Below, one piece after another: positions 1-64,000 of a stretch of 64,000 nt of DNA. Positions within the stretch are counted from its first letter, which is position 1. Each line of letters starts with the position of its first letter. This stretch comes from Planotetraspora kaengkrachanensis (GTDB taxonomy: Bacteria > Actinomycetota > Actinomycetes > Streptosporangiales > Streptosporangiaceae): NCBI RefSeq assembly GCF_016862895.1, contig NZ_BONV01000010.1, forward strand, positions 124,001 to 188,000. The letters run 5' to 3'. The notes beneath the pieces were generated by a model, which was not told the DNA's origin, searched no databases, and was given only the letters and a program-made list of their open reading frames with translations. The position numbers were made by a program, and so were the translations under genes.

Positions 1-944
1 ACGCGGCGACGCAGGACCTGCCCTGCCTGTCCGAGCTCGGTTTCCGGCCGCGGCGGCTGTTCGACACCGAGCTGGCGGGAAGGCTGCTCGGCTACGAGCG
101 CGTCGGGCTCGGCACGATGGTGGAGGTCGTCCTCGGGTTGCGGCTGGAGAAGGGGCACTCCGCGGCCGACTGGTCGACCCGGCCCCTTCCCGAGGCCTGG
201 CTCCGGTACGCCGCGCTCGACGTCGAGGTGCTGATCGAGCTCCGCGACGCCCTGTACGCCGAGCTCGAGTCCACGGGCAAGCTCGACTGGGCGATAGAGG
301 AGTTCGCCTCCATCGTCGCCGCCCCCGCCCACCCGCCGAGGAGCGATCCGTGGCGGCGGACCTCGGGCATCCACCGCGTGCGCACGCTGCGCGGCCTCGC
401 CGTCGTCCGCGAGCTGTGGACGCTCCGGGACGAGATCGCCCGGACCTCCGATCTCGCGCCCGGCCGGGTGCTGCCGGACTCGGCGATCGTGCAGGCCGCG
501 CTCGACCTGCCGCGAACCACCAAGGCGCTGACCGAGATCGCCCCCTTCACCGGCCGCAGCGCCCGGCGCCACCTGCGTGACTGGCTGGGAGCCGTGACCC
601 GGGCGCGCGGGCTGGCCGAGTCTGACCTGCCGCAACCGGTCGGCCCGGGAGACGGGCCTCCTCCCGCCAACCGGTGGGCGGACCGCGACCCTGCCGCCGC
701 ACGCCGGCTGGGGGCCGTTCGCACGGTGGTCGCCGCGCTCGCCGACGAGCACCGCATGCCGATCGAGAACCTGCTCCAGCCTGACGCGGTGCGCCGGCTC
801 GCATGGGAGCCTCCCGCGGACCTGTCCGAGCAGGCCGTCGCCGAGCGGCTGCGCGGGCTGGGAGCCCGTGAGTGGCAGATCGCGCTGACCGCACATCCGA
901 TGGCCAAGTCCCTCGAACGCCTGGAGATCAAGGGCGAGGTCTGA
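1..944 (+). CDS. rnd: Ribonuclease D (HRDC domain), 5' end outside the window
   Basis: Open from the first base in frame 3, so the start lies upstream; 313 residues are visible. RNase D is a DnaQ-fold 3'-5' exoribonuclease that trims stable RNA precursors. The visible part begins late in the exonuclease domain: the FDTELAGRLLGYERVGL stretch and the motif III pattern Y-x3-D in RYAALDVEVL are clear. An HRDC nucleic-acid-binding region follows (about visible residues 120-195, with ELWTLRDEIARTSDLAPGRV), then a C-terminal helical region typical of the actinobacterial form. Ends 77 bases before the next gene, on the same strand. Assignment is firm; only the missing N-terminus limits it. Confidence 0.9.
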   Translation, partial: AATQDLPCLSELGFRPRRLFDTELAGRLLGYERVGLGTMVEVVLGLRLEKGHSAADWSTRPLPEAWLRYAALDVEVLIELRDALYAELESTGKLDWAIEEFASIVAAPAHPPRSDPWRRTSGIHRVRTLRGLAVVRELWTLRDEIARTSDLAPGRVLPDSAIVQAALDLPRTTKALTEIAPFTGRSARRHLRDWLGAVTRARGLAESDLPQPVGPGDGPPPANRWADRDPAAARRLGAVRTVVAALADEHRMPIENLLQPDAVRRLAWEPPADLSEQAVAERLRGLGAREWQIALTAHPMAKSLERLEIKGEV

Positions 945-983
945 CCGGCCTCGTTCCTGGTCCCGACCGGTGTTAGGCTCGCC

Positions 984-999
984 GGGAAAGCGCTTTCCC
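984..999. promoter_or_regulatory. Candidate LacI-family operator
   Basis: Perfect 16-bp palindrome GGGAAAGCGCTTTCCC, 22 bases before the start of the Gfo/Idh/MocA gene. The core GAAAGCGCTTTC with a central CpG is the classic LacI/GalR-family operator form. A closely related site lies beside the start of the LacI-type gene at 5593-5606, so the same repressor probably controls both. Confidence 0.7.
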
Positions 1000-1021
1000 C
1001 CCTCGATCAGGAGTGCTTCGG

Positions 1022-2167
1022 ATGAGCGACCGCGTTCTCGGCGTCGTCATGAACGGCGCGACCGGGCGGATGGGATACCGCCAGCATCTGGTCCGTTCCG
1101 TTCTCGCCATCAACGAGCAGGGCGGGGTGACCCTGACCGACGGCGGCCGGGTGAGCCTGCGCCCCGTACTCGTCGGCCGCGGCCTCGGCAAACTCGCCGA
1201 CATCGCCGAGCGGCACGGCGTCGCCGACTACACCACCGACCTGGACGCCGCCCTGGCCGATCCGGCCAACGAGATCTACTTCGACGCCCAGGTCACGCAG
1301 GCCCGGGTGCCCGCGACGCTCAAGGCGATCGCGCGGGGCAAGCACGTCTACACCGAGAAGCCGACAGCCGAGACTCTCGCCGACGCCGTGCGACTGGCCC
1401 GGGCGGCCGAGGACGCCGGGGTGAAGAACGGCGTCGTGCAGGACAAGCTCTTCCTCCCTGGCCTGCTCAAGCTCAGGCGCCTCGTCGACGGCGGGTTCTT
1501 CGGCCGGATCCTCTCGGTGCGCGGCGAGTTCGGCTACTGGGTGTTCGAGGGCGACTGGCAACCGGCGCAACGCCCCTCGTGGAACTACCGGGCCGAGGAC
1601 GGCGGCGGCATCGTGCTCGACATGTTCCCGCATTGGACCTACGTGCTGGAGAACCTCTTCGGCCGGGTGGAGTCGGTGTACGCGCACGTCAGCACGCACA
1701 TCCCAGAGCGTTGGGATGAGAACGGCAAGGCGTACGCGGCGACCGCCGACGACGCGGCCTACGGCGTCTTCGAGCTCGAAGGCGGGATCGTCGCCCAGAT
1801 CAACTCCTCCTGGGCGGTACGGGTGAACCGCGACGAACTGGTGGAGTTCCAGGTGGACGGAACCCACGGCAGCGCGGTCGCCGGGCTTCGCGAGTGCCGG
1901 ATCCAGGACCGCGCCGGCACGCCGCGGCCGGTGTGGAACCCCGACCAGCCCGCCACCGAGTCGTTCCGCGACCAGTGGCAGCGGGTGCCGGACAACGCCG
2001 ACTTCGACAACGGCTTCAAGACCCAGTGGGAGATGTTCGTCCGGCACGTGCTTGAGGATGCTCCGTTCCCCTACTCGTTCGCCGCCGGCGCCCGCGGCGT
2101 CCAGATCGCCGAACTCGGCCTGCGTTCCCACGTGGAGGGCCGCCGCCTCCGGGTGGAGGGGCTGTGA
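1022..2167 (+). CDS. Gfo/Idh/MocA family NAD(P)-dependent oxidoreductase
   Basis: 381 residues. These enzymes oxidise or reduce hydroxyl groups of sugars or inositols using NAD(P). The N-terminus is a Rossmann fold and the family signature EKP is in KHVYTEKPTAET (about residues 110-120). A C-terminal alpha/beta substrate domain follows, with GGGIVLDMFPHW typical of the catalytic-site segment. The ATG at 1022 is chosen because AGGAG (1009-1013) lies 8 bases upstream; the alternative GTG at 1013 overlaps that ribosome binding site. It overlaps the next gene by GTGA, so translation is coupled. With the DUF993 and isomerase genes downstream and a LacI repressor, it forms a carbohydrate catabolic block; the substrate cannot be read from sequence. 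Confidence 0.88.
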   Translation: MSDRVLGVVMNGATGRMGYRQHLVRSVLAINEQGGVTLTDGGRVSLRPVLVGRGLGKLADIAERHGVADYTTDLDAALADPANEIYFDAQVTQARVPATLKAIARGKHVYTEKPTAETLADAVRLARAAEDAGVKNGVVQDKLFLPGLLKLRRLVDGGFFGRILSVRGEFGYWVFEGDWQPAQRPSWNYRAEDGGGIVLDMFPHWTYVLENLFGRVESVYAHVSTHIPERWDENGKAYAATADDAAYGVFELEGGIVAQINSSWAVRVNRDELVEFQVDGTHGSAVAGLRECRIQDRAGTPRPVWNPDQPATESFRDQWQRVPDNADFDNGFKTQWEMFVRHVLEDAPFPYSFAAGARGVQIAELGLRSHVEGRRLRVEGL

Positions 2168-3339
2168 CCTCGGCTGGGCGGGTCATCTCGCTGCCCGGGA
2201 CGCGAGAGCCGTACGAACTGGGGGAACCGGTCGCCTGGGCGCGCCCGGGCGGACCGCCGGTGCGCCGGGTCGCCTACGCGGCGGCGCACGTGGTCGCGGA
2301 CGCCCGCGCGGACAACGGCCCCGGCAGGCCCGCCGCGGTCGACTGGGACGCCACCCTGCGCTTCCGGCGCCACCTGTGGTCGTACTCCTTCCGCGTCGCG
2401 GACGCCATGGACACCGCGCAGCGGAACATGGGCCTTGACTGGCCCGCGACCCGCGAGCTGATCGCGCGCAGCGCCGCCGAGGCGCGGTCGCTGGGCGATC
2501 CCGCCGACCTGCTGGCCTGCGGCGCGGGCACCGACCACGTGCCGGACGCGGGCACGCTCGACGCGGTCACCATCGCCTACCTGGAGCAGATGGAGGCCGT
2601 CCGCGCGGCGGGCGCCGGGCTGATCCTGATGGCCAGCCGTCAGCTCGCCCGGGTCGCGTGCGGGCCCGAGGACTACCACGCGGTGTACGGCAGGCTCCTC
2701 GGCCAGGCGGACCGGCCGGTGATTCTGCACTGGCTGGGCGAGATGTTCGACCCGCAGCTCGCCGGGTACTGGGGGTCGGCCGACGTGGACGAGGCCACCG
2801 AGTCGTTCCTCGCCCTCGTCCGCGAGCACGCCTCCAGGGTCGAGGGCGTCAAGGTGTCGCTGCTGGACGAGGACCACGAGGTGCGCCTGCGCGCGGCCCT
2901 GCCGGAGGGCGTGCGGCTCTACACCGGGGACGACTTCAACTACCCCTCGCTCATCAGGTCGGGGTCGCACGCGCTGCTGGGGATCTTCGACGCCATCGCC
3001 CCGGCGGCCGCTGCGGCGCTGGAGGCGCTGGATCAGGCCGAGACGGCCGATGAGGCGGGTGCCAGGGCTCGACATTTCGCCATTTATGAGGAGATATTCG
3101 GGCCGACGGTGGCGTTGTCGAGGAAGATCTTCGAGGCTCCGACCTTCCATTACAAGACGGGGATCGTGTTCCTCGCCTGGCTGGCGGGGCACCAGGACGA
3201 GTTCGTCATGGTGAACGGGGCCCAGTCGGCCCGGTCGATCGAACATCTGGCCGAGGTCTTCCGCCTCGCCGACCAGGCCGGCCTCCTCCCCGACCCCGAC
3301 CTGGCCGCCCACCGCATGACCACCCTCCTCTCGGCGTGA
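2164..3339 (+). CDS. DUF993 family protein (dihydrodipicolinate-synthase-like barrel)
   Basis: 391 residues, GTG start overlapping the preceding stop by 4 bases. The protein resembles DUF993, a TIM-barrel family distantly related to dihydrodipicolinate synthase/aldolases, usually found beside Gfo/Idh oxidoreductases and sugar isomerases. Conserved-looking segments are PVILHWLGEMFDPQL, VEGVKVSLLDEDHE (candidate Schiff-base Lys in VKVS) and LYTGDDFNYPSLI. Aldolase or keto-sugar cleavage chemistry is plausible but unproven. The TGA stop is itself part of the first TGATCA motif of the downstream 53-bp repeat array, so the array begins exactly at the end of this gene. Confidence 0.8.
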   Translation: MTSAGRVISLPGTREPYELGEPVAWARPGGPPVRRVAYAAAHVVADARADNGPGRPAAVDWDATLRFRRHLWSYSFRVADAMDTAQRNMGLDWPATRELIARSAAEARSLGDPADLLACGAGTDHVPDAGTLDAVTIAYLEQMEAVRAAGAGLILMASRQLARVACGPEDYHAVYGRLLGQADRPVILHWLGEMFDPQLAGYWGSADVDEATESFLALVREHASRVEGVKVSLLDEDHEVRLRAALPEGVRLYTGDDFNYPSLIRSGSHALLGIFDAIAPAAAAALEALDQAETADEAGARARHFAIYEEIFGPTVALSRKIFEAPTFHYKTGIVFLAWLAGHQDEFVMVNGAQSARSIEHLAEVFRLADQAGLLPDPDLAAHRMTTLLSA

Positions 3340-3730
3340 TCACGCACAGCCCTCCCCTTGGCGTGATCATGCACAGGTTCGCGATCATGCCCGCCGACCA
3401 GCACACCCCTTGGTGGTGATCATGCGCAGATTCACGCGAAGACCCCCCGACCTGCGCCAACGTTGCACGTGATCATGCACAGATTCGTGCACGGCATCCC
3501 CGACCTGCGGAAACACCTTGCGTGATCATGCAGGGGCGAAGCCTCGAGCGCGACACCGCATGATCACGATTGACGTCGCCCCAGCCTGGGCGCCCTGATC
3601 ACGAATCTCTGCATGATCACCAAAGGGATCAGTCCAGCTCAGGAGGCCTGATCACGAACCTGTGCATGATCACCCCAAAGAGGGGAGCCGGTGAGGGGAC
3701 ATGATGACGAACTTGTGCATGATCACGCGG
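3337..3730. repeat. Mirror-symmetric 53-bp repeat array 1
   Basis: TGATCA-headed units start at 3337 (27-bp half unit), 3364, 3417, 3470 and 3523: forward orientation, exactly 53 bp apart after the half unit. From 3566 on the units are inverted, with TGCATGATCAC cores ending at 3619, 3672 and 3725, again 53 bp apart. Each inverted unit also carries a second TGATCA-like box 18 bp away (3596, 3649, 3702), itself at 53-bp steps. The centre has 11-bp arms CGTGATCATGC (3521-3531) and GCATGATCACG (3558-3568). The unit is TGATCATGCACAGATTCG, about 12 variable bases, CCGACCTGC, then about 13 variable bases. No protein gene fits this stretch. Function unknown. Confidence 0.92.
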
Positions 3731-3741
3731 GAGGGGTGCGG

Positions 3742-4599
3742 GTGGGGCTCGGACGGTTGTCGTTGAAACGGTTGTCGTTGAACCAGTGGACGACCAGGCG
3801 GTGGACGGTGGCGGAGGCCGTCGACGGGTGCGTACGACACGGCCTGGAGGCCATCGGCCTGTGGCGGCAGGAGGTGGCCGCGCAGGGCCTCGACGAGACG
3901 GTCGCCCTCGTCGGGAACGCGGGCCTGCGCGTGTCCTCCCTCTGCAGGGGCGGGTTCCTCACCTCGCCCGATTTCGAAGCGGACAACCGACTGGCCGTCG
4001 ACGAGGCGGCCGCCCTTGGGGCCGCCTGCCTGGTCATGGTGGTCGGCGGCCTGCCCGGGGTCGTGCCGGGCGAGCCCCTGGGCGAGATCTCACGCGACCT
4101 GCCCGCCGCCCGGGCGAGGGTCGCCGAGGCGCTGGCCGTGCTCGCCCCCTATGCCGCGGAGCGCGGCGTGCGGCTGGCCCTCGAGCCGCTCCATCCCGTC
4201 TACTGCGCCGACAGGGCGGTGCTGTCCACCCTCGGCCAGGCGCTCGACCTCGCCGCGCCGTACGCGCCGGAAACGGTGGGAGTGGTGATCGACACCTTCC
4301 ACGTCTGGTGGGACCCCCAGGTCTTCGAGCAGATCGCGCGCGCGGGCGCGGAGGGGCGCATCGCCTCCTACCAGGTCTGCGACTTCCTCAGCCCGCTCCC
4401 CGCCGACGTGCTGCTCGGCCGCGGCATGATGGGCGACGGGGTGATCGACTTCGGATCGCTGACCGGCGCCGTCACCGCGGCCGGGTACGCGGGCGACGTG
4501 GAGGTCGAGATCTTCAACGCGGACGTCTGGGCCGCGGACCCCGACGACGTCGTCAGCACGATGAAGGCCCGCTACGTCAGTCTCATCGAAGGCGCCTGA
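3742..4599 (+). CDS. Sugar phosphate isomerase/epimerase (xylose-isomerase-like TIM barrel)
   Basis: 285 residues, AP-endonuclease-2-like TIM barrel. Metal-ligand type segments are LALEPLHP (Glu), VGVVIDTFHVWWDP (Asp, His), and GDVEVEIFN (Glu). GTG 3742 is preferred because GGGAGG (3729-3734) is 7 bases upstream; GTG 3736 is too close to it and GTG 3691 would translate part of the repeat array. The first codons contain a tandem 15-bp duplication giving RLSLKRLSLN. Probably the isomerase step of the sugar block begun by the Gfo/Idh gene, although the repeat array separates it and it may have its own promoter. Its 3' end overlaps the convergent LacI gene by 17 bp. Confidence 0.83.
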   Translation: MGLGRLSLKRLSLNQWTTRRWTVAEAVDGCVRHGLEAIGLWRQEVAAQGLDETVALVGNAGLRVSSLCRGGFLTSPDFEADNRLAVDEAAALGAACLVMVVGGLPGVVPGEPLGEISRDLPAARARVAEALAVLAPYAAERGVRLALEPLHPVYCADRAVLSTLGQALDLAAPYAPETVGVVIDTFHVWWDPQVFEQIARAGAEGRIASYQVCDFLSPLPADVLLGRGMMGDGVIDFGSLTGAVTAAGYAGDVEVEIFNADVWAADPDDVVSTMKARYVSLIEGA

Positions 4600-5572
4600 C
4601 GCTGTCGCGCAGCACGACCCGGCCCTCGACGTCGACCACGGTCGCCGGCGCGTCGGACAGCGCCAGTTCGACCGCGCGTGCGCCCATGTCCGCCAGCGGC
4701 AGCCGTACGGTCGACAGGGCCGGCGCGAGGTCGCGCAGGGTCGCGATGTCGTCGAAGCCGGCCACCGAGACGTCGTCGGGCACGCGCACTCCCCTGTCCC
4801 GCAGGGCGGCGAGCGCGCCGACGGCCATGACGTCGTTGACGGCGAACACGCACGTGGCGTCCGCGATCTCCTGGACCGCGGCGTGGCCGCCGTCGCGGTC
4901 GAACGAGCCGTGCACGATCCGCGGTTCCGGCAGGCCGAGCTCCGCGAGCGCCTCGGTGAAGCCGGTGCGGCGGTCGATGGCCGTGTGCAGGTCGGGCGGG
5001 CCCGCCAGCACGGCGAACCGGGTGTGCCCGAGCGCGGCGAGGGCCCGGGCCAGGTCGGCCGCGCCCTCGCGGTTGGCGGGGGCTACCGTGGCGACGCCGA
5101 GCAGGTCCTGCCCGACGCAGGCGACGCGGCCGCCCGTTTCCTGGTAGCGGCCGAGTTCGGCCCGCAGCCGACCGGTCACGCCGTCGTCGGTGACGCGGGA
5201 TCCGGCGATCAGGACCGCACGCGCCCGCTGCGCGTGCAGGGTCGAGACATAGGCGATCTCACGTTCGGGGTCGCGGCGGGTGGTGCCGACCATGACCATG
5301 TGCCCTCGGGCGTCCGCGGCCCGCATGGCGCCGTCGGCGATTACCGCGAAGTAGGGGTCGACGAGGTCGTGGACGACCAGCCCGATGACCTCGCTCGCGC
5401 CGCGGGCGAGGGTCTGCGCGGCCACGTTGGTCCGGTATCCGAGCTCGGCGGCGGCCTTCTCCACCCGCTCGCGCATCACCCGCCCTACCTGGCGCGAGCT
5501 GCCGTTGAGCACGCGCGACGCCGTCGCGAGCGAGACCCCGGCATGCCGTGCGACGTCCTCGAGCGTGACCAC
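4583..5572 (-). CDS. LacI-family transcriptional repressor
   Basis: 329 residues, the normal LacI length. The N-terminal HTH is intact (VTLEDVARHAGVSLATASRV, residues 2-21), followed by the hinge helix region and a periplasmic-binding-protein-like sugar sensor domain ending in DDVSVAGFDDIA and ALSTVRLP, both family signatures. GTG at 5572 is chosen: GGGAGG lies about 5 bases upstream and the HTH starts immediately after. Operator-like palindromes lie next to its own start (5593-5606) and before the Gfo/Idh gene (984-999), so it probably represses itself and the sugar block. The ligand is unknown. Confidence 0.92.
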   Translation of the reverse strand: MVTLEDVARHAGVSLATASRVLNGSSRQVGRVMRERVEKAAAELGYRTNVAAQTLARGASEVIGLVVHDLVDPYFAVIADGAMRAADARGHMVMVGTTRRDPEREIAYVSTLHAQRARAVLIAGSRVTDDGVTGRLRAELGRYQETGGRVACVGQDLLGVATVAPANREGAADLARALAALGHTRFAVLAGPPDLHTAIDRRTGFTEALAELGLPEPRIVHGSFDRDGGHAAVQEIADATCVFAVNDVMAVGALAALRDRGVRVPDDVSVAGFDDIATLRDLAPALSTVRLPLADMGARAVELALSDAPATVVDVEGRVVLRDSVRRLR

Positions 5573-5592
5573 ACGACCTCCCGCGGCGATCA

Positions 5593-5606
5593 GGAAAGCG
5601 GTTTCC
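5593..5606. promoter_or_regulatory. Candidate LacI-family operator (autoregulation)
   Basis: GGAAAGCGGTTTCC, one mismatch from a perfect palindrome, 21 bases upstream of the LacI start. It shares the GGAAAGCG..TTTCC core with the perfect site at 984-999. Confidence 0.65.
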
Positions 5607-5650
5607 AGTATGGCAAGCCGATCCGCGCACCCCCCGATCCGGGCATTGGT

Positions 5651-5662
5651 TACTGGCCAGTA
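5651..5662. promoter_or_regulatory. Candidate operator upstream of fadAB
   Basis: Perfect 12-bp palindrome TACTGGCCAGTA, 42 bases before the fadA start in the divergent lacI-fadA interval. Palindromes of TTACT...AGTAA type are typical of TetR-family regulators of fatty-acid genes in actinobacteria. The regulator itself is not in this window. Confidence 0.5.
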
Positions 5663-5704
5663 GCATTGGCTTCGGAAGCTGCCGAGCAACAGGAGCGAAT
5701 CCCC

Positions 5705-6889
5705 GTGCCCGCATCCCGTGAAGTCGTCTTCGTCGACGGCGTCAGAACGCCTTTCGGCAAATCGGGCCCCAAGGGCCTGTACGCCGAGACGCGCGCCGAC
5801 GACCTGGTCGTCCGTGTCATCCGTGAACTGATGCGGCGCAATCCGAACCTCCCGCCCGACCGGGTGGACGAGGTCGCCATCGCGGCCACCACGCAGATCG
5901 GCGACCAGGGCCTGACCATCGGCCGGTCGGCCGCCGTGCTGGCCGGGCTGCCCAAGTCGGTCCCCGGCTACGCCATCGACCGCATGTGCGCGGGCGCGAT
6001 GACCGCCGTCACCAGCGTCGCGGGCGGCATCTCCTTCGGCGCCTACGACGTGGCCGTCGCCGGCGGGGTCGAGCACATGGGCCGGCATCCGATGGGCGAG
6101 GGCGTCGATCCCAACCCGCGGTTCCTGTCCGAGCAGCTCGTCGACGGATCCGCCCTGGTCATGGGCATGACCGCGGAGAACCTCCACGACCGGTACCCCT
6201 CCATCACCAAGGACCGCGCCGACGCGTTCGCCGTGGCCTCGCAGGAGAAGGTCGCCAAGGCGTACGCCGACGGCAGGATCCAGCCCGACCTGGTCCCGAT
6301 GGCGGCCCGCAAGGCCGCCGAGGGCTGGGGCCTGGCCACCGTCGACGAGGCGCCCCGCCCGGGCACCACGCTCGAGGGGCTGAGCGCGCTGAAGACCCCG
6401 TTCCGGGCGCACGGCAGGGTCACCGCGGGCAACGCCTCCGGCATCAACGACGGCGCGACGGGATGCATCGTCGCCGCGGAGGAGGTCGCGCGCGAACTGG
6501 GCCTGAACCCGAAGATGCGCCTGGTCTCCTACGCGTTCGCCGGTGTGGACCCCGAGGTCATGGGCGTGGGCCCCATCCCCTCCACCGAACGGGCGCTGCG
6601 CCTGGCGGGGCTGTCCATCGGCGACGTCGGCCTGTTCGAGATCAACGAGGCGTTCGCCGTCCAGGTGCTCGCCTTCCTCGAGCACTTCGGCATCGCCGAC
6701 GACGACCCCCGCGTCAACCCGTACGGCGGCGCGATCGCGTTCGGCCACCCCCTCGCCTCCTCGGGCGTGCGGCTGATGACGCAGCTGGCGCGGGAGTTCT
6801 CCGAGCGCCCCGACGTCAGGTACGGCATCACGACGATGTGCGTCGGCATGGGCATGGGCGGCACGGTCATCTGGGAGAACCTGGCATGA
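5705..6889 (+). CDS. fadA: Acetyl-CoA C-acyltransferase (beta-oxidation thiolase)
   Basis: 394 residues. Catalyses the thiolytic last step of fatty-acid beta-oxidation in the cytoplasm. The nucleophilic Cys is Cys95 in DRMCAGAMTAV; the other active-site motifs are INEAFAVQVL, the GHP loop in IAFGHPLASSGVRLM, and the second Cys in TTMCVGMGMGGTVIW near the C-terminus. GTG 5705 is chosen because AGGAG (5691-5695) is 9 bases upstream and thiolase similarity starts right after. The stop overlaps the fadB start (ATGA), so the two subunits are translationally coupled and probably form the trifunctional complex. Confidence 0.94.
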   Translation: MPASREVVFVDGVRTPFGKSGPKGLYAETRADDLVVRVIRELMRRNPNLPPDRVDEVAIAATTQIGDQGLTIGRSAAVLAGLPKSVPGYAIDRMCAGAMTAVTSVAGGISFGAYDVAVAGGVEHMGRHPMGEGVDPNPRFLSEQLVDGSALVMGMTAENLHDRYPSITKDRADAFAVASQEKVAKAYADGRIQPDLVPMAARKAAEGWGLATVDEAPRPGTTLEGLSALKTPFRAHGRVTAGNASGINDGATGCIVAAEEVARELGLNPKMRLVSYAFAGVDPEVMGVGPIPSTERALRLAGLSIGDVGLFEINEAFAVQVLAFLEHFGIADDDPRVNPYGGAIAFGHPLASSGVRLMTQLAREFSERPDVRYGITTMCVGMGMGGTVIWENLA

Positions 6890-8994
6890 GTAACGTCGAG
6901 AACTGGAAGTCCCTCCTCACGGGGAAGAACGCCGACGAGGTCGTCACCAGGGCACTCGTCCGCGACGTCGACCTGCCGTACGGCGCGGGGACCATGGCCC
7001 TGATCACGCTGGACAACGGCTTCGACCACACCAAGCCCAACACCTTCGGCCCGCAGGGGCTGCTCGCGATCGACGAGGCCCTCGACGGCGTCGCGGCCCG
7101 GACGGACGTCGTGGCCGTGGGGGTCGTCGGCAAGCCGTTCATCTTCGCGGTCGGGGCCGACCTCACCGGGGTCGCCTCGGTGAGCTCCCACGCGGAGGCC
7201 AGGGCCATCGGCGCGCTCGGCCACCACGTCTTCGGCCGCCTCGGCGAGCTGGGCGTGCCCTCGTTCGCGTTCGTCAACGGCGCGGCGATGGGCGGCGGCC
7301 TGGAGATCGCGCTCCACTGCACCTACCGGACGATCTCCTCCGGTGTGCCGGCCGTCGCACTCCCCGAGTGCTTCCTCGGCCTGGTCCCCGGCTGGGGCGG
7401 CACGCAACTCCTCCCCCGCCTCGTCGGCCCGGAGAAGGCCCTCAAGCTGATCATCGAAAACCCCCTCTCGCAGAACCGCATGATCAAGGGGCGGGACGCC
7501 TTCGAACTGGGTGTCGCCGACGCGATGTTCGAGCCTGCGGACTTCCTCGAAGAGTCGCTGCGCTGGGCGGCCCAGGTGCTGCGCGGCGAGGTGACCGTCG
7601 AGCGGGCCTCCCACACCGACGCGGACTGGACTCCCGTCATCGACCAGGCGCGCACGCTCGTCGACCTCAAGCTGCGCGGCGCCTCCCCCGCGCCCTACCG
7701 GGCGCTCGACCTCGTGGCCCTGGCCCGTACGGCGTCGCGGGCCGAGGGCTTCGCCGCGGAGGACGAGGCCCTGGCCGACCTCCTGATGGGCGACGAACTG
7801 CGGGCCGGACTGTACTCCTTCGACCTGGTGCAGCGCCGGGCCAAGCGGCCCGCGGGCGCGCCGGACAAGGCGCTCGCGCGCAAGGTCACCAAGGTCGGCG
7901 TCGTGGGGGCCGGGCTGATGGCCTCCCAGCTCGCGCTGCTGTTCGCGCGCAGGCTCGAGGTGCCGGTCGTCCTGACCGACCTCGACCAGGACCGCCTCGA
8001 CAAGGGCGTCGGCTACGTCCACGCCGAGATCGGCAAGCTGCAGGCCAAGGGCAGGATCTCCGGCGACCAGGCCAACCGGCTGAAGGCGCTGGTCACCGGC
8101 TCGCTCACCAAGGACGCGTTCGCTGACGCCGACTTCGTCATCGAGGCCGTCTTCGAGGACCTCAAGGTCAAGCAGCAGGTCTTCGCCGAGGTCGAGGCCG
8201 TCGTCGCCGAGACGTGCGTGCTCGCCACCAACACCTCCTCGCTGTCGATCACGGAGATGGCCGCCGGGCTCCGCCACCCCGAGCGCGTGGTCGGCTTCCA
8301 CTTCTTCAACCCGGTCGCCGTGCTGCCGCTGCTCGAGATCGTGCGCGGCGCGGCCACCGACGACGCGACGCTGGCGACCACCTTCTCCGTCGCCAAGTCG
8401 CTCAAGAAGTCGTCGGTGCTGGTCAAGGATGCCCCGGCGTTCGTCGTCAACCGGCTGCTGACCCGCTTCATGGGCGAGGTGATCGCCGCCGTCGACGAGG
8501 GCACCCCCGTGGAGACGGCCGACCACGCGCTCGACGGCCTCGGGCTGCCGATGACGCCGTTCGCCCTGCTGCAGCTCGTCGGCCCCGCCGTCGCGCTGCA
8601 CGTCGCGGAGACCATGCACGCGGCCTTCCCCGACCGCTACGGCGTGTCGGAGAACCTGGCCAAGCTGGTCGCGGCGGGCAAGCCGGGCCTCTACGGGGCC
8701 GACTTCCAGATCGATCCGCAGGCCCGGGCGCTGTTCGAGGGCGGTTCCCGGCCGTCGACCGGCGAGCAGGTGCGCCTGCGGGCCCTGCGGGCGCTGGCGC
8801 AGGAGATCCGGCTCATGCTGGACGAGGGCGTCGTCTCGGCGGCCGAGGACATCGACCTGTGCATGATCCTCGGCGCCGGCTGGCCGTTCCACACCGGCGG
8901 CGTCACGCCGTACCTGGACAGGACCGGGATCTCCGAGGAGGTCACCGGCGGCCGCTTCCTGGCCCCCGGCGTCGCGTCCGTCCCCGCCGTCTGA
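6886..8994 (+). CDS. fadB: 3-hydroxyacyl-CoA dehydrogenase / enoyl-CoA hydratase, FadB type
   Basis: 702 residues, a complete FadB-like multifunctional alpha subunit. The N-terminal crotonase domain (about 1-200) shows the oxyanion-hole segments IFAVGADLTGV and FVNGAAMGGGLEIALH, and ALPECFLGLVPGWGGTQLLPRL with the catalytic acids. From about residue 335 comes the NAD-binding domain (KVGVVGAGLMASQLA, with Asp of VVLTDLDQDR binding the adenine ribose). The dehydrogenase helical domain has GFHFFNPVAVLPLLEIV and NRLLTRFMGEV. Starts at ATG 6886 within the fadA stop. Together the pair hydrates, oxidises and thiolytically cleaves acyl-CoA. Convergent with the LAL regulator 35 bases downstream. Confidence 0.95.
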   Translation: MSNVENWKSLLTGKNADEVVTRALVRDVDLPYGAGTMALITLDNGFDHTKPNTFGPQGLLAIDEALDGVAARTDVVAVGVVGKPFIFAVGADLTGVASVSSHAEARAIGALGHHVFGRLGELGVPSFAFVNGAAMGGGLEIALHCTYRTISSGVPAVALPECFLGLVPGWGGTQLLPRLVGPEKALKLIIENPLSQNRMIKGRDAFELGVADAMFEPADFLEESLRWAAQVLRGEVTVERASHTDADWTPVIDQARTLVDLKLRGASPAPYRALDLVALARTASRAEGFAAEDEALADLLMGDELRAGLYSFDLVQRRAKRPAGAPDKALARKVTKVGVVGAGLMASQLALLFARRLEVPVVLTDLDQDRLDKGVGYVHAEIGKLQAKGRISGDQANRLKALVTGSLTKDAFADADFVIEAVFEDLKVKQQVFAEVEAVVAETCVLATNTSSLSITEMAAGLRHPERVVGFHFFNPVAVLPLLEIVRGAATDDATLATTFSVAKSLKKSSVLVKDAPAFVVNRLLTRFMGEVIAAVDEGTPVETADHALDGLGLPMTPFALLQLVGPAVALHVAETMHAAFPDRYGVSENLAKLVAAGKPGLYGADFQIDPQARALFEGGSRPSTGEQVRLRALRALAQEIRLMLDEGVVSAAEDIDLCMILGAGWPFHTGGVTPYLDRTGISEEVTGGRFLAPGVASVPAV

Positions 8995-9029
8995 TCACGA
9001 CGTGGTGCCGCGGCCGCCTGGTCGCGGCA

Positions 9030-11882
9030 CTACGCGTCGCCGTCGTCCGGCGATTCGACCAGGTGCCTTTCTGCGGCGAGCCGGGCGAGCTCGACACGCG
9101 ACGCGATGCCGAGCTTGCCGAAGACATGGCGCAGGTGGGTGGACACCGTGTGGGGTGACAGGAACATCTGCGCGGCCACCTGCCGGTTTGTAAGGCTCTT
9201 GGCGACCAGCTCCACGACGGCGCGTTCGGTGTCGGTCAGACTTGCCCAGCCTGAGGTCGGGCGCTCGGCACGAGTCCAGTGGCGATGGCGAACGCCCAGC
9301 TCCCGCAGCCGGGCCCTGACGCGGGCCGCGTCACGCAGCGCACCGACGTTTTCGTAGCCGTGGAGCGCCTCCTCGAGGCGGGAGACGGCACGGGGCCTCT
9401 CATGGGGATCGGCGGTCAGCACGACCCCGAGGTCTTCGGCCGCCGAGGAACGGCCCCACGGATCGGGATGATCGGCGGCGGCACGGGCCAGGGCGGCCGG
9501 GGCGCGGTCGAGTACGCCGCGGGCGTGCGCCGCCGCGGCGGCGAGCACGGGGAAATCGGGGTTGCCACGTGCCAGCGATTCCGCCGTGTCGACGACCTTC
9601 TCAGCGAGGGGCCGGTTCTCAGTGGTCAGCGCCACCCTGGTCATCCAGGCGGCCGCGAGGGGTTCCAGGACGAGCGTCCAGCGCCTTTCCCGCGTACCGG
9701 TGTAGGCGGTCCGGAGCACGTCCACGGCGCCGCGGGGGTCTCCAGAGGCCTCCGCGACCACTGCCTCGATCCACCTCCCCCAGGCCGCGCTGTACATGAT
9801 CTCCCGCTCGCCTGGGGAGCGACCGATGTGCCTGGCCGCGGACTCGAGGTCGCCGCGCCGCACGGACACGAGCGCCAGCACGCAGAGCCCCGCCAGATCG
9901 GATCCGTGACCGCCCAGCTCCTCGCTGATGGTCAGCCCTTCCTGCGCCTCGGCCACCGCGTCGTCGAGCCGGCCGACGGCCAGGCACAGGCAGCTGCGGA
10001 AGAACGCCGGCTGGGCGGCCTGTGCCGATTGACCCAGCCGCTCGATCTCCTCCGTGAGGACCCGGACGGTCCGTTCGGCTGCCTCGAACTGCCCCGTGAA
10101 CTTGTAGTTCTTGCTCAGCAGCATGAGGGGGTACGGCCGTTCGCACGCCTCCACCGAGCCCGTCGTCGTGATCCGCACCGCCTCCTGCAGATGGCCGAAG
10201 GAGTCGTGGACCTTCCCGTCGACCACGGCGCACTGCGCGAGCAGCATATGGGCGCCGACCAGCGCCGTGTCGTCGCGCTCCGCCGAATCGGCCAGAACGG
10301 CTTCCGCGTGTGGGCGTCCGTTCCAGAAGTCTTTGAGTGACAGGAGTCCCACGAAGAGGGCCGATTCGGCGATTCCGCGAAGCTCTGCGGACACGTCGCG
10401 CAGGGCCAGCACTCTTTCGGCCTCGGCCACCGCGGCGGCCGACCGGCCGCTCAGCAGCAGCGCGTACGCAAGCGCACATCGCAGGCGCGGGGCCGCGCCG
10501 GGGGGCGCCGTGTTGAGCGCCTCCTGAGCGAGGAGGATCGCCTTTGGTGCCCGTCCTGTGACCGCCAGAGCCTGGACCGCAGTCGTGACACGGTCGAACC
10601 GGTCAGGATCGGTCAGATCGCTGATCTCGAGCGCCCGCATGGACAAGTCGACCGAGGTCTGCGGGGAGAACGCGAACACCTCCAGCGCCGCGCGGTCGAG
10701 CCCCCTGAGGGCCTCGACGTCGCCGTGCAGCGCGCTCTTGATGAGGTGCGGGGCGGCCGGTACGGCGGAGCCCCGGCTGGCGAGCAACATCTGACCCGCC
10801 TCCCGGTGCAGCGCCAACCGGATCGGCGGCGCCAGCGTTTCGATCACTGCGTGTCGCAGCAAGTCGTGGCGGAAGGCCAGGTGTGCCTCTGCGGCGAGCA
10901 ATATGCCCGCCGACATCGCCTCGTCCAGCAGCCGCACGAGGGCAGCGGCCGGCTTTCCGAGCAGCGCGCCCAGATCTATCACGGTGAACGCGCGGCCCAG
11001 GATCGCGGCGACCTGGACCAGCTCGCGAGTAGGCGGAGAAAGCTCGTCTATGCGCTTGGACGTGATCGTCTGTACGCCCGGCCGCTGTTCCGACCCCAGG
11101 CGCGCATGACCTCCTGTCACCTCGATCACGCCCTCTGAGCTCAGCTTGTCGAGAGTCTCCAGGAGCTGAAAGGGGTTCCCCTCCAGCAGGGCCGACAGCG
11201 CGAGCACATCGGGGCCGGGTGCGGCACCCAGAATGTCCGAGGCGATCTCAGCCACCGCCTGCTCGTCCAACGCCTCCATCACGACGCGAGTCGCGCCGTC
11301 GCGCTCCAGGCAGTCGTACAGGTGGTCCAGAGGTGGCACAGGGCCGTCGCCCGAGGTGCGCGACAACATCCAGACGAGCGGATACGAGACCAGGTCCCGG
11401 ACCATCCGCCGGATCGCCAGGAGCGTCAGGTGATCGGCCCATTGCAGGTCATCGAGGGTGACCAGGGCCGGCCCGTATGCGGCTTGTCTCTCCAGCGGTT
11501 CACTCAGCTGCTGCATCATGGCGAGCCGCACATCCGCCGTCATGGGGATCGTCGTCGACGGGGCCACGGAGACACCGGTGATCTCCCGCACCGCCGATCT
11601 CAGGGGGACGAGCGGAACGAAATCTAGTTCGTCCGCGGCGCCCCGGCCGACTGCGAAGCGGGCCCATGCCGCCGCACCGGCGGCCTCCTTGAGCAGGCGG
11701 GTCTTCCCCATCCCTGACCGGCCCTCGACCAGCAGGACGGCACCCCGGCCGGTGCGGGCCTCCCGCAGCGCGTCGGCCACGACGCTCCATTCGCGTGCCC
11801 TGCCGCGCCACCCCGGCCATGACGACCACCCGGAGTCGAGCCCGCCCGCGGCCGCCCATTCGGGGGAATAAGCGCCCGCCAC
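9030..11882 (-). CDS. LuxR-family LAL-type regulator with AAA ATPase domain
   Basis: 950 residues, the usual size of large ATP-binding LuxR regulators. Walker A is GRSGMGKT (residues 54-61) and Walker B is ALVTLDDLQWAD (139-150). A long helical TPR-like middle follows. The last 70 residues are a LuxR HTH with LTDTERAVVELVAKSLTNRQVAAQ and LSPHTVSTHLRHVFGKL. Such proteins are usually pathway-specific activators of secondary metabolism or sugar use; no biosynthetic cluster is adjacent, so its target is unknown. GTG 11882 has no strong ribosome binding site; no better in-frame start precedes Walker A. Divergent from the histidine kinase at 12107. Confidence 0.93.
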   Translation of the reverse strand: MAGAYSPEWAAAGGLDSGWSSWPGWRGRAREWSVVADALREARTGRGAVLLVEGRSGMGKTRLLKEAAGAAAWARFAVGRGAADELDFVPLVPLRSAVREITGVSVAPSTTIPMTADVRLAMMQQLSEPLERQAAYGPALVTLDDLQWADHLTLLAIRRMVRDLVSYPLVWMLSRTSGDGPVPPLDHLYDCLERDGATRVVMEALDEQAVAEIASDILGAAPGPDVLALSALLEGNPFQLLETLDKLSSEGVIEVTGGHARLGSEQRPGVQTITSKRIDELSPPTRELVQVAAILGRAFTVIDLGALLGKPAAALVRLLDEAMSAGILLAAEAHLAFRHDLLRHAVIETLAPPIRLALHREAGQMLLASRGSAVPAAPHLIKSALHGDVEALRGLDRAALEVFAFSPQTSVDLSMRALEISDLTDPDRFDRVTTAVQALAVTGRAPKAILLAQEALNTAPPGAAPRLRCALAYALLLSGRSAAAVAEAERVLALRDVSAELRGIAESALFVGLLSLKDFWNGRPHAEAVLADSAERDDTALVGAHMLLAQCAVVDGKVHDSFGHLQEAVRITTTGSVEACERPYPLMLLSKNYKFTGQFEAAERTVRVLTEEIERLGQSAQAAQPAFFRSCLCLAVGRLDDAVAEAQEGLTISEELGGHGSDLAGLCVLALVSVRRGDLESAARHIGRSPGEREIMYSAAWGRWIEAVVAEASGDPRGAVDVLRTAYTGTRERRWTLVLEPLAAAWMTRVALTTENRPLAEKVVDTAESLARGNPDFPVLAAAAAHARGVLDRAPAALARAAADHPDPWGRSSAAEDLGVVLTADPHERPRAVSRLEEALHGYENVGALRDAARVRARLRELGVRHRHWTRAERPTSGWASLTDTERAVVELVAKSLTNRQVAAQMFLSPHTVSTHLRHVFGKLGIASRVELARLAAERHLVESPDDGDA

Positions 11883-12106
11883 ACTGCCAGTTTACGGTTC
11901 CGGCCTGTCCCGGCGATGGTCCCGCCCCATTCCGACCTGCATCGATGCCGGTGCACAACCTAGTCCAGATATGCGATGTGACGTGCGTGTCAGAGGGTCA
12001 CGATGCTCATGCCGTGTCGGGCGGCGAGGACCGAGCCAAGGCCCCGGTGATCAACCGGCACAAGCGGTCCAGTGCAGAACATTGATCACTTGCCAGGGAG
12101 GTTTCT

Positions 12107-13507
12107 TTGCGCCCCACGACTCTCCCCACGACTCTGTCCGACCGTTGCACCCGGCTGTTCCTCCGGTCGATACGGCCCCGCACGACCCTCCTGATCGCGG
12201 CACTGGTGGCGCTCTTCGCCGTACCGGCCTTCGTCCAGGAAGAAATGCTGACGGGCCAGGCCGAGAACGACACCGCCTGGATGGACGTCCAGCGTCAGGC
12301 CACCATGACCGCATCCACCGTCCGTTCCGGACGGGCGAGAGATCCGGTCAGGCCGGACATCACAGGTGTCGACGTCATCCAGGTCGTCGGGCCGGACCGG
12401 CGCGTGCTCGCTGCGACCCCCGCCGCCCGTGGGCTCGCGCCGCTGACCGACGTGTGGCCGTCGGCCGGCGCCCCCCAACTGGACCTCCGCACCTGCGCGT
12501 CGCAGCCCCTGGGGTGCGTATACGTCGCGGCTCTCCGGGTGGATCCCACGCCTGGCTCCGCCGTCGTCTACGCGGCCAGTCGCACGACCGGCACCACGCG
12601 AGGCCAGTGGCTGTTCGCGCTCCAGGCGGCCGCGCTCATCGTGCTGGCCGCATGGGTGGTATGGAAGATCATCGGTCGGCTGCTGTGCCCGATCGAGGCC
12701 ATCCGCGGGACGTTGACCACGATCAACAGCAACAATCTCAGCTGCCGCGTACCCGAGCCGCGCGGCAACGACGAGATCGTCCAGCTCGCCAGGACGATCA
12801 ACGGCACTCTCGATCGCCTGGAGGTGGCGAAGGAGGGGTCCGAACGAGCGCTCGCCCAGCAACGGCGATTCGCGTGTGACGCCTCCCATGAACTGCGCAC
12901 TCCCCTGGCCGGGTTGCGTGTCCTCCTGGAGGAGGCGCAACTGCATCCGGACGAGACGGCGCTCCCCGACCTGCTCCGCGACGCGTTGGGCGACGTCGAC
13001 AGGCTGCAGACGATCATCGCCGACCTGCTGCTGCTCTCACGTTTGGAAGCCGGAATGCCGATCGAAGGGGAAGCGATGGATCTGTCTCTCTTGGTCGAGG
13101 AGGAGATCGCCCTGCGCTCGGACCGCCTTCCCGCGCGGCTGCGACTGGAGGCCGGCACGACTGTCAGGGCCTGCCGGATCCAGTTGGCACGTGTGCTGAC
13201 GAACCTGCTGGACAACGCCCAGCGGCACGCGGCTCAGACGGTGCACGTCGACGTTTACCGCGAGGGCTCCGCCGCCGTGCTCGCGGTCTCCGACGACGGA
13301 ACGGGGATCGCCGGCGCCGACAGGGAGCGGATCTTCGAGCGGTTCACCCGCCTGGACGCCGCACGAAGCCGCGACCAGGGCGGCACCGGGCTCGGCTTGG
13401 CCATCGCACGTGACATCGCGCAGGCCCACCGGGGAACCCTGACGGCCGAACGTTCGGACATGGGTGGCGCCCGGTTCGTGGTGAGGATCCCGCTCGCGGA
13501 GAACTGA
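12107..13507 (+). CDS. Sensor histidine kinase (orphan)
   Basis: 466 residues with a TTG start, supported by GGGAGG about 5 bases upstream. Two transmembrane helices (about residues 24-43 and 168-188) flank an extracytoplasmic sensor domain containing one Cys pair (DLRTCASQPLGCVYV), possibly disulphide-linked. HAMP, then HisKA with phospho-acceptor His261 in CDASHELRTPLAG, then HATPase with N box NLLDNAQRH and G boxes DDGTGIAG and GGTGLGLAIA. No response regulator gene is adjacent on either side, so its partner must be elsewhere. Confidence 0.93.
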   Translation: MRPTTLPTTLSDRCTRLFLRSIRPRTTLLIAALVALFAVPAFVQEEMLTGQAENDTAWMDVQRQATMTASTVRSGRARDPVRPDITGVDVIQVVGPDRRVLAATPAARGLAPLTDVWPSAGAPQLDLRTCASQPLGCVYVAALRVDPTPGSAVVYAASRTTGTTRGQWLFALQAAALIVLAAWVVWKIIGRLLCPIEAIRGTLTTINSNNLSCRVPEPRGNDEIVQLARTINGTLDRLEVAKEGSERALAQQRRFACDASHELRTPLAGLRVLLEEAQLHPDETALPDLLRDALGDVDRLQTIIADLLLLSRLEAGMPIEGEAMDLSLLVEEEIALRSDRLPARLRLEAGTTVRACRIQLARVLTNLLDNAQRHAAQTVHVDVYREGSAAVLAVSDDGTGIAGADRERIFERFTRLDAARSRDQGGTGLGLAIARDIAQAHRGTLTAERSDMGGARFVVRIPLAEN

Positions 13508-13574
13508 TCACCCCGATTCCCCCACCGGCGGCCTTCCCGGTAACCTCACCAGGACAGATCGGGAGGATCGCCGC

Positions 13575-14189
13575 GTGACGGAGTTGCTGCTGGGGCTCAG
13601 CCTCGGGCTGGGCGCCGGAGTCACTCCGGGCGCGCTGCTGAGCCTCGTGATCGCCGCCAGCCTGCGCGGCGGCTTCCGGTCCGGAGTGCGCCTGGCCTGC
13701 GTGCCGCTGCTGTCCGACCTTCCCGTCGTGCTGCTCTCCCTGACCGTGGTCGGCGCGATGCCGGGGACGTTCGTCCGCGTGCTGTCGGTCGTCGGCGGGC
13801 TCTACGTCGTCTACCTGGGCGTCTCGACCATCCGCGAGTCCCGTACGGCGGAGCCTCCGCGGCCCGGCGAGACGGAGCCCTCCTCGGTGCGGCAGGTCCT
13901 GAGCGCGGTCGCGGTGAACCTCCTCAATCCCCATCCCTGGCTCTTCTGGATCGCCGTCGGCGCGCCGGCCTTCGACGCCGCGTGGGAGCACTCGCCCGCG
14001 TCGGCCCTGGCCTTCGTGGGCGGCTTCTACCTGGTCCTGTGCGGCTCCAAGGTGGCTCTCGCCTGGGCCGTGGGGGCGGGCAGGCACCGTCTCGGCCTCC
14101 GGGGCTACCGGCTGCTCCTGGGCGGCAGCGGGCTCCTGCTGACCGTCGCGGGCGCCGTCCTCAGTTTTCGAGGACTGGCTCCTCAGTGA
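13575..14189 (+). CDS. LysE-family translocator
   Basis: 204 residues with about six hydrophobic helices, the size and topology of LysE/RhtB amino-acid or small-metabolite exporters. The N-terminal GLSLGLGAGVTPGALLSLV carries the family's small-residue-rich first helix, and NLLNPHPWLFWIAVGAP matches the conserved N-x-x-N-P motif region. GTG start with GGGAGG upstream. Its 3' end overlaps the convergent amino-acid permease by 29 bp. Substrate unknown. Confidence 0.85.
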   Translation: MTELLLGLSLGLGAGVTPGALLSLVIAASLRGGFRSGVRLACVPLLSDLPVVLLSLTVVGAMPGTFVRVLSVVGGLYVVYLGVSTIRESRTAEPPRPGETEPSSVRQVLSAVAVNLLNPHPWLFWIAVGAPAFDAAWEHSPASALAFVGGFYLVLCGSKVALAWAVGAGRHRLGLRGYRLLLGGSGLLLTVAGAVLSFRGLAPQ

Positions 14190-15636
14190 CCGGCACCCGG
14201 CTGCGGCGGCGGCCGTACCCGAAGTAGACGCCGGCGCCGATGACCATCCACACGAGGAACCTGAGCCAGGTCTCGACCGGCAGGTTCAGCATCAGGTAGA
14301 CGCACGCGAGGACCGCGAGAACCGGCACGACCGGCACCCACGGGGTCCGGAAGGCCCGCGGCAGCTCCGGCCGGGTGCGCCTGAGGATGATCACCGCGAT
14401 CGAGACCACGACGAACGCGAACAGCGTGCCGATGTTGACCAGTTCGGCGATCGCCGCAAGCGGGATGAACGCCGCCAGGAGCGCCGTCACCACCCCGATG
14501 ACGACCGTGATCCGGTACGGCGTGCGGAACCGGGGGTGGACGCGGGCGAGGGGCCGCGGCAGCAGGTTGTCGCGGCACATCGCGAACAGCACCCGGCTCT
14601 GCCCCAGCATGAGGATCATCACGACCGTGGTCAGTCCCGCGATGCCGCCGACGCTGATGAGCGTCGCCAGCCACGGTGCTCCCACCGCTCTGAAGGCGTC
14701 GGCGAGCGGCGCCGACACGCTCAGCGAGGAGTAGTGCTGCATGCCGACCACGACGAGGGAGACCGCGACGTAGAGGACCGTGCACACGGCCAGCGAGGCG
14801 ATGATGCCGATGGGGAGGTCACGCTGGGGCCGGCGGGTCTCCTCGGCCGCCGTGGCGACCACGTCGAACCCGATGTAGGCGAAGAAGACCAGCGCCGCAC
14901 CCGTGAAGATCCCGAAGACGCCGAAGACCACCGGCTGCACGCCGAACAGCACCTGGATGAGCGGCGCGGCGAGTCCGCCCTTGCCGTCGACCTCGTGGGC
15001 CGGCGGGATGAACGGCTGGTAGTTGGCGCCCTTCACGTAGAACAGCCCGGCGACGATGACGAGCAGGACGACCGCCATCTTGATCGCCACCATGGTCGCG
15101 TTGAAGCGCGCAGAGAGCTTGATCCCGGCGACCAGGACGGCCGTCAGCGCCAGCACGATCAGCGCCGCGGGCACGTTGACGACGGCGGCGTCGCCGGCCA
15201 GGGAGGCCGGCAGGTCGACCCCGAAGTTCTTCAGCAGCGACGTGAGGTATCCCGACCAGCCGGAGGCGACGACGGCGGCGCCGAGGGCCATCTCGAGCAT
15301 GAGGTCCCAGCCGATGATCCACGCGGGGAACTCGCCGATCGTCGCGTAGGCGAAGGTGTAGGCCGAACCCGCGACGGGGACGGTGGACGCGAACTCGGCG
15401 TAGCAGAGCGCCGCGAGCCCGCAGGCGATCCCGGCGACGACGAACGACAACGCGACGGCCGGCCCTGCCGTGTTGCGCGCGGCCACGCCGGTCAGCACGA
15501 AGATGCCCGTGCCGACGATGACGCCGATCCCGAACACCGTCAGATCGAGCGCGCTGAGACTCCGCTTCAGGCGGTGTTCGCCGCCCTCGGCGTCCCGGAT
15601 CGACTGCTCAACCGTCTTGGTACGGAACACACTCAT
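14161..15636 (-). CDS. Amino-acid permease, APC superfamily
   Basis: 491 residues with about 12 to 14 transmembrane segments. The start of TM1 has the APC signature (DLTVFGIGVIVGTGIFVLTGV) and VFFAYIGFDVVATAAEETRRPQRDLPIGI is the TM6-8 signature of the cationic amino-acid transporter branch. A short basic tail follows. The ATG at 15636 is chosen because AGGAG lies 7 bases upstream; an ATG at 15651 would include the ribosome binding site. Likely imports basic or neutral amino acids by proton symport; specificity is not readable. Confidence 0.9.
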   Translation of the reverse strand: MSVFRTKTVEQSIRDAEGGEHRLKRSLSALDLTVFGIGVIVGTGIFVLTGVAARNTAGPAVALSFVVAGIACGLAALCYAEFASTVPVAGSAYTFAYATIGEFPAWIIGWDLMLEMALGAAVVASGWSGYLTSLLKNFGVDLPASLAGDAAVVNVPAALIVLALTAVLVAGIKLSARFNATMVAIKMAVVLLVIVAGLFYVKGANYQPFIPPAHEVDGKGGLAAPLIQVLFGVQPVVFGVFGIFTGAALVFFAYIGFDVVATAAEETRRPQRDLPIGIIASLAVCTVLYVAVSLVVVGMQHYSSLSVSAPLADAFRAVGAPWLATLISVGGIAGLTTVVMILMLGQSRVLFAMCRDNLLPRPLARVHPRFRTPYRITVVIGVVTALLAAFIPLAAIAELVNIGTLFAFVVVSIAVIILRRTRPELPRAFRTPWVPVVPVLAVLACVYLMLNLPVETWLRFLVWMVIGAGVYFGYGRRRSRVPVTEEPVLEN

Positions 15637-15706
15637 CCGCAGGCTCCTCATCGTGCCGATGACCTGCAGACTTCCCGTAATCGCCGGTGTTACGCCCGGT
15701 TACCGT

Positions 15707-15746
15707 CGGCGGCCCCCGGCCCGGCGGGCCGGTCCGGGGCCGCCGG
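15707..15746. terminator. GC-rich hairpin downstream of dxs
   Basis: A long imperfect stem: left arm GGCGGCCCCCGGCCC and right arm from GGGCCGG to CCGGGGCCGCC, 12 bases past the dxs stop. No T-tract, as is usual in actinomycetes. Probable transcription terminator separating dxs from the permease gene. Confidence 0.5.
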
Positions 15747-15758
15747 ATCACACGGAGA

Positions 15759-17663
15759 TCACTGTGCCTGGCGGGCGGGATGCCGTTCCAGCACGGGCGA
15801 ACGCTTGGCGACCGCCTCGGTGATCTCACGGGCGAGGTCCTGCCCGGTGAGCCCGATGTCGGAGAGGATCTTCTGGCGCTTGGCGTGGTCGAGGAAGCGC
15901 TGGGGGATCCCGTAGGTCCGCACCGGCACGTCGACGTCGGCGTCGCGCAGCATGCGGGCGACGGCGTCGCCCACGCCTCCGGACCGCCCGCCGTCCTCGA
16001 CGACCACGACCAGCTTGTGCGCCGCCGCCGCGAGCACCAGGGCCTCGTCCAGCGGCTTGACCCAGCGGGGGTCGACCACCGTGGCGGAGATCCCCTGGGC
16101 GTCCAGCAGGGTCGCCGCGTCCATGCAGATGTCGGCCATGGGGCCGACGGCGACCAGCAGGACGTCGGGGTCGCCCGCCCGCAGCACGTCCATCCCGCCG
16201 AGGTGGCCGACCGCCTCGATCTCCCGGGGCAGCGCGCCCTTGGGGAAGCGGACGACCGACGGGCCGTCCTCGATGCCGACCGACTCGGCGAGCAGTTCGC
16301 GGAGCCGTACGGCGTCGCGCGGGACGGCGATCGACAGGCCGGGGACCACCTGGAGCATCGACAGGTCCCACATGCCGTTGTGGCTCGGCCCGTCGTCTCC
16401 GGTGACGCCCGCGCGGTCGAGCACGACCGTGACGGGGAGCCGGTGCAGGGCGACGTCCATCAGCAGCTGGTCGTAGGCCCGGTTGAGGAAGGTCGCGTAG
16501 ATCGCCACCACGGGGTGCAGGCCGCCGAGGGCGAGACCCGCGGCGCTGGTCAGCGCATGCTGCTCCGCGATGCCGACGTCGTAGATCCGCTCGGGGTGGG
16601 CGTCCGCGAACGCGGCGAGCCCGACCGGGTGGAGCATGGCCGCGGTGATCGCGACGACGTCCTCCCGCTGCGCGCCGATCTTCACCATCTCCTCGCTGAA
16701 CACGTTGGTCCAGCTGTGCGGCCGCGCCCGCTCCTCGCCCGTCTCGACGTCGAACGGCTGCGGGCTGTGGAAGCAGTCCTCGTCGTGGTTCTCCGCGTGC
16801 GCGTAGCCGTGGCCCTTGTGCGTGATCACGTGGACGATGACGGGCCCGCGGTAGGCCCGCGCCCGGCGCAGCGCCGCCTCGACGGCCGCCTCGTCGTGTC
16901 CGTCGATGGGGCCGACGTACTTCAGGCCCAGGTCCTCGAACATGACCTGCGGGGCGAAGATGTCCTTCAGCCCCTTCTTCACGCCGTGCAGGGTCTCGTA
17001 CAGCGGCGCGCCGACGACGGGGACCCGGCCGAGGTTGTTCTTGACCAGCTCGAGCGCCTGCTCGTACCGCTGGGTCATGCGCAGCGTCGACAGGTGGGAG
17101 GCGAGGCCGCCGATCGTCGGGGAGTACGAGCGCCCGTTGTCGTTGACCACGACGATCAGGGGCAGGTCCTTGCGACCGGCGATGTTGTTCAGCGCCTCCC
17201 AGGCCATGCCGCCCGTCAGCGCGCCGTCGCCGATCACGGCGACCGCGGTGCGGTCGGTCTCGCCGCGGAGCGTGAACGCCTTGGCCAGGCCGTCGGCGTA
17301 GGACAGCGCGGTGGAGGCGTGGGAGTTCTCGATGACGTCGTGCTCGGACTCCGCCTGGCTGGGGTAGCCGGACAGCCCGCCCTCCTGGCGCAGCGTGCCG
17401 AAGTCGCCTGCCCGGCCGGTCAGCATCTTGTGGACGTACGCCTGGTGGCCGGTGTCGAACATGATCCGGTCGCGCGGAGAGTCGAAGACGCGGTGCAGGG
17501 CGATGGTCAGCTCCACGACGCCCAGGTTGGGGCCCAGGTGACCCCCTGTGCGGGCCACGGTGGAGACCAGCAGGTCCCGGATCTCGGCGGCGAGCTCCGG
17601 CAGATCGCCGGACGCCAGCTTCTTCAGATCGAGCGGATCCTTAATCGTCTCCAGAATCCCCAC
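15759..17663 (-). CDS. dxs: 1-deoxy-D-xylulose-5-phosphate synthase
   Basis: 634 residues, full length. Condenses pyruvate and glyceraldehyde 3-phosphate with thiamine diphosphate as the first step of the MEP isoprenoid pathway. The N-terminal domain has [20 protein letters not shown] and [15 protein letters not shown]. The ThDP-binding motif [16 protein letters not shown] is present with the paired [10 protein letters not shown]. The transketolase-like pyrimidine domain has [18 protein letters not shown] with the catalytic Glu. GTG start at 17663; a weak AGGGA lies about 8 bases upstream. The placement next to RNase D-type genes is also seen in mycobacteria, although here many genes intervene. 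Confidence 0.97.
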
Positions 17664-17927
17664 CGAGTCATCCCTTTCGCTCGTCTTCGAACAGACCAGA
17701 GTGTAGTTCGCGAGAGCGGCTCTCCCTCTAGGAACTGCACTGAACCTTCACACCCCGAGAGGGAATTCTCGTTAATTGTGCTTTACCGCGCATTCACCTC
17801 GACACCCGGGGCCCCCATCCGTGACCGGCGCATCCTTATGGGGTGGGATGCCCACTCGAGCTTCCTCTTAGGCTTTCGCCCGGCCCTGTGGGAATGTGAG
17901 GCAGATCACGCGGATTCGGGCGCCGGA

Positions 17928-19136
17928 TCACGAGGTGTGGCGGGACAGGACGTCGAGCGGATCCGCGAGCACCTGGCCGAAGGCCAGCTCGGCGGCTCCC
18001 AGGAGGGGCGCGTCGTCCCCCAGGCCCGACGTGCGCAGCCGCAGGTTCTCCCGCGACGCGCCGAGGGTGCCGACGTTGATCTGGCTGCGCACCTGAGCGG
18101 CGGACCCCAGGTACATCTCCCTGAGCGTCCCCCCGAAGATCACCATCTCCGGGTTGAAGATGTTGACCAGGTTCGCGACGCCGAGGCCGAGCCAGTTCCC
18201 GACCCCGTGGAGCGCCTCCTGGGCGACCACGTCGCCCCGGTCGGCGGCGTCGACCACCGAACGCACGCAGTCACGGCCGACCGCGTCGCTGCCGTTGCGC
18301 CCGGCGCGGTCCATCAGCGCCCGCTCCCCCACCTCGGCCTCCAGGCAGCCGCGGGACCCGCAGCCGCACGGCCGCCCGCCGGGGTTGACGATCATGTGGC
18401 CGACCTCGCCGCCGTAGCCGGCGAACCCCCCGAGGAGCTGGCCGTTCACCACGATGCCGCCGCCGATTCCCACGTCGCCGTGCAGGTAGACGAGGTCGCG
18501 GCAGCCCTGGCCGATCCCCCGCGTGTGCTCGGCGAGCGCGCCGAGGTTGGCGTCGTTGCCGACGTTCACCGGCAGCGCGAGGTCGAGCTTCCCGGAGAGC
18601 TCCTCGCCGAACGGCGTCTCCTCCATGCCGATGTTCGGCCCGATCCTGACGACCCCGTCCGACTTCCGCACGGCGCCGCAGAACGCCGCCGCCGCCCCGA
18701 CGCAGACCGTGTCGGGGCGGGTCTTGCGGAGCATCTGCCGGGCGAATCCGGCCAGGATGCCGACGACCTGGGCCATGTCGAACGACCCGCGCTGCCGGAC
18801 GGCCACCCGGCGGTCCAGGATCACCCCGCCGAGGCCGACACGGGCGGCGGCGAGCCGGTCCACGCCCACGTCGAACGCCAGCACGTAGACCCGCGACGAC
18901 TCCGGCCTGACGACCAGCGACGGGCGGCCCGCCTTGCCGGTGTCCTTCGGGAGCTCTTCCCTGACCAGGCCCGCGGCCGTCAGATCGGCGGTCAGCGCCA
19001 TGATGGTGCTGCGGTTGAGCCCCATCAGGCTGGTCAGCTCCGCCCGGGAGGTGGGGCCTCCCAGGTGGACGTGGCGGAGCAGTGTGCCGAGGTTGTGCTT
19101 GCGGATCTCCTCCTGTGAGGGACCTGCGCGCATCAT
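17928..19136 (-). CDS. ROK-family transcriptional repressor
   Basis: 402 residues. An N-terminal winged HTH (EEIRKHNLGTLLRHVHLGGPTSRAEL) precedes a ROK sugar-binding domain with an ATPase-like fold. The ROK signature GGEVGHMIVNPGGRPCGCGSRGCLE is intact, including the zinc ligands in CGCGSRGC. It sits at the 3' end of the sugar ABC transporter operon on the same strand, 78 bases downstream, and most likely regulates that operon in response to a sugar, as XylR/RokB-type proteins do. Start ATG at 19136 (a second ATG follows directly). Confidence 0.92.
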   Translation of the reverse strand: MMRAGPSQEEIRKHNLGTLLRHVHLGGPTSRAELTSLMGLNRSTIMALTADLTAAGLVREELPKDTGKAGRPSLVVRPESSRVYVLAFDVGVDRLAAARVGLGGVILDRRVAVRQRGSFDMAQVVGILAGFARQMLRKTRPDTVCVGAAAAFCGAVRKSDGVVRIGPNIGMEETPFGEELSGKLDLALPVNVGNDANLGALAEHTRGIGQGCRDLVYLHGDVGIGGGIVVNGQLLGGFAGYGGEVGHMIVNPGGRPCGCGSRGCLEAEVGERALMDRAGRNGSDAVGRDCVRSVVDAADRGDVVAQEALHGVGNWLGLGVANLVNIFNPEMVIFGGTLREMYLGSAAQVRSQINVGTLGASRENLRLRTSGLGDDAPLLGAAELAFGQVLADPLDVLSRHTS

Positions 19137-19214
19137 CTGGACAGCCTCGGTTCTCCTTGTTGGTCAGGGATCGGGGATCACCCTACGTGGAGATCGCCCT
19201 TTTACGTCGGGGGG

Positions 19215-20465
19215 TCATCGGCGGCCGGTCGAGGCCGCCCGTCTCCTGGACAGGGCGTCCACGCCGGCCGCGAGCAGCAGGACCGAGCCGGTGACGACGT
19301 ACTTCACCCCCGCGCTGTAGCCCATCAGGCCCATGCCGTTCTGGATGACGGCCACGACGGCGCCGCCCAGAACCGCGTCGAGGGCGCGGCCCTTGCCGCC
19401 GAAGAGGCTGGTGCCGCCTATGACGGCCGCGCCCACCGCGAACAGCAGCACGTCGCTTCCGCCCGTGTTCGGGTCGACCGAGTTGGCGCGGGACGCCGCG
19501 ATGATGCCGCCGATGGACGCCATGAACGAACAGATCACGAACGCCGAGATGCGGATGCGGTCCACGTTGATGCCGGCGCGGCGCGAGGCCTCCGCGTTGC
19601 CGCCGACGGCGTAGATGTGCCGGCCGTACGCCGTGCGGCGCAGGACGAACGTCCACACGATCAGCAGCACCACGATGATCGGGACCACGATCGGCACGCC
19701 CTTGAGCGACACGATGAGGGCGTTGCGGCTGCGCTCCAGATTGAGCACGTAGACGGCCACGCCGCTGATGACGGCGAGGGACAGGACGCGGAAGGCGATG
19801 AGCGTGAACGGGTCGGCCTTCAGGCCTCGGCCGATGCGGCGCCGGGCCCTGAAGAGCTGGATGCCCGCGTAGACGGCCACGCCGACGACCAGCACGATCC
19901 AGCTCACGATCGGCGGCACGTTCTTGTTGGCGATCGCGAGGATCGTGGTGTCCCTGATCGAGATGTTCGTGCCGCCCTTGACCAGGAGCAGCAGAATGCC
20001 CTGGAAACCGAGGAAGGCGGCCAGCGTCACGACGAACGACGGGATGCCCAGCTTGGCGACCAGTGATCCCAGGGCCACGCCGATGACGACGCCGGTGACC
20101 ATCGCGGCCAGCACCGCCACGTACCAGGGGTACCCCTGGTTGGTCAGGGACACGGCGAGGACGGCGGCGCACACGCCGCTGGCGTAGCCCGCGGACAGGT
20201 CGATCTCGCCCAGGAGCAGGACGAAGATCAGGCCCATCGCGATGACCACGACCGCCGCGCCCTGGGTGAACAGGTTCGCGAAGTTCCCCGGCGTCAGGAA
20301 GGCCGGGCGGAGGATCGAGAAGATCACGCAGAGCACGATGAGCCCGAAGACCGCGGGCAGCGCGCCGAGCTCGCCGCCCCGCACCCGGTCGACGTAGCCC
20401 CCGGCGTAGGCGGTGATCGAGGTGTCGTTCCTGCGCTGCTGCTCCGGGAGCGTTTCCGTGGTCAT
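19215..20465 (-). CDS. Sugar ABC transporter permease (XylH/RbsC type)
   Basis: 416 residues and about ten or more hydrophobic segments. The family hallmarks are AMGLIFVLLLGEIDLSAGYASGVCAAV and the C-terminal block RRAGINVDRIRISAFVICSFMASIGGIIAASR. The length with an extra mid-protein helix pair fits the xylose (XylH) branch better than ribose. ATG 20465 overlaps the ATPase stop by 4 bases, so the two are coupled. A single permease gene implies a homodimeric channel. Confidence 0.92.
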   Translation of the reverse strand: MTTETLPEQQRRNDTSITAYAGGYVDRVRGGELGALPAVFGLIVLCVIFSILRPAFLTPGNFANLFTQGAAVVVIAMGLIFVLLLGEIDLSAGYASGVCAAVLAVSLTNQGYPWYVAVLAAMVTGVVIGVALGSLVAKLGIPSFVVTLAAFLGFQGILLLLVKGGTNISIRDTTILAIANKNVPPIVSWIVLVVGVAVYAGIQLFRARRRIGRGLKADPFTLIAFRVLSLAVISGVAVYVLNLERSRNALIVSLKGVPIVVPIIVVLLIVWTFVLRRTAYGRHIYAVGGNAEASRRAGINVDRIRISAFVICSFMASIGGIIAASRANSVDPNTGGSDVLLFAVGAAVIGGTSLFGGKGRALDAVLGGAVVAVIQNGMGLMGYSAGVKYVVTGSVLLLAAGVDALSRRRAASTGRR

Positions 20466-21238
20466 GCTGCCGCTCCGTTGTCGTTCTTGATGCCGAGCTC
20501 ACCGCTGCGCCCGGCCGTGATGAGTTCCACGACCTGCGAGTGGGTGACCTCGGAGGTCTTGACCTGGGCGGCCATCCGCCCCAGGTAGAGGGCCGCGACC
20601 CGGTCGGACACGGCGAAGACGTCGTTCATGTTGTGCGAGATGAGCACCACGGCGAGGCCGTTGTCCGCGAGGCGGCGGACCAGCTCGAGCACCTGGGCGG
20701 TCTGCGCCACGCCGAGGGCGGCGGTCGGCTCGTCGAGGATGACGACCTTGCTGTTCCACAGGACGGCCTTGGCGATCGCCACCGTCTGGCGCTGGCCTCC
20801 GGAGAGGCTGGACACGTGCTGGCGCAGCGAGGTCACCGTGCGGACCGACAGACCGTCGAGGGTCTTGGCCGCCATCTCCTCCATGCTCGCCTCGTCCAGG
20901 ACCAGGCCGCTCTTGCGCTCGCGGCCGAGGAACATGTTCTGCACGATGTCGAGGTTGTCGCACAGGGCGAGGTCCTGGTAAACGATCTCGACGCCCAGGG
21001 CCGCGGCGTCCCGGGGTCCGCCCACGTGGACCTTCTCGCCCTCGAAGAAGTATTCGCCGGTGTCGCTGGGATGGATCCCACCGATGCACTTCACCAGCGT
21101 GGACTTGCCGGCGCCGTTGTCGCCGACAAGTGCTGTCACCTCTCCTGAGTAAGCCGAGAAGGCGACGTCGTGAAGGACCTGCACGGCACCGAAGCTCTTG
21201 TTGATGCCGCGCAGTTCCAGGACCGGTCCCTGGGACAC
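20462..21238 (-). CDS. Sugar ABC transporter ATP-binding protein, single domain
   Basis: 258 residues: one ABC domain only, against about 500 residues and two domains in RbsA/XylG. Walker A is GDNGAGKST, the Q-loop is VYQDLALCDNLD, the signature is LSGGQRQTVAIAKA, Walker B is VVILDEPTAALG, and the H-loop is VVLISHNM. Single-domain versions occur in actinobacterial sugar importers, where they must work as homodimers. GTG 21238 is supported by GGAG about 9 bases upstream. Confidence 0.92.
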   Translation of the reverse strand: MSQGPVLELRGINKSFGAVQVLHDVAFSAYSGEVTALVGDNGAGKSTLVKCIGGIHPSDTGEYFFEGEKVHVGGPRDAAALGVEIVYQDLALCDNLDIVQNMFLGRERKSGLVLDEASMEEMAAKTLDGLSVRTVTSLRQHVSSLSGGQRQTVAIAKAVLWNSKVVILDEPTAALGVAQTAQVLELVRRLADNGLAVVLISHNMNDVFAVSDRVAALYLGRMAAQVKTSEVTHSQVVELITAGRSGELGIKNDNGAAA

Positions 21239-21302
21239 GATGGATGACTCCGTACTTCAAGGGGCCGGTACGGCGCCGCCGTACCGGCCCGGCGAGTGGA
21301 AC

Positions 21303-22418
21303 TCAGCTGACGCCGGCCTCGGTGCACTTGGCGGCGAAGTCGCCCGTGCACAGCTCGTCCTTGGTCACGTAGCCGTCGGTGACGACGTCCTTGACGTTGT
21401 CGAAGTAGATCGCCTGCGGGTCGAGCAGGACCGACGGGACGTCACGGTTCGACTCCGGGTCCTTGACGCTGGCCGGAGCAGCCGGCTTCTCACCCTTGGC
21501 CAGGGCGATGGCCAGCTGCGAGGCCGCGTCGGCCTCCTTCTTGATCGCCTTGTAGACCGTCATGCACTGGTCGCCGGCGAGGATGTTCTGCAGACCCTGC
21601 ACGGTCGCGTCCTGGCCGGTGACCGGGACCTTGCCGTTCAGCTTCTCCTTCTTCAGCACCGCGATGGCCGCGTTGCCGAGGCCGTCGTTGGCGGCGAGGA
21701 CACCGGCGATCTTGGGCTGCTGGGTCAGCTGCTGCTCGAAGATCGTGCCGGCCTGCGCGTTGTCCCAGTCCGGAACCGAGTCGTCCGGGCCCTTGACGTA
21801 CTCGCCGGAGTCGTACTTGGGCTGGAGGACCGAGTCGTAGCCGTTCTTGAACAGCGTGGCGTTGTTGTCGGTCGGCGAGCCGTTCAGCTCGGCGATGATC
21901 GGCTTTTCGACCTTGTCGTCGGTGAGGCACTTGACCAGGCCCTCACCCTGCAGCTGGCCGACCTTCTCGTTGTCGAACGACACGTAGTAGGAGGCGCTGC
22001 CGCCGAGGGTCAGGCGGTCGTAGTCGATCGTGGCGACACCCTGCGACTGGGCCTTGTCGAGCACGGCCTTGCCGGTGCCGCTGTCCAGGTTGACGATCAC
22101 CAGGACCTTGGCGCCGTTGGTGATCATCTGGTCGGCGATCGTCTGGAACGCGGTCTTGTCGCCCTGGGCGTTCTGGATGTCCGACTCCACGCCCGCCGCG
22201 TCGAAGGCCTCCTTGAGGTACTTCCTGTCGGCGGTCTCCCACCGGGCCGACGACTTGCTGTCGGGAAGGATTACGCCGATCTTGCCGATCGAGGCACCGG
22301 ACGCCGCAGGCGCCCCGCTCGGCGCGGCCGTGGTGCCACCGTCGTCGCCCCCGCAGGCGGTGAGACCAAGAGAGAGCGCCGCGACTGTGGCGCCGATGGT
22401 GAGGATCCCCTTGCGCAT
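21303..22418 (-). CDS. Sugar ABC transporter substrate-binding lipoprotein (XylF-like)
   Basis: 371 residues. The signal peptide MRKGILTIGATVAALSLGL ends in the lipobox LTAC, so the protein is a membrane-anchored lipoprotein. The mature protein is a type I periplasmic-binding fold (KIGVILPDSKSSARWETADR, then GAKVLVIVNLDSGTGKAVLDKA and VAGVLAANDGLGNAAIAVL), closest in appearance to xylose-binding proteins. First gene of the importer operon, followed by the ATPase, permease and ROK genes. A GC-rich interval with a small inverted repeat precedes it. Confidence 0.92.
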   Translation of the reverse strand: MRKGILTIGATVAALSLGLTACGGDDGGTTAAPSGAPAASGASIGKIGVILPDSKSSARWETADRKYLKEAFDAAGVESDIQNAQGDKTAFQTIADQMITNGAKVLVIVNLDSGTGKAVLDKAQSQGVATIDYDRLTLGGSASYYVSFDNEKVGQLQGEGLVKCLTDDKVEKPIIAELNGSPTDNNATLFKNGYDSVLQPKYDSGEYVKGPDDSVPDWDNAQAGTIFEQQLTQQPKIAGVLAANDGLGNAAIAVLKKEKLNGKVPVTGQDATVQGLQNILAGDQCMTVYKAIKKEADAASQLAIALAKGEKPAAPASVKDPESNRDVPSVLLDPQAIYFDNVKDVVTDGYVTKDELCTGDFAAKCTEAGVS

Positions 22419-22557
22419 TGGCGTGGGTCCTTTCTGGCTGGGGGTCTATGAGGAGGTGCGACCGGCCACGTGTCGATCCCAGAAGCCGGCACTGAGATTG
22501 CTGGTCGGCCGCCCTGTTCGGCAACGCCGGGTCACGGCACTCACCGCTCCAGGGAAT

Positions 22558-22572
22558 GTTGTTTGAGACAAC
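22558..22572. promoter_or_regulatory. Candidate operator of the sugar importer operon
   Basis: Inverted repeat GTTGT-TTGAG-ACAAC, 140 bases upstream of the binding-protein start, in an AT-richer promoter interval (22419-22661) that otherwise holds no gene. A ROK-type repressor site is possible; the arms are short, so the call is weak. Confidence 0.3.
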
Positions 22573-22661
22573 GTAAGACAGAACAAAGCGGGGGGTAAGA
22601 CACAGGACGGTAACTTTTGTTGTCCGCGGTAACAATGGAGAAACGAGAATTGGCCGGGCCT

Positions 22662-23390
22662 TCACCACCTGGCAAGACTCTGGCCGATCAGGGTGCACGC
22701 GGACACGGCCGCCACCGTGAGCACGGCGACGCGGAGCCTTCCGCCGTCAAGACGCCGGCGCAGGGGGCCGGAGACGGCGAACCCGAGGATCATGAACGGG
22801 ATGAGGGCGGCCCCGATGCCGAGCGCGCGGGCCGGCAACTTTCCCACGACGGCGAGGATGCCGAGCGACTGCAGGGCGCCGAACAGGAAGAAGAAGGCGA
22901 GAGTGGCCCTGACCTGCGTCCCTCTGGCGCTTTGGTACACCAGCGCCATCGGCGGGCCGCCGATGCCGGTCGCCGTCCCGGTGATCCCGGACAGGAAGCC
23001 GGCCGACGCGATCGTCTTGCCGTTGCGCGGCACGGCCGGCGCGCGCGCCGTCAGCACGACCGCGATCACCACCATCACGCCGACGAGCACACCCAGCGCG
23101 CGGGTGCTCACGTAGACCACGACGACGGCCCCGATGACGCTGCCGGGCAACCGGCCGAGTACGGCGAAGCCCAGGCCCTTCCAGTCGACTCCGCGCCACT
23201 CGACGGCCAGTGTGAACAGCGGCAGCGTGGCGTTGACGACCTGGACGGCGCCCGGCATGGCGTCCGGGTTCGTGATGGCGATCAGCGGAGAGGCCATCAG
23301 GCCCAGGCCGAAGCCCACCCCTCCCTGCACGACCGCGCCGACGAACACCGCCACGCCCCCGGCGAGCAGGGGAAAGAGCTCAGACCACAT
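22662..23390 (-). CDS. TauE/SafE-family membrane exporter
   Basis: 242 residues with about eight hydrophobic segments, typical of TauE/SafE (sulfite or organosulfonate exporters). Two repeated family motifs are seen: GAVVQGGVGFGLGLMASPL in the first half and GFLSGITGTATGIGGPPMALV in the second. ATG 23390 is preferred, with AGGG about 9 bases upstream; a TTG at 23399 is possible. No sulfur-metabolism gene is adjacent, so the substrate stays open. Confidence 0.85.
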   Translation of the reverse strand: MWSELFPLLAGGVAVFVGAVVQGGVGFGLGLMASPLIAITNPDAMPGAVQVVNATLPLFTLAVEWRGVDWKGLGFAVLGRLPGSVIGAVVVVYVSTRALGVLVGVMVVIAVVLTARAPAVPRNGKTIASAGFLSGITGTATGIGGPPMALVYQSARGTQVRATLAFFFLFGALQSLGILAVVGKLPARALGIGAALIPFMILGFAVSGPLRRRLDGGRLRVAVLTVAAVSACTLIGQSLARW

Positions 23391-23555
23391 GTCCGGCAAC
23401 CCTGCCGTCCGCCGTCCCCCTCAGGCAACCGGATATGCCGCCAATCACCGTCAGTAATCGAATTCTCTTGCGAGAGTGATCGGTCGACTCGTATGGTTGT
23501 ATCTCGACGACATTGTCATAGACCCATCTGTAGACATCGGCGTAGCCTCTTTCGT

Positions 23556-23879
23556 ATGACCGGCGAGCAGAAGCACACGACGATCAGGGTCAGCACCATT
23601 ACTCGCGACAAGATCGCGCAAATCGCCGAACAGGAAGGCAGACCCATGACCGCAGTGATCGACGATGCCGTCTCCGATTACGAGCACAAGAAGTTCGTCC
23701 AGGCGTGTGCGGCGGCCGTCGCCCGCACACAGGCGGATCCCGAGGCCTGGGCCGACTATCTCGCCGAAACCGCGATCTTCGACAACGCCGTCGCGGACGG
23801 CCTCGAGCCGGAGGACTTCTCCCATCTCACCCCTCAGGAGCACGATGAGAATCGATCAGGGCGACATCTGGCTGACTGA
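23556..23879 (+). CDS. Antitoxin of a MazEF-like pair
   Basis: 107 residues. The N-terminus (TTIRVSTITRDKIAQIAEQEG) looks like a ribbon-helix-helix DNA-binding domain; the acidic, Trp- and Asp-rich C-terminal tail would bind and neutralise the toxin. It overlaps the toxin gene by 35 bp in another frame, an unusually deep overlap. No clear ribosome binding site is visible, so the message may be leaderless or nearly so. The upstream interval contains the inverted repeat CTCT-TGC-GAGAG near 23466, a possible autoregulatory operator. The whole pair is in an AT-richer interval than its neighbours. Confidence 0.8.
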   Translation: MTGEQKHTTIRVSTITRDKIAQIAEQEGRPMTAVIDDAVSDYEHKKFVQACAAAVARTQADPEAWADYLAETAIFDNAVADGLEPEDFSHLTPQEHDENRSGRHLAD

Positions 23880-24183
23880 CTTCGGCCAGACGCTCGGCCG
23901 CGAGCAGGCCGGCACACGGCCTGCGGTGATCATGAGCGGGCCGGCGCTCAACGGTGTCCCCCTCGGCCTCGTGGTGACGGCACCCGTCACCACGACGGCG
24001 CGCGACTGGCCGTTTCACGTAGCGATGGACACCTTGGAAACAGGTCTGAACAAGCCGAGCTGGGCCATGTTGGAGCAGGTGCGGAGCGTATCCGTGCGTA
24101 GACTCCATCGGCGGCTGGGGTCCGTGGACGACGCGGTGTTCGACCAGTTGAAAGCCGTTCTCCAGCATCTGCTGCGGAAATGA
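23845..24183 (+). CDS. MazF/PemK-family mRNA interferase toxin
   Basis: 112 residues, standard MazF size. The start RIDQGDIWLTDFGQTLGREQAGTRPAVIMS carries the family hallmarks G-x-hydrophobic-W and the R-P-A/V-hydrophobic strand; later VTAPVTTTARDWPFHV and SWAMLEQVRSVSVRRL complete the SH3-like barrel, with the Gln/Arg pair typical of the active site. Expected to cleave mRNA at short sequence motifs under stress. AGGAG 4 bases upstream of ATG 23845. It lies inside the end of the antitoxin gene, ensuring coupled synthesis. Confidence 0.88.
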   Translation: MRIDQGDIWLTDFGQTLGREQAGTRPAVIMSGPALNGVPLGLVVTAPVTTTARDWPFHVAMDTLETGLNKPSWAMLEQVRSVSVRRLHRRLGSVDDAVFDQLKAVLQHLLRK

Positions 24184-24187
24184 CAAA

Positions 24188-24218
24188 AGCCGCCCGGACG
24201 GAGGTCGTCCGGGCGGCT
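24188..24218. terminator. Bidirectional terminator
   Basis: Perfect 12-bp stem AGCCGCCCGGAC / GTCCGGGCGGCT with a 7-base loop. It starts 5 bases past the toxin stop and lies 15 bases from the convergent aconitase stop, with an A-run on the toxin side. Confidence 0.85.
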
Positions 24219-24232
24219 CACTCGTCGTCGGG

Positions 24233-27007
24233 TCAGCTCTTGGCGAGCAGCGACCGCAGGACGTACTGCATGATGCCGCCGTGGCGGTAGTAGTCGGCCT
24301 CTCCGGGGGTGTCGATCCGGACGACCGCCTGGAACTCGACGCCGCCCGCCTTGACCGTCACGGTCGCCGGCGTGGTCCCGTCGTTGAGCTCCTCGATGCC
24401 GGTGACGTCGAAGGTCTCCTCACCGGTCAGGCCCAGCGACGCCGCCGTCTGGCCCTCGGGGAACTGCAGGGGCAGCACGCCCATGCCGATCAGGTTCGAC
24501 CGGTGGATGCGCTCGTAGGACTCCGCGATGACGGCGCGGACGCCGAGCAGCGCGGTTCCCTTGGCCGCCCAGTCACGGGACGACCCGGAGCCGTACTCCT
24601 TGCCGGCCAGGACGACCAGCGGGACGCCGGCGGCCTGGTAGTTGCTCGAGGCGTCGTAGATGAACGCCTGCTCGCCGCCCTTGGTGAAGTCGCGGGTGAA
24701 GCCGCCCTCCACGCCGTTGAGCAGCAGGTTCTTCAGCCGGATGTTGGCGAAGGTGCCCCGGATCATCACCTCGTGGTTGCCGCGGCGGGAGCCGTACGAG
24801 TTGAAGTCCTTGACCTCGACGCCGTGCTCGCGCAGGTAGCGGCCGGCCGGGGAGTCCGCCTTGATCGAGCCCGCCGGCGAGATGTGGTCGGTCGTGACCG
24901 AGTCGCCGAGCAGCGCCAGCACCCGGGCGCCGGAGATGTCGGACACCGGCTCGGGCGACGCGGGCATCCCGTCGAAGTACGGCGCCTTGCGCACGTAGGT
25001 CGACGACGGGTCCCACTCGAAGGTGTTCCCGGTCGGGACGGGCAGCGACTGCCAGTTCTCGTCGCCCTTGAAGACGTCGGCGTAGTCGCGCAGGAACATG
25101 TCCTGGCCGATCGACTCCGACACCACGGCGGCGACCTCCTCCGGCGCGGGCCAGATGTCGGCGAGGAACACCGGCTTGCCGTCCGAACCCGTGCCGAGCG
25201 GCTCGTTATTCAGGTCGATGTCCATCGTGCCGGCCAGGGCGTAGGCGACGACCAGCGGCGGCGAGGCCAGGTAGTTCATCTTGACGTCGGGGTTGATCCG
25301 GCCCTCGAAGTTGCGGTTGCCCGACAGGACCGCCGTCACCGCGAGGTCGGACTCCTGGACGGCCGCGGAGATCTCCGGCTCCAGCGGGCCCGAGTTGCCG
25401 ATGCACGTGGTGCAGCCGTAGCCGACGAGGTTGAAGCCCAGCTTGTCGAGGTACGGCGTGAGCCCGGAGCGCTCGAAGTAGCCGGTGACGACCTGCGAGC
25501 CGGGAGCCAGGGAGGTCTTCACCCAGGGCTTGCGGGTCAGGCCCCTGTCCACGGCGTTCTTGGCGAGCAGGGCCGCGCCCAGCATGACGTACGGGTTGGA
25601 GGTGTTGGTGCACGAGGTGATCGCGGCGATCGTGACGACGCCGTGGTCGATATCGAACGACGTGCCGTCCGACAGCGTGACCGGCGTCGGCCGGTGCGGC
25701 CGCTCACCGTTGAGGTGCGCCGCGTGCGGCACGTCCCCGTTGCCGGAGTGGGAGATCGCCGGAGAGTCCGAGGCGGGGAACGACTCCGCCGAGGCCTCGT
25801 CCGCGGGGCCCTGGATGCTGTCGTCGGGCGCGTAGTCGCGGACGGCGGCCCGCCACGCGGCCTTGGAGTCGCTCAGGGCGATGCGGTCCTGCGGGCGCTT
25901 GGGCCCGGCGATCGACGGGACCACAGTCGCCAGGTCGAGCTCGATGTACTCGGAGAAGACCGGCTCGGGCGCCGACGGGTCGAGCCACAGGCCCTGCTCC
26001 TTGGCGTACGCCTCCACGAGCGCGACCTGCTCGGCGGAACGGCCGGTCAGCTTGAGGTAGTCGGTCGTCTGCTCGTCGATCGGGAAGATCGCGCAGGTGG
26101 AGCCGAACTCGGGGCTCATGTTGCCGATCGTGGCCCGGTTGGCCAGCGGCACGCTGGAGACGCCCTCGCCGTAGAACTCGACGAACTTGCCGACCACGCC
26201 GTGCTTGCGCAGCATCTCGGTGATCGTGAGCACGAGGTCGGTGGCGGTCGCGCCCGCGGGCAGCTTGCCGGTCAGCTTGAAGCCGACCACCCGCGGGATC
26301 AGCATCGAGATCGGCTGGCCGAGCATCGCGGCCTCCGCCTCGATGCCGCCGACGCCCCAGCCGAGGACGCCGATGCCGTTCTCCATGGTGGTGTGGGAGT
26401 CGGTGCCGACGCAGGTGTCGGGGTACGCCTTACCGTCCCGGATCATGACCACGCGGGCCAGGTGCTCGATGTTCACCTGGTGGACGATGCCGGTGCCCGG
26501 CGGCACGACCTTGAACTCGTCGAAGGCGGTCTGCCCCCAACGCAGGAACTGGTAGCGCTCGCGGTTGCGCTCGTACTCCCGCTCGACGTTGCGGGCGAAG
26601 GAGTCGGGGTGGCCGAAGTAGTCGACGATGACCGAGTGGTCGATGACCATCTCGGCGGGGGCGAGGGGGTTGATCCTCGCCGGGTCGCCGCCCAGGTCGC
26701 GCACGGCCTCGCGCATGGTGGCGAGGTCCACGACGCAGGGGACGCCGGTGAAGTCCTGCATGATCACGCGGGCGGGCGTGAACTGGATCTCCACGCTCGG
26801 GGTGGCGCCGGGGTCCCAGCCCGCGATGGCGCGCACGTGGTCGGCGGTGATGTTCGCGCCGTCCTCCGTGCGGAGAAGGTTCTCAAGAAGGATCTTCAGG
26901 CTGTACGGGAGGCGCGCCGACCCCTCGACGGCGTCCAGCCGATAGATCTCGTACGACGCGTCACCGACGCGGAGCGTGTCACGGCTGCCGAAGCTGTTCG
27001 CGGACAC
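24233..27007 (-). CDS. acnA: Aconitate hydratase (AcnA type)
   Basis: 924 residues. Isomerises citrate and isocitrate in the TCA cycle through a [4Fe-4S] cluster. Cluster ligands are in [16 protein letters not shown] and [13 protein letters not shown]. Other AcnA hallmarks: [16 protein letters not shown] near the N-terminus, [23 protein letters not shown], and [16 protein letters not shown] in the C-terminal swivel domain. A low-complexity linker (about residues 390-440, rich in Ser, Asp, His and Pro) separates the halves, longer than in E. coli. GTG 27007 has GGGAGG about 9 bases upstream. The operator-like repeats at 27112-27152 probably control it. Confidence 0.97.
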
Positions 27008-27111
27008 GAAGGATCGCCTCCCCAGGTTTCCGGGCTTGTCTCACGTTGTATGCATCCTGCCGCACCTGCGGCACGCGCCGGCCAACGAGGTGGGTCCGGC
27101 GCGTCCGGATG

Positions 27112-27152
27112 TCTCGACATCAAGGTATCTCCAGAGATATCTCGACATCAAG
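27112..27152. promoter_or_regulatory. Operator-like direct repeats in the aconitase promoter
   Basis: TCTCGACATCAAG occurs twice, at 27112-27124 and 27140-27152, 28 bp apart. The left copy is part of the palindrome GATGTC-TC-GACATC and the right one abuts the palindrome GAGATATCTC. On the acnA strand, TTGATG could act as the -35 box with ATACCT about 17 bases later. This is the only promoter space for acnA. The binding protein is unknown; an AcnR-like or redox regulator would be the first guess. Confidence 0.55.
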
Positions 27153-27171
27153 TTAACCCCTCAGAGGCCGG

Positions 27172-27891
27172 TCAGGCGGGCACGAGGCGCAGGCAGAGCA
27201 GCGCGACCACCGCGACCGACAGGACCGGCCCGACGATCTGGTTCTCGAACTTCTTGCCCGTCTTGAAGCCGATGTCCCACGGCAGCAGCCACCGCGCCTT
27301 GATGGGCCACAACACCGGGCAGCCGCGTTCGGTCAGGCAGTCGCCGACGATGTGGGCGAGACAGCCGATCCCGATCGCGAAGCCCAGCCAGGAGTACGTG
27401 ACGCCCATGATGAAGAAGGCGCCGAACAGTCCCGCCGTCAGCGCGACGTTGAGGACCGCCGACGTTATCGTCTTGTTCGGGATGCCGATCCCGATCGCCC
27501 GCAGCGCCAGGCCGATCATCAGCGCGATGAGGATGTCGCGCCCGACCGGGGTGTAGTGCGCCAGCAGGTGGGAGCCGACCCCGGCCAACGCGGCGAACAG
27601 CAGGGAATGGGTGGCGTGCCGGTGCCCGCCGCTGATGAAGTTGACGCCCTTGCTCAGCAGCCAGGTGGCCGGCCCGAAGGTCTGCGCGATGGTCGCGCTC
27701 GGATGGTCGAGGTCGGGCAGCATCGCCGCCCCCGCGCAGATGACCGCGCCCGCGATCAGCTCCGGCGGAGACGCGAGAGGCCCCGTCACGGTGGCCAGTT
27801 CCGGAGAGGTCAGACCAGGTAACGCTATGAGTGCCGGCGAGACCGCCAGCCAGGCGACAGCCCCGCTGAGGGCATGCGAATGCCCCATCAT
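27172..27891 (-). CDS. Membrane-bound metal-dependent hydrolase, DUF457 (YdjM-like)
   Basis: 239 residues with several transmembrane helices. The family's His/Asp metal motifs are all present: MGHSHALSG at the start, MLPDLDHPSA, SGGHRHATHSLLF, and DCLTERGCPVLWP. Members such as YdjM are induced in the SOS response in E. coli; the reaction is not established. ATG 27891 or the adjacent ATG 27888; no strong ribosome binding site is seen. The longer reading to 28041 lacks the family motifs. Confidence 0.88.
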   Translation of the reverse strand: MMGHSHALSGAVAWLAVSPALIALPGLTSPELATVTGPLASPPELIAGAVICAGAAMLPDLDHPSATIAQTFGPATWLLSKGVNFISGGHRHATHSLLFAALAGVGSHLLAHYTPVGRDILIALMIGLALRAIGIGIPNKTITSAVLNVALTAGLFGAFFIMGVTYSWLGFAIGIGCLAHIVGDCLTERGCPVLWPIKARWLLPWDIGFKTGKKFENQIVGPVLSVAVVALLCLRLVPA

Positions 27892-28070
27892 GACAAGATC
27901 ACGGCCGAGATCGTACGGCACCGGGCCGACAAAATCATCGAACCGAACATTTGCCGCGTGTCGCCTGATATGGCCTGTAGATACGGCAGACGGGATTGCT
28001 CCTCTCCGAGAGCACCCCCCAGCCCTCTCAGAGCAGAACAACCCCGTCTGCTCGAAATAACGTGCCGGTC

Positions 28071-28205
28071 TCAGGTCCTGTTCCCGTTTCGGCGGATATT
28101 CTCGTGATCTGCATCACTATGCTCCCCGGTATCCGATTCGGCGGCCTGGCGCAGCTCCGCGGGCGTCGCGACCCACAGAAACGGCACGGTCAGCACGGCC
28201 ACCAC
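28071..28205 (-). CDS. Possible small single-helix membrane protein
   Basis: 44 residues if GTG 28205 is the start: one hydrophobic stretch (VAVLTVPFLWVAT) and a polar acidic-then-basic tail ending NIRRNGNRT. GGGGGG lies about 7 bases upstream. The reading frame remains open into the repeat array, so the exact start is uncertain. No family recognised. The rest of the interval 27892-28221 shows no gene. Confidence 0.3.
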   Translation of the reverse strand: MVAVLTVPFLWVATPAELRQAAESDTGEHSDADHENIRRNGNRT

Positions 28206-28221
28206 GACGGCACCCCCCGCC

Positions 28222-28570
28222 GCGTGATCATGCACAGACTCGCGCGTGACAGCCCCGACCAGCCCCCACCCCAACCGTGATCATGCACAGCCTCGCGTAC
28301 GGCCAGCCCGACCAGCCCCCACCCCAACCGTGATCATGCACTGACTCGCGTACGGCTGGCCTGACCTGCGCGGCCTCATTTCGTGATCATGCGCGAATTC
28401 GTCGATGTGCGCGGTGACCAGCGGAAACGTTGTTCGTGATCTGGCGCTGGACGCTGCATGGTCACGAACCACGTCACCCCTGATAGGGCTACCGGTCCGC
28501 GAAGGTGTGCATGATCACAAAGTGAATCGGTCCAGGTGAGCGCTCGTTCTCCGAATGCGTGCATGATCAC
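28222..28570. repeat. Mirror-symmetric 53-bp repeat array 2
   Basis: Forward TGATCA units start at 28225, 28278, 28331 and 28384, and the centre at 28437 (TGATCT), every step 53 bp. The first two units share their last 26 bases almost completely (CCCGACCAGCCCCCACCCC...). The centre pairs CGTGATC (28435-28441) with GGTCACG (28460-28466) with one mismatch. Inverted units end at 28464, 28517 and 28569 (steps 53 and 52). Lies between a leftward gene and the rightward PadR gene; stray open frames through it are repeat-driven. Confidence 0.9.
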
Positions 28571-28684
28571 GCCAGAGGTCTGCTGAGCTCGACGGCCGGC
28601 AGCGGCAGCGTGATCTTTAGCACTGGCACACGACACCTAGGTTCGCCGAAATTTCGAGATATGGCTTGTTCTTCAGAACGGTCG

Positions 28685-28694
28685 CGATATATCG
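28685..28694. promoter_or_regulatory. Candidate PadR autoregulatory operator
   Basis: Palindrome CGATATATCG, 44 bases upstream of the PadR start; a related half site CGAGATAT lies about 30 bases further upstream. PadR proteins of actinomycetes commonly bind ATAT-centred palindromes at their own promoters. Confidence 0.5.
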
Positions 28695-28738
28695 TTGAAG
28701 CATCAAGAGATAGTCGAGACCGTTCCAAGGAGGACACC

Positions 28739-29470
28739 ATGACAGCGGCTTTCGCCATGAACGGGCCATGGGCCCATCGAGAGGAGTACCACCGGTTACG
28801 GCACGCGCTGCGCGCCGCCATGAGAGGAGCAGCCATGTGGCACGACGAGCATCACAACCCTGGACCGCAGGAGCACAGGCACAGGGGCGGCCACCGGGGG
28901 CGCGGCCCGTGGGGCGGCTTCGGGCCGGGTGGCCCCGGCGGGCCGTTCGGGCCGGGTGGACCGTTCGGGCCGGGCGGAACGCCCTTCGGCCGGGGGTTCG
29001 GCAGGCCGCGGAAGGCCAAGCGCGGTGACGTGCGCGCCGCCATCCTCGCGCTGCTCGCCGAGGAGCCCCGCAACGGCTACCAGATCATCCAGGAGATCGC
29101 CGAGCGCAGCGAGGGCGGCTGGAAGCCCAGCCCCGGCGCCGTCTACCCGGCTCTCCAGCAGCTCACCGACGAGGGCCTGGTCCGCGCCGAGGAGTCGGAC
29201 GGGCGCAAGACCTTCCAGCTCACCGAGGCCGGCCGCGCGTACATCGAGTCCCACCCGGAGGAGGTGCGGGCGCCCTGGGAGGAGATGACGCCGGACATCG
29301 GCGACAACGTCCACGAGCTGTTCGACCTGTCCCGCCAGGCCGCCTCGGCCCTGTTCCAGCTCGCGCACAGCGGGACCGACGGCCAGGTCAGGCAGGCCAA
29401 GCAGGTGCTGACAGAGACGCGGCGCAAGCTGTACCAGATCCTCGCAGACGGCGACCCCGCCGAGGAGTGA
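28739..29470 (+). CDS. PadR-family regulator with Gly-Pro-rich N-terminal extension
   Basis: 243 residues, longer than the usual PadR size of about 110 to 200. The winged HTH lies at about residues 95-170 (RGDVRAAILALLAEEPRNGY, QIIQEIAERSEGGWKPSPGA, VYPALQQLTDEGLV), followed by a C-terminal dimerisation helix region. Ahead of it is a His-rich segment and a run of PGGPFGPGG repeats (about residues 60-85), a flexible low-complexity arm. ATG 28739 has GGAGG 7 bases upstream. The downstream DUF1707 gene starts 5 bases after the stop, so the two form an operon, probably autoregulated through the palindrome at 28685. Confidence 0.92.
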   Translation: MTAAFAMNGPWAHREEYHRLRHALRAAMRGAAMWHDEHHNPGPQEHRHRGGHRGRGPWGGFGPGGPGGPFGPGGPFGPGGTPFGRGFGRPRKAKRGDVRAAILALLAEEPRNGYQIIQEIAERSEGGWKPSPGAVYPALQQLTDEGLVRAEESDGRKTFQLTEAGRAYIESHPEEVRAPWEEMTPDIGDNVHELFDLSRQAASALFQLAHSGTDGQVRQAKQVLTETRRKLYQILADGDPAEE

Positions 29471-29475
29471 CGGCC

Positions 29476-30030
29476 ATGGCCTCTCCGGACGAGATGCGAA
29501 TCGGCGACAGGGAGCGCGACGAGGTGACCCGGAGCCTGCACGACGCGTTCGTGCAGGGCCGGATCACCCGTGACGAGCTCGACCAGCGCCTCGACGCCAC
29601 GCTTACCGCCCGCACCGCGGGCGACCTCCGGCGGGTCACCGCCGACCTCCCGGGCGCCGATCTCCCGGGCTCTGATGTGCCGCACGGCATCGGCGCCGCG
29701 CCGTACAGGCCCACGCGGGGAACGCACGGCATGCCGTGGGAGCACGACGGGCCACCATGGCAGCGCCGTCACGGCGACCTCGCGACCTGGGGGCCGCACC
29801 TGGCCGCGGCACGCCGGCGGGCACATCGCGGGCGGGTCCACCGGGGCGGACCTCCGGCCCCGCTCCTGGTCGTCGGCGGCCTGGTCCTCCTCGCGATGCT
29901 GACCGGCACGGCCTGGCCGCTGTTCGCCGTGCTCAAGGTGATGTTCGTCATCTGGCTGATCATGGCCGTGGCGGGCCTGGCTCACCATCGCCGCGGTCAT
30001 CGTCACCGGCCGCCCGGAATTGGGTCTTGA
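29476..30030 (+). CDS. DUF1707 (SHOCT-like) membrane protein
   Basis: 184 residues. The N-terminal DUF1707 domain is clear (MRIGDRERDEVTRSLHDAFV, then QGRITRDELDQRLDATLTAR), a short helical module linked to signalling or stress. A Gly/Arg/His-rich linker follows, then two closely spaced hydrophobic segments (PLLVVGGLVLLAMLTGTAW and PLFAVLKVMFVIWLIMAVAG) and a basic His-rich tail. ATG 29476 is preferred with AGGAG 8 bases upstream; a GTG at 29467 overlaps the padR stop. Small membrane partners of PadR regulators are common in actinomycetes; the role is unknown. Confidence 0.85.
   Translation: MASPDEMRIGDRERDEVTRSLHDAFVQGRITRDELDQRLDATLTARTAGDLRRVTADLPGADLPGSDVPHGIGAAPYRPTRGTHGMPWEHDGPPWQRRHGDLATWGPHLAAARRRAHRGRVHRGGPPAPLLVVGGLVLLAMLTGTAWPLFAVLKVMFVIWLIMAVAGLAHHRRGHRHRPPGIGS
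30017..30030 (+). promoter_or_regulatory. Shared 14-bp element before the ThiF-like gene
   Basis: GAATTGGGTCTTGA, also found once at 31293-31306 before the small peptide gene. Here it covers the end of the DUF1707 gene. Its last bases run into a -35-like TTGAAC. The following 150 bases to the ThiF-like start hold no gene. Confidence 0.35.
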
Positions 30031-30181
30031 ACAACCGGGCACCAGATGATGACTTGGCGAGCGAGGCCTGTCCCGGTCAGCTGCCGCACACGTCGCCACA
30101 CCGGTTCGACCGCGTGACCTTCGGGCAGGCGGCGGGGCGGGCGCCCGCTCCGCCGGCCGACGTGCGAGGGGGTCCGGACAG

Positions 30182-31276
30182 GTGCTGCTGCCACGCGTCA
30201 AGCGCACACACGAGCCGCACAGGCTCGACGACGGCACGGTGCGCATCGGAGGCGAGATCTACGGGATCGCCTCGGAGATCACCGATCCCCTCGGGGGTGC
30301 GTGGGCCGCGCTGACCCTGATGGACGGCACGCGGACGCCCGACGACATCGTGCGGACGATCTGCGGCTCGGTGCCCGGCATCTCCGCGCCCGAGGCACGC
30401 GAGATCGTGGGCACGCTGATCGGCTCCGGCCACGTGGAGGACGCGTCCGCCCAGGTGCCCGACGAGATCAGCGCGCGGGAGCGCGACAGGTACGGGAGGA
30501 GTCAGGCGTTCTTCCACCTCGTCGACCTGACGCCCCGGCCGCACGCCTGGGAGGCGCAGGTGCGCCTGAAGAAGGCCCGTGTCGTCGTCCTCGGCCTCGG
30601 CGGCACCGGCAGCCACGCCGCCTGGGCCCTCGCGGCGACCGGCGTCGGGCGCATCCACTGCGTCGACGCCGACGTGGTGGAGTTGTCGAACCTGAACCGG
30701 CAGGTCCTCTACAACGAGGAGGACATCGGCCGCATGAAGGTCGACATCGCGGTGGAGCGCCTGCGCCGGCTGAACTCCGACATCGAGATCACCGGCGAGA
30801 GCCGCAGGGTGGACGGCGAAGCGGGCCTGCGCCGCCTCGTCCAGGACTGCGACGTGCTCGCCCTGTGCGCCGACGAGCCGAAGGGACGCGGCCTGGCCGA
30901 GGGGATCAGCGTCTGGGCCAACCGCGTCTGCGCGGCCTCGGGCGTGCCCTGGGTCGGCGGCGGATACAACGGCCCGCTCGTGACCGTGGGAACGTTCGAA
31001 CGCGGCCGCGGAGCCTGCTACGAGTGCCTCGTCGAGGGCGAGGCGCGCAGACGGCGGCCCGACCTCCCCGCGGACCTCGGCGGACCAGGGGTGATGGCCA
31101 TCTCGGCCGGCATCTCCGGCCAACTGGTCGCGCACGCCGTGATCTCCCTGATCACCGAGGTCCCCCAGCCGACCACGGGAACGTTCCTGGGGCTGAACCT
31201 CATCGCGCCCGAACACCACGTGTGGGTACGCCACCCGCCGCGCCCGGGCTGCTCCGTGTGCGCGCCCTCCGGATGA
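30182..31276 (+). CDS. ThiF/MccB-like E1-type adenylating enzyme
   Basis: 364 residues, close to E. coli MccB (about 350). The first 105 residues form a PqqD-like or RRE-like peptide-binding module (LDDGTVRIGGEIYGIASEIT, then LMDGTRTPDDIV). The adenylation core follows: VVVLGLGGTGSHAAWALAAT, the Asp-containing VDADVVELSNLNRQVLY that contacts ATP, and LCADEP. Zinc ligands are in CYECL and the C-terminal CSVCAPSG. Not ThiF or MoeB proper: no thiamine or molybdopterin genes are near and the N-terminal module is different. E1 enzymes of this layout act on peptide C-termini (MccB) or assist azoline formation (cyclodehydratase). The following 41-residue gene ends in Asn, as MccB substrates do. GTG 30182 with GAGGGGG upstream. 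Confidence 0.8.
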   Translation: MLLPRVKRTHEPHRLDDGTVRIGGEIYGIASEITDPLGGAWAALTLMDGTRTPDDIVRTICGSVPGISAPEAREIVGTLIGSGHVEDASAQVPDEISARERDRYGRSQAFFHLVDLTPRPHAWEAQVRLKKARVVVLGLGGTGSHAAWALAATGVGRIHCVDADVVELSNLNRQVLYNEEDIGRMKVDIAVERLRRLNSDIEITGESRRVDGEAGLRRLVQDCDVLALCADEPKGRGLAEGISVWANRVCAASGVPWVGGGYNGPLVTVGTFERGRGACYECLVEGEARRRRPDLPADLGGPGVMAISAGISGQLVAHAVISLITEVPQPTTGTFLGLNLIAPEHHVWVRHPPRPGCSVCAPSG

Positions 31277-31292
31277 CCGCGCGAGCGCAACA

Positions 31293-31306
31293 GAATTGGG
31301 TCTTGA
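31293..31306 (+). promoter_or_regulatory. Shared 14-bp element before the peptide gene
   Basis: Second copy of GAATTGGGTCTTGA, 83 bases before the peptide ATG and 16 bases after the ThiF-like stop. It continues into TTGACC, a good -35 box, suggesting the peptide has its own promoter. Confidence 0.35.
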
Positions 31307-31389
31307 CCGGCGATGGCCCGCGACGAACCATCAACCTGTCGCTTTCGGGGGAAAACGGGCGCGGTCACAGCGAAGTACGGAGGGCGAGG

Positions 31390-31515
31390 ATGCATCCGAC
31401 CGAGGCAGAGCCCGAGTCAGAGGACAGGACTGAGCGGCAGGCCATCACGAAGATCCTGATCAGAAGGCTGGGCACGGCGGAGACGACCGTGTGCAGCAAC
31501 TCCACAGGGAACTGA
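31390..31515 (+). CDS. Candidate precursor peptide with C-terminal Asn
   Basis: 41 residues. The ATG has GGAG and GAGG within 12 bases upstream. The N-terminal half is acidic and charged (MHPTEAEPESEDRTERQAIT), then KILIRRLG, then the polar end TAETTVCSNSTGN. This is the leader-plus-core layout of a ribosomal peptide natural product. The C-terminal Asn is the residue that MccB enzymes convert to an isoAsn nucleotide in microcin C; E. coli's MccA likewise ends in Asn. The Cys/Ser/Thr-rich end could alternatively be cyclised, but no YcaO, LanB/M or radical-SAM gene is nearby. No transporter or immunity gene is evident. It lies 113 bases after the ThiF-like gene, same strand. Confidence 0.65.
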   Translation: MHPTEAEPESEDRTERQAITKILIRRLGTAETTVCSNSTGN

Positions 31516-31622
31516 AGACCACCACTTTCGTCAGGACGAACCACGCGAGGTTCCACGATCCGGGCTGGGGCCTCGACGCGGGTCCCGTGACTCGATCTCG
31601 GCTGTACGCCGGAGGAGGCCCC

Positions 31623-32237
31623 ATGCCCGGAGAGGCGATCGAACACGTCAGGCAGGCCGCGGGAGTGACCCTGCGCGTCACCGACTACCTCACGGAGTTC
31701 TACGAGTGCTTCCAGGACGTCGAGGGGGTCGTCTGGAAGCTCGAACGCGCCCAGCACTTCCACGAACCCGACGTGCCCAGCTGGGTCGCCATGATGGACG
31801 GCGACTGGCACCGCGCCCTGACCTTGATCGGGGAGATGCGCTTCGCCCGCGATCTGCCCTCGCGGATCGAGCTCCGGCGGCTGCGGATCGTGGAGACGCC
31901 GCTCACGCCGTACATGCAGTGGGAGCTGGAGCTGCTCGCGGCGCGGACCCACGCGGGCGAGCGGGCCCGCGTGCTGCCCGCCTCCGCGGTGCGGTGGCTG
32001 GAACGCGCCGCCCCGCTTCCCGAACTCGTGATCCTGGGGCCCGACCTCATGTACGAGGTGCTCTACGACCGGACGGGCGCCCACACCGGAGGGCGGCGCA
32101 TCACCGACACCCCCATGATCGAGGAGTGCGTGGGCATCCTGGCCGAACTGTACGGCGCGGCAGAGGATCTGCTCGACCACTATGAGCGGGAGGTCGCCCC
32201 GTTGCCCCCGCCGTCGATCACCAGGGTCTCCTCCTGA
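31623..32237 (+). CDS. DUF6879-like protein
   Basis: 204 residues. Similar in pattern to DUF6879: a FYECFQDVEGVVWKLERAQHF start, a Trp-rich SWVAMMDGDWHRAL stretch, the conserved-looking RRLRIVETPLTPYMQWELEL and RVLPASAVRWLE, then an acidic helical end. DUF6879 genes often follow small HTH or peptide genes in actinomycetes; the function is unknown. ATG 31623 is chosen because of GGAGGAGG 4 bases upstream. A GTG at 31491 would begin inside the peptide gene, overlapping it by 25 bp, and would add 44 residues. Third gene of the ThiF-like locus. Its 3' end overlaps the convergent glycosylase by 58 bp. Confidence 0.65.
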   Translation: MPGEAIEHVRQAAGVTLRVTDYLTEFYECFQDVEGVVWKLERAQHFHEPDVPSWVAMMDGDWHRALTLIGEMRFARDLPSRIELRRLRIVETPLTPYMQWELELLAARTHAGERARVLPASAVRWLERAAPLPELVILGPDLMYEVLYDRTGAHTGGRRITDTPMIEECVGILAELYGAAEDLLDHYEREVAPLPPPSITRVSS

Positions 32238-32809
32238 ACCCCGGCGATCACCCGGGTCTCCCCCGGAACGCCGCCGGGCGCCGGGCGCAGGCGGGCCATC
32301 TCCGCGGCGATCGCCTCCAGCCTCCAGTGGGCGTTGAGGCCGCTCGGGTTGGGCAGGACCCACACGGCCGCGCCGCCGATGACGTCGTCCTGCGGGCCGA
32401 TCGCCGCCTTGGGACGGCCGAAGGCGACGCGGTAGGCGGAGACGCCGCAGACGGCCAGGACCCGGGGACCGCTGCTCCGCACGAGATCCGCGAGCCGTGC
32501 GCCGCCCTCCCGGATCTCCCCTGGCGTGAGCTCCTCCGCCCGCGCGGTCGCCCGGGGCGCCAGGTTGGTGATGCCCAGGCCGTACGACGGGAGCAGCCCC
32601 TGCTCGTGTGGCGCCAGCAGGCGCGGGACCAGGCCCGACAGGTGCAACGCGGGCCAGAAGCGGTTGCCGGGGCGGGCGAAGTGGAAGCCGGTCGCGGCGG
32701 AGTACAGGCCCGGGTTGATCCCGCAGAACAGCACGTCGAGCCCGGGCCCGATCACGTCCGGGATCGTCGCGTCCCTGGCCGCCTCGAGCTCGGCCTTGGT
32801 CGGAGGCAT
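32180..32809 (-). CDS. mug: G/U mismatch-specific uracil-DNA glycosylase (Mug/TDG)
   Basis: 209 residues. Removes uracil or thymine mispaired with guanine. The active-site motif is LDVLFCGINPGLYSAATGFHFARPGNRFWPAL, and the second motif is WVLPNPSGLNAHW near residue 165. The last 35 residues (VIAGVQEETLVIDGGGNG...) are a non-conserved tail that covers the 58-bp overlap with the DUF6879-like gene. It lies 57 bases downstream of pnkp on the same strand and may be co-transcribed with it. Confidence 0.93.
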   Translation of the reverse strand: MPPTKAELEAARDATIPDVIGPGLDVLFCGINPGLYSAATGFHFARPGNRFWPALHLSGLVPRLLAPHEQGLLPSYGLGITNLAPRATARAEELTPGEIREGGARLADLVRSSGPRVLAVCGVSAYRVAFGRPKAAIGPQDDVIGGAAVWVLPNPSGLNAHWRLEAIAAEMARLRPAPGGVPGETRVIAGVQEETLVIDGGGNGATSRS

Positions 32810-32866
32810 GACCAGATCGTAGGCCTCGCCGCATCGCCGCCTCAGCGGCGAGGCCCCACGTTCACC

Positions 32867-35347
32867 TCACAGACGAGGGTCGACGGGCTCGGATTCCAGC
32901 GCGAGCACGGCGAACACCATCTCGTGCACGCGCCACAGAGGTTCGCCCTCCGCGAGGCGGGTGAGCGCCTCCAGGCCGAGCGCATGCTCGCGCGACGCCA
33001 GCGACCGCTTCCTGCCGAGGAACCGCCCGCGCAGCTCACCGAGCGACTCCGTGTAGTCCGGGCCGTAGATGATCCGCAGGTACTCCCGCCCGCGCACCTT
33101 GATCCCCGGCTGCACCCGGCCGGGCGTGTGCTCGACGGGCTTGACCACCATGCCCTCTCCGCCTGAGCCGGTCAGCGCCGACCACCAGTCGACCGCAGCC
33201 GCCCGCTCCTCCTCCGAGTCGAGTGACACGTACACGTGCCTGGTCGGCGCGAGGATGCCCGATTCCAGCCGCCCGAGCACGTCCAGGTGCCACGAGTGCG
33301 GTTCGAGCACGGCCGTCGCGCGGCCCTCGCAGGCGAGGATCTGGAACGGCGCGAGCCGTACGCCGTCGAGGCCGGAAACCGGCCAGCAGTATCGGGCATA
33401 CGCGTCGCGAAACAGGGCAGCGTTGTCCAGACGGCGTCGGGTGCGGTCGACCAGGCCGCCTACATCCAGGCCGCGCCCGGCCGCCGTCTCGAGCACGGCG
33501 AGCGCCTCGGGCAGGGCGGTCCGCGCCGCGGCGCCGACGGAGGCGTACTGGTCGCGGATCAGTCCTTCGGCCTTCGCCGACCAGGGCAGCAGCTCGCAGT
33601 CGAGCACGACCCAGTCGGTTTCCAGCTCGTCCCAGAGCGGGCTCACCGCGTCCCGGAGCCGGTCGACGAGTTCCCCGGTGAGGGAGTCGAAGAACGGCCG
33701 CCCGGTGCGCGTGTAGACGCTGCCGGTCGTCCCGTCCGTGACGCCGAACCGCTTGGCCGCAGCCTCGGGGGTCCTGGCCAGTACGGCTATCGCCCGCGAG
33801 CCCATGTGCTTCTCCTCGCACACGACCCGGGACACGCCCGCCCTTGAGTACTCCTCGAACGCCTGGTCCGGATGCTCGAGGAACCCGTCGAGCGCCGAGG
33901 TCTCCGGCGGCGCCATGGTCGGCGGAAGGTACACGAGCCAGCGGGGGTCCACGGAGAACCGGCTCATGATCTCCAGCGCGGCCGCCGAGTTCTCCTGTGC
34001 GATCTTGACCCGTCCGCCGTACCTGGTCTCCACGTACCGGGTGCCCGTCACGTCGCCGATGTCGAGGACGCCGGGGTCACGGGAGTACTGGGAGGTGAGC
34101 GGCCTGACCGGCTCGTACCAGACCTTCTCCGCCGGGACCGAGACGATCCGCCGTTCCGGGTAGCGGAGCGCGGTCAGGCTTCCGCCGAACACGGCCCCCG
34201 TGTCCAGGCAGATCGTGTTGTTGACCCACTCGGGCTCCGTGGTCGGCGTGTGGCCGTAGACGACCATCGCGCGCCCCCGGTACTCGTCGGCCCACGGGTA
34301 CCTGACCGGCAGGCCGTACTCGTCGGTCTCGCCCGTCGTGTCGCCGTAGAGCGCGAAGGCGCGCACCCGGCCGGACGCACGCCCGTGGTAGGCCTCCTTG
34401 AGGCCGGCGTGCGCGACGACGAGGGCGCCGCCGTCGAGCCGGTAGTGGCTGACGAGGCCGTCCATGAACGCCTTCGCGGCGTCCCTGAACTCCTCGGGTT
34501 CCCCGGCGAGCTGGGTGAGCGACTCCTCCAGGCCGTGGGCGACGCGGACCTTGCGCCCGTTGAGCGCGCGGACGAGCTTCTGCTCGTGGTTGCCGGACAC
34601 GCACAGCGCCGTGCCCGCCTCGACCATGCCCATGACCAGGCGCAGCACGCCCGGGGTGTCGGGGCCGCGGTCGACCAGGTCGCCGACGAACACGGCCGTG
34701 CGGCCTTCTGGGTGGACGGCGCCCGTGGGCGTCACCGTCCAGCCGAGGGTCCGCAGCAGGGTCTCCAGCTCGGAACGGCAGCCGTGAACGTCGCCGATGA
34801 TGTCGAAGGGGCCGGTGAGCTCGGTCCGGTCCGACCATGCCCGCTCGTAGGTGATCACGGCGTCGTCGATCTCCTCGCCGCGCAGCACGTGAACCCGGCG
34901 GAAGCCGTCCCTGCTGATCTTGCCGAGCGAACGGCGCAGGTCCTTCCTCTGCCGGGTGATCACGTGCGCGCCGAAGGCCCGGTCGGGCCTGGCGGCGTTG
35001 CGGGCGATCGCCACCTCCTCGGGGACGTCGAGCACGATCGCGTCGACCAGCACGTCATGGCTCTTGGCCAGCTCGATCAGCTGCTTGCGCGCCTCCCACT
35101 GGACGTTGGTGGCGTCGACGACCGTCAGCAGGCCGCGCCTCAGCCGCGTGCCCACGATGTAGTGGAGGACGTCGAACGCGTCGGGCGTCGCCGACTGGTC
35201 GTTCTCGTCGTCGGAGACCAGGCCGCGGCAGTAGTCCGAGGAGATGACCTGGGTGGGCGCGAAGTGCCTGGCGGCGAAGGTCGACTTCCCGCTGCCCGAG
35301 ATCCCGACGAGCAGCACCAGCGCCATCCGCGGAACACTGATCTCCAT
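32867..35347 (-). CDS. pnkp: Polynucleotide kinase-phosphatase-ligase Pnkp (bacterial RNA repair)
   Basis: 826 residues with three domains. The N-terminal kinase has the P-loop GISGSGKST (residues 15-23) and phosphorylates 5'-OH ends. The central metallophosphoesterase has FDIIGDVHGCRSELE, FVGDLVDRGPD, SGNHEQK and VVYGHTP, and heals 2',3'-cyclic phosphates. The C-terminal ligase-like adenylyltransferase has the nucleotidylated Lys in CEEKHMGSRAI, plus EGMVVKP. Pnkp needs Hen1 to activate sealing; hen1 lies 61 bases upstream on the same strand. ATG 35347 is chosen with GAGGTGG 5 bases upstream. Together they repair tRNAs cut by ribotoxins. Confidence 0.95.
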   Translation of the reverse strand: MEISVPRMALVLLVGISGSGKSTFAARHFAPTQVISSDYCRGLVSDDENDQSATPDAFDVLHYIVGTRLRRGLLTVVDATNVQWEARKQLIELAKSHDVLVDAIVLDVPEEVAIARNAARPDRAFGAHVITRQRKDLRRSLGKISRDGFRRVHVLRGEEIDDAVITYERAWSDRTELTGPFDIIGDVHGCRSELETLLRTLGWTVTPTGAVHPEGRTAVFVGDLVDRGPDTPGVLRLVMGMVEAGTALCVSGNHEQKLVRALNGRKVRVAHGLEESLTQLAGEPEEFRDAAKAFMDGLVSHYRLDGGALVVAHAGLKEAYHGRASGRVRAFALYGDTTGETDEYGLPVRYPWADEYRGRAMVVYGHTPTTEPEWVNNTICLDTGAVFGGSLTALRYPERRIVSVPAEKVWYEPVRPLTSQYSRDPGVLDIGDVTGTRYVETRYGGRVKIAQENSAAALEIMSRFSVDPRWLVYLPPTMAPPETSALDGFLEHPDQAFEEYSRAGVSRVVCEEKHMGSRAIAVLARTPEAAAKRFGVTDGTTGSVYTRTGRPFFDSLTGELVDRLRDAVSPLWDELETDWVVLDCELLPWSAKAEGLIRDQYASVGAAARTALPEALAVLETAAGRGLDVGGLVDRTRRRLDNAALFRDAYARYCWPVSGLDGVRLAPFQILACEGRATAVLEPHSWHLDVLGRLESGILAPTRHVYVSLDSEEERAAAVDWWSALTGSGGEGMVVKPVEHTPGRVQPGIKVRGREYLRIIYGPDYTESLGELRGRFLGRKRSLASREHALGLEALTRLAEGEPLWRVHEMVFAVLALESEPVDPRL

Positions 35348-35393
35348 CACGACCACCTCTTCCGTAACCCGTTGTGCATGTGTACGCCGCAGC

Positions 35394-35413
35394 CGAATCC
35401 GTGCATGATCACG
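35394..35413 (-). repeat. Lone 53-bp-family unit on the hen1 stop codon
   Basis: On the minus strand CGTGATCATGCACGGATTCG, 19 of 20 matches to the array unit head. The TGA stop of hen1 is the first three bases of its TGATCA. Only one unit is present, with no partner 53 bp away. Confidence 0.8.
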
Positions 35414-36938
35414 GCGTGGGAGGCTGGGCGGGGAGACGGAACACGGCCATCTGGGTCGGCGGGCCCACCTCGGGGTCGTCCTCCCCCACCGGCCTGAAGG
35501 CCGCCTCGTAGCCGTACGCGTCGCAGACCCCGGCCGCCCACGCGGCGAACTCGGCCCGGGTCCACTCGAACCTGTGGTCCGGATGACGCATCCGTGAGGG
35601 GCCCCCCTCCGGATCCGCCAGGCCCTCGTATTTGACGTTGTGCTCCACGTTCGGCGTGGTCACGACGACATGGCGCGGCCTGGCCACGCCGAAGACCACC
35701 CGCTCGAGAGCGGGGAGCCTCGGCGGGTCGACGTGCTCGACGACCTCCATCAGCACCGCCGCGTCATGTCCCGCGAACCGGGCGTCCGTGTACGTCAGCG
35801 ACCCCTGGAACAGCTCCACCCGGGCCCGCTTGGCGTCCGGCATGCGGTCCAGCCTGAGCTTCCGCGCCGCCATGGCGAGCGCCCGCGCCGACACGTCCAC
35901 CCCGGTGACCCTCGTGAACGACGGGCGGCTCAGCAGCGCCGACACCAGTTGGCCCGATCCGCAGCCGAGGTCGACGACGGAACGGGCGCCGATCTCCTCC
36001 AGCACCGACACCACCGTGTCACGGCGCACGGTGTTCAGCGGCGTCCGGGGCCCGGCCGCCTGAGACTCCTCGGCGGCCTCACCGGCGCCATCGGCGCCAT
36101 CTGCGTCAGGGGCGGCGTCGGTGCCGGTGGTGGTGTCGCTGTCGTGCTGCGCGTCGGCGATCTCCTCCTCGGCGGGCGGCTCCAGCGACTCCTCGACGTC
36201 GTCGCCGATCTCGGCCAGGCGGGCGAAGGCCGTCCGGGCCAGCGCCCAGCGGCGGCCGAGGTACCGGCGCGTGATCAGCACCCGCTCCGGATGCGCGCCG
36301 AGCCAGCCGCCGCCCGCCCGGATCAGCTTGTCCACCTCGTCGCCCGCGATCCAGTAGTGCTTGGCGTCGTCCAGCACAGGGAGCAGCACGTACAGGTGGT
36401 TGAGCGCGTCGGCCAGCCGCACCTCGCCGCGCAGCGTCAGCCGGACATAGCGCGAGTCGCCCCATTCAGGGAAGTCGTCGTCGAGCGGGACGGCGGTCGC
36501 CTCCACCTGCCAGCCGAGGGGTTCGAACAGCCGGCGCGCGAGATCCGCGCCGCCCCTGCACGGCAGCGCGGGCAGCCCGAGTTCCAGCGGGATCGGCCCG
36601 TCTGCGAGCTCCTGCCGGGCGGTACAGCGCCCGGTCCTCGCCGTACGGAACACGTCGGCCAGGGCGACTGCGAGCAGCGACGACGCGGCGTACGGACGGT
36701 CGTTGACGTACTGCCCGAGCGAGAAGTCGGGTGACGACTTCCCCCGGGATCGGACGAGCCGGACCGGGTCGACCTCCAGCAGGAGCGCTGCCGTGCACCG
36801 GTGCTCGCTCGCCTCGGGATACAGGACGCGGGCCGTGCCGAACGACTGACCGAACTCCTGCACGCGGTCCGGATGTTTGTGCAGCAGGAAACCCAGGTCC
36901 GTGGCAGGCGACATGGTCGTCGAGATGGTGAGGAGCAC
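35409..36938 (-). CDS. hen1: 3'-terminal RNA ribose 2'-O-methyltransferase Hen1
   Basis: 509 residues. The N-terminal domain (about 1-240, LHKHPDRVQEFGQSFGTARV, YVNDRPYAASSLLAVALADV) activates the Pnkp ligase. An acidic Ala/Asp-rich linker (about 255-290) follows. The C-terminal SAM methyltransferase has VVDLGCGSGQL and the Hen1-specific metal motif E-x-x-E-H in LMEVVEHVDPPRLPALE, with later His residues in VEHNVKYE and HPDHRFEW. It marks repaired 3' ends by 2'-O-methylation so that toxins cannot recut them. GTG 36938 is the likeliest start. Upstream neighbour is an F420-type oxidoreductase on the same strand. Confidence 0.95.
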   Translation of the reverse strand: MLLTISTTMSPATDLGFLLHKHPDRVQEFGQSFGTARVLYPEASEHRCTAALLLEVDPVRLVRSRGKSSPDFSLGQYVNDRPYAASSLLAVALADVFRTARTGRCTARQELADGPIPLELGLPALPCRGGADLARRLFEPLGWQVEATAVPLDDDFPEWGDSRYVRLTLRGEVRLADALNHLYVLLPVLDDAKHYWIAGDEVDKLIRAGGGWLGAHPERVLITRRYLGRRWALARTAFARLAEIGDDVEESLEPPAEEEIADAQHDSDTTTGTDAAPDADGADGAGEAAEESQAAGPRTPLNTVRRDTVVSVLEEIGARSVVDLGCGSGQLVSALLSRPSFTRVTGVDVSARALAMAARKLRLDRMPDAKRARVELFQGSLTYTDARFAGHDAAVLMEVVEHVDPPRLPALERVVFGVARPRHVVVTTPNVEHNVKYEGLADPEGGPSRMRHPDHRFEWTRAEFAAWAAGVCDAYGYEAAFRPVGEDDPEVGPPTQMAVFRLPAQPPTP

Positions 36939-37001
36939 CCGGCAAAGTGTGCCGGATGCCCCTTTCGTCCGCGACTGGTTTGCCTCGCGCCTTTCGCCGG
37001 T

Positions 37002-37919
37002 TCAGACGTGCGGCATGACCTCGGCCGCGATCAGCTCCAGGTGGTCGAGGTCGGCCAGGTCGAGCACCTGGAGGTAGACCCGCTCCGCGCCGAGCGCGCC
37101 GAACCGGCCGATCCCCTCCACGACCTCCTCCGGAGTCCCGGCCAGCCCGTTGCCGCGCAGCTCCGCCACGTCCTGGCCGATGGCCTCGGCCCGCCTGGCG
37201 AGTTCGGCCTCGTCCCTGCCCACGCAGACGACCTGGGCGGCCGACAGCAGGACGGTCTCGCGGCCGGCCGCCTCGCACGCCGCCCGCACCCGGTCGTAGG
37301 CGGCGCCGGTCTGCTCCACGGTGCGGAAGGGCACGTTGTACTCGTCGGCGAAGCGGGCGACCAGGTTGGGCGTCCGCCGCGCGCCGGCACCACCCAGGAT
37401 GAGCGGAGGCCGCGGGCTCTGCACCGGCTTCGGCAACGCCGGGGAGTCCGCCACGCTGTAGTGGGCGCCCTCGTACGAGAAGGACTTGGTGGCGCCCCAG
37501 AGACCGGTGATGATCTCCAGTTGCTCCTCGAGCCGATCGAACCGCTCCCCCACCGGCGGGAACGGGATGCCGTACGCGTGGTGCTCGTCGTCGTACCAGC
37601 CGGCGCCGAGGCCGAGCTCGACCCGCCCGCCGCTCATCTGGTCGACCCCCGCGACGCTGATCGCGAGCGGGCCGGGGAACCGGAACGTGGTCGGCGTCAC
37701 CAGCGTGCCCAGCCGGATGCGCGAGGTCTCCCGCGCGAGCCCCGCCAGCGTCACCCATGCGTCCGTCGACCCGACTCCCGGGTCGCCCGAACCGATCAGC
37801 TGGTAATGGTCGGACCGGAAGAACGCGTCGAAACCCAGTCGCTCGGCCGCCCTGGCCACCACGAGCAGATCGTCGTAGGTCGCGCCCTGCTGGGGCTCAG
37901 TGAAGATCCTCAATTTCAT
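37002..37919 (-). CDS. LLM-class F420-dependent oxidoreductase
   Basis: 305 residues, luciferase-like TIM barrel. Typical features: LRIFTEPQQGATYDDLLVVA at the N-terminus, FDAFFRSDHYQ, RIRLGTLVTPTTFRFPGPLA with the non-prolyl cis-peptide region, and VELGLGAGWYDDEHHAYGIPFPP, a motif of the F420 branch. Substrate unknown. Precedes hen1 by 63 bases on the same strand, but a functional link with RNA repair is not implied. Divergent from the secreted protein at 38013. Confidence 0.9.
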   Translation of the reverse strand: MKLRIFTEPQQGATYDDLLVVARAAERLGFDAFFRSDHYQLIGSGDPGVGSTDAWVTLAGLARETSRIRLGTLVTPTTFRFPGPLAISVAGVDQMSGGRVELGLGAGWYDDEHHAYGIPFPPVGERFDRLEEQLEIITGLWGATKSFSYEGAHYSVADSPALPKPVQSPRPPLILGGAGARRTPNLVARFADEYNVPFRTVEQTGAAYDRVRAACEAAGRETVLLSAAQVVCVGRDEAELARRAEAIGQDVAELRGNGLAGTPEEVVEGIGRFGALGAERVYLQVLDLADLDHLELIAAEVMPHV

Positions 37920-38012
37920 CGGGCCATTATCCCTTCCCCCTCGGAGGGCGATTGCTAAAGTGCAAGCCTCCTGTGCGCAACGTAGTCACAAGACGACTGA
38001 GGGTGGCGAACG

Positions 38013-39086
38013 GTGGATTCGGCACGACATGGCCGCGAGGCGGGGAACCCGCCTCGTTTCCTGGTGATGCTGGCCGCGGTCGCACTGGTCACGACCACCG
38101 GGGTCGCCCTCTGGCTGCTTCCCGCGCAGATGCGCGGCGACTGGGGCACGGCCGACGGGCCGACGAGATCGCCCGCGGCGGCGCAGTCGCCCCTGGCGGT
38201 CGATCCGGGGAGACCTCCGGCGCAGCCGCCCGGCGGGCTTCCGCCGGATCGGACGCACACCAGCCGCCCCTCGGGCTACATGGGATTCGTCGACGCCACC
38301 CGGAGCCCGCGGTTCGACCTGGCGGCCAACGCCCGGCGCACCGGGATCGTCTGGTACACGGTCGGCCATCTCACCGCGGGAATCGACGGATGCACCCCCA
38401 CCTGGGACGGCACGGCCGAGAAGGACGACCAGGTCGCCGATCGCATCGGCCGGCTGCGCGAGCAGGGCGGGGACGCCGGGCTGGCGTTCGGCGGGCCGTA
38501 CGGACCTGAGCTCTCCGCCGCCTGCACGAACCAGACCCGTCTGACCGCGGCCTACCAGCGCATGATCGACGACTTCGAGCCCGTCGCGATCGACTTCGAG
38601 CTCGACGATCCGGGCGACCCCGCGACCGTCGAGCGCCGGGCCCTGGTCATCGGGGTCCTGCAGCACGAGGCGCAGGACGCTGGACGCCCGCTCGGCGTCA
38701 CCTTCACCCTTCCCGTGACCGAGGACGGCCTGCTGCCCGCTCACGCCGAGATGTTGCGCGCCACCGGCGAGGCGGGAGCGGAGGTCGACACCGTCAACCT
38801 GCTCATGAGGTTCGTGCCCGGCTCCCGCGACAACCTGCGCAGGCTCTCCGTCGCCGCCAGGGCGGCGCACGCCCAGCTCGAGGAGGCGCTCGGGGTCACC
38901 GGTCGGGCGGGCTGGCAGCGGATGGGGCTCACCCCCGTTCTGGTGAGCCCGGACGACCTCACCGTCTCCGAGGCGGAAAGGCTCCTGGCGTTCCGGACGC
39001 GGACCGGGCTCGCGTGGTTGTCGGTCCGGGGCGCCCGCCCCGCGGACGACGTCCTGCGCCTGCTCAGCGCCCCGACCGTCACCTGA
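38013..39086 (+). CDS. Membrane-anchored or secreted chitinase-like (GH18-type) barrel protein
   Basis: 357 residues. After 15 residues comes a hydrophobic segment (FLVMLAAVALVTTTGVALWLL) acting as signal anchor, then a Pro/Ala-rich linker (about 45-85). The remaining part looks like a GH18-type TIM barrel: SGYMGFVDATRSPRFDLAAN, GGDAGLAFGGPYGPEL, and FEPVAIDFELDD at the place where chitinases have their DxxDxDxE motif; the motif is not complete, so catalytic activity is doubtful. LGVTFTLPVTEDGLL and EVDTVNLLM also fit the barrel. GTG 38013 with GAGGGTGG upstream. Confidence 0.7.
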   Translation: MDSARHGREAGNPPRFLVMLAAVALVTTTGVALWLLPAQMRGDWGTADGPTRSPAAAQSPLAVDPGRPPAQPPGGLPPDRTHTSRPSGYMGFVDATRSPRFDLAANARRTGIVWYTVGHLTAGIDGCTPTWDGTAEKDDQVADRIGRLREQGGDAGLAFGGPYGPELSAACTNQTRLTAAYQRMIDDFEPVAIDFELDDPGDPATVERRALVIGVLQHEAQDAGRPLGVTFTLPVTEDGLLPAHAEMLRATGEAGAEVDTVNLLMRFVPGSRDNLRRLSVAARAAHAQLEEALGVTGRAGWQRMGLTPVLVSPDDLTVSEAERLLAFRTRTGLAWLSVRGARPADDVLRLLSAPTVT

Positions 39087-39087
39087 A

Positions 39088-39613
39088 CGCCACCACACCC
39101 GCGTGCCGACGGGCTGAGGAAGGTCAACCTGATCAGGTTGCCGGTGTGCTCGAAGCCGCTGAAGAGCGCGGTGGCCACCCGGTTCTTAGCCAGTATGTCC
39201 AGGCGGCGGTTCACCACTAACGCCGACGTGTCATCCCATCTCTCGATGAACCGCAGGACGCGCACATCGAGCTGATCGGCAAGGGCCTCGGCTGCGTGAT
39301 CGCCCACTCGCGGCTGGGCGAGCGTGTACAGGTGCTCAGTCGCGTCGGGACTGAGCCGGAAGGCCTGCGCCAGAGAGGCGAGCACCTGAGCCGAAGGGTG
39401 GTTGTCCCGCCCCTGCTCCAGCCGCGCATAGTAGTCGGTGCTCAGGCCGGCCAACCTCGCGATCTCCTCGCGGCGCAACCCGGGCGTCCGGCGACGGTCG
39501 CCCGCACGCGTCAGCCCCACCTGATCAACGGTCGTGAGGTGACGTCTCGCGCGAAGGAACTCGCCCAGGAGACTGCCGCCAGGGAGAATAAGAGCATTTA
39601 AGCCAAAATCCAC
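39088..39613 (-). pseudogene. Truncated XRE regulator (MmyB-like)
   Basis: The visible HTH is good: FLRARRHLTTVDQVGLTRAG, RRRTPGLRREEIARLAGLST, DYYARLEQGRDN. The start of the MmyB ligand-binding domain follows (VNRRLDILAKNRVATALFSG, LIRLTFLSP). Family resemblance then stops at about 39110; normal members continue for another 100 residues or so. The frame stays open to 38741, but that part runs antisense through the upstream gene and resembles nothing. GTG 39613 is the best start. The 39590-39660 region is distinctly AT-rich. Probably a gene decayed or cut at its 3' end; a functional short DNA-binding protein is possible. Confidence 0.6.
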
Positions 39614-39754
39614 GCAAAAGGTATAAACCTTACTGTTTCGCCCCACTGGATCCGCATACTCGACACTCGTGCGCTCGCCGTGCGCGGAAACCGGCCAACT
39701 TCGTGAGACGTACACCCGGGCCGGAATGACTCCGTCCCGGGTCAGCACCTTGAT

Positions 39755-40990
39755 CTACTCCTTGACCAGCAGTGCCACGCACTCCACATGGTGGGTCATC
39801 GGGTACTGGTCGAACGCCCTCAGCCCGGCCATGCGGTAGCCGTGCCCGGCGAACCAGGAGATGTCGCGCGCCAGCGTGGCGGGGTCGCAGGAGACGTAGA
39901 CGATCCGCGGCGCGCGCAGCGAGGCGACGCGGTCCACGACCGGACGGCCGAGCCCGGCTCTTGGCGGGTCGGCGACGACGAGATCGGCCACCTCGACGTC
40001 CAGCCTGTCGAGGGCCTCCTCCACCCTGCCGCGCTCGAACGTGGCCTGGGGGAGGTCACGCAGGTTCCACCGGGCGTCCTGGACGGCCTGCGGCTCCGAC
40101 TCGATGCCCAGCACCGCTCCCTCGGGGCCGACGGCCCGGGCCAGTCCCGCCGCGAACAGACCGGCTCCGCAGTAGAGGTCGAGGGCCCACTCCCCCTCCT
40201 TGGGCTGCCCGAATTCGAGCACCGCGTCGAGCAGCGTCTCCGCCGCCCCGGGGTGGACCTGCCAGAACCCGCTCGCGGTCACCCGGAAGTCCCGGTCGCG
40301 TACCCGCTCGACCAGCGACGCCTGCCCTCTGAGCGCGCGGGTGCCGCGCCTGCCCTCGTCGAGCAGGACCGACGCGTCCACGTCCGGTACGGCCACGCGC
40401 CGGTGGGGCAGGGGTTCCACGATCACCGCCCGGTCGCCGCTCGCGGCCGCGACCACCTCGACCGCGGCGCCTCCGCGCCAGTCGAGAGTCTCGGCTCCGA
40501 TCTCCTCGACGGCCGGATGGGCGATCAGGCAGCGGTCGATGTGCTCGATGACGTGCGACCGATGCCGGCGGAGCCCCGCGGTGCCGTCGTCGTCGACGGC
40601 GAACTGCACGCGCGTGCGCCAGCCGAGGCCGCCGGGCGCGCCCGGCACCTCCTCGACCTCGCCCTTCCACTCGAGTCCGGCCAGCCGCTGGAGCTGTTCG
40701 GCGACGACCTCGGCCTTCAGCCGCCGCTGCGCGTCGAGGGAGGCATGCTGCCAGTCGCACCCGCCGCACCGGCCGGGCCCGCTGAAGGGGCAGGGTGGCG
40801 TCACCCGGTCGGGGGACGCCTCGAGGATCTCGACGGCGTCGGCCCTCAGGAACCGGGCGGTCTCCTCGGTGATCTCCGCCAGTACCCGCTCCCCCGGCAG
40901 GGCATGCCGGACGAACACCACGCGACCCTCGTGCCTGGCCACGCACCAGCCGCCGTTCGCGACTCGATCCACGGTCAGTTCAACGGGCAC
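39755..40990 (-). CDS. 23S rRNA/tRNA uracil-C5 methyltransferase, TrmA/RlmD family
   Basis: 411 residues. An N-terminal TRAM RNA-binding domain (ELTVDRVANGGWCVARHEGR) is followed by the iron-sulfur Cys set in CPFSGPGRCGGCDWQHA. The methyltransferase core has WALDLYCGAGLFAAGLA (SAM site), VVADPPRAGL, and the catalytic Cys in IVYVSCDPATLARDI. The homologue in M. tuberculosis (Rv2689c) also adjoins the permease and ceoBC genes. Which RNA position is modified cannot be read. GTG 40990 with GGAGGGG upstream; 30 bases from the permease stop, same strand. Confidence 0.93.
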   Translation of the reverse strand: MPVELTVDRVANGGWCVARHEGRVVFVRHALPGERVLAEITEETARFLRADAVEILEASPDRVTPPCPFSGPGRCGGCDWQHASLDAQRRLKAEVVAEQLQRLAGLEWKGEVEEVPGAPGGLGWRTRVQFAVDDDGTAGLRRHRSHVIEHIDRCLIAHPAVEEIGAETLDWRGGAAVEVVAAASGDRAVIVEPLPHRRVAVPDVDASVLLDEGRRGTRALRGQASLVERVRDRDFRVTASGFWQVHPGAAETLLDAVLEFGQPKEGEWALDLYCGAGLFAAGLARAVGPEGAVLGIESEPQAVQDARWNLRDLPQATFERGRVEEALDRLDVEVADLVVADPPRAGLGRPVVDRVASLRAPRIVYVSCDPATLARDISWFAGHGYRMAGLRAFDQYPMTHHVECVALLVKE

Positions 40991-41020
40991 CGCGCCCCTC
41001 CTTCGTTGTCATGGGGTCAA

Positions 41021-43066
41021 TCATGCCTTGACCTGGTCGTCCTTGGGCGCGGGCGTCGAATAGGAACGGCGGGCCGCGCCGGGCGCGAGACCGACCGGCC
41101 GGCTCTTGAGACGGTCGGAGGAGGCAAGCTGCCACGGCACGCTGGTCACCATGACGCCGGGCTTGAACAGCAGCCGGCCCTTGAGCCGCAGCGCGCTCTG
41201 GTTGTGGAGCAGGTGCTCCCACCAGTGGCCGACGACGTACTCCGGGATGTAGACGCTCACCACGTCGCGCGGCGAGCGGCGGCGCAGCGACTTCACGTAT
41301 TCGAGCACCGGCCCGGTGATCTCGCGGTAGGGCGAGTCGAGGATCTTCAAGGGCACGGGGATGCCCCGGCGGTCCCATTCCTCCTGCAGCCTGGCCGCCT
41401 CGTCGGCGTCCACGCTGACCGTTACGGCCTCCAGCGTCGAGGGCCGGGTCGCCTTCGCGTACGCCAGGGCGCGCAGCGTCGGCTTGTGGACCTTGGAGAC
41501 GAGCACGACGGCGTGGTTGCGCGCCGGGAGCATCGACTCGTCGGTCTGGCCCTCCTCGGGCGCGGCCAGTTCCTCGGCGACGCGGTCGTAGTGGTGGCGG
41601 ATGCCCTTCATCATCAGGAAGAGGACGGGCATCGCGATGCAGACGATGTACGCGCCGTGGGTGAACTTGGTGAGCAGGACGACGACCAGCACGACGCCGG
41701 TCATGACGCCGCCGAAGCCGTTGATGACGCGGGCCCTCAGCATGCGGAACCGGGCCCTGGGGTCGGTCTCGGTCTTCAGGTGACGGGTCCAGTGCCGGAC
41801 CATGCCGAGCTGGCTGAGCGTGAACGAGACGAAGACGCCGACGATGTAGAGGTTGAGCAGCTTACTCACGTCGGCGTTGAAGGCCCAGATCAGCAGGCCC
41901 GCACCGGCGGCCAGCAGGACGATTCCGTTGCTGAAGGCGAGGCGGTCGCCGCGGGTGTGGAGCTGGCGCGGCAGGTACCGGTCCTGGGCGAGGATCGAGC
42001 CCAGCACGGGGAAGCCGTTGAAGGCCGTGTTGGCGGCGAGGAAGAGGATGAGCGCGGTCACCGCCGAGATCACCACGAACAGGGCCGAGCCGTCGCCGAA
42101 GACCGCCGACGCGACCTGCGCGATGATCGGCTGCTGGTAGTAGTCGGCGCCGGCCGGGTGGCCGTCGATCAGGATGTCCCTGGCGACGTTGGCGGGCTCG
42201 GTGACCTTCACCCCGGACTTCAGCCCCAGGAAGATGATCCCGCTGAACATCGTGACGGCGATGCCGCCCATCAGCAGCAGCGTCGTCGCCGCGTTGCGGC
42301 TCTTGGGCTTGCGGAAGGCGGGCACGCCGTTGCTGATCGCCTCGACGCCCGTCAGGGCGGCGCATCCGGACGAGAACGCCCGGAGGACGAGGAAGGCGAG
42401 GGCGAACCCGGCCAGGTCCGCCTGTTCGGACACGATCTCGTAGCCGGCCGTCGGCGCCCGCAACTCGTCCCCCAGGACGAGCAGCCGGAACATGCCCCAC
42501 AGGACCATGCCGATGACCGCGATCATGAAGGCGTACGTGGGGACCGCGAACGCGACCCCGGACTCGCGCAGGCCCCGCAGGTTGATGACGGTCAGGAGGA
42601 CCACGATCCCGATCGCCACGAGTGGCCGGTGCTCGGCCACGAAGGGAATCGTGGCCCCCACGTAGTCGGCGCCGTTGGCCACGGAGACGGCGACCGTGAG
42701 CACGTAGTCGACGAGCAGGGCACTCGCCACCGTCAGCCCGGCGTTCGCCCCGAGGTTCGTCGTCGCCACCTCGTAGTCGCCGCCGCCGCTGGGATAGGCG
42801 TGCACGTTCTGCCGGTAGGACGCGACCACGACCAGCATGACGATGACGACGGCGGCCGCCACCCACGGGCTGTAGCTGTAGAAGGTGGCGCCGGCCAGTG
42901 ACAGGATGACCAGGATCTCCTGCGGCGCGTAGGCCACGGAGGACAGCGCGTCACTCGCGAAGACCGGCAGGGCCACGCGTTTGGGCAGCAGCTGATCGTG
43001 GAGCTGCGTGCTTCGAAGAGCGCGCCCCACGAGGAGCCGTTTGACAAGATCCGTCACCTTTGACAC
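41021..43066 (-). CDS. APC-family permease, KimA-like potassium transporter candidate
   Basis: 681 residues: about 12 transmembrane helices to residue 470, then a C-terminal cytosolic domain resembling UspA. The start motif VFASDALSSVAYAPQEILVI matches KimA/YdaO-type K+:H+ symporters. Start GTG 43066 gives VSKVTDLVKRLLVGRALRST, the expected N-terminus; longer readings are not conserved. It is divergent from ceoB and ceoC, whose products gate potassium uptake, which supports potassium as substrate. KimA proteins are commonly inhibited by c-di-AMP. An amino-acid substrate is the alternative. Confidence 0.83.
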   Translation of the reverse strand: MSKVTDLVKRLLVGRALRSTQLHDQLLPKRVALPVFASDALSSVAYAPQEILVILSLAGATFYSYSPWVAAAVVIVMLVVVASYRQNVHAYPSGGGDYEVATTNLGANAGLTVASALLVDYVLTVAVSVANGADYVGATIPFVAEHRPLVAIGIVVLLTVINLRGLRESGVAFAVPTYAFMIAVIGMVLWGMFRLLVLGDELRAPTAGYEIVSEQADLAGFALAFLVLRAFSSGCAALTGVEAISNGVPAFRKPKSRNAATTLLLMGGIAVTMFSGIIFLGLKSGVKVTEPANVARDILIDGHPAGADYYQQPIIAQVASAVFGDGSALFVVISAVTALILFLAANTAFNGFPVLGSILAQDRYLPRQLHTRGDRLAFSNGIVLLAAGAGLLIWAFNADVSKLLNLYIVGVFVSFTLSQLGMVRHWTRHLKTETDPRARFRMLRARVINGFGGVMTGVVLVVVLLTKFTHGAYIVCIAMPVLFLMMKGIRHHYDRVAEELAAPEEGQTDESMLPARNHAVVLVSKVHKPTLRALAYAKATRPSTLEAVTVSVDADEAARLQEEWDRRGIPVPLKILDSPYREITGPVLEYVKSLRRRSPRDVVSVYIPEYVVGHWWEHLLHNQSALRLKGRLLFKPGVMVTSVPWQLASSDRLKSRPVGLAPGAARRSYSTPAPKDDQVKA

Positions 43067-43173
43067 GTCTGTTGAGCCTAGTACGCGACAGCCCGCCCGG
43101 CGCACATGGTTGGGACGAGAGCGCGACATACTGTCTGCAACAGGAGTCCGCCACAAACCCACGGCGGGAGAGT

Positions 43174-43842
43174 ATGCATATCGTGATCATGGGATGCGGG
43201 CGGGTCGGATCGACCCTCGCCCACATTCTCGAGGACAACGGCCATTCGGTCGCCATCATCGACCGCGACCCGCAGGCCTTCCGCAGGCTCCGTGCGGGCT
43301 TCCGCGGCCGGCGGGTGACCGGCATGGGCTTCGACCGCGACGTGCTCGGGGAGGCGGGCATCGAGTCGGCCGCCGCCTTCGTCGCCGTCAGCAGCGGCGA
43401 CAACTCCAACATCATCTCCGCGCGGGTGGCGCGGGAGATGTTCGGAGTGGAGAACGTCGTCGCCCGCATCTACGATTCCCGCCGCGCCGAGGTGTACCAG
43501 CGGCTCGGCATCCCGACCGTCGCCACCGTCCGGTGGACGGCCGACCAGATCCTGCGCAGGGTCCTGCCCGAGGGCGCGGAACCTCTCTGGCGCGACCCCA
43601 CGGGCACCGTGATCCTGGCGGAGGTCCCCTTCCACCCCGGATGGATCGGCTCCCGCGCCATGGCCGTCGAGGGCGTCGCGGGTGCCCGCGTGGCCTTCGT
43701 CAACCGCATGGGCGAGGCGCTGGTGCCGAAGGAGGACACCATGATCCAGGAGGGCGACATCCTCCACCTGATGGCGGCCGAGAACGAGATGGAGCGGATC
43801 AACAAGGTGTTGTCCAGCGCGCCGTCGGACGAGGAGCACTGA
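43174..43842 (+). CDS. ceoB: TrkA-type potassium uptake regulator CeoB
   Basis: 222 residues. The N-terminal RCK domain has the NAD-binding IVIMGCGRVGSTLAHILEDN and the Asp-ending second strand VAIIDRDP; SGDNSNIISARVAREMFG and VVARIYDSRRAEVYQRLG complete it. A TrkA-C domain (about 140-215) follows with the family pattern EVPFHPGWIGSRA and EDTMIQEGDILHLM. ATG 43174 with GGGAG 4 bases upstream. Directly coupled to ceoC by TGATG. Peripheral cytoplasmic subunit controlling a potassium channel or transporter. Confidence 0.94.
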   Translation: MHIVIMGCGRVGSTLAHILEDNGHSVAIIDRDPQAFRRLRAGFRGRRVTGMGFDRDVLGEAGIESAAAFVAVSSGDNSNIISARVAREMFGVENVVARIYDSRRAEVYQRLGIPTVATVRWTADQILRRVLPEGAEPLWRDPTGTVILAEVPFHPGWIGSRAMAVEGVAGARVAFVNRMGEALVPKEDTMIQEGDILHLMAAENEMERINKVLSSAPSDEEH

Positions 43843-44501
43843 TGCGCGTCACCATCGCGGGCGCGGGGGCCGTGGGCCGCTCCATCGCGGCCGAGCTGCT
43901 GGAGAACGGCCACGACGTCCTGCTCATCGATATCGACCCCCGAGCCATCAAGATCGACAGCGTCCCGCGGGCCGAGTGGCTCCTCGCCGACGCCTGCGAG
44001 ATCTCCTCGCTCGACGAGGCCGGGCTGAACGGCTGCCAGGTGGTGATCGCGGCCTCCGGCGACGACAAGGTCAACCTCGTCGTCTCGCTGCTCGCCAAGA
44101 CCGAGTACGGCGTGCCGCGCGTGGTCGCGCGCATCAACCACCCGAAGAACGAGTGGCTGTTCAACGAGTCGTGGGGGGTGGACGTCGCCGTCTCGACCCC
44201 GCGTCTGCTGTCGGCGCTGGTCGAGGAGGCCGTCAGCGTCGGAGACCTGGTCCGGCTGATGACCTTCCGCCAGGGCCAGGCGAACCTCGTCGAGCTCACC
44301 CTCGCCGACGACGCGCCGGTGGTCGGGCAGCGGGCGGGTTCGGTGCCGTGGCCGGAGGACGCCGCCCTGGTCGCCATCCTCCGCGAGGGCAGGGTGCTCG
44401 TCCCCTCCGTCGACGATCCGCTGGAGGCGGGCGACGAGCTGCTCTTCGTTGCCAACCAGGAGGTCGAGCACGAGCTCGCCCAGCTGCTGTCCTCGCACTG
44501 A
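43842..44501 (+). CDS. ceoC: TrkA-type potassium uptake regulator CeoC
   Basis: 219 residues, paralogue of CeoB. RCK domain with VTIAGAGAVGRSIAAELLENG and VLLIDIDP, ASGDDKVNLVVSLLAKTEYG and VVARINHPKNEWLFNESWGV; the TrkA-C domain has VELTLADDAPVVGQRAGSVPW. Its ATG shares a base with the ceoB stop. The pair matches M. tuberculosis Rv2691/Rv2692. A strong terminator hairpin lies 19 bases past the stop. Confidence 0.94.
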   Translation: MRVTIAGAGAVGRSIAAELLENGHDVLLIDIDPRAIKIDSVPRAEWLLADACEISSLDEAGLNGCQVVIAASGDDKVNLVVSLLAKTEYGVPRVVARINHPKNEWLFNESWGVDVAVSTPRLLSALVEEAVSVGDLVRLMTFRQGQANLVELTLADDAPVVGQRAGSVPWPEDAALVAILREGRVLVPSVDDPLEAGDELLFVANQEVEHELAQLLSSH

Positions 44502-44520
44502 GCGGATGATCGCTGGACGT

Positions 44521-44543
44521 GGCCGCCGCGTGACGCGGCGGCC
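44521..44543. terminator. Bidirectional terminator between ceoC and the DUF3159 gene
   Basis: GGCCGCCGCGT and ACGCGGCGGCC form a perfect inverted repeat around one base. It sits between the convergent ceoC and DUF3159 stops. Confidence 0.75.
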
Positions 44544-44546
44544 GCG

Positions 44547-45221
44547 TCAGGCCGCCGGCTGAGCCGGGCCGGGCTGTATGGGGGTACGGCCCCTGGCGAG
44601 CAGCCAGAGCATCGCGGCGAGCCCGGCCACCTGCAGGGGCCAGCCGAGCGCGAGCTTGGCGACGCCGAGGGGGGCCACCAGGTCCGCCCAGTAGAGCGGA
44701 AGCTGCACCACGACGCGCAGCAGACAGGGCAACATCAGCAGCCACGTCAGCCGGGTGCACAGGCGCACCAGGCCGGGATCCTTGTGCCAGGCGGTCGGGT
44801 CGCCGGTCACCGATCCGACGAGGAAGCCGACGATCGGCCAGCGCAGGATGATCGACAGGAGCATGCCCGCGGCGTAGATGCCGTTGTAGTAGATGCCCGG
44901 CAGGAAGACGTCCTTGGCCTCACCGGTCCTGGACGCGAAGAATGCGCCGATTCCGATGCCGATGAGGCTGTTGAGCACGAACTGCGGCGTGCTCCGCTGG
45001 ACCAGCCGTACGAGCAGGAGGGCCACCGCGGCGGCGATGCTGACGATCAGCGAGAGCTTCAGCTCTTCCGTCGTGATCCACATCCCGGTGAAGACGACGG
45101 TGGGAACCGCCGCCTCGACGATTCCCCGCTTGCCGCCCAGCGCCTTCGACAGCTGGGCACGGACGGCCGACTCAACGGTTGCGTGCGCCTCCGGCGCGGC
45201 CGTCGTGTCCGCTGTGCTCAT
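44547..45221 (-). CDS. DUF3159 family membrane protein
   Basis: 224 residues with five or six hydrophobic segments. The DUF3159 core is visible: LGGKRGIVEAAVPTVVFTGM, NSLIGIGIGAFFASRTGEAK, FLPGIYYNGIYAAGMLLSII and DPTAWHKDP. In mycobacteria the homologue is Rv2693c, in the same position next to ceoBC. Function unknown. ATG 45221 is chosen with AGGAGAC 6 bases upstream. Last gene of the leftward operon starting with the AI-2E transporter. Confidence 0.92.
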   Translation of the reverse strand: MSTADTTAAPEAHATVESAVRAQLSKALGGKRGIVEAAVPTVVFTGMWITTEELKLSLIVSIAAAVALLLVRLVQRSTPQFVLNSLIGIGIGAFFASRTGEAKDVFLPGIYYNGIYAAGMLLSIILRWPIVGFLVGSVTGDPTAWHKDPGLVRLCTRLTWLLMLPCLLRVVVQLPLYWADLVAPLGVAKLALGWPLQVAGLAAMLWLLARGRTPIQPGPAQPAA

Positions 45222-45237
45222 ACCGTCTCCTGAATGA

Positions 45238-45630
45238 TCAAGGGCCACCCGCGGGGCGCAGCTCGTAACGAGGATTGAACATGACCTTGCGGCCGTCCTG
45301 GAAACTCACCAGGCCCTCGGCCCGTACGACGCGGCCGGGCTCGATCCCGACGATCTTCCGGCGGCCCAGCCAGACCAGGTCGATCACGTCCGACCCGTCG
45401 TACAGCTCGGCCTCCAGAGCGGGCGCACCCCCGCGCGGCCGCAACGTCACGGTACGTAGCGTACCCGCCACACAGAAGCGGCGCCGTTCGCCACACGCGG
45501 CGATGGGAGTGGCCCCCTGCCGTCCCAGATCCTCCTGCAGCTCGGCCGCCTCGAGGTCGGCCTGGCTGGTGGCCAGCCGCTGAAAGAAGCCCCGCAGTCC
45601 GCCACGTTTGGCAGGCTCCGGCGTGCTCAT
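45238..45630 (-). CDS. OB-fold nucleic-acid-binding protein
   Basis: 130 residues. After a charged helical start (GGLRGFFQRLATSQADLEAA) comes an OB-fold: GERRRFCVAGTLRTVTLRPR, APALEAELYDGSDVIDLVWL and RRKIVGIEPGRVVRAEGLVS. Homologous in position to Rv2694c. Probably binds DNA or RNA; exact role unknown. Precedes the DUF3159 gene by 16 bases. Confidence 0.9.
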   Translation of the reverse strand: MSTPEPAKRGGLRGFFQRLATSQADLEAAELQEDLGRQGATPIAACGERRRFCVAGTLRTVTLRPRGGAPALEAELYDGSDVIDLVWLGRRKIVGIEPGRVVRAEGLVSFQDGRKVMFNPRYELRPAGGP

Positions 45631-45777
45631 CGGTCGCTCACCAGCTTCCCAGCTCGCAGTTAAGAGGACCCGTCATCATGCCTTCAAGCGTAGGGGACGC
45701 TCTCATCGCAGACTACTTGAGCACATCCGAAGCCTAAAGGACAAGAATGGAGGATCTCCGCATCACGGACAGGATGG

Positions 45778-46452
45778 TCAGCGGGTCTCGGTGATCTCCG
45801 GGCCGCGCTCGAACGGGAACTTCGGCTGTTGCGCGGCCTGTTCCTCCATCGCCTGCCTGGCCTCAGCCGGCAGCCTGAGCTGGATCGGGTCCTTGGGCGC
45901 CATGGGCTCGTCGCCCCGGACCACCACGATGTCCCTGACGACGTTCTCCAGGGTCTCCGCCACGGCCGGGTCGACGGCCGCGCGCCCGCTGATGACCGCC
46001 CTGAGGAACCAGCGGGGGCCGTCGATCCCGATGTAGCGGACGGGCTGCGGCTCCTGGCCCTGCGTGGGGACCATGGCCGCCAGTTCGACGCCGAACGGGC
46101 CCTCGTGCTCCTGGACCGTGCCCCCCACGTTCACGACTTCACGGGACAACTCAGCGCGGACCTCGTCCCAGATGCCGCTGCGCTTGGGAGCCGCGAACGC
46201 GTGCACCTGGAGGGCGCTCTCGCTCACCAGGACGAGCGCACCGTCGATCTGGTCCCCCGCCAGGCTGAGCTGCACCTCGAAACCCGGGCCGATCGGGAGG
46301 TGGAGACCTCCGAGGTCGACCCGCTCGGCCTCCGGGTAGCCCTCCTGGGCGTCCCACGGGCCCGATGTCCGCGCGGGAGCGGGCCGGTCCTCCGAGACGG
46401 CCGGTGCCGCCTCCACCTCCGCGCCTCGCCTGCGTCGGAACACGTCCTTCAC
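45778..46452 (-). CDS. DUF3710 family protein
   Basis: 224 residues. A basic start and a Pro/Ala linker precede the DUF3710 domain: ERVDLGGLHLPIGPGFEVQL, ALQVHAFAAPKRSGIWDEVR, YIGIDGPRWFLRAVISGRAA and the acidic-to-basic tail. Homologue Rv2696c has the same location. Function unknown. GTG 46452 with AGAGGAG upstream. The next gene, the OB-fold protein, follows after 147 bases with no feature seen. Confidence 0.92.
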   Translation of the reverse strand: MKDVFRRRRGAEVEAAPAVSEDRPAPARTSGPWDAQEGYPEAERVDLGGLHLPIGPGFEVQLSLAGDQIDGALVLVSESALQVHAFAAPKRSGIWDEVRAELSREVVNVGGTVQEHEGPFGVELAAMVPTQGQEPQPVRYIGIDGPRWFLRAVISGRAAVDPAVAETLENVVRDIVVVRGDEPMAPKDPIQLRLPAEARQAMEEQAAQQPKFPFERGPEITETR

Positions 46453-46487
46453 ACTCCTCTGTCTGCAGTGCCGCGATCTGTCGGCTC

Positions 46488-46925
46488 TCAGCTACCGGTG
46501 GATCCGAACCCGTCGGCGCCGCGCGCCGATCCGGGCAGGCGCTCCACCTCATGAAAAGCGGCCTTCTCCACCCGCTGGACGACCAGTTGCGCGATCCGGT
46601 CGCCGCGCTTGAGCCGTACCGCCTCTTTGGCGTCGGTGTTGATCAAGGTCACCTTGATCTCGCCGCGGTACCCCGCGTCGACCGTCCCCGGCGCGTTCAC
46701 GAGCGTGACGCCGTACTTGGCGGCCAGCCCGGAGCGGGGGTGGACGAACGCGGCGTAGCCGTCGGGAAGCGCGATGGCGATCCCGGTCCCCACCACGGCC
46801 CGCTCTCCGGGCAGCAGCTCGACGTCCACGGTCGCGCGGAGGTCGGCGCCTGCGTCGCCCGGGTGGGCGTACGACGGCAACGGAAGCCCGGCGTCCAGGC
46901 GATGGATCAGGACTTCAACGCTCAT
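46488..46925 (-). CDS. dut: dUTP diphosphatase
   Basis: 145 residues, trimeric dUTPase. All five motifs are present in order: [53 protein letters not shown], and [10 protein letters not shown] at the C-terminal arm. Hydrolyses dUTP to dUMP, preventing uracil incorporation into DNA. It lies 11 bases after the AI-2E transporter gene and 35 bases before DUF3710, in one operon. Confidence 0.97.
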
Positions 46926-46936
46926 GACGCAAGACC

Positions 46937-48166
46937 CTACCCGTTGTGCTGCGGAGACACCGCCCCTCCCGCGCTAGACGACGGTTGATCCTCATCCGTG
47001 GCGGTGGGTTCGGGGATCGACGGTCTCGAGCGTTCCGGGGAGGGCTCCGAAGCCTGCGGGGGGACGTCCGGCGTGGCCTGTGGAGGGTCGTCCGCGGGGG
47101 GCGGGGCCTCGGACCGCCGTCTCAGCTCGGGCAGCGCGCGGTAGATCACCGCGGTCACGGGCACCGCCACGGCCGCTCCGGCGATTCCGCCCAGCACACC
47201 GCCGATGGCGAGGACCAGGATGATCGCGAGAGGGTGGAACGCCAGGGCGCGGCCGACGATGAGCGGCTGGAGGACGTGGTTCTCCAGTTGCTGCTCGACG
47301 ACGAGGACTCCCACGAAGATCAGCGCGTACACCCAGCCCTGCGATCCGAACGTCACGAGGGTCGCGATGGTGCCCGCGAAGAAGATCCCGACGATCGGGA
47401 TGAAGCTGGCCAGGAACACCACCACCGCCAGCGGCGCCCAGAGCGGGACCTGCATGCCGGCGAGGACGACGCCGATGACGATTCCGTGGATCGCCGCGAC
47501 GGCCACGGTGCCGTGGACGTAGTGGGAGATCGTGACCCAGGCGGCGCGACCGGCGCGGTCGACGCGCGGCGAGGTGGAGCCGAACGCTCGCAGGAACCAG
47601 GCCCAGATGCGGTCGCCATCCTTGAGCAGGAAGAACGTCACGAACAACATCAGGACGATGGAGGTGAGCACCTCGACGATCGCGGTGGCACCCGTGAGCA
47701 GCGTGTCGGTGATCTGGCTGCGCTGGTCGTTGATCTGCTGCGTCAGCTGGTCGACCATGTCGGCCAGCTGGGCCTCCTTGAGCTGGAGCGGCCCATGGAG
47801 CAACCAGTCCTGCACGCTGCGGGCGGTGAGCTGGATCTGCTCGACCAGCCGCGGGAACTCCTCGTTGGCCCGCAGGCCGATCATGAAGCCGACCCCGACG
47901 ATGATCGCCAGGCCGAACAGCATGGTGATCCACGTCGCGTAGATGGGCCGCAGGCCGAAGCCGCGCAGCCGCCTGGTCATCGGGAGCAGAAGTGCGGTCA
48001 GGAGGAAGGCGATGGCCACCGGCAGGACGACGAAGCTCAGCCGCCCGATGATCAGCGCGAACACATAGATCATCGCGCCGAGCAGCAGCATGCGCCAGCT
48101 CCATGCGGCCAGCGTGACGAGAACGCGGGGAACGGCCGCGTCTTCACGCTCCTTAGGCGAGATCAC
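46937..48166 (-). CDS. AI-2E family transporter
   Basis: 409 residues with about eight transmembrane helices. The family motifs are present: a long soluble helical region between TM3 and TM4 (residues 95-170, [15 protein letters not shown]), [38 protein letters not shown] and [20 protein letters not shown]. The C-terminal 65 residues are Pro/Ser/Glu-rich and disordered. The family includes quorum-signal exporters and Na+/H+ antiporters; the substrate is unknown. GTG 48166 has no clear ribosome binding site. Confidence 0.9.
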
Positions 48167-48240
48167 GCGTCAAGCCTGGCATGTTCTCCGCCCCGGCGCG
48201 CACGTGTTTCCGCTCACGCTCCGCATTTCCGAATGAACAC

Positions 48241-48394
48241 ACCCCCTGGGACACCCCTCTGGGTCGAGACCTGGTTGGGACCGACCCCCTGGGCTGGGAT
48301 CTGGGTTGGGAACACACGGGCCTGGGCTGGGACCGCACCCCCTGGGCCGGGACCTGGGTTGGGAACACACGGGCCTGGGTTGGAAACCTGGGTG
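48241..48394. repeat. G-rich tandem repeat with the same 52-53-bp period
   Basis: CTGGGTTGGGAACACACGGG recurs at 48301 and 48354 (53 bp), and GACCG(C)ACCCCCTGGG at 48279 and 48331 (52 bp). It abuts array 3 directly and keeps the array's period, but the bases differ. GGGTTGGG...GGGCCTGGG runs could form G-quadruplexes on the plus strand. The interval 48167-48240 shows nothing else. Confidence 0.8.
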
Positions 48395-48796
48395 TGATCA
48401 TGCACACCTTCGTGCACTCCCGCCCCGACCACCCCCTCACTTGGGGTGATCATGCACAGATTCGCGAAACACGCCCCGACCTGCTCGTTTCCACTTCGTG
48501 ATCATGCACAGATTCGGTGACGTGCCCGCCGACCTGCGCGAACGGCATCGGTGATCTGGCAACGACAACGACATGCCAGATCACGACAGGTCCCGGACCA
48601 GCCCAGGGAGCATGCCGGCGAATCCGTGCATGATCACGCGCGGCTTCACTCCAGGCCAGGAGCCTGCGCGCGAATGTGTGCATGATCACGCCCGGCGGTG
48701 GGGCAGGTCAGAGCCCACATCCGCGAATGTGTGCATGATCACCCCCAAGAGGGGGGCAGGTCGGCGTGCAGATCTACGAATCCGTGCATGATCACG
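48393..48796. repeat. Mirror-symmetric 52-53-bp repeat array 3
   Basis: Forward units start at 48395, 48447 and 48499 (52-bp steps). The centre begins 53 bp later at 48552. The central hairpin has perfect 11-bp arms GTGATCTGGCA (48551-48561) and TGCCAGATCAC (48574-48584) with a 12-base loop. Inverted units have TGATCA at 48631, 48683, 48736 and 48789 (steps 52, 53, 53); the centre's AGATCA at 48578 is 53 bp before the first of these. CCGACCTGC inner boxes are conserved in most units. Located between a leftward and a rightward gene. Confidence 0.92.
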
Positions 48797-48856
48797 CCGA
48801 ATGGCGTGGCGGGGGTTGGGATGGGTAGACACTATGGTCATCACCGAGGAGGAACC

Positions 48857-49146
48857 ATGGCGGACATTACGCGGGCTGACGCGGACAAGCCCGACATGCA
48901 GTGGCGGATCGTGGGCGGTCTCGTGGGGCTCGCCGTGGGCTTCGCCTCACGCAAGGTGCTCTCGTACGCCTGGGAGAAGTCGACGGGCAAGAAGCCTCCG
49001 GCCAACGTCGACTCCCCCGAGATCAGCCTCGGCGAGGCCATCGCCTATGCCGTCGTGATGGGTCTCGGCATGGAGGTCGCCCGCATCGTGGCGACCCGCG
49101 CCGCCGCCCGGAAATGGCGGTCGTGGAAGGACGCGGCGAAGGACCT

Positions 49147-49150
<4 letters not shown>
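48857..49150 (+). CDS. DUF4235 family membrane protein
   Basis: 97 residues. DUF4235 is a small actinobacterial family with two hydrophobic helices; here [20 protein letters not shown] and [20 protein letters not shown], followed by a basic end. Unknown function. ATG 48857 with GAGGAGG 6 bases upstream. The stop overlaps the convergent otsA stop by 4 bp. Confidence 0.85.
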
Positions 49151-50523
<1,373 letters not shown>

Positions 50524-50734
50524 GAAGCCCCTCCAGGGTCGGCTGTGCCTCACCATATGAAAGGCCGCTGCGATCGCCCATACCCGCAAGAACGTGCACA
50601 ATTCATCAGGGACGGTGTGAGGATGATCTCACGCAGCTCACAGCCGTCGCCCAAGAGGTTTAGACCAATCCGCCACACTTCGCTACCGGGCTTTCCCGGT
50701 CCTGCCGCGGATCAGATGGGGGACGGACCGGAAA

Positions 50735-51487
50735 TCAGGCGGGAGGCAGGGCCCGTTGCCGGCGCAGATCGGCTCGTACGGCTTCCGCGAGCCTCTTGGT
50801 GGCCGCCCTGTTGAGCGCGCCTCCGGCGATCGCGCCGGTGAGGAACGGGCCGAGGGTGGTGAGATGCCTGCCGAGCGTCCGCATGAGGCGGTTGCGCAGG
50901 GCCGTCTTCGCCGCCGCCCCCAGGGCGAAGGTGGCCGAGCCGGGCGTGAGGGGGTTCACTCCACGCTGCTTCGACCAGGCCATGGTGTAGGCGGCCGCCC
51001 GCTGGGAGCCGTTGCCCTGGACGGGCACGCCGTACACCTCGTGCAGTTCGGCGAGGAGCTTGACCTCGATCGCGGCCACGACCAGCGTCTCGGCCACGAG
51101 CTGCGCCGGAGCGGACAGCAGCAGGGGCGGGGCCGCGAACTCGGCGGCGGCGAGGGCTCCCCCCACCGCGCCGATGGCCGTCGTCGCCTTCGCCGCCGTG
51201 CGGACGAGGTCGTCGGCCAGTTGCTCTCCCGTCAGGCCGTAATGGTGTTCCTGCAGGGTCTCGTAGTCGCGGATCGGCAGCCGCTGGGCGATGCTGACGA
51301 ACATGTCGGCCAGCCATCGCCCACGCCCCGAGCCTGACACACGGGCGTTCTTCGCCGACGTCGCGAGCGCCTTACTGAGGCGGCCGAGCAGCCGTCGCCG
51401 CTCGGCCCCGTCCGCCTCGTCAGGGGCCACGAGCTTGCCGACCAGGTCGGCGACCTCTTCGTTCGATCGATCCGTTTCGGGAGTCAA
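50735..51487 (-). CDS. Conserved hypothetical protein, EcsC-like
   Basis: 250 residues, TTG start with GAGGAGGGT 4 to 5 bases upstream. A charged helical N-terminal third (residues 1-75) precedes Ala/Gly-rich hydrophobic stretches (TTAIGAVGGALAAAEFAAPP, FALGAAAKTALRN, LGPFLTGAIAGGALN) like those of EcsC-family proteins, which associate with membranes. The match is by pattern only. It follows the DUF4193 gene by 21 bases and probably shares its transcript. Confidence 0.6.
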   Translation of the reverse strand: MTPETDRSNEEVADLVGKLVAPDEADGAERRRLLGRLSKALATSAKNARVSGSGRGRWLADMFVSIAQRLPIRDYETLQEHHYGLTGEQLADDLVRTAAKATTAIGAVGGALAAAEFAAPPLLLSAPAQLVAETLVVAAIEVKLLAELHEVYGVPVQGNGSQRAAAYTMAWSKQRGVNPLTPGSATFALGAAAKTALRNRLMRTLGRHLTTLGPFLTGAIAGGALNRAATKRLAEAVRADLRRQRALPPA

Positions 51488-51508
51488 CGGACCCTCCTCA
51501 AGAGACTC

Positions 51509-51808
51509 CTAGGCCGCGCACTCTCGGCAGACCTGCTGACCGTTCTTCTCGGAGGCCAGCTGGCTGCGGTGATGCACCAGGAAGCAACGAGAGCACGTGA
51601 ACTCGTCCGCCTGCCGCGGAATCACCCTAAGAGACAGCTCCTCGTTGGAGAGGTCAGCCCCCGGCAGCTCAAGCGACTCGGCGAGATCCGTCTCGTCGAT
51701 GTCGATGCTGCCCGACGACTTGTCGCTGCGCCGCGCCTGAAGCTCCTGAAGGCTGTCCTCATTCAGGTCGTCATCAGTCTTGCGCGGGCTGTCGTAGTCG
51801 GTTGCCAT
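51509..51808 (-). CDS. DUF4193 family zinc-ribbon protein
   Basis: 99 residues. Acidic N-terminal two-thirds, then a zinc ribbon with two CxxC pairs, FTCSRCFLVHH and QQVCRECAA at the very end. DUF4193 is nearly universal in actinobacteria (Rv2699c in M. tuberculosis) and often beside suhB and sigA; it may touch transcription, but the function is not established. ATG 51808 with GGAG 8 bases upstream. Confidence 0.92.
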   Translation of the reverse strand: MATDYDSPRKTDDDLNEDSLQELQARRSDKSSGSIDIDETDLAESLELPGADLSNEELSLRVIPRQADEFTCSRCFLVHHRSQLASEKNGQQVCRECAA

Positions 51809-52068
51809 TTGCGTACTCCATCCCCCTCATCTATCTGTCTGCGCCTACGTCGCGCGTCTTCAACGCTCGGGAGGCGGAAATTGTGCCCGTCGCCGCCGGG
51901 AGATTTGCAATCGGTACCCGCATGGACGAACACTCAACCTCCCAACACGAGAGGGGCATCCCGTACTAGGCCCTGGTTAGCCAAATATGGCGAAAACCAC
52001 AGTATCGACGGTATGACCCACCGCGTTTCGACGGCACATCCAACCACATGTGCGGCGCTGGCGCTCCA

Positions 52069-53535
52069 TCAGCGCGCCGACTGCGTCCCACCGGTGGTCA
52101 CCCCCGCCCCCGACAGACGCACCGTCATCACGAGGCCTCCACCGTCACGGGGGACGGCGTTCACCGATCCGCCATGCGCGCGGACGATCCCGCGCACGAT
52201 GGACAGGCCCAGTCCCGCGCCTTTGGCCGACTGGATCCTGTCGGCGTTCAGTCTCCTGAACGGCTCGAACAGGCTGTCCACCTCGTACGCGGGAACGTGT
52301 GGTCCCGTGTTCGCGATCTGAACAACGGCACCCCCACCGACAATTCCCGTCCGGACCCAGACTTTTCCGGAAGGTCCGGCATTGTGCTTGATGCCGTTCT
52401 CGATCAGGTTCGAAAGGCAGCGTTCGAGAAGAACCGGATCACCTGTCGTGAGCGCGGGATGAAGGTCGTATTCGACGGCGATCTCTTCCTCTTCCGCGAA
52501 GGTGGCGAGTTGCTCGATCGCCGTCCTGGCGACCTCCTGAATGTCCACCGGTTTGCGAACGGACAACTCCCGATCGCTCCGGGCGAGCAGCAGCAGTCCC
52601 TCGATCAGACGCTCGTTGCGCGCGGTGGTCCCCAGGAGCGTACGGCCGAGCACCTTGAGGTCTTCGGACGCCTCGGGGTCGGCGAGCGCGACCTCCAGGA
52701 CCGTCCGGTTGATGGCGAGAGGCGTCCTCAGCTCGTGCGAGGCGTTGTCGACGAACCTGCGCTGGGCGTCGAAGGCCGCGTTGAGCCTGATCAGCATGGC
52801 GTCGAAGGTGTCGGCGAGCTCCTTGAGCTCGTCGTCGGGGCCGGTCAGGTCGATGCGCTCGTGGGCGAGCGAGGTCTCGGACAACTTCCGAGCCGTCGCC
52901 GTCATCTGCTTGATCGGCCGCAGGGCCCGGTCCGCCACGATGTATCCGAGGATCACCGCGATGATGCCGACTCCCAGGAGCGCCAGGAGCCCGCGGGTGA
53001 TCAGCGCGCCGAGCACCGCGTCGCTGACGGAGGCGTTCCTGTAGCTGATCTCCTGCTCCCAGTAGTCGATGAGCCACTGGGGCGTGTCGCCGGGGACGGT
53101 GAGTCGTACGCCCAGGGCGTTGGACAGCACCGGGCGCACCAGCAGGTACATCACGAGCAGGAGCAGGGCCCCCGCCGCGAAGAACAGGGCGCTGTAGGTG
53201 AGCGTCAGCCGCCATCGGATGCTCATCCGGTCCGACAGGGCCTTGGCCTGGTCGAGAAGGCTCACCTTCACAGGATGGGCCACGAGCGGCGGTGGCCCGT
53301 CCCAGACGGGAGGTCCGCTGGGCGGCGGCGGGACCTGACCGCGGAACTGGCCCCCCGATCGCCGGCCCGGCCCGGCGGGCGGCTCCTCGCCCGGCTCGGC
53401 CGTGTGCGGCGCCCCTGCGGCCGGGTTCTCCGCCCCCTGCCCCGGGCGGGCGCCGGACTCGACCGACTCCGGGAGAGCGCCGGGCTCGTCCGGTCCGCTC
53501 ACCGTCTCACCTCGAGTCCCCCGTGATCGGCTCAC
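52069..53535 (-). CDS. Sensor histidine kinase of a two-component pair
   Basis: 488 residues. A long Pro/Gly/Glu-rich cytoplasmic N-terminal region (about 1-100) precedes TM1 (LTYSALFFAAGALLLLVMYLL), a short extracytoplasmic loop of about 55 residues, TM2 (LLALLGVGIIAVILGYIVAD) and HAMP. The HisKA motif is DNASHELRTPLAIN; HATPase boxes are NLIENGIKHNAG, DxG-like NTGPHV and GAGLGLSIVRGI. The canonical DxGxG box reads NTGPHVP, as in several actinobacterial kinases. The GTG start overlaps the regulator's stop by 4 bases. Stimulus unknown. Confidence 0.93.
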   Translation of the reverse strand: MSRSRGTRGETVSGPDEPGALPESVESGARPGQGAENPAAGAPHTAEPGEEPPAGPGRRSGGQFRGQVPPPPSGPPVWDGPPPLVAHPVKVSLLDQAKALSDRMSIRWRLTLTYSALFFAAGALLLLVMYLLVRPVLSNALGVRLTVPGDTPQWLIDYWEQEISYRNASVSDAVLGALITRGLLALLGVGIIAVILGYIVADRALRPIKQMTATARKLSETSLAHERIDLTGPDDELKELADTFDAMLIRLNAAFDAQRRFVDNASHELRTPLAINRTVLEVALADPEASEDLKVLGRTLLGTTARNERLIEGLLLLARSDRELSVRKPVDIQEVARTAIEQLATFAEEEEIAVEYDLHPALTTGDPVLLERCLSNLIENGIKHNAGPSGKVWVRTGIVGGGAVVQIANTGPHVPAYEVDSLFEPFRRLNADRIQSAKGAGLGLSIVRGIVRAHGGSVNAVPRDGGGLVMTVRLSGAGVTTGGTQSAR

Positions 53536-54185
53536 AGCCGGTATCCCACCCCGGGGACGGTCTCGATGACCTGGGGTTCACCGAGCTTCTTGCGCAACGT
53601 CATCATGGTCACCCGTACGACATTGGTGAACGGGTCGATGTGCTCGTCCCACGCCTTGTCGAGAAGATCCTCCTGGCTGACGACGGCGCCCTCGGCGCGC
53701 ATCAGCTCCTCGAGGACCGCGAATTCCTTCTTGGTCAGCGCGATCTCCCTGTCGCCTCGCGCGACGAGCCGCTTGCCCGGGTCGAGGCGGATCCCCGCCC
53801 GCTCGAGCACGGGAGGCAGGGGCGGCGCCGACCTGCGGCCCAGCGCCCGTACGCGCGCGACCAGCTCCAAGAAGGCGAACGGCTTGGCGAGATAGTCGTC
53901 GGCGCCCAGTTCCAGGCCCTCGACCTTGTCGTCCACGTCGCCGGCGGCCGTCAGCATGATGATCCGCGAACCCGACCGCTGGGTGACGAGCTCGCGCGCC
54001 ACCTGATCACCGTGGACCTTCGGCAGGTCGCGGTCGAGCACGATCACGTCGTAGTCGATGTAGCCCGTCTTCTCCAGCGCGGCGGCACCGTCGTACGCCA
54101 CGTCCACGGCCATCGCCTCCCGGCGCAGCCCGGTCGCGATGGCGTCCGCGAGCACACGCTCGTCCTCCACCACAAGAACGCGCAT
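53532..54185 (-). CDS. OmpR-family response regulator
   Basis: 217 residues. Receiver domain with the acidic pocket in VLVVEDE, phospho-acceptor Asp51 in DVIVLDRDLP, the Thr in IIMLTAAG and Lys in YLAKPFAF. The C-terminal winged HTH (about 125-217) has ALTKKEFAVLEELMRAEGAV, VVRVTMMTLRKKLG and VIETVPGVGYRL. ATG 54185 is chosen with GAGGAGG upstream; the longer reading is not conserved. First gene of the pair with the kinase. Confidence 0.95.
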   Translation of the reverse strand: MRVLVVEDERVLADAIATGLRREAMAVDVAYDGAAALEKTGYIDYDVIVLDRDLPKVHGDQVARELVTQRSGSRIIMLTAAGDVDDKVEGLELGADDYLAKPFAFLELVARVRALGRRSAPPLPPVLERAGIRLDPGKRLVARGDREIALTKKEFAVLEELMRAEGAVVSQEDLLDKAWDEHIDPFTNVVRVTMMTLRKKLGEPQVIETVPGVGYRL

Positions 54186-54426
54186 CTGGGTCCTCCTCAG
54201 CTGGAATGACGCCCTCATTCTCCCAACACCCGGCGTAAGCCTGCGGTAAGCGGTTCCCCGCGATCACGTGATGCAGAGCACATGATTTGGGTGGTTTGGG
54301 ACAAGCCCGGCGGTGGGTAATGGGGGGCTACACCCCAAATTGTCGTGTGCCGGGGAAGGCGTACCCTCCCCAGGATCCGCTGCGGGGTCCGCGCGCGGCA
54401 TGTTTCGCTCCAAGAAAGAAGGTGAG

Positions 54427-54591
54427 ATGGGCGAGTTCACCAGCACGATCGAAACCAGGCTCGACCAGGCCTACAAGGGTCTCGAGGAGGCCAGGTCGAG
54501 TGGAGACGCTTTCCTCGCCGACGCGCTCACCGCCGAGATCGAAGACCTCCGCCGCCTGGCCGACGATCACGGCATCCCGATCCAGCGATAA
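54427..54591 (+). CDS. Small helical protein of unknown function
   Basis: 54 residues. Almost wholly alpha-helical and acidic: TSTIETRLDQAYKGLEEARS, then DAFLADALTAEIEDLRRLAD, ending IPIQR. Looks like a two-helix hairpin or a coiled coil. ATG 54427 has AAGG about 5 bases upstream; an ATG at 54400 would add nine residues (MFRSKKEGE) but lacks a site. A strong terminator follows 16 bases after the stop, which supports a real gene. Confidence 0.65.
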   Translation: MGEFTSTIETRLDQAYKGLEEARSSGDAFLADALTAEIEDLRRLADDHGIPIQR

Positions 54592-54607
54592 GACGGCATC
54601 AAAACTC

Positions 54608-54638
54608 AAGGGGGCCCACCGGTGCGGTGGGCCCCCTT
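54608..54638. terminator. Bidirectional terminator
   Basis: Perfect 13-bp stem AAGGGGGCCCACC / GGTGGGCCCCCTT with loop GGTGC, between the rightward small gene and the leftward inositol monophosphatase gene. Confidence 0.9.
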
Positions 54639-54658
54639 CGCCGTTCTCGGGACGGCGC

Positions 54659-55435
54659 TCAGTCGTGGTCGGGGTCCAGCGGGATCAGCAGATCGCGCAA
54701 CTCCTCGAACAGTTCGGGCGCCGCGGACATGATCAGGTCAGGATGGACCGGCCAACCGCGCAGGCCGCCGACCCTGGCGCCGGCCTCGGCCGCGATCAAC
54801 CCGCCCGCCGCGTGGTCCCAGTAGTTGGTGCCGCGCTCGAAGTACGCGTCGACCCGGCCGGCGGCGACGGAACACATGTCGACGGCGCAGGAGCCCGACC
54901 TCCGGATGTCCCGGATTCTCGGCATGACCTGGGCCAGCACCTCGGCCTGGACCCGCCTCCGGTCGGCTCCGTAGCCGAAACCGGTGGCCACGAGCGCCCG
55001 GTCGAGGGGGACGCCGGTGTTGCAGCTCAGGCGCTCGCCGTCCAGCCACGCCCCCTCACCCTTCTCGGCCGTGAACAACTGGCCGCGGGGCACGTTGTTC
55101 ACCACTCCGGCGACGATCTCGCCGTCCACCTCGACGCCGATGCTGACGGCCCAGTCCGGCAGGCCGTACAGGAAGTTGACGGTGCCGTCGATGGGGTCGA
55201 CGACCCAGCGGACGGCGCCCTCACCCGGCGTGTCGCCGCCTTCCTCGCCGAGTACGGCGTCGCCGGGGCGCGCCTGGGCGATGCGGCTGCGGATCAACTC
55301 CTCGGCGGCCTTGTCCAGGGCGGTCACGATGTCGGTCGGGCTCGACTTGGTCGCGAGGACCTCGGGCCGCGGGGGACGCTTGGCGAGGAGCATCTCCCCC
55401 GCCTCGCGGGCGATGTCGACGGCCAGCGTCAGCAA
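54659..55435 (-). CDS. Inositol monophosphatase family protein (SuhB-like)
   Basis: About 258 residues from TTG 55435. Mg2+-dependent phosphatase; metal motifs are VLGEEGGD, WVVDPIDGTVNFLYGLP and YWDHAAGGLIAAEAGA. The homologue Rv2701c (suhB) has the same neighbourhood. The start is unclear. Similarity begins at GELLTLAVDIAREAGEMLL, with no ATG or GTG just before it. The only other in-frame starts (GTG 55525, GTG 55561) lie inside the repeat array and would add array-encoded residues such as VHDHPQGG. The repeat array has therefore replaced or pressed on the normal 5' end of this gene. Confidence 0.88.
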   Translation of the reverse strand: MLTLAVDIAREAGEMLLAKRPPRPEVLATKSSPTDIVTALDKAAEELIRSRIAQARPGDAVLGEEGGDTPGEGAVRWVVDPIDGTVNFLYGLPDWAVSIGVEVDGEIVAGVVNNVPRGQLFTAEKGEGAWLDGERLSCNTGVPLDRALVATGFGYGADRRRVQAEVLAQVMPRIRDIRRSGSCAVDMCSVAAGRVDAYFERGTNYWDHAAGGLIAAEAGARVGGLRGWPVHPDLIMSAAPELFEELRDLLIPLDPDHD

Positions 55436-55458
55436 CTCCCCCGCCGTCCCCCCTCCGC

Positions 55459-55819
55459 CGTGATCATGCGCGGGCCCCCCTTGGGGGTGATCCTGCGCGA
55501 GTCCCCCTTGGGGGTGATCATGCACACCTTCGCGATCAACCACTGTGACCTGCCCCCTCACATTTCGTGATCATGCACAGGTTCGGGATCATGCCCTGCG
55601 ACCTGCGCGGACTCCTCACACGATCATGCAGTCCGGAAATTTCCGGACTGCATGGTCACGGACGCCATCCTCCCAGATCAGCGTTCGCGGGCCCGAAGGC
55701 CTGCATGATCACGCACTGCGACGCCGCAGGCCGTACAGCTGATCACCGAACCCGTGCATGATCACGCCCCGAGTAGGTGCAGGTCGCGAGGGGTGCCGGC
55801 GAATCTGTGCATGATCACC
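55459..55819. repeat. Mirror-symmetric 53-bp repeat array 4
   Basis: Two 27-bp half units start at 55461 and 55488 (each ending CCCCCTTGGGGG), then full forward units at 55515 and 55568, and the centre at 55621 (53-bp steps). Inverted units have TGATCA-type boxes at 55653 (TGGTCA), 55706, 55759 and 55812, all 53 bp apart. The heads read TGATCATGCACAGGTTCG and TGATCATGCACAGATTCG. The array lies between two leftward genes and reaches to the start of the inositol monophosphatase gene. Confidence 0.92.
55625..55654. other. Perfect 30-bp palindrome at the centre of array 4
   Basis: CATGCAGTCCGGAAA followed directly by its exact reverse complement, with no spacer. It is the mirror point of the array: forward units end at it and inverted units begin at it. 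It would extrude as a loop-free cruciform or act as a dyad for a dimeric protein. Confidence 0.95.
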
Positions 55820-55843
55820 CATAAGGGGGGCGGCGCCCCGGGG

Positions 55844-57814
55844 TCAGCTCAGGGACTCGGGGGTCTCCCAGGGGGCGCCGAGCACGTGCTGTGCCAGGAA
55901 GGCCAGCACGGTCTCGTACCAGGCGACGGCGTTGCCCGGCTTGAGGACCCAGTGGTTCTCGTCGGGGAAGTAGAGAAACTTCGACTCGACGCCTGAGCGC
56001 TGGAGGTCCCACCAGAGCCGCAGCCCCTCCCCGATCGGCACCCGGTAGTCCTTGTCGCCGTGGATCACCAGCATCGGCGTGGAGATCTTGTCCAGCGAGT
56101 GGTGCGGCGACAGCCGGGCGTAGCGGGCCGAGCCCGGCGAGCCGAACTCCCGCTGCCAGTACATCGAGGCGTCCGTCGTCCCGGCGAACTGGTCCAGGTT
56201 CCACAACGAGGCGTGGGTGACGATGGCCTTGAACCGGTCGGTGTGCCCGGCGACCCAGTTGGCCATGTATCCGCCGAACGATCCGCCCATGGCCGCGATC
56301 CGCTGGTCGTCGATCTCGGGCCGCTTGAGGCACTCGTCCGTGATCGCCATCAGGTCGGCGTGGGTGACCGGCCCCCAGTCGCCCCAGCCCCTGTCGATCA
56401 TCGACTGGCCGTACCCGGTGGACAGGGCGGGGTCCGGCAGCAGCACGGCGTAGCCGCTCCTGGCCATCAGCCACGGGTTCCAGCGCCAGGACCAGTCGTT
56501 CCAGCTCCCCACCGGGCCGCCGTGGATCCACAGGAGGAACGGCGCCGGGTTCTCCGCCGACGCCTCGGACGGCACGACGAGCCAGCCGCGGATCTCCGTT
56601 CCGTCCTCGGCGACGGCGCTGACCTCGGTCAGCGTGCCCGGCAGGTCGAGCGACGGCACGGGCGACGGCAGGTCGGTCACGGAGCCGTCCGGGGAGATCC
56701 GCACGGGCCGGGGCGCCGAGTCGACGGCGCTGCGCAGGGCGTAGAGCGTGCCGTCGGAAGCGGGGCACAGCTCCTGGTAGGCCCCGTCGTCCTCGGTCAC
56801 CCGGGACACGTCGCCGTCGAGGGAGATCCGGAACACCGGCCGGCGGCCCAGGTGATCGGCCGCGATGTAGATCGCGTCCGACGAGGGCGCCCACGCGACG
56901 GCGGACGGGAACAGTTCGCCGCCCAGCGCCCGGCCCTCGCCGGTCTCCAGGTCGACGACCCACAGGTCGAGCGCGGTCGAGAGTTCCTGGTCGCCGAGCC
57001 GTTCCCGGGTGCAGGCGACGTACCGGCCGTCCGGCGACACCTCCACGGGGCCGCCGAACTCGTGCCCCTCGGAGGCGGCCAGGGTGCGCCGCGCGCCCGT
57101 CGCGATGTCGATGGCGGCGAGTTCGGCCCGCATCTCGCCGCTGGGCAGGTAGACCAGCCAGGTCGTGACGACCGACGACCCGTCGGGGGTGACGGCGAAC
57201 GACACCCTGTCCAGCGCCCGGCCCGGCTCCGGCGTCAGGTCCGCGGCGTCGTCCAGGCCGCCCTGGACGGAACCGGCGAGCAGGCGGGTCTGGGCGGGCC
57301 CGAGGTCGTGATCCCAGTAACGGATGGGGTACTGCTCATGCAGGATCGCGCTGACGCCGGCGTCCTTGCGAGCCTTCCGGCGCTCCTCCTCGGTGGCGGC
57401 GTCACCGGGCAGCACGTTGGCGGCGACGATCACCGCGCCGCCTGCCGCCCGCACGCCGCCGATCCCGCCGGGCCTGGCCGCGATCCGGCGGGGCTCGCCG
57501 CGCTCGGGGAGCAGCCACAACGCCGGGACGTCCTCGTCGTTGTCCTTCACGGTCTCGTCGGGCCGGCGGGAGACGAACAGCAGCTCTCCCCCGGTAGTGA
57601 ACTCCGCGCCCGCCTCTCCCTTCGCCGACCGTGTCAGCCGGTACGCCTCCGCGGCGGGGTCCAGCGGGATCTCCCACAGCGCGGTGCCGTACGACGAGCG
57701 GTCGGGGTTGAGGGACTGGACCACGGACACGAGCCGGGTCCCGTCGGGGGAGAGCCGCAGCGACACCACGCGCGGCAGGGCAACGTATTCACGGATGTCC
57801 GGAAATTGGCTCAC
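55844..57814 (-). CDS. S9-family prolyl oligopeptidase-like peptidase
   Basis: 656 residues. An N-terminal beta-propeller (about 1-390, with repeats such as VVSLRLSPDGTRLVSVVQ and VEVSPDGRYVACTRE) covers a C-terminal alpha/beta-hydrolase. The catalytic Ser is in AAMGGSFGGYMANWV, Asp in VIHGDKDYRVPI and His in PDENHWVLKPGN; FLLWIHGGPVGSWNDW supplies the oxyanion region. Cytoplasmic (no signal peptide); probably an acylaminoacyl or dipeptidyl peptidase. GTG 57814 is the start. The 3' end lies just past repeat array 4. Confidence 0.94.
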   Translation of the reverse strand: MSQFPDIREYVALPRVVSLRLSPDGTRLVSVVQSLNPDRSSYGTALWEIPLDPAAEAYRLTRSAKGEAGAEFTTGGELLFVSRRPDETVKDNDEDVPALWLLPERGEPRRIAARPGGIGGVRAAGGAVIVAANVLPGDAATEEERRKARKDAGVSAILHEQYPIRYWDHDLGPAQTRLLAGSVQGGLDDAADLTPEPGRALDRVSFAVTPDGSSVVTTWLVYLPSGEMRAELAAIDIATGARRTLAASEGHEFGGPVEVSPDGRYVACTRERLGDQELSTALDLWVVDLETGEGRALGGELFPSAVAWAPSSDAIYIAADHLGRRPVFRISLDGDVSRVTEDDGAYQELCPASDGTLYALRSAVDSAPRPVRISPDGSVTDLPSPVPSLDLPGTLTEVSAVAEDGTEIRGWLVVPSEASAENPAPFLLWIHGGPVGSWNDWSWRWNPWLMARSGYAVLLPDPALSTGYGQSMIDRGWGDWGPVTHADLMAITDECLKRPEIDDQRIAAMGGSFGGYMANWVAGHTDRFKAIVTHASLWNLDQFAGTTDASMYWQREFGSPGSARYARLSPHHSLDKISTPMLVIHGDKDYRVPIGEGLRLWWDLQRSGVESKFLYFPDENHWVLKPGNAVAWYETVLAFLAQHVLGAPWETPESLS

Positions 57815-57902
57815 CGCTCGAACCTACCTGGATCTCCGCAAGATCCCAACGGAGCCCACCTCCGGCCGCGACCGGACCGGCGCGTGCGTAGGCTGGACAG
57901 CC

Positions 57903-58877
57903 ATGGGGAGCACCTTGCCTTACGACGCGTTGCTGGTCGTCTCATTCGGCGGACCGGAGAAGCCCGACGACGTCATGCCGTTCCTGGAGAACGTCGTCCG
58001 GGGCCGCGGAGTGCCGCGTGAACGGCTGCTCGAAGTCGAGGCGCACTATCAGGGCTTCGGCGGAGTCAGCCCGATCAACCAGCAGTGCCGCGACCTGATC
58101 GAGGCGCTCGACGTCGACCTGCCGGTCTACTGGGGCAACCGGAACTGGCATCCCTTCCTGGAGGACACCGTCCGCCAGATGAAGGCCGACGGGGTCAGGA
58201 AGGCGGCGGCGTTCGTCACGGCCGCCTACAGCTCCTACTCGAGCTGCCGGCAGTACCTCGACGACATCGACCGCGCGCGGGCAGCCGTCCCCGGGGCGCC
58301 GGAGATCGTCAAGCTGCGGCATTACTACGACCACCCCGGATTCATCGCGGCCATGGCCGACCACACCCGCGCCGCTCTCGAGGCCCTTCCGCCCGCTGAC
58401 AGGGACGGCGCGCGCTTCGTCTTCACCGCGCACAGCATCCCGGTCTCCATGGCGAGGACCGCCGGCCCCGCGGGCGGGGCGTACGAGGCGCAGCTCAGGA
58501 AGGCCGCCGCGCTGGTGACCGAGCAGGTGGGCGCGGGCCGGTCCTGGGACCTGGTCTGGCAGAGCCGCAGCGGCCCGCCGAGCGTCCCCTGGCTGGAGCC
58601 CGACGTGTGCGACCACCTGGAGGCGCTGCACGTGGAAGGCGTCCGCGCGGTCGTGGTGGTCCCTATCGGATTCGTGTCCGACCACATGGAGGTCGTCTAC
58701 GACCTCGACATCGAGGCGGCGACCATGGCGGACAAGCTCGGCATGAGGCTGAGCCGGGCGGCCACCGCGGGCACGCACCCGCGGTTCGTCTCCATGGTGA
58801 GCGAACTGCTGGCCGAGCCCGAGCCCGTCCTCTGCGCCGCCACCTGCTGCCCGGCGCCGGTGCGCAGGCCCTCCTGA
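57903..58877 (+). CDS. hemH: Ferrochelatase (coproporphyrin type)
   Basis: 324 residues. Inserts iron into the porphyrin; in actinobacteria the substrate is coproporphyrin III (CpfC). Seen: ALLVVSFGGPEKPDDVMPFL at the start, HYQGFGGVSPIN, the active-site His in VFTAHSIPVSMA and Glu in SDHMEVVYDLD. Cys residues in SSCRQYL and the C-terminal CAATCC fit the [2Fe-2S] cluster of the actinobacterial enzyme. ATG 57903; divergent from the peptidase. The convergent transglycosylase ends 3 bases after the stop. Confidence 0.95.
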   Translation: MGSTLPYDALLVVSFGGPEKPDDVMPFLENVVRGRGVPRERLLEVEAHYQGFGGVSPINQQCRDLIEALDVDLPVYWGNRNWHPFLEDTVRQMKADGVRKAAAFVTAAYSSYSSCRQYLDDIDRARAAVPGAPEIVKLRHYYDHPGFIAAMADHTRAALEALPPADRDGARFVFTAHSIPVSMARTAGPAGGAYEAQLRKAAALVTEQVGAGRSWDLVWQSRSGPPSVPWLEPDVCDHLEALHVEGVRAVVVVPIGFVSDHMEVVYDLDIEAATMADKLGMRLSRAATAGTHPRFVSMVSELLAEPEPVLCAATCCPAPVRRPS

Positions 58878-58880
58878 TCC

Positions 58881-60059
58881 CTACGGATATCTCCGGGCGT
58901 ACGCCCCGGCCAGACCGAGGACCTTGTCCACGTACGACCACGAGTGGTTGTAGAACCAGACGCTCTTCCTGAGCTTGTCGCCGCCGCGCCCGGCGCCGTT
59001 CGCGCAGAGGTATTTCGCGGCCGCCGGGACGGCGTCGTAGGGGCTCCAGATGTCCTTCTCGCCGTCCCCGTCGCCGTCGAATCCGTAGGCCTCCCACGTG
59101 GCCGGCATGAACTGCATCGGCCCGAGCGCGCCCGCAGAGGACGGCCCGTTGTTACGCCCGTGGCCGCTCTCCACCTGCCCGATGGCCGCCAGGACGGTCC
59201 AGGACAGGCCGGGGCAGGTGGTCGCGGCCCGCTGGTAGAGCTCCAGGTAGCTGCCCGGCCGTCCGACCAGTCCGGACGTCGAGGCGGGCTTCGACGGGGC
59301 GACGACCGGGGTGCGGGCCGCACCCACGGTGACGATCTGCGCCCTTTTCCCGAGCAGCCGGCCGACCGCGCGCCTGTCGGCCGTGCCGTGGTCGGTGTGG
59401 ATGAGGACGACGACGCCAGGGGCGAGTCCCAGACGACGGCCCAGGCCGATGCTGACCAGGCCGTCGACGCCGGGCAGGCCGAGCGGGGCGGACGCCGCCA
59501 GGCGCACCTGCGGGCCCCCGTCGATCTGGTATTCGGCGCCGAGCACCATGCCCGTGCGGTCGACCGTCCCGCTGTCGGCCACGACCTCGTCACGCGCAAG
59601 CGCGCTCCAGACCTCGGGCTTGTCGGCGACGGGCTTGGGCGTCCACGAGCGGAACGAGGTGGGGTCGACGGCCAGCAACTGCAGTCCCCTGCCGGAGGCG
59701 CGCACCGCGCCGCCGTCGGCGCCCGCCACCTCCCGCACGTTCTTCAGGGCGGCGATGGCCCGCAACGTGTCGGCGGAGACCGGAGCGGGAGCGATGGCCA
59801 TCATGCTCGGCGGCGTGACGCGCACGGCGGCGTCGGCGACGGGCGGGCTCGAGGGCAGCGCCGGGTCGGGGACGATCTCAGCCGAAGCCGAAGGAGAGCC
59901 GGGAACCGGAACAGGAGCAGTGGCGCCGGCCGACACGGGCTGTTCACCTTCGCCGGCGGAGCCCAGCAGGACGAAGCCTCCGGCGACGATCCCGGCGATC
60001 AGTACGGTCAGCCCGGCCACAAGAGCACGAAGATGCGTGGACCGGGGAAGAAGACGCAC
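58881..60059 (-). CDS. Lytic murein transglycosylase (membrane-anchored)
   Basis: 392 residues. An N-terminal signal anchor (HLRALVAGLTVLIAGIVAGG) is followed by a Pro/Ser/Ala-rich spacer (about 35-95), a middle domain of unknown type (100-250), and a C-terminal SLT domain: catalytic Glu in VLAAIGQVESGHGRNN, then GALGPMQFMPATWEAYGFDG and the FDGDGDGEKDIWSPYDA block of the MltB-like actinobacterial type. Acts on peptidoglycan outside the membrane. GTG 60059 is the likely start. Confidence 0.92.
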   Translation of the reverse strand: MRLLPRSTHLRALVAGLTVLIAGIVAGGFVLLGSAGEGEQPVSAGATAPVPVPGSPSASAEIVPDPALPSSPPVADAAVRVTPPSMMAIAPAPVSADTLRAIAALKNVREVAGADGGAVRASGRGLQLLAVDPTSFRSWTPKPVADKPEVWSALARDEVVADSGTVDRTGMVLGAEYQIDGGPQVRLAASAPLGLPGVDGLVSIGLGRRLGLAPGVVVLIHTDHGTADRRAVGRLLGKRAQIVTVGAARTPVVAPSKPASTSGLVGRPGSYLELYQRAATTCPGLSWTVLAAIGQVESGHGRNNGPSSAGALGPMQFMPATWEAYGFDGDGDGEKDIWSPYDAVPAAAKYLCANGAGRGGDKLRKSVWFYNHSWSYVDKVLGLAGAYARRYP

Positions 60060-60283
60060 CTGGCTCAGGTTAATCCCTTCACCCCAAAGACGTAAAAATC
60101 ACTTGCCTTACGCCGGGGTTGTGCGTAAGGGTCGAGCGGCGTACGTCATCGTCCGCGTGCCGTGGGGACGACGCCCCGCGGCCGCCGCCGCTCCCAGCCG
60201 GTGTGCCCGGACGCACAGCGTGACCACGCGTTCCCCTGGCCGGGCCGCGATCACGTGACGACACGGTGCTGAAGGGATGCGAC

Positions 60284-61474
60284 ATGGTGGGGCCCTTTCG
60301 AGGTCTGTTCGGCACGCCCGGCGTCAAGGGCTTCGTCATCACGGGCTTCGTCGGCCGGATCCCCATGTCGATGCTCGGCATCGGCCTGGTTCTCCTCATC
60401 TCGGCGCTCACGGGTTCCTACGCCACCGCCGGCGCGGTGTCGGCCGCCTTCGCGCTCGCCAACGCGGTGGCCGCCCCGGTGTCCGGCCGCCTCGTCGACA
60501 GGTACGGCCAGGCGAAGATCCTCGTGCCGCTCGTCGTCCTCCACGGGGCCGCACTCGCGGGCCTCATGATGTGCGCCCACACGAAGGCCCCGATCTGGAC
60601 CCTCTACGCGACCGGCGTCGCGGCGGGGGCCACCGCCACGTCCCTGGGGTCGATGGTGCGGGCCCGCTGGTCGCACGTTCTCAAGGGCTCGCACCGGCTG
60701 CACGTCGCCTTCTCGTTCGAGTCGGTGGCCGACGAGGTCATCTTCGTCTGCGGCCCCGCCTTCGTGACCGCTCTCGCCACGGCGGTGAACGTGTACGCCG
60801 GGCTCATCGTCGCCCTGGTCCTCGCCGTCGCGGGCACGCTGGCGTTCGCGGCGCTGCGTGGCACGGAGCCGCCGGCCCTCCGGCACAAGGACCACTCGGG
60901 CTCCCCCATCGCCATCCCCGGGGTGGCCCTGCTGTCGGGCGTCTTCCTCGCGATGGGCGCGGTATTCGGCTCGGTCGACGTCATCACCGTCGCCTTCGCC
61001 GACGAACAGGGCAGCAAGGCGGCGGCGGGGTTCCTGCTCGCCTCGATCGCGTGCGGGAGCATGGTCTCCGGCCTCTGGTACGGCTCCCGCAACTGGCGGA
61101 TCAGCCTCCGCAGCCGCTTCATCCGGGCGTTGTCGGTGTTCGCGGCGGGGATGACGCCGGTCCTGCTGATGGGGGACGTCCGCGCGATGGCGGTGGCCAT
61201 GTTCTTCGCCGGGCTGGCGATCTCCCCCACCCTGATCACGGGCTTCTCCCTCATCGAACGCCTGGTCCCGGCCTCGCAGCTCACCGAGGGCATGTCCTGG
61301 ATCTCGACGTCGCTCGGCTTCGGCGTGGCCATCGGCGCCTGGGCGGGCGGCCACCTGACCGACACGTTCGGCGCGTCGAACGCCTACGGGTTCACCTTCG
61401 CCTGCGCCCTCGCCGCGGCGCTGGTCGGCGTGGCGGGGTCCACTCTGGTGCGGGCGGAGCACCGCACCAACTGA
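60284..61474 (+). CDS. Major facilitator superfamily transporter
   Basis: 396 residues with about 12 transmembrane helices. MFS loop 2-3 motif: NAVAAPVSGRLVDRYGQAKIL. A central loop (LRGTEPPALRHKDHSG) divides two six-helix halves. Substrate unknown; a drug or sugar exporter is plausible. ATG 60284 is chosen with AAGGGA 7 bases upstream; GTG 60266 is an alternative. The interval 60060-60283 holds its promoter and no gene. Confidence 0.88.
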   Translation: MVGPFRGLFGTPGVKGFVITGFVGRIPMSMLGIGLVLLISALTGSYATAGAVSAAFALANAVAAPVSGRLVDRYGQAKILVPLVVLHGAALAGLMMCAHTKAPIWTLYATGVAAGATATSLGSMVRARWSHVLKGSHRLHVAFSFESVADEVIFVCGPAFVTALATAVNVYAGLIVALVLAVAGTLAFAALRGTEPPALRHKDHSGSPIAIPGVALLSGVFLAMGAVFGSVDVITVAFADEQGSKAAAGFLLASIACGSMVSGLWYGSRNWRISLRSRFIRALSVFAAGMTPVLLMGDVRAMAVAMFFAGLAISPTLITGFSLIERLVPASQLTEGMSWISTSLGFGVAIGAWAGGHLTDTFGASNAYGFTFACALAAALVGVAGSTLVRAEHRTN

Positions 61475-61576
61475 ACCCGCGCGAGCGGCGCTCCGGCCAT
61501 AGGCAGCCGGTCATTTTATGAGTAGTGTTCATGTTCCACGACGGGGGCGTGCGGTTCTCACTGCGCGAGGAGGAAC

Positions 61577-62902
61577 ATGGGCGCCTTCGTCAACTGGGCA
61601 CGCAACCAGTCGGTCACTCCCTCCGAGTTCCGGACGCCCGCGTCCGCCGAGGACGTGGTGCGGGCCGTCTCGGACGCCGCGCGCGACGGACGGCGCGTCC
61701 GCATGCTCGGCACCGGACACTCGTTCACCGGCGTGGCACTCACCGACGGGATCATGCTCAGGCCGGAAGGGCTGACCGGGATCATCGAGACGGGCGACGG
61801 CCGGGTCAAGGTCGCCGCGGGCACCCCGCTTCGCGTGCTCAACGAGGAACTCCAGGCACGCGGGCTGGCCCTCGCCAACATGGGGGACATCACCGCCCAG
61901 ACGGTCGCCGGGGCCATCCAGACCGGCACCCACGGCACGGGCCGGGAGGTCGGCGGCCTCGCCGACCAGGTCCTCGAGATGGACATCGTCCTGGCCGACG
62001 GCTCGACGGCCACGGTGAGCGAGGGCGACCTGTTCGACGCGGCGCGCGTCGGCCTGGGCGCCCTCGGCGTCCTCACCGCCGTGACGTTCCGGGTCGAGCC
62101 GTCCTTCCTCCTCCACGCGCGCCGCGAGCCGATGTCGTTCTCCCGCATCCTGGACTCGCTCGATGACCTCACGGGCGAAAACGAGCACCTCGACTTCTTC
62201 TGGCTGCCGCACACCGACACCTGCCTGGTCAAGCGGAACAACCGCTCCCCCGGCCCCGCCCGGCCGCCGGGCGCGTTCAAGCACTGGCTGGACAACGTCT
62301 TCCTGGAGAACACGCTCTTCGGCGCGATGTGCGCCCTCGGAGACCGCCTCCCCGCAACCATCCCCCGCATCAACGGCCTGTCCGCGAGCGTGCTGAGCGC
62401 GTCGGAGTGCGTGGACGCCTCATACAAGATCTTCACGTCCGTCCGGGAGGTGCGCTTCCTCGAGACGGAGTACGCCATCCCCCGCCGGCACCTCGCCCAG
62501 GCCCTGCGCGAGACGCGGGACCTCATCGAGCGCGCCGACTGGAAGATCACCTTCCCGGTCGAGGTCAGGGTGACGCCGCCGTCCGACGCGTGGCTGTCCA
62601 CCGCGTACGGCAGGCCGTCGGCGTACATCGCCTGCCACGTCTACCGCCGGACGCCGAACCCCGCCTATTTCGCGGGCGTCGAGGAGATCATGACGAGGTT
62701 CCAGGGCCGCCCGCACTGGGGCAAACTGCACACTCGGGACGCGGCGTACCTCCAGTCCGTTTACCCGAAATTCGCCGACTTCCAGGTGTTGCGTGACAGG
62801 CTCGACCCGCACGGGTTGTTCGCCAACGACTACCTTGACCAGGTGCTCGGCACGGCACGGGCCGGTTCCCCCGCCGAGGGCTCGGAAACCACGGCCACGT
62901 AA
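61577..62902 (+). CDS. FAD-linked sugar-1,4-lactone oxidase (ALO/GULO family)
   Basis: 441 residues. VAO-type flavoenzyme. The FAD site is RVRMLGTGHSFTGVALTDGI (the His is the usual covalent attachment point), with MGDITAQTVAGAIQTGTHGTG and VGLGALGVLTAVTFRVEP. The ALO C-terminal motif HWGK is in GRPHWGKLHT. Probably oxidises L-gulono- or D-arabinono-1,4-lactone, or a xylitol-like polyol, in the cytoplasm. ATG 61577 with GAGGAGG upstream. Confidence 0.92.
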   Translation: MGAFVNWARNQSVTPSEFRTPASAEDVVRAVSDAARDGRRVRMLGTGHSFTGVALTDGIMLRPEGLTGIIETGDGRVKVAAGTPLRVLNEELQARGLALANMGDITAQTVAGAIQTGTHGTGREVGGLADQVLEMDIVLADGSTATVSEGDLFDAARVGLGALGVLTAVTFRVEPSFLLHARREPMSFSRILDSLDDLTGENEHLDFFWLPHTDTCLVKRNNRSPGPARPPGAFKHWLDNVFLENTLFGAMCALGDRLPATIPRINGLSASVLSASECVDASYKIFTSVREVRFLETEYAIPRRHLAQALRETRDLIERADWKITFPVEVRVTPPSDAWLSTAYGRPSAYIACHVYRRTPNPAYFAGVEEIMTRFQGRPHWGKLHTRDAAYLQSVYPKFADFQVLRDRLDPHGLFANDYLDQVLGTARAGSPAEGSETTAT

Positions 62903-63445
62903 AGAGAACACCTTCGTGGTGCGTTCTCGGCGTGTCGGGTTGCCTCAACTGACCGGCTTACGGGCACATTGCGAGGCACGGGCGGCCTGAGCCCGGCGTG
63001 CCACTCGAACCCCGGGGGAGCAAGTGCACATCAACCCCTCCCGCGGGTGGGGCCTGAGGGCCCACCACCCCGCGGGGGCCGCCACGACCTCCGCGGCGAC
63101 CACGACGTCCTCCGCCGTCCCGGCGCGGGGACGGACGCGGCCACGGACGGTGAGCGCGCATCACCTCAGGAAGAACGACCCTCCGTTCTCTCGCTTCATG
63201 AGCCGACTCCGCCCCTCGGGGCGTCGCCGTACGGGACAATCCGTCGAGAACATCAGCCCGCTTGCCGTAGTCCGTCGGGCTGTAGCAAGGTGAGCGCGGA
63301 AAATGTGACCGGCGTCACAACATCTGCCCCACCCCTCGGCGAGGCGATGTTCGGACATGCCGGGTACGGTGCTGGAAGGCAACCGGCTCACGCGAGAAAC
63401 TCAAGGGTCCGGGGGAAGACGCAGCACGATGACGAAGGGACTCGC
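62903..63445. other. Intergenic stretch with a strong hairpin, no gene seen
   Basis: 543 bases between the lactone oxidase and sepH. At 63040-63076, CCCGCGGGTGGGGCC pairs with GGCCCACCACCCCGCGGG (one bulge), a very stable stem that may end the upstream transcript. Short open frames here lack ribosome binding sites and look random. The last 100 bases (AT-richer, with TGTGACC and CGTCACA near 63306-63318) probably hold the sepH promoter. Confidence 0.6.
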
Positions 63446-64000
63446 ATGCAGGAGCTCCGTCTCGTCGCGGTAAGTGAGGACGGAACGTATCTCGTCCTGG
63501 CCACGGCCGGACGGGGCACGCGGTTCACGCTTCCCGTCGACGACCGGCTCCGCGCCGCGGTCCGCGGCAACTTCTCCCGTCTCGGCCAGTACGAGATCGA
63601 AGTGGAGAGTCCGTTGCGCCCCAAGGAGATCCAGGCTCGAATCCGCGCCGGTGAGACGGCTGAGGAGATCGCGGCCACCGCCGGCATCCCGGTGGAACGA
63701 GTCCGCTGGTTCGAGGGACCCGTTCTCCAGGAGCGCGAGTACATGGCCCAGCAGGCGCAGCGCGTCCCGGTCCGCCTGCCCGGAGAGACCACCCCCGGCC
63801 CGACGCTCGGCGATCTGGTCGCCGAGCGGCTCACCCGCCGCGGCGTGCCCGCCGACGAGATCGACTGGGACTCCTCCAAGCGCGACGACAACCTGTGGCG
63901 GGTGAAGCTCGGCTTCGTCTGGAACGGGCACACCCGGCACGCCGAGTGGCTGTTCGACCCGCGGCGCCGCCACATCACCCCGAACGACGACGAGGCCATG
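63446..64000 (+). CDS. sepH: Cell-division protein SepH, 3' end outside the window
   Basis: 185 residues visible. SepH (DUF3071) stimulates FtsZ assembly in actinobacteria. The start MQELRLVAVSEDGTYLVLAT, the HTH-like core (LRPKEIQARIRAGETAEEIA, ATAGIPVERVRWFEGPVL), and the WLFDPRRRHITPNDDEA segment at the right edge match the family's conserved N-terminal domain. ATG 63446 with AAGGGA 8 bases upstream. The C-terminal FtsZ-binding tail is beyond the window. Confidence 0.95.
   Translation, partial: MQELRLVAVSEDGTYLVLATAGRGTRFTLPVDDRLRAAVRGNFSRLGQYEIEVESPLRPKEIQARIRAGETAEEIAATAGIPVERVRWFEGPVLQEREYMAQQAQRVPVRLPGETTPGPTLGDLVAERLTRRGVPADEIDWDSSKRDDNLWRVKLGFVWNGHTRHAEWLFDPRRRHITPNDDEAM

Follow-up and report, generated by a model that had tools for sequence, protein, structure and literature searches.

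Arrays with a 53-base step built from a 19-base word in Planotetraspora: a candidate family of protein-binding platforms

Here, we describe a family of repeat arrays in which a 19-base word, the head, is repeated every 53 bases beside genes, and which, among the genomes searched, is restricted to five Planotetraspora genomes. In one of the five, the word has been rewritten in place within arrays that are still recognisable. We suggest that the arrays may be platforms for a DNA-binding protein beside gene ends; we regard this reading as evenly poised between right and wrong. The analysis set out from a window of 64,000 nucleotides (C10:124001-188000) in the genome of P. kaengkrachanensis (G000; 8.77 Mb in 96 contigs), and the Planotetraspora genomes compared (n = 5) comprise G000, G001, P. 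phitsanulokensis (G002; NZ_BOOP01000013.1), P. mira (G003; NZ_BOOO01000004.1), and P. silvatica (G004; NZ_BOOQ01000015.1).

Four arrays had been recognised in the window, and a total of hundreds per genome had been projected from them. All four were confirmed (Table 1), and a genome search extended the family far beyond them. When up to three mismatches are allowed, the window contains 67 matches to TGATCATGCACAG, whereas 100 shuffled versions average 9.9 and never exceed 18. With the limit set at one mismatch, the whole of G000 yields 324 + 324 matches and the reversed-pattern control 1 + 1, which bears out the projected hundreds. Across 60 genomes including G000, the search with at most one mismatch gave 120 matches in G001, 246 in P. 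phitsanulokensis, 682 in P. mira, 714 in P. silvatica, and at most 30 in each of the 55 remaining genomes. The general head form GTGATCATGCANNNNTTCG was counted 473, 709, 144, 520, and 567 times in G000 to G004, respectively, and not once in 36 other genomes of the same search. A scan of named genomes returned at least 80 matches, and all those listed come from three Planotetraspora species. Counting as an array at least two heads, we found 35 arrays in a sample of 1.239 Mb of G000 (28 per Mb), from which we estimate by extrapolation about 250 arrays per genome; a stricter first criterion had given 32 arrays in 1.16 Mb. The head matches in G000 are uneven among those listed, with 49 on C1 and 2 on C2 (at least 261 kb), and some chromosomal regions may hold fewer arrays than others.

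Table 1. Arrays and the isolated head in the window (positions within the window).
Feature	Position	Strand	First to last head	Remarks
Array 1, two-armed	3336..3726	.	3336-3726	forward heads at ~3337, 3364, 3417, 3470, 3523
Array 1, inverted heads	ending at ~3566, 3619, 3672, 3725			
Array 2, two-armed	28224..28571	.	28224-28570	at this site in G000 only
Single inverted head	35399..35412	-		full array there in G001, G003, G004
Array 3, two-armed	48394..48795	.	48394-48795	holds most of the window's 52-bp steps
Array 4, two-armed	55460..55818	.	55460-55818	same site in all five Planotetraspora genomes

Among the matches listed, no published description of a Planotetraspora array family was found in the openly licensed PMC literature, and Rfam gave no match at gathering score in the window. 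No analogous arrays were recognised in 14 stretches from 14 genera (261 kb), in which four weak clusters of repeated 10-mers lack a 53-bp step. Twenty-six viral contigs carry one head each, and array 4, the sole array tried against plasmids and phages, had no match there. A genome from another family of the same class (G058) contains repeated copies of TGATCATGAACAG, with several inverted pairs 36 bp apart; this is a different repeat.

In its general structure, the head consists of CGTGATCATGCA, four species-dependent bases, and TTCG. From 1.16 Mb, we built a profile of 139 units that depart from a 13-base seed at no more than one position. It reads cGTGATCATGCACAG(A/G)TTCG, followed by some 12 variable bases, cCGACCTGC, another 12 or so weaker bases, and then the next head. 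Because heads were chosen with at most one mismatch, the conservation of the seed in this profile is partly circular; TTCG and the box played no part in the selection of the units, and both are also kept between species. The profile confirms the inner box CCGACCTGC described for the window, which is located at about +31 to +39 from the head start. The proposal that the spacing between heads is kept and the bases are not was correct for the spacing; the bases, however, are not wholly free, as they include the box and, besides it, weaker preferences.

In the window, steps of 50 to 56 bp measure 53 bp (16), 52 bp (4), or 54 bp (1), with a mean of 52.86 bp. Over 70 arrays in the five species, 276 of 316 same-strand steps shorter than 75 bp are exactly 53 bp, 10 are 52 bp, and 5 are 54 bp, with orthologous arrays counted separately. 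The step, originally put at about 52.5 bp, is therefore corrected to 53 bp, and steps across the family are not spread evenly. Because the step is near-constant although the spacers of neighbouring units are on average 43% identical (33-38% for unmatched units), the spacing looks to be under selection, as had been predicted. Orthologous step lengths are likewise kept despite diverged spacers: between G000 and P. mira in 27/32 cases (92/133 for ordinary intergenic 53-bp segments), between G000 and P. silvatica in 21/26 (81/117), between P. mira and P. silvatica in 35/37 (167/188), and between G001 and P. mira in 23/27 (29/58). Between G000 and P. phitsanulokensis, the two proportions hardly differ (9/11 vs 121/160), with little excess. 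Array spacers are more diverged than ordinary intergenic DNA (65% vs 88-89% identity between G000 and P. mira). This pairing of units relied on alignment, in which an error of register would lower the spacer identity and still give 53. A second matching, by reciprocal best units, necessarily loses any unit with an indel and was left out of the spacing evidence. The accompanying claim of helical phasing fared less well: the 25 irregular steps have no significant 10.5-bp periodicity (Rayleigh p = 0.20), and phasing is therefore unsupported beyond 53 bp being near five turns.

G001 differs from the other species by a switch of dialect: its arrays at shared sites end their heads differently. Of 709 heads in G001, 638 read GCAGAA(C/G)TTCG; GTGATCATGCAGAASTTCG is found 638 times in the whole G001 genome and once in each of G000, P. 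phitsanulokensis, P. mira, and P. silvatica. When units were matched by their spacers at an identity of at least 0.55, 19 of 24 units shared by G001 and P. mira read GAA in G001; none of these 19 reads GAA in P. mira, where 18 carry C at the first of these bases. Among the exceptions, 2 of the 24 keep the same non-GAA word in both species and three others differ without GAA in G001. GAA is likewise found in G001, and never shared, in 11 of 14 units matched with G000 and in 14 of 20 matched with P. silvatica. Because the spacers stayed recognisable while the heads changed, the heads were rewritten in place and not by replacement of whole arrays. The simplest cause would be a shared factor that reads the heads; an alternative is homogenisation of very short tracts. 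The lone G001-type head in G000 stands at the border of an ordinary array, where the end of a called ORF is overlapped, and may be a fossil or due to chance; for G000, this led us to drop the idea that such a head marks a source gene.

Because the heads changed in place, we favour a trans-acting reader over decaying mobile repeats or an RNA hairpin, and owing to this switch the originally proposed binding platform is the best kind of explanation. The arrays would then be an old, genus-specific family of chromosomal binding platforms in which each head (CGTGATCATGCA, the species-dependent bases, and TTCG), together with its box CCGACCTGC, would be one docking site. The docked factor would be trans-acting and sequence-specific, most likely a DNA-binding protein, and would assemble along the array on a fixed 53-bp ruler, with the arms facing each other. 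Lying outside genes and often at stop codons, a bound array could serve as a roadblock, terminator, insulator, or folding point that leaves promoters undisturbed. Three steps of this reading are inferred: the reader is a protein, its target is DNA and not RNA, and it has one of these roles at the arrays.

Array order and gene context are consistent with such polar platforms. In the G000 sample, 18 of 35 arrays are two-armed and 17 are one-armed. The mirror order described for the window thus holds strictly for the two-armed arrays, all 18 of which run forward and then inverted, but not for the one-armed ones. Among neighbouring opposed heads, 19 pairs are forward-inverted and 1 is inverted-forward. 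Based on genes called with our own simple caller, and not on annotation, gaps of G000 that measure 120 bp or more hold arrays in 14/59 convergent, 17/221 co-directional, and 4/154 divergent cases, so that convergent gaps are enriched relative to divergent (p = 5e-6) and co-directional ones (p = 0.0016). Among outer array edges in the five species (n = 111, orthologues kept in), 65 have a stop codon as their neighbour (median distance 17 bp); the other 46 look onto a start codon (median distance 86 bp), which speaks against the platform reading. One-armed arrays in co-directional gaps of G000 have no clear bias, with 6 oriented with transcription and 5 against it by hand count, and on these numbers a reading of the arrays along with transcription, as Rho or RNA elements, was dropped. 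Two split pairs were also seen. In G001 (C18, orthologue of ref 101736, reversed coordinates 86222-86381), a one-armed forward array is followed 0.8 kb on by a one-armed inverted array, and the pair encloses one called gene; a similar pair in G000 (C4, 79133-79364 and 79890-80049) has no called gene in between.

The preference for convergent genes would also suit long RNA hairpins formed by the inverted arms and acting at transcript ends as bidirectional terminators or decay stabilisers. Consistently, two arrays of the window fold far better as RNA than their shuffles (z = -11.1 and -9.8); they do so mostly through the heads, as is inevitable for an inverted array of conserved heads. An initial comparison in five species, with 47.0% pairing between cognate and 34.5% between non-cognate arms, shrank in G000 after matching for distance from the centre to 46.1% for cognate spacers versus 42.1% for the rank-matched control, a difference reached in 4 of 5000 permutations. 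The arms thus pair slightly above the control, which a pure DNA-site model does not need. In the proposed search for covariation between arms, pairing-preserving double changes proved only slightly enriched (108/235 vs 221/592 on shifted axes, counted from ordered and hence non-independent species pairs). Pairing outside the heads is weak.

The central inverted repeat described for the window arrays proved to consist mainly of two opposed heads. In G000, pairing at centres beyond the head is 0.30 compared with 0.29 in a cross-array control, and the idea of self-complementary centres as a rule was given up for this genome. Some centres are nevertheless long perfect palindromes, as in array 4 (about 55619-55660), where the palindrome is kept in all five species except for one base in P. 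mira and P. silvatica; the higher value over the first 8 positions in 41 arrays of five species (0.46 vs 0.29) can be traced to a handful of shared sites with long palindromes. By eye, a head-to-box stem (CAGGT/ACCTG) is not kept in the G001 dialect and was likewise set aside. A hairpin alone would work without a constant head word, and 17 of the 35 sampled arrays are one-armed; as described above, one-armed arrays have no clear transcription bias. One such array (ref 100797) keeps the same three heads at the same steps in all five species. Steps are similarly exact in one-armed (60/71) and two-armed (216/245) arrays; therefore, no hairpin is needed. The long hairpin RNA envisaged in the original prediction is thus weakened, and we consider it improbable.

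The main rival to the binding platform is a REP/BIME- or MITE-like family of non-autonomous elements that would spread in whole units and be kept alike by continuing turnover, and whose preference for gene ends would reflect the harm done by copies elsewhere. Here, the history of the sites is informative. In a syntenic comparison of regions up to 260 kb, in which synteny was missing for some species at three sites, 4 of 13 array sites are occupied in all five species, 9 in at least two, and 4 in one species only; the last are as expected of mobile repeats, but the 9 sites in common are not. The site of array 1, whose first head supplies, with its TGA, the stop codon of the ORF at 2164-3339, is also occupied in G001, P. 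mira, and P. silvatica and is empty, with flanks 11 bp apart, in P. phitsanulokensis, otherwise the genome most similar to G000. The site of array 3 is occupied in P. mira and P. silvatica, holds a shorter array in P. phitsanulokensis, and is empty in G001 (flanks 92 bp apart). At 35399..35412, P. phitsanulokensis, like G000, keeps a single head. Because whole arrays have been lost in some species, no single array seems to be essential. Degenerate tandem repeats of the CTGGG(T/C)TGGGA type lie directly before array 3 (48250-48392), and most of this stretch is missing from the aligned sequence of the other species.

Array 2 speaks for mobility. It is 83.7% identical to an array on contig C11 of G000 over 350 aligned bases, from the first to the last head and including both arms and the centre, and 75.5% identical to the P. 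mira array at the place matching the C11 array. It is therefore a recent copy of the C11 array with heads as its ends, a single event of MITE-like copying of a defined element, so that the element can still spread and part of the family is mobile. For other pairs of arrays within a species, alignments of 200 bases or more give identities of 64-74%, and such alignments of same-genome arrays over most of their length would be expected of a dispersed family. There is no clean empty site for array 2 among the relatives: at the corresponding place (window 28042-28800), G001 to G004 carry 1.83-1.88 kb instead, so that gene loss and the new array coincide; in P. mira, this segment has two called ORFs, one of them transporter-like on our own reading of its translation.

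The likeness to REP, REPIN, and BIME repeats extends to hundreds of short intergenic copies, often in inverted pairs, with a bias for co-directional and convergent gaps (PMC3733652 and PMC3116915). REPs also lie mainly between co-directional and convergent genes according to PMC3733652, as do 31 of the 35 G000 arrays, and evenly spaced tandem REP arrays are described for P. fluorescens SBW25 in PMC3116915, so that fixed spacing in itself has a precedent. In contrast to REPs and REPINs, the Planotetraspora head of 19-20 bases forms no stem-loop by itself (-0.3 kcal/mol for two heads of the common dialect and 0 for the G001 head, no better than shuffles), neither a GTAG nor a CGTC tag stands beside it in the profile of 139 units, the 53-bp step runs throughout the family, and the word was switched in place in one species. 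No Y1/RAYT transposase was found in G000, P. phitsanulokensis, P. mira, or P. silvatica, in which PF01797 had no match; G001 has four partial or broken matches. As stem-loop unit, tag, and transposase were all not found, membership in the REP/RAYT family was rejected. No clear target duplication was evident by eye at a site occupied only in G001. The alteration of heads in place across the genome, with spacers retained, speaks against spread of whole units. Based on these comparisons, we regard a mobile family as rather unlikely, although it is the strongest of the rivals. The array family is old and mostly vertically inherited, with rare copying and repeated loss.

A minor rival names the reader: the heads would be ARG boxes and the arginine repressor ArgR would act as an architectural protein. 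The resemblance is real. GTGATCATGCAC is located in an ArgR-bound box of Streptomyces coelicolor, AB.SCO5864_0, and the 37 boxes from which we built an ArgR model give the consensus GTCTGCATGATCATGCAGAC (both from Table 1 of PMC5839063), to which the Planotetraspora head core is close. On this model, the mean head score is 8.1 bits in G000 and 8.3 bits in G001, compared with 5.7-17.6 for the bound boxes, a genome mean of -12.4, and a 99.9th percentile of 7.0; because 25 offsets were tried, the score is less striking than it looks. The GAA ending of G001 comes nearer to the ARG-box consensus. However, the GATC centre is invariant in heads and variable in ARG boxes, G takes the place of the consensus A in heads, and the best boxes near argC are other words (GTTCGCATAGTCATGCAGGG in G000 and GCTCGCATACTCATGCAAGG in G001). 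Unlike the Streptomyces ARG boxes (PMC5839063), the heads are asymmetric, lie away from promoters, and follow a 53-bp step. There is one ArgR match in each of 21 genomes, most of which lack these heads. Moreover, the segment TQATLSRDLDELGALKLR, which we take to be the ArgR recognition helix, does not differ among the five Planotetraspora genomes, and G007 and G008, both of which lack the head word, have the identical segment; ArgR therefore leaves the dialect switch unexplained. As ArgR failed this test of dialect, we hold it to be very unlikely as the reader.

With regard to the preferred reading, a binding platform, parS, matS, and KOPS offer a parallel: they are motifs scattered over the chromosome and recognised by a protein of chromosome architecture or segregation, which is putative in Planotetraspora. 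Those elements are single short sites or small clusters, in contrast to the mirror arrays of 350-450 bp with their fixed step described here. The arrays do not have the unrelated, unique spacers of CRISPRs: their spacers have the GACCTGC box in common and can be aligned across species. Compared by word pattern, they resemble the DNA uptake sequences of Neisseriaceae, likewise a short many-copy word with species-specific dialects, which in that family follow phylogeny (PMC3630211); in Planotetraspora, by contrast, the words stand in phased mirror arrays outside genes.

More tentatively, and with rather less confidence than we place in the platform as such, we speculate that the arrays could be a genus-specific, chromosome-wide system. 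A protein that measures 53 bp would assemble on some 250 polar arrays beside gene ends and organise the chromosome or transcript ends; in one species, that protein would have changed together with the word at about 640 sites, leaving places and spacing undisturbed. If the mobile reading were true, Planotetraspora would harbour a REP-like family that lacks the known REP transposase and has an unexplained 53-bp ruler. If instead our best reading is true, the genus would hold a natural record of a factor and roughly 640 of its sites changing together, place, spacing, and dialect would be separable, and the co-evolution of a reader with its sites would be directly testable genome-wide. It would also predict a new architectural or end-of-gene factor in this little-studied group.
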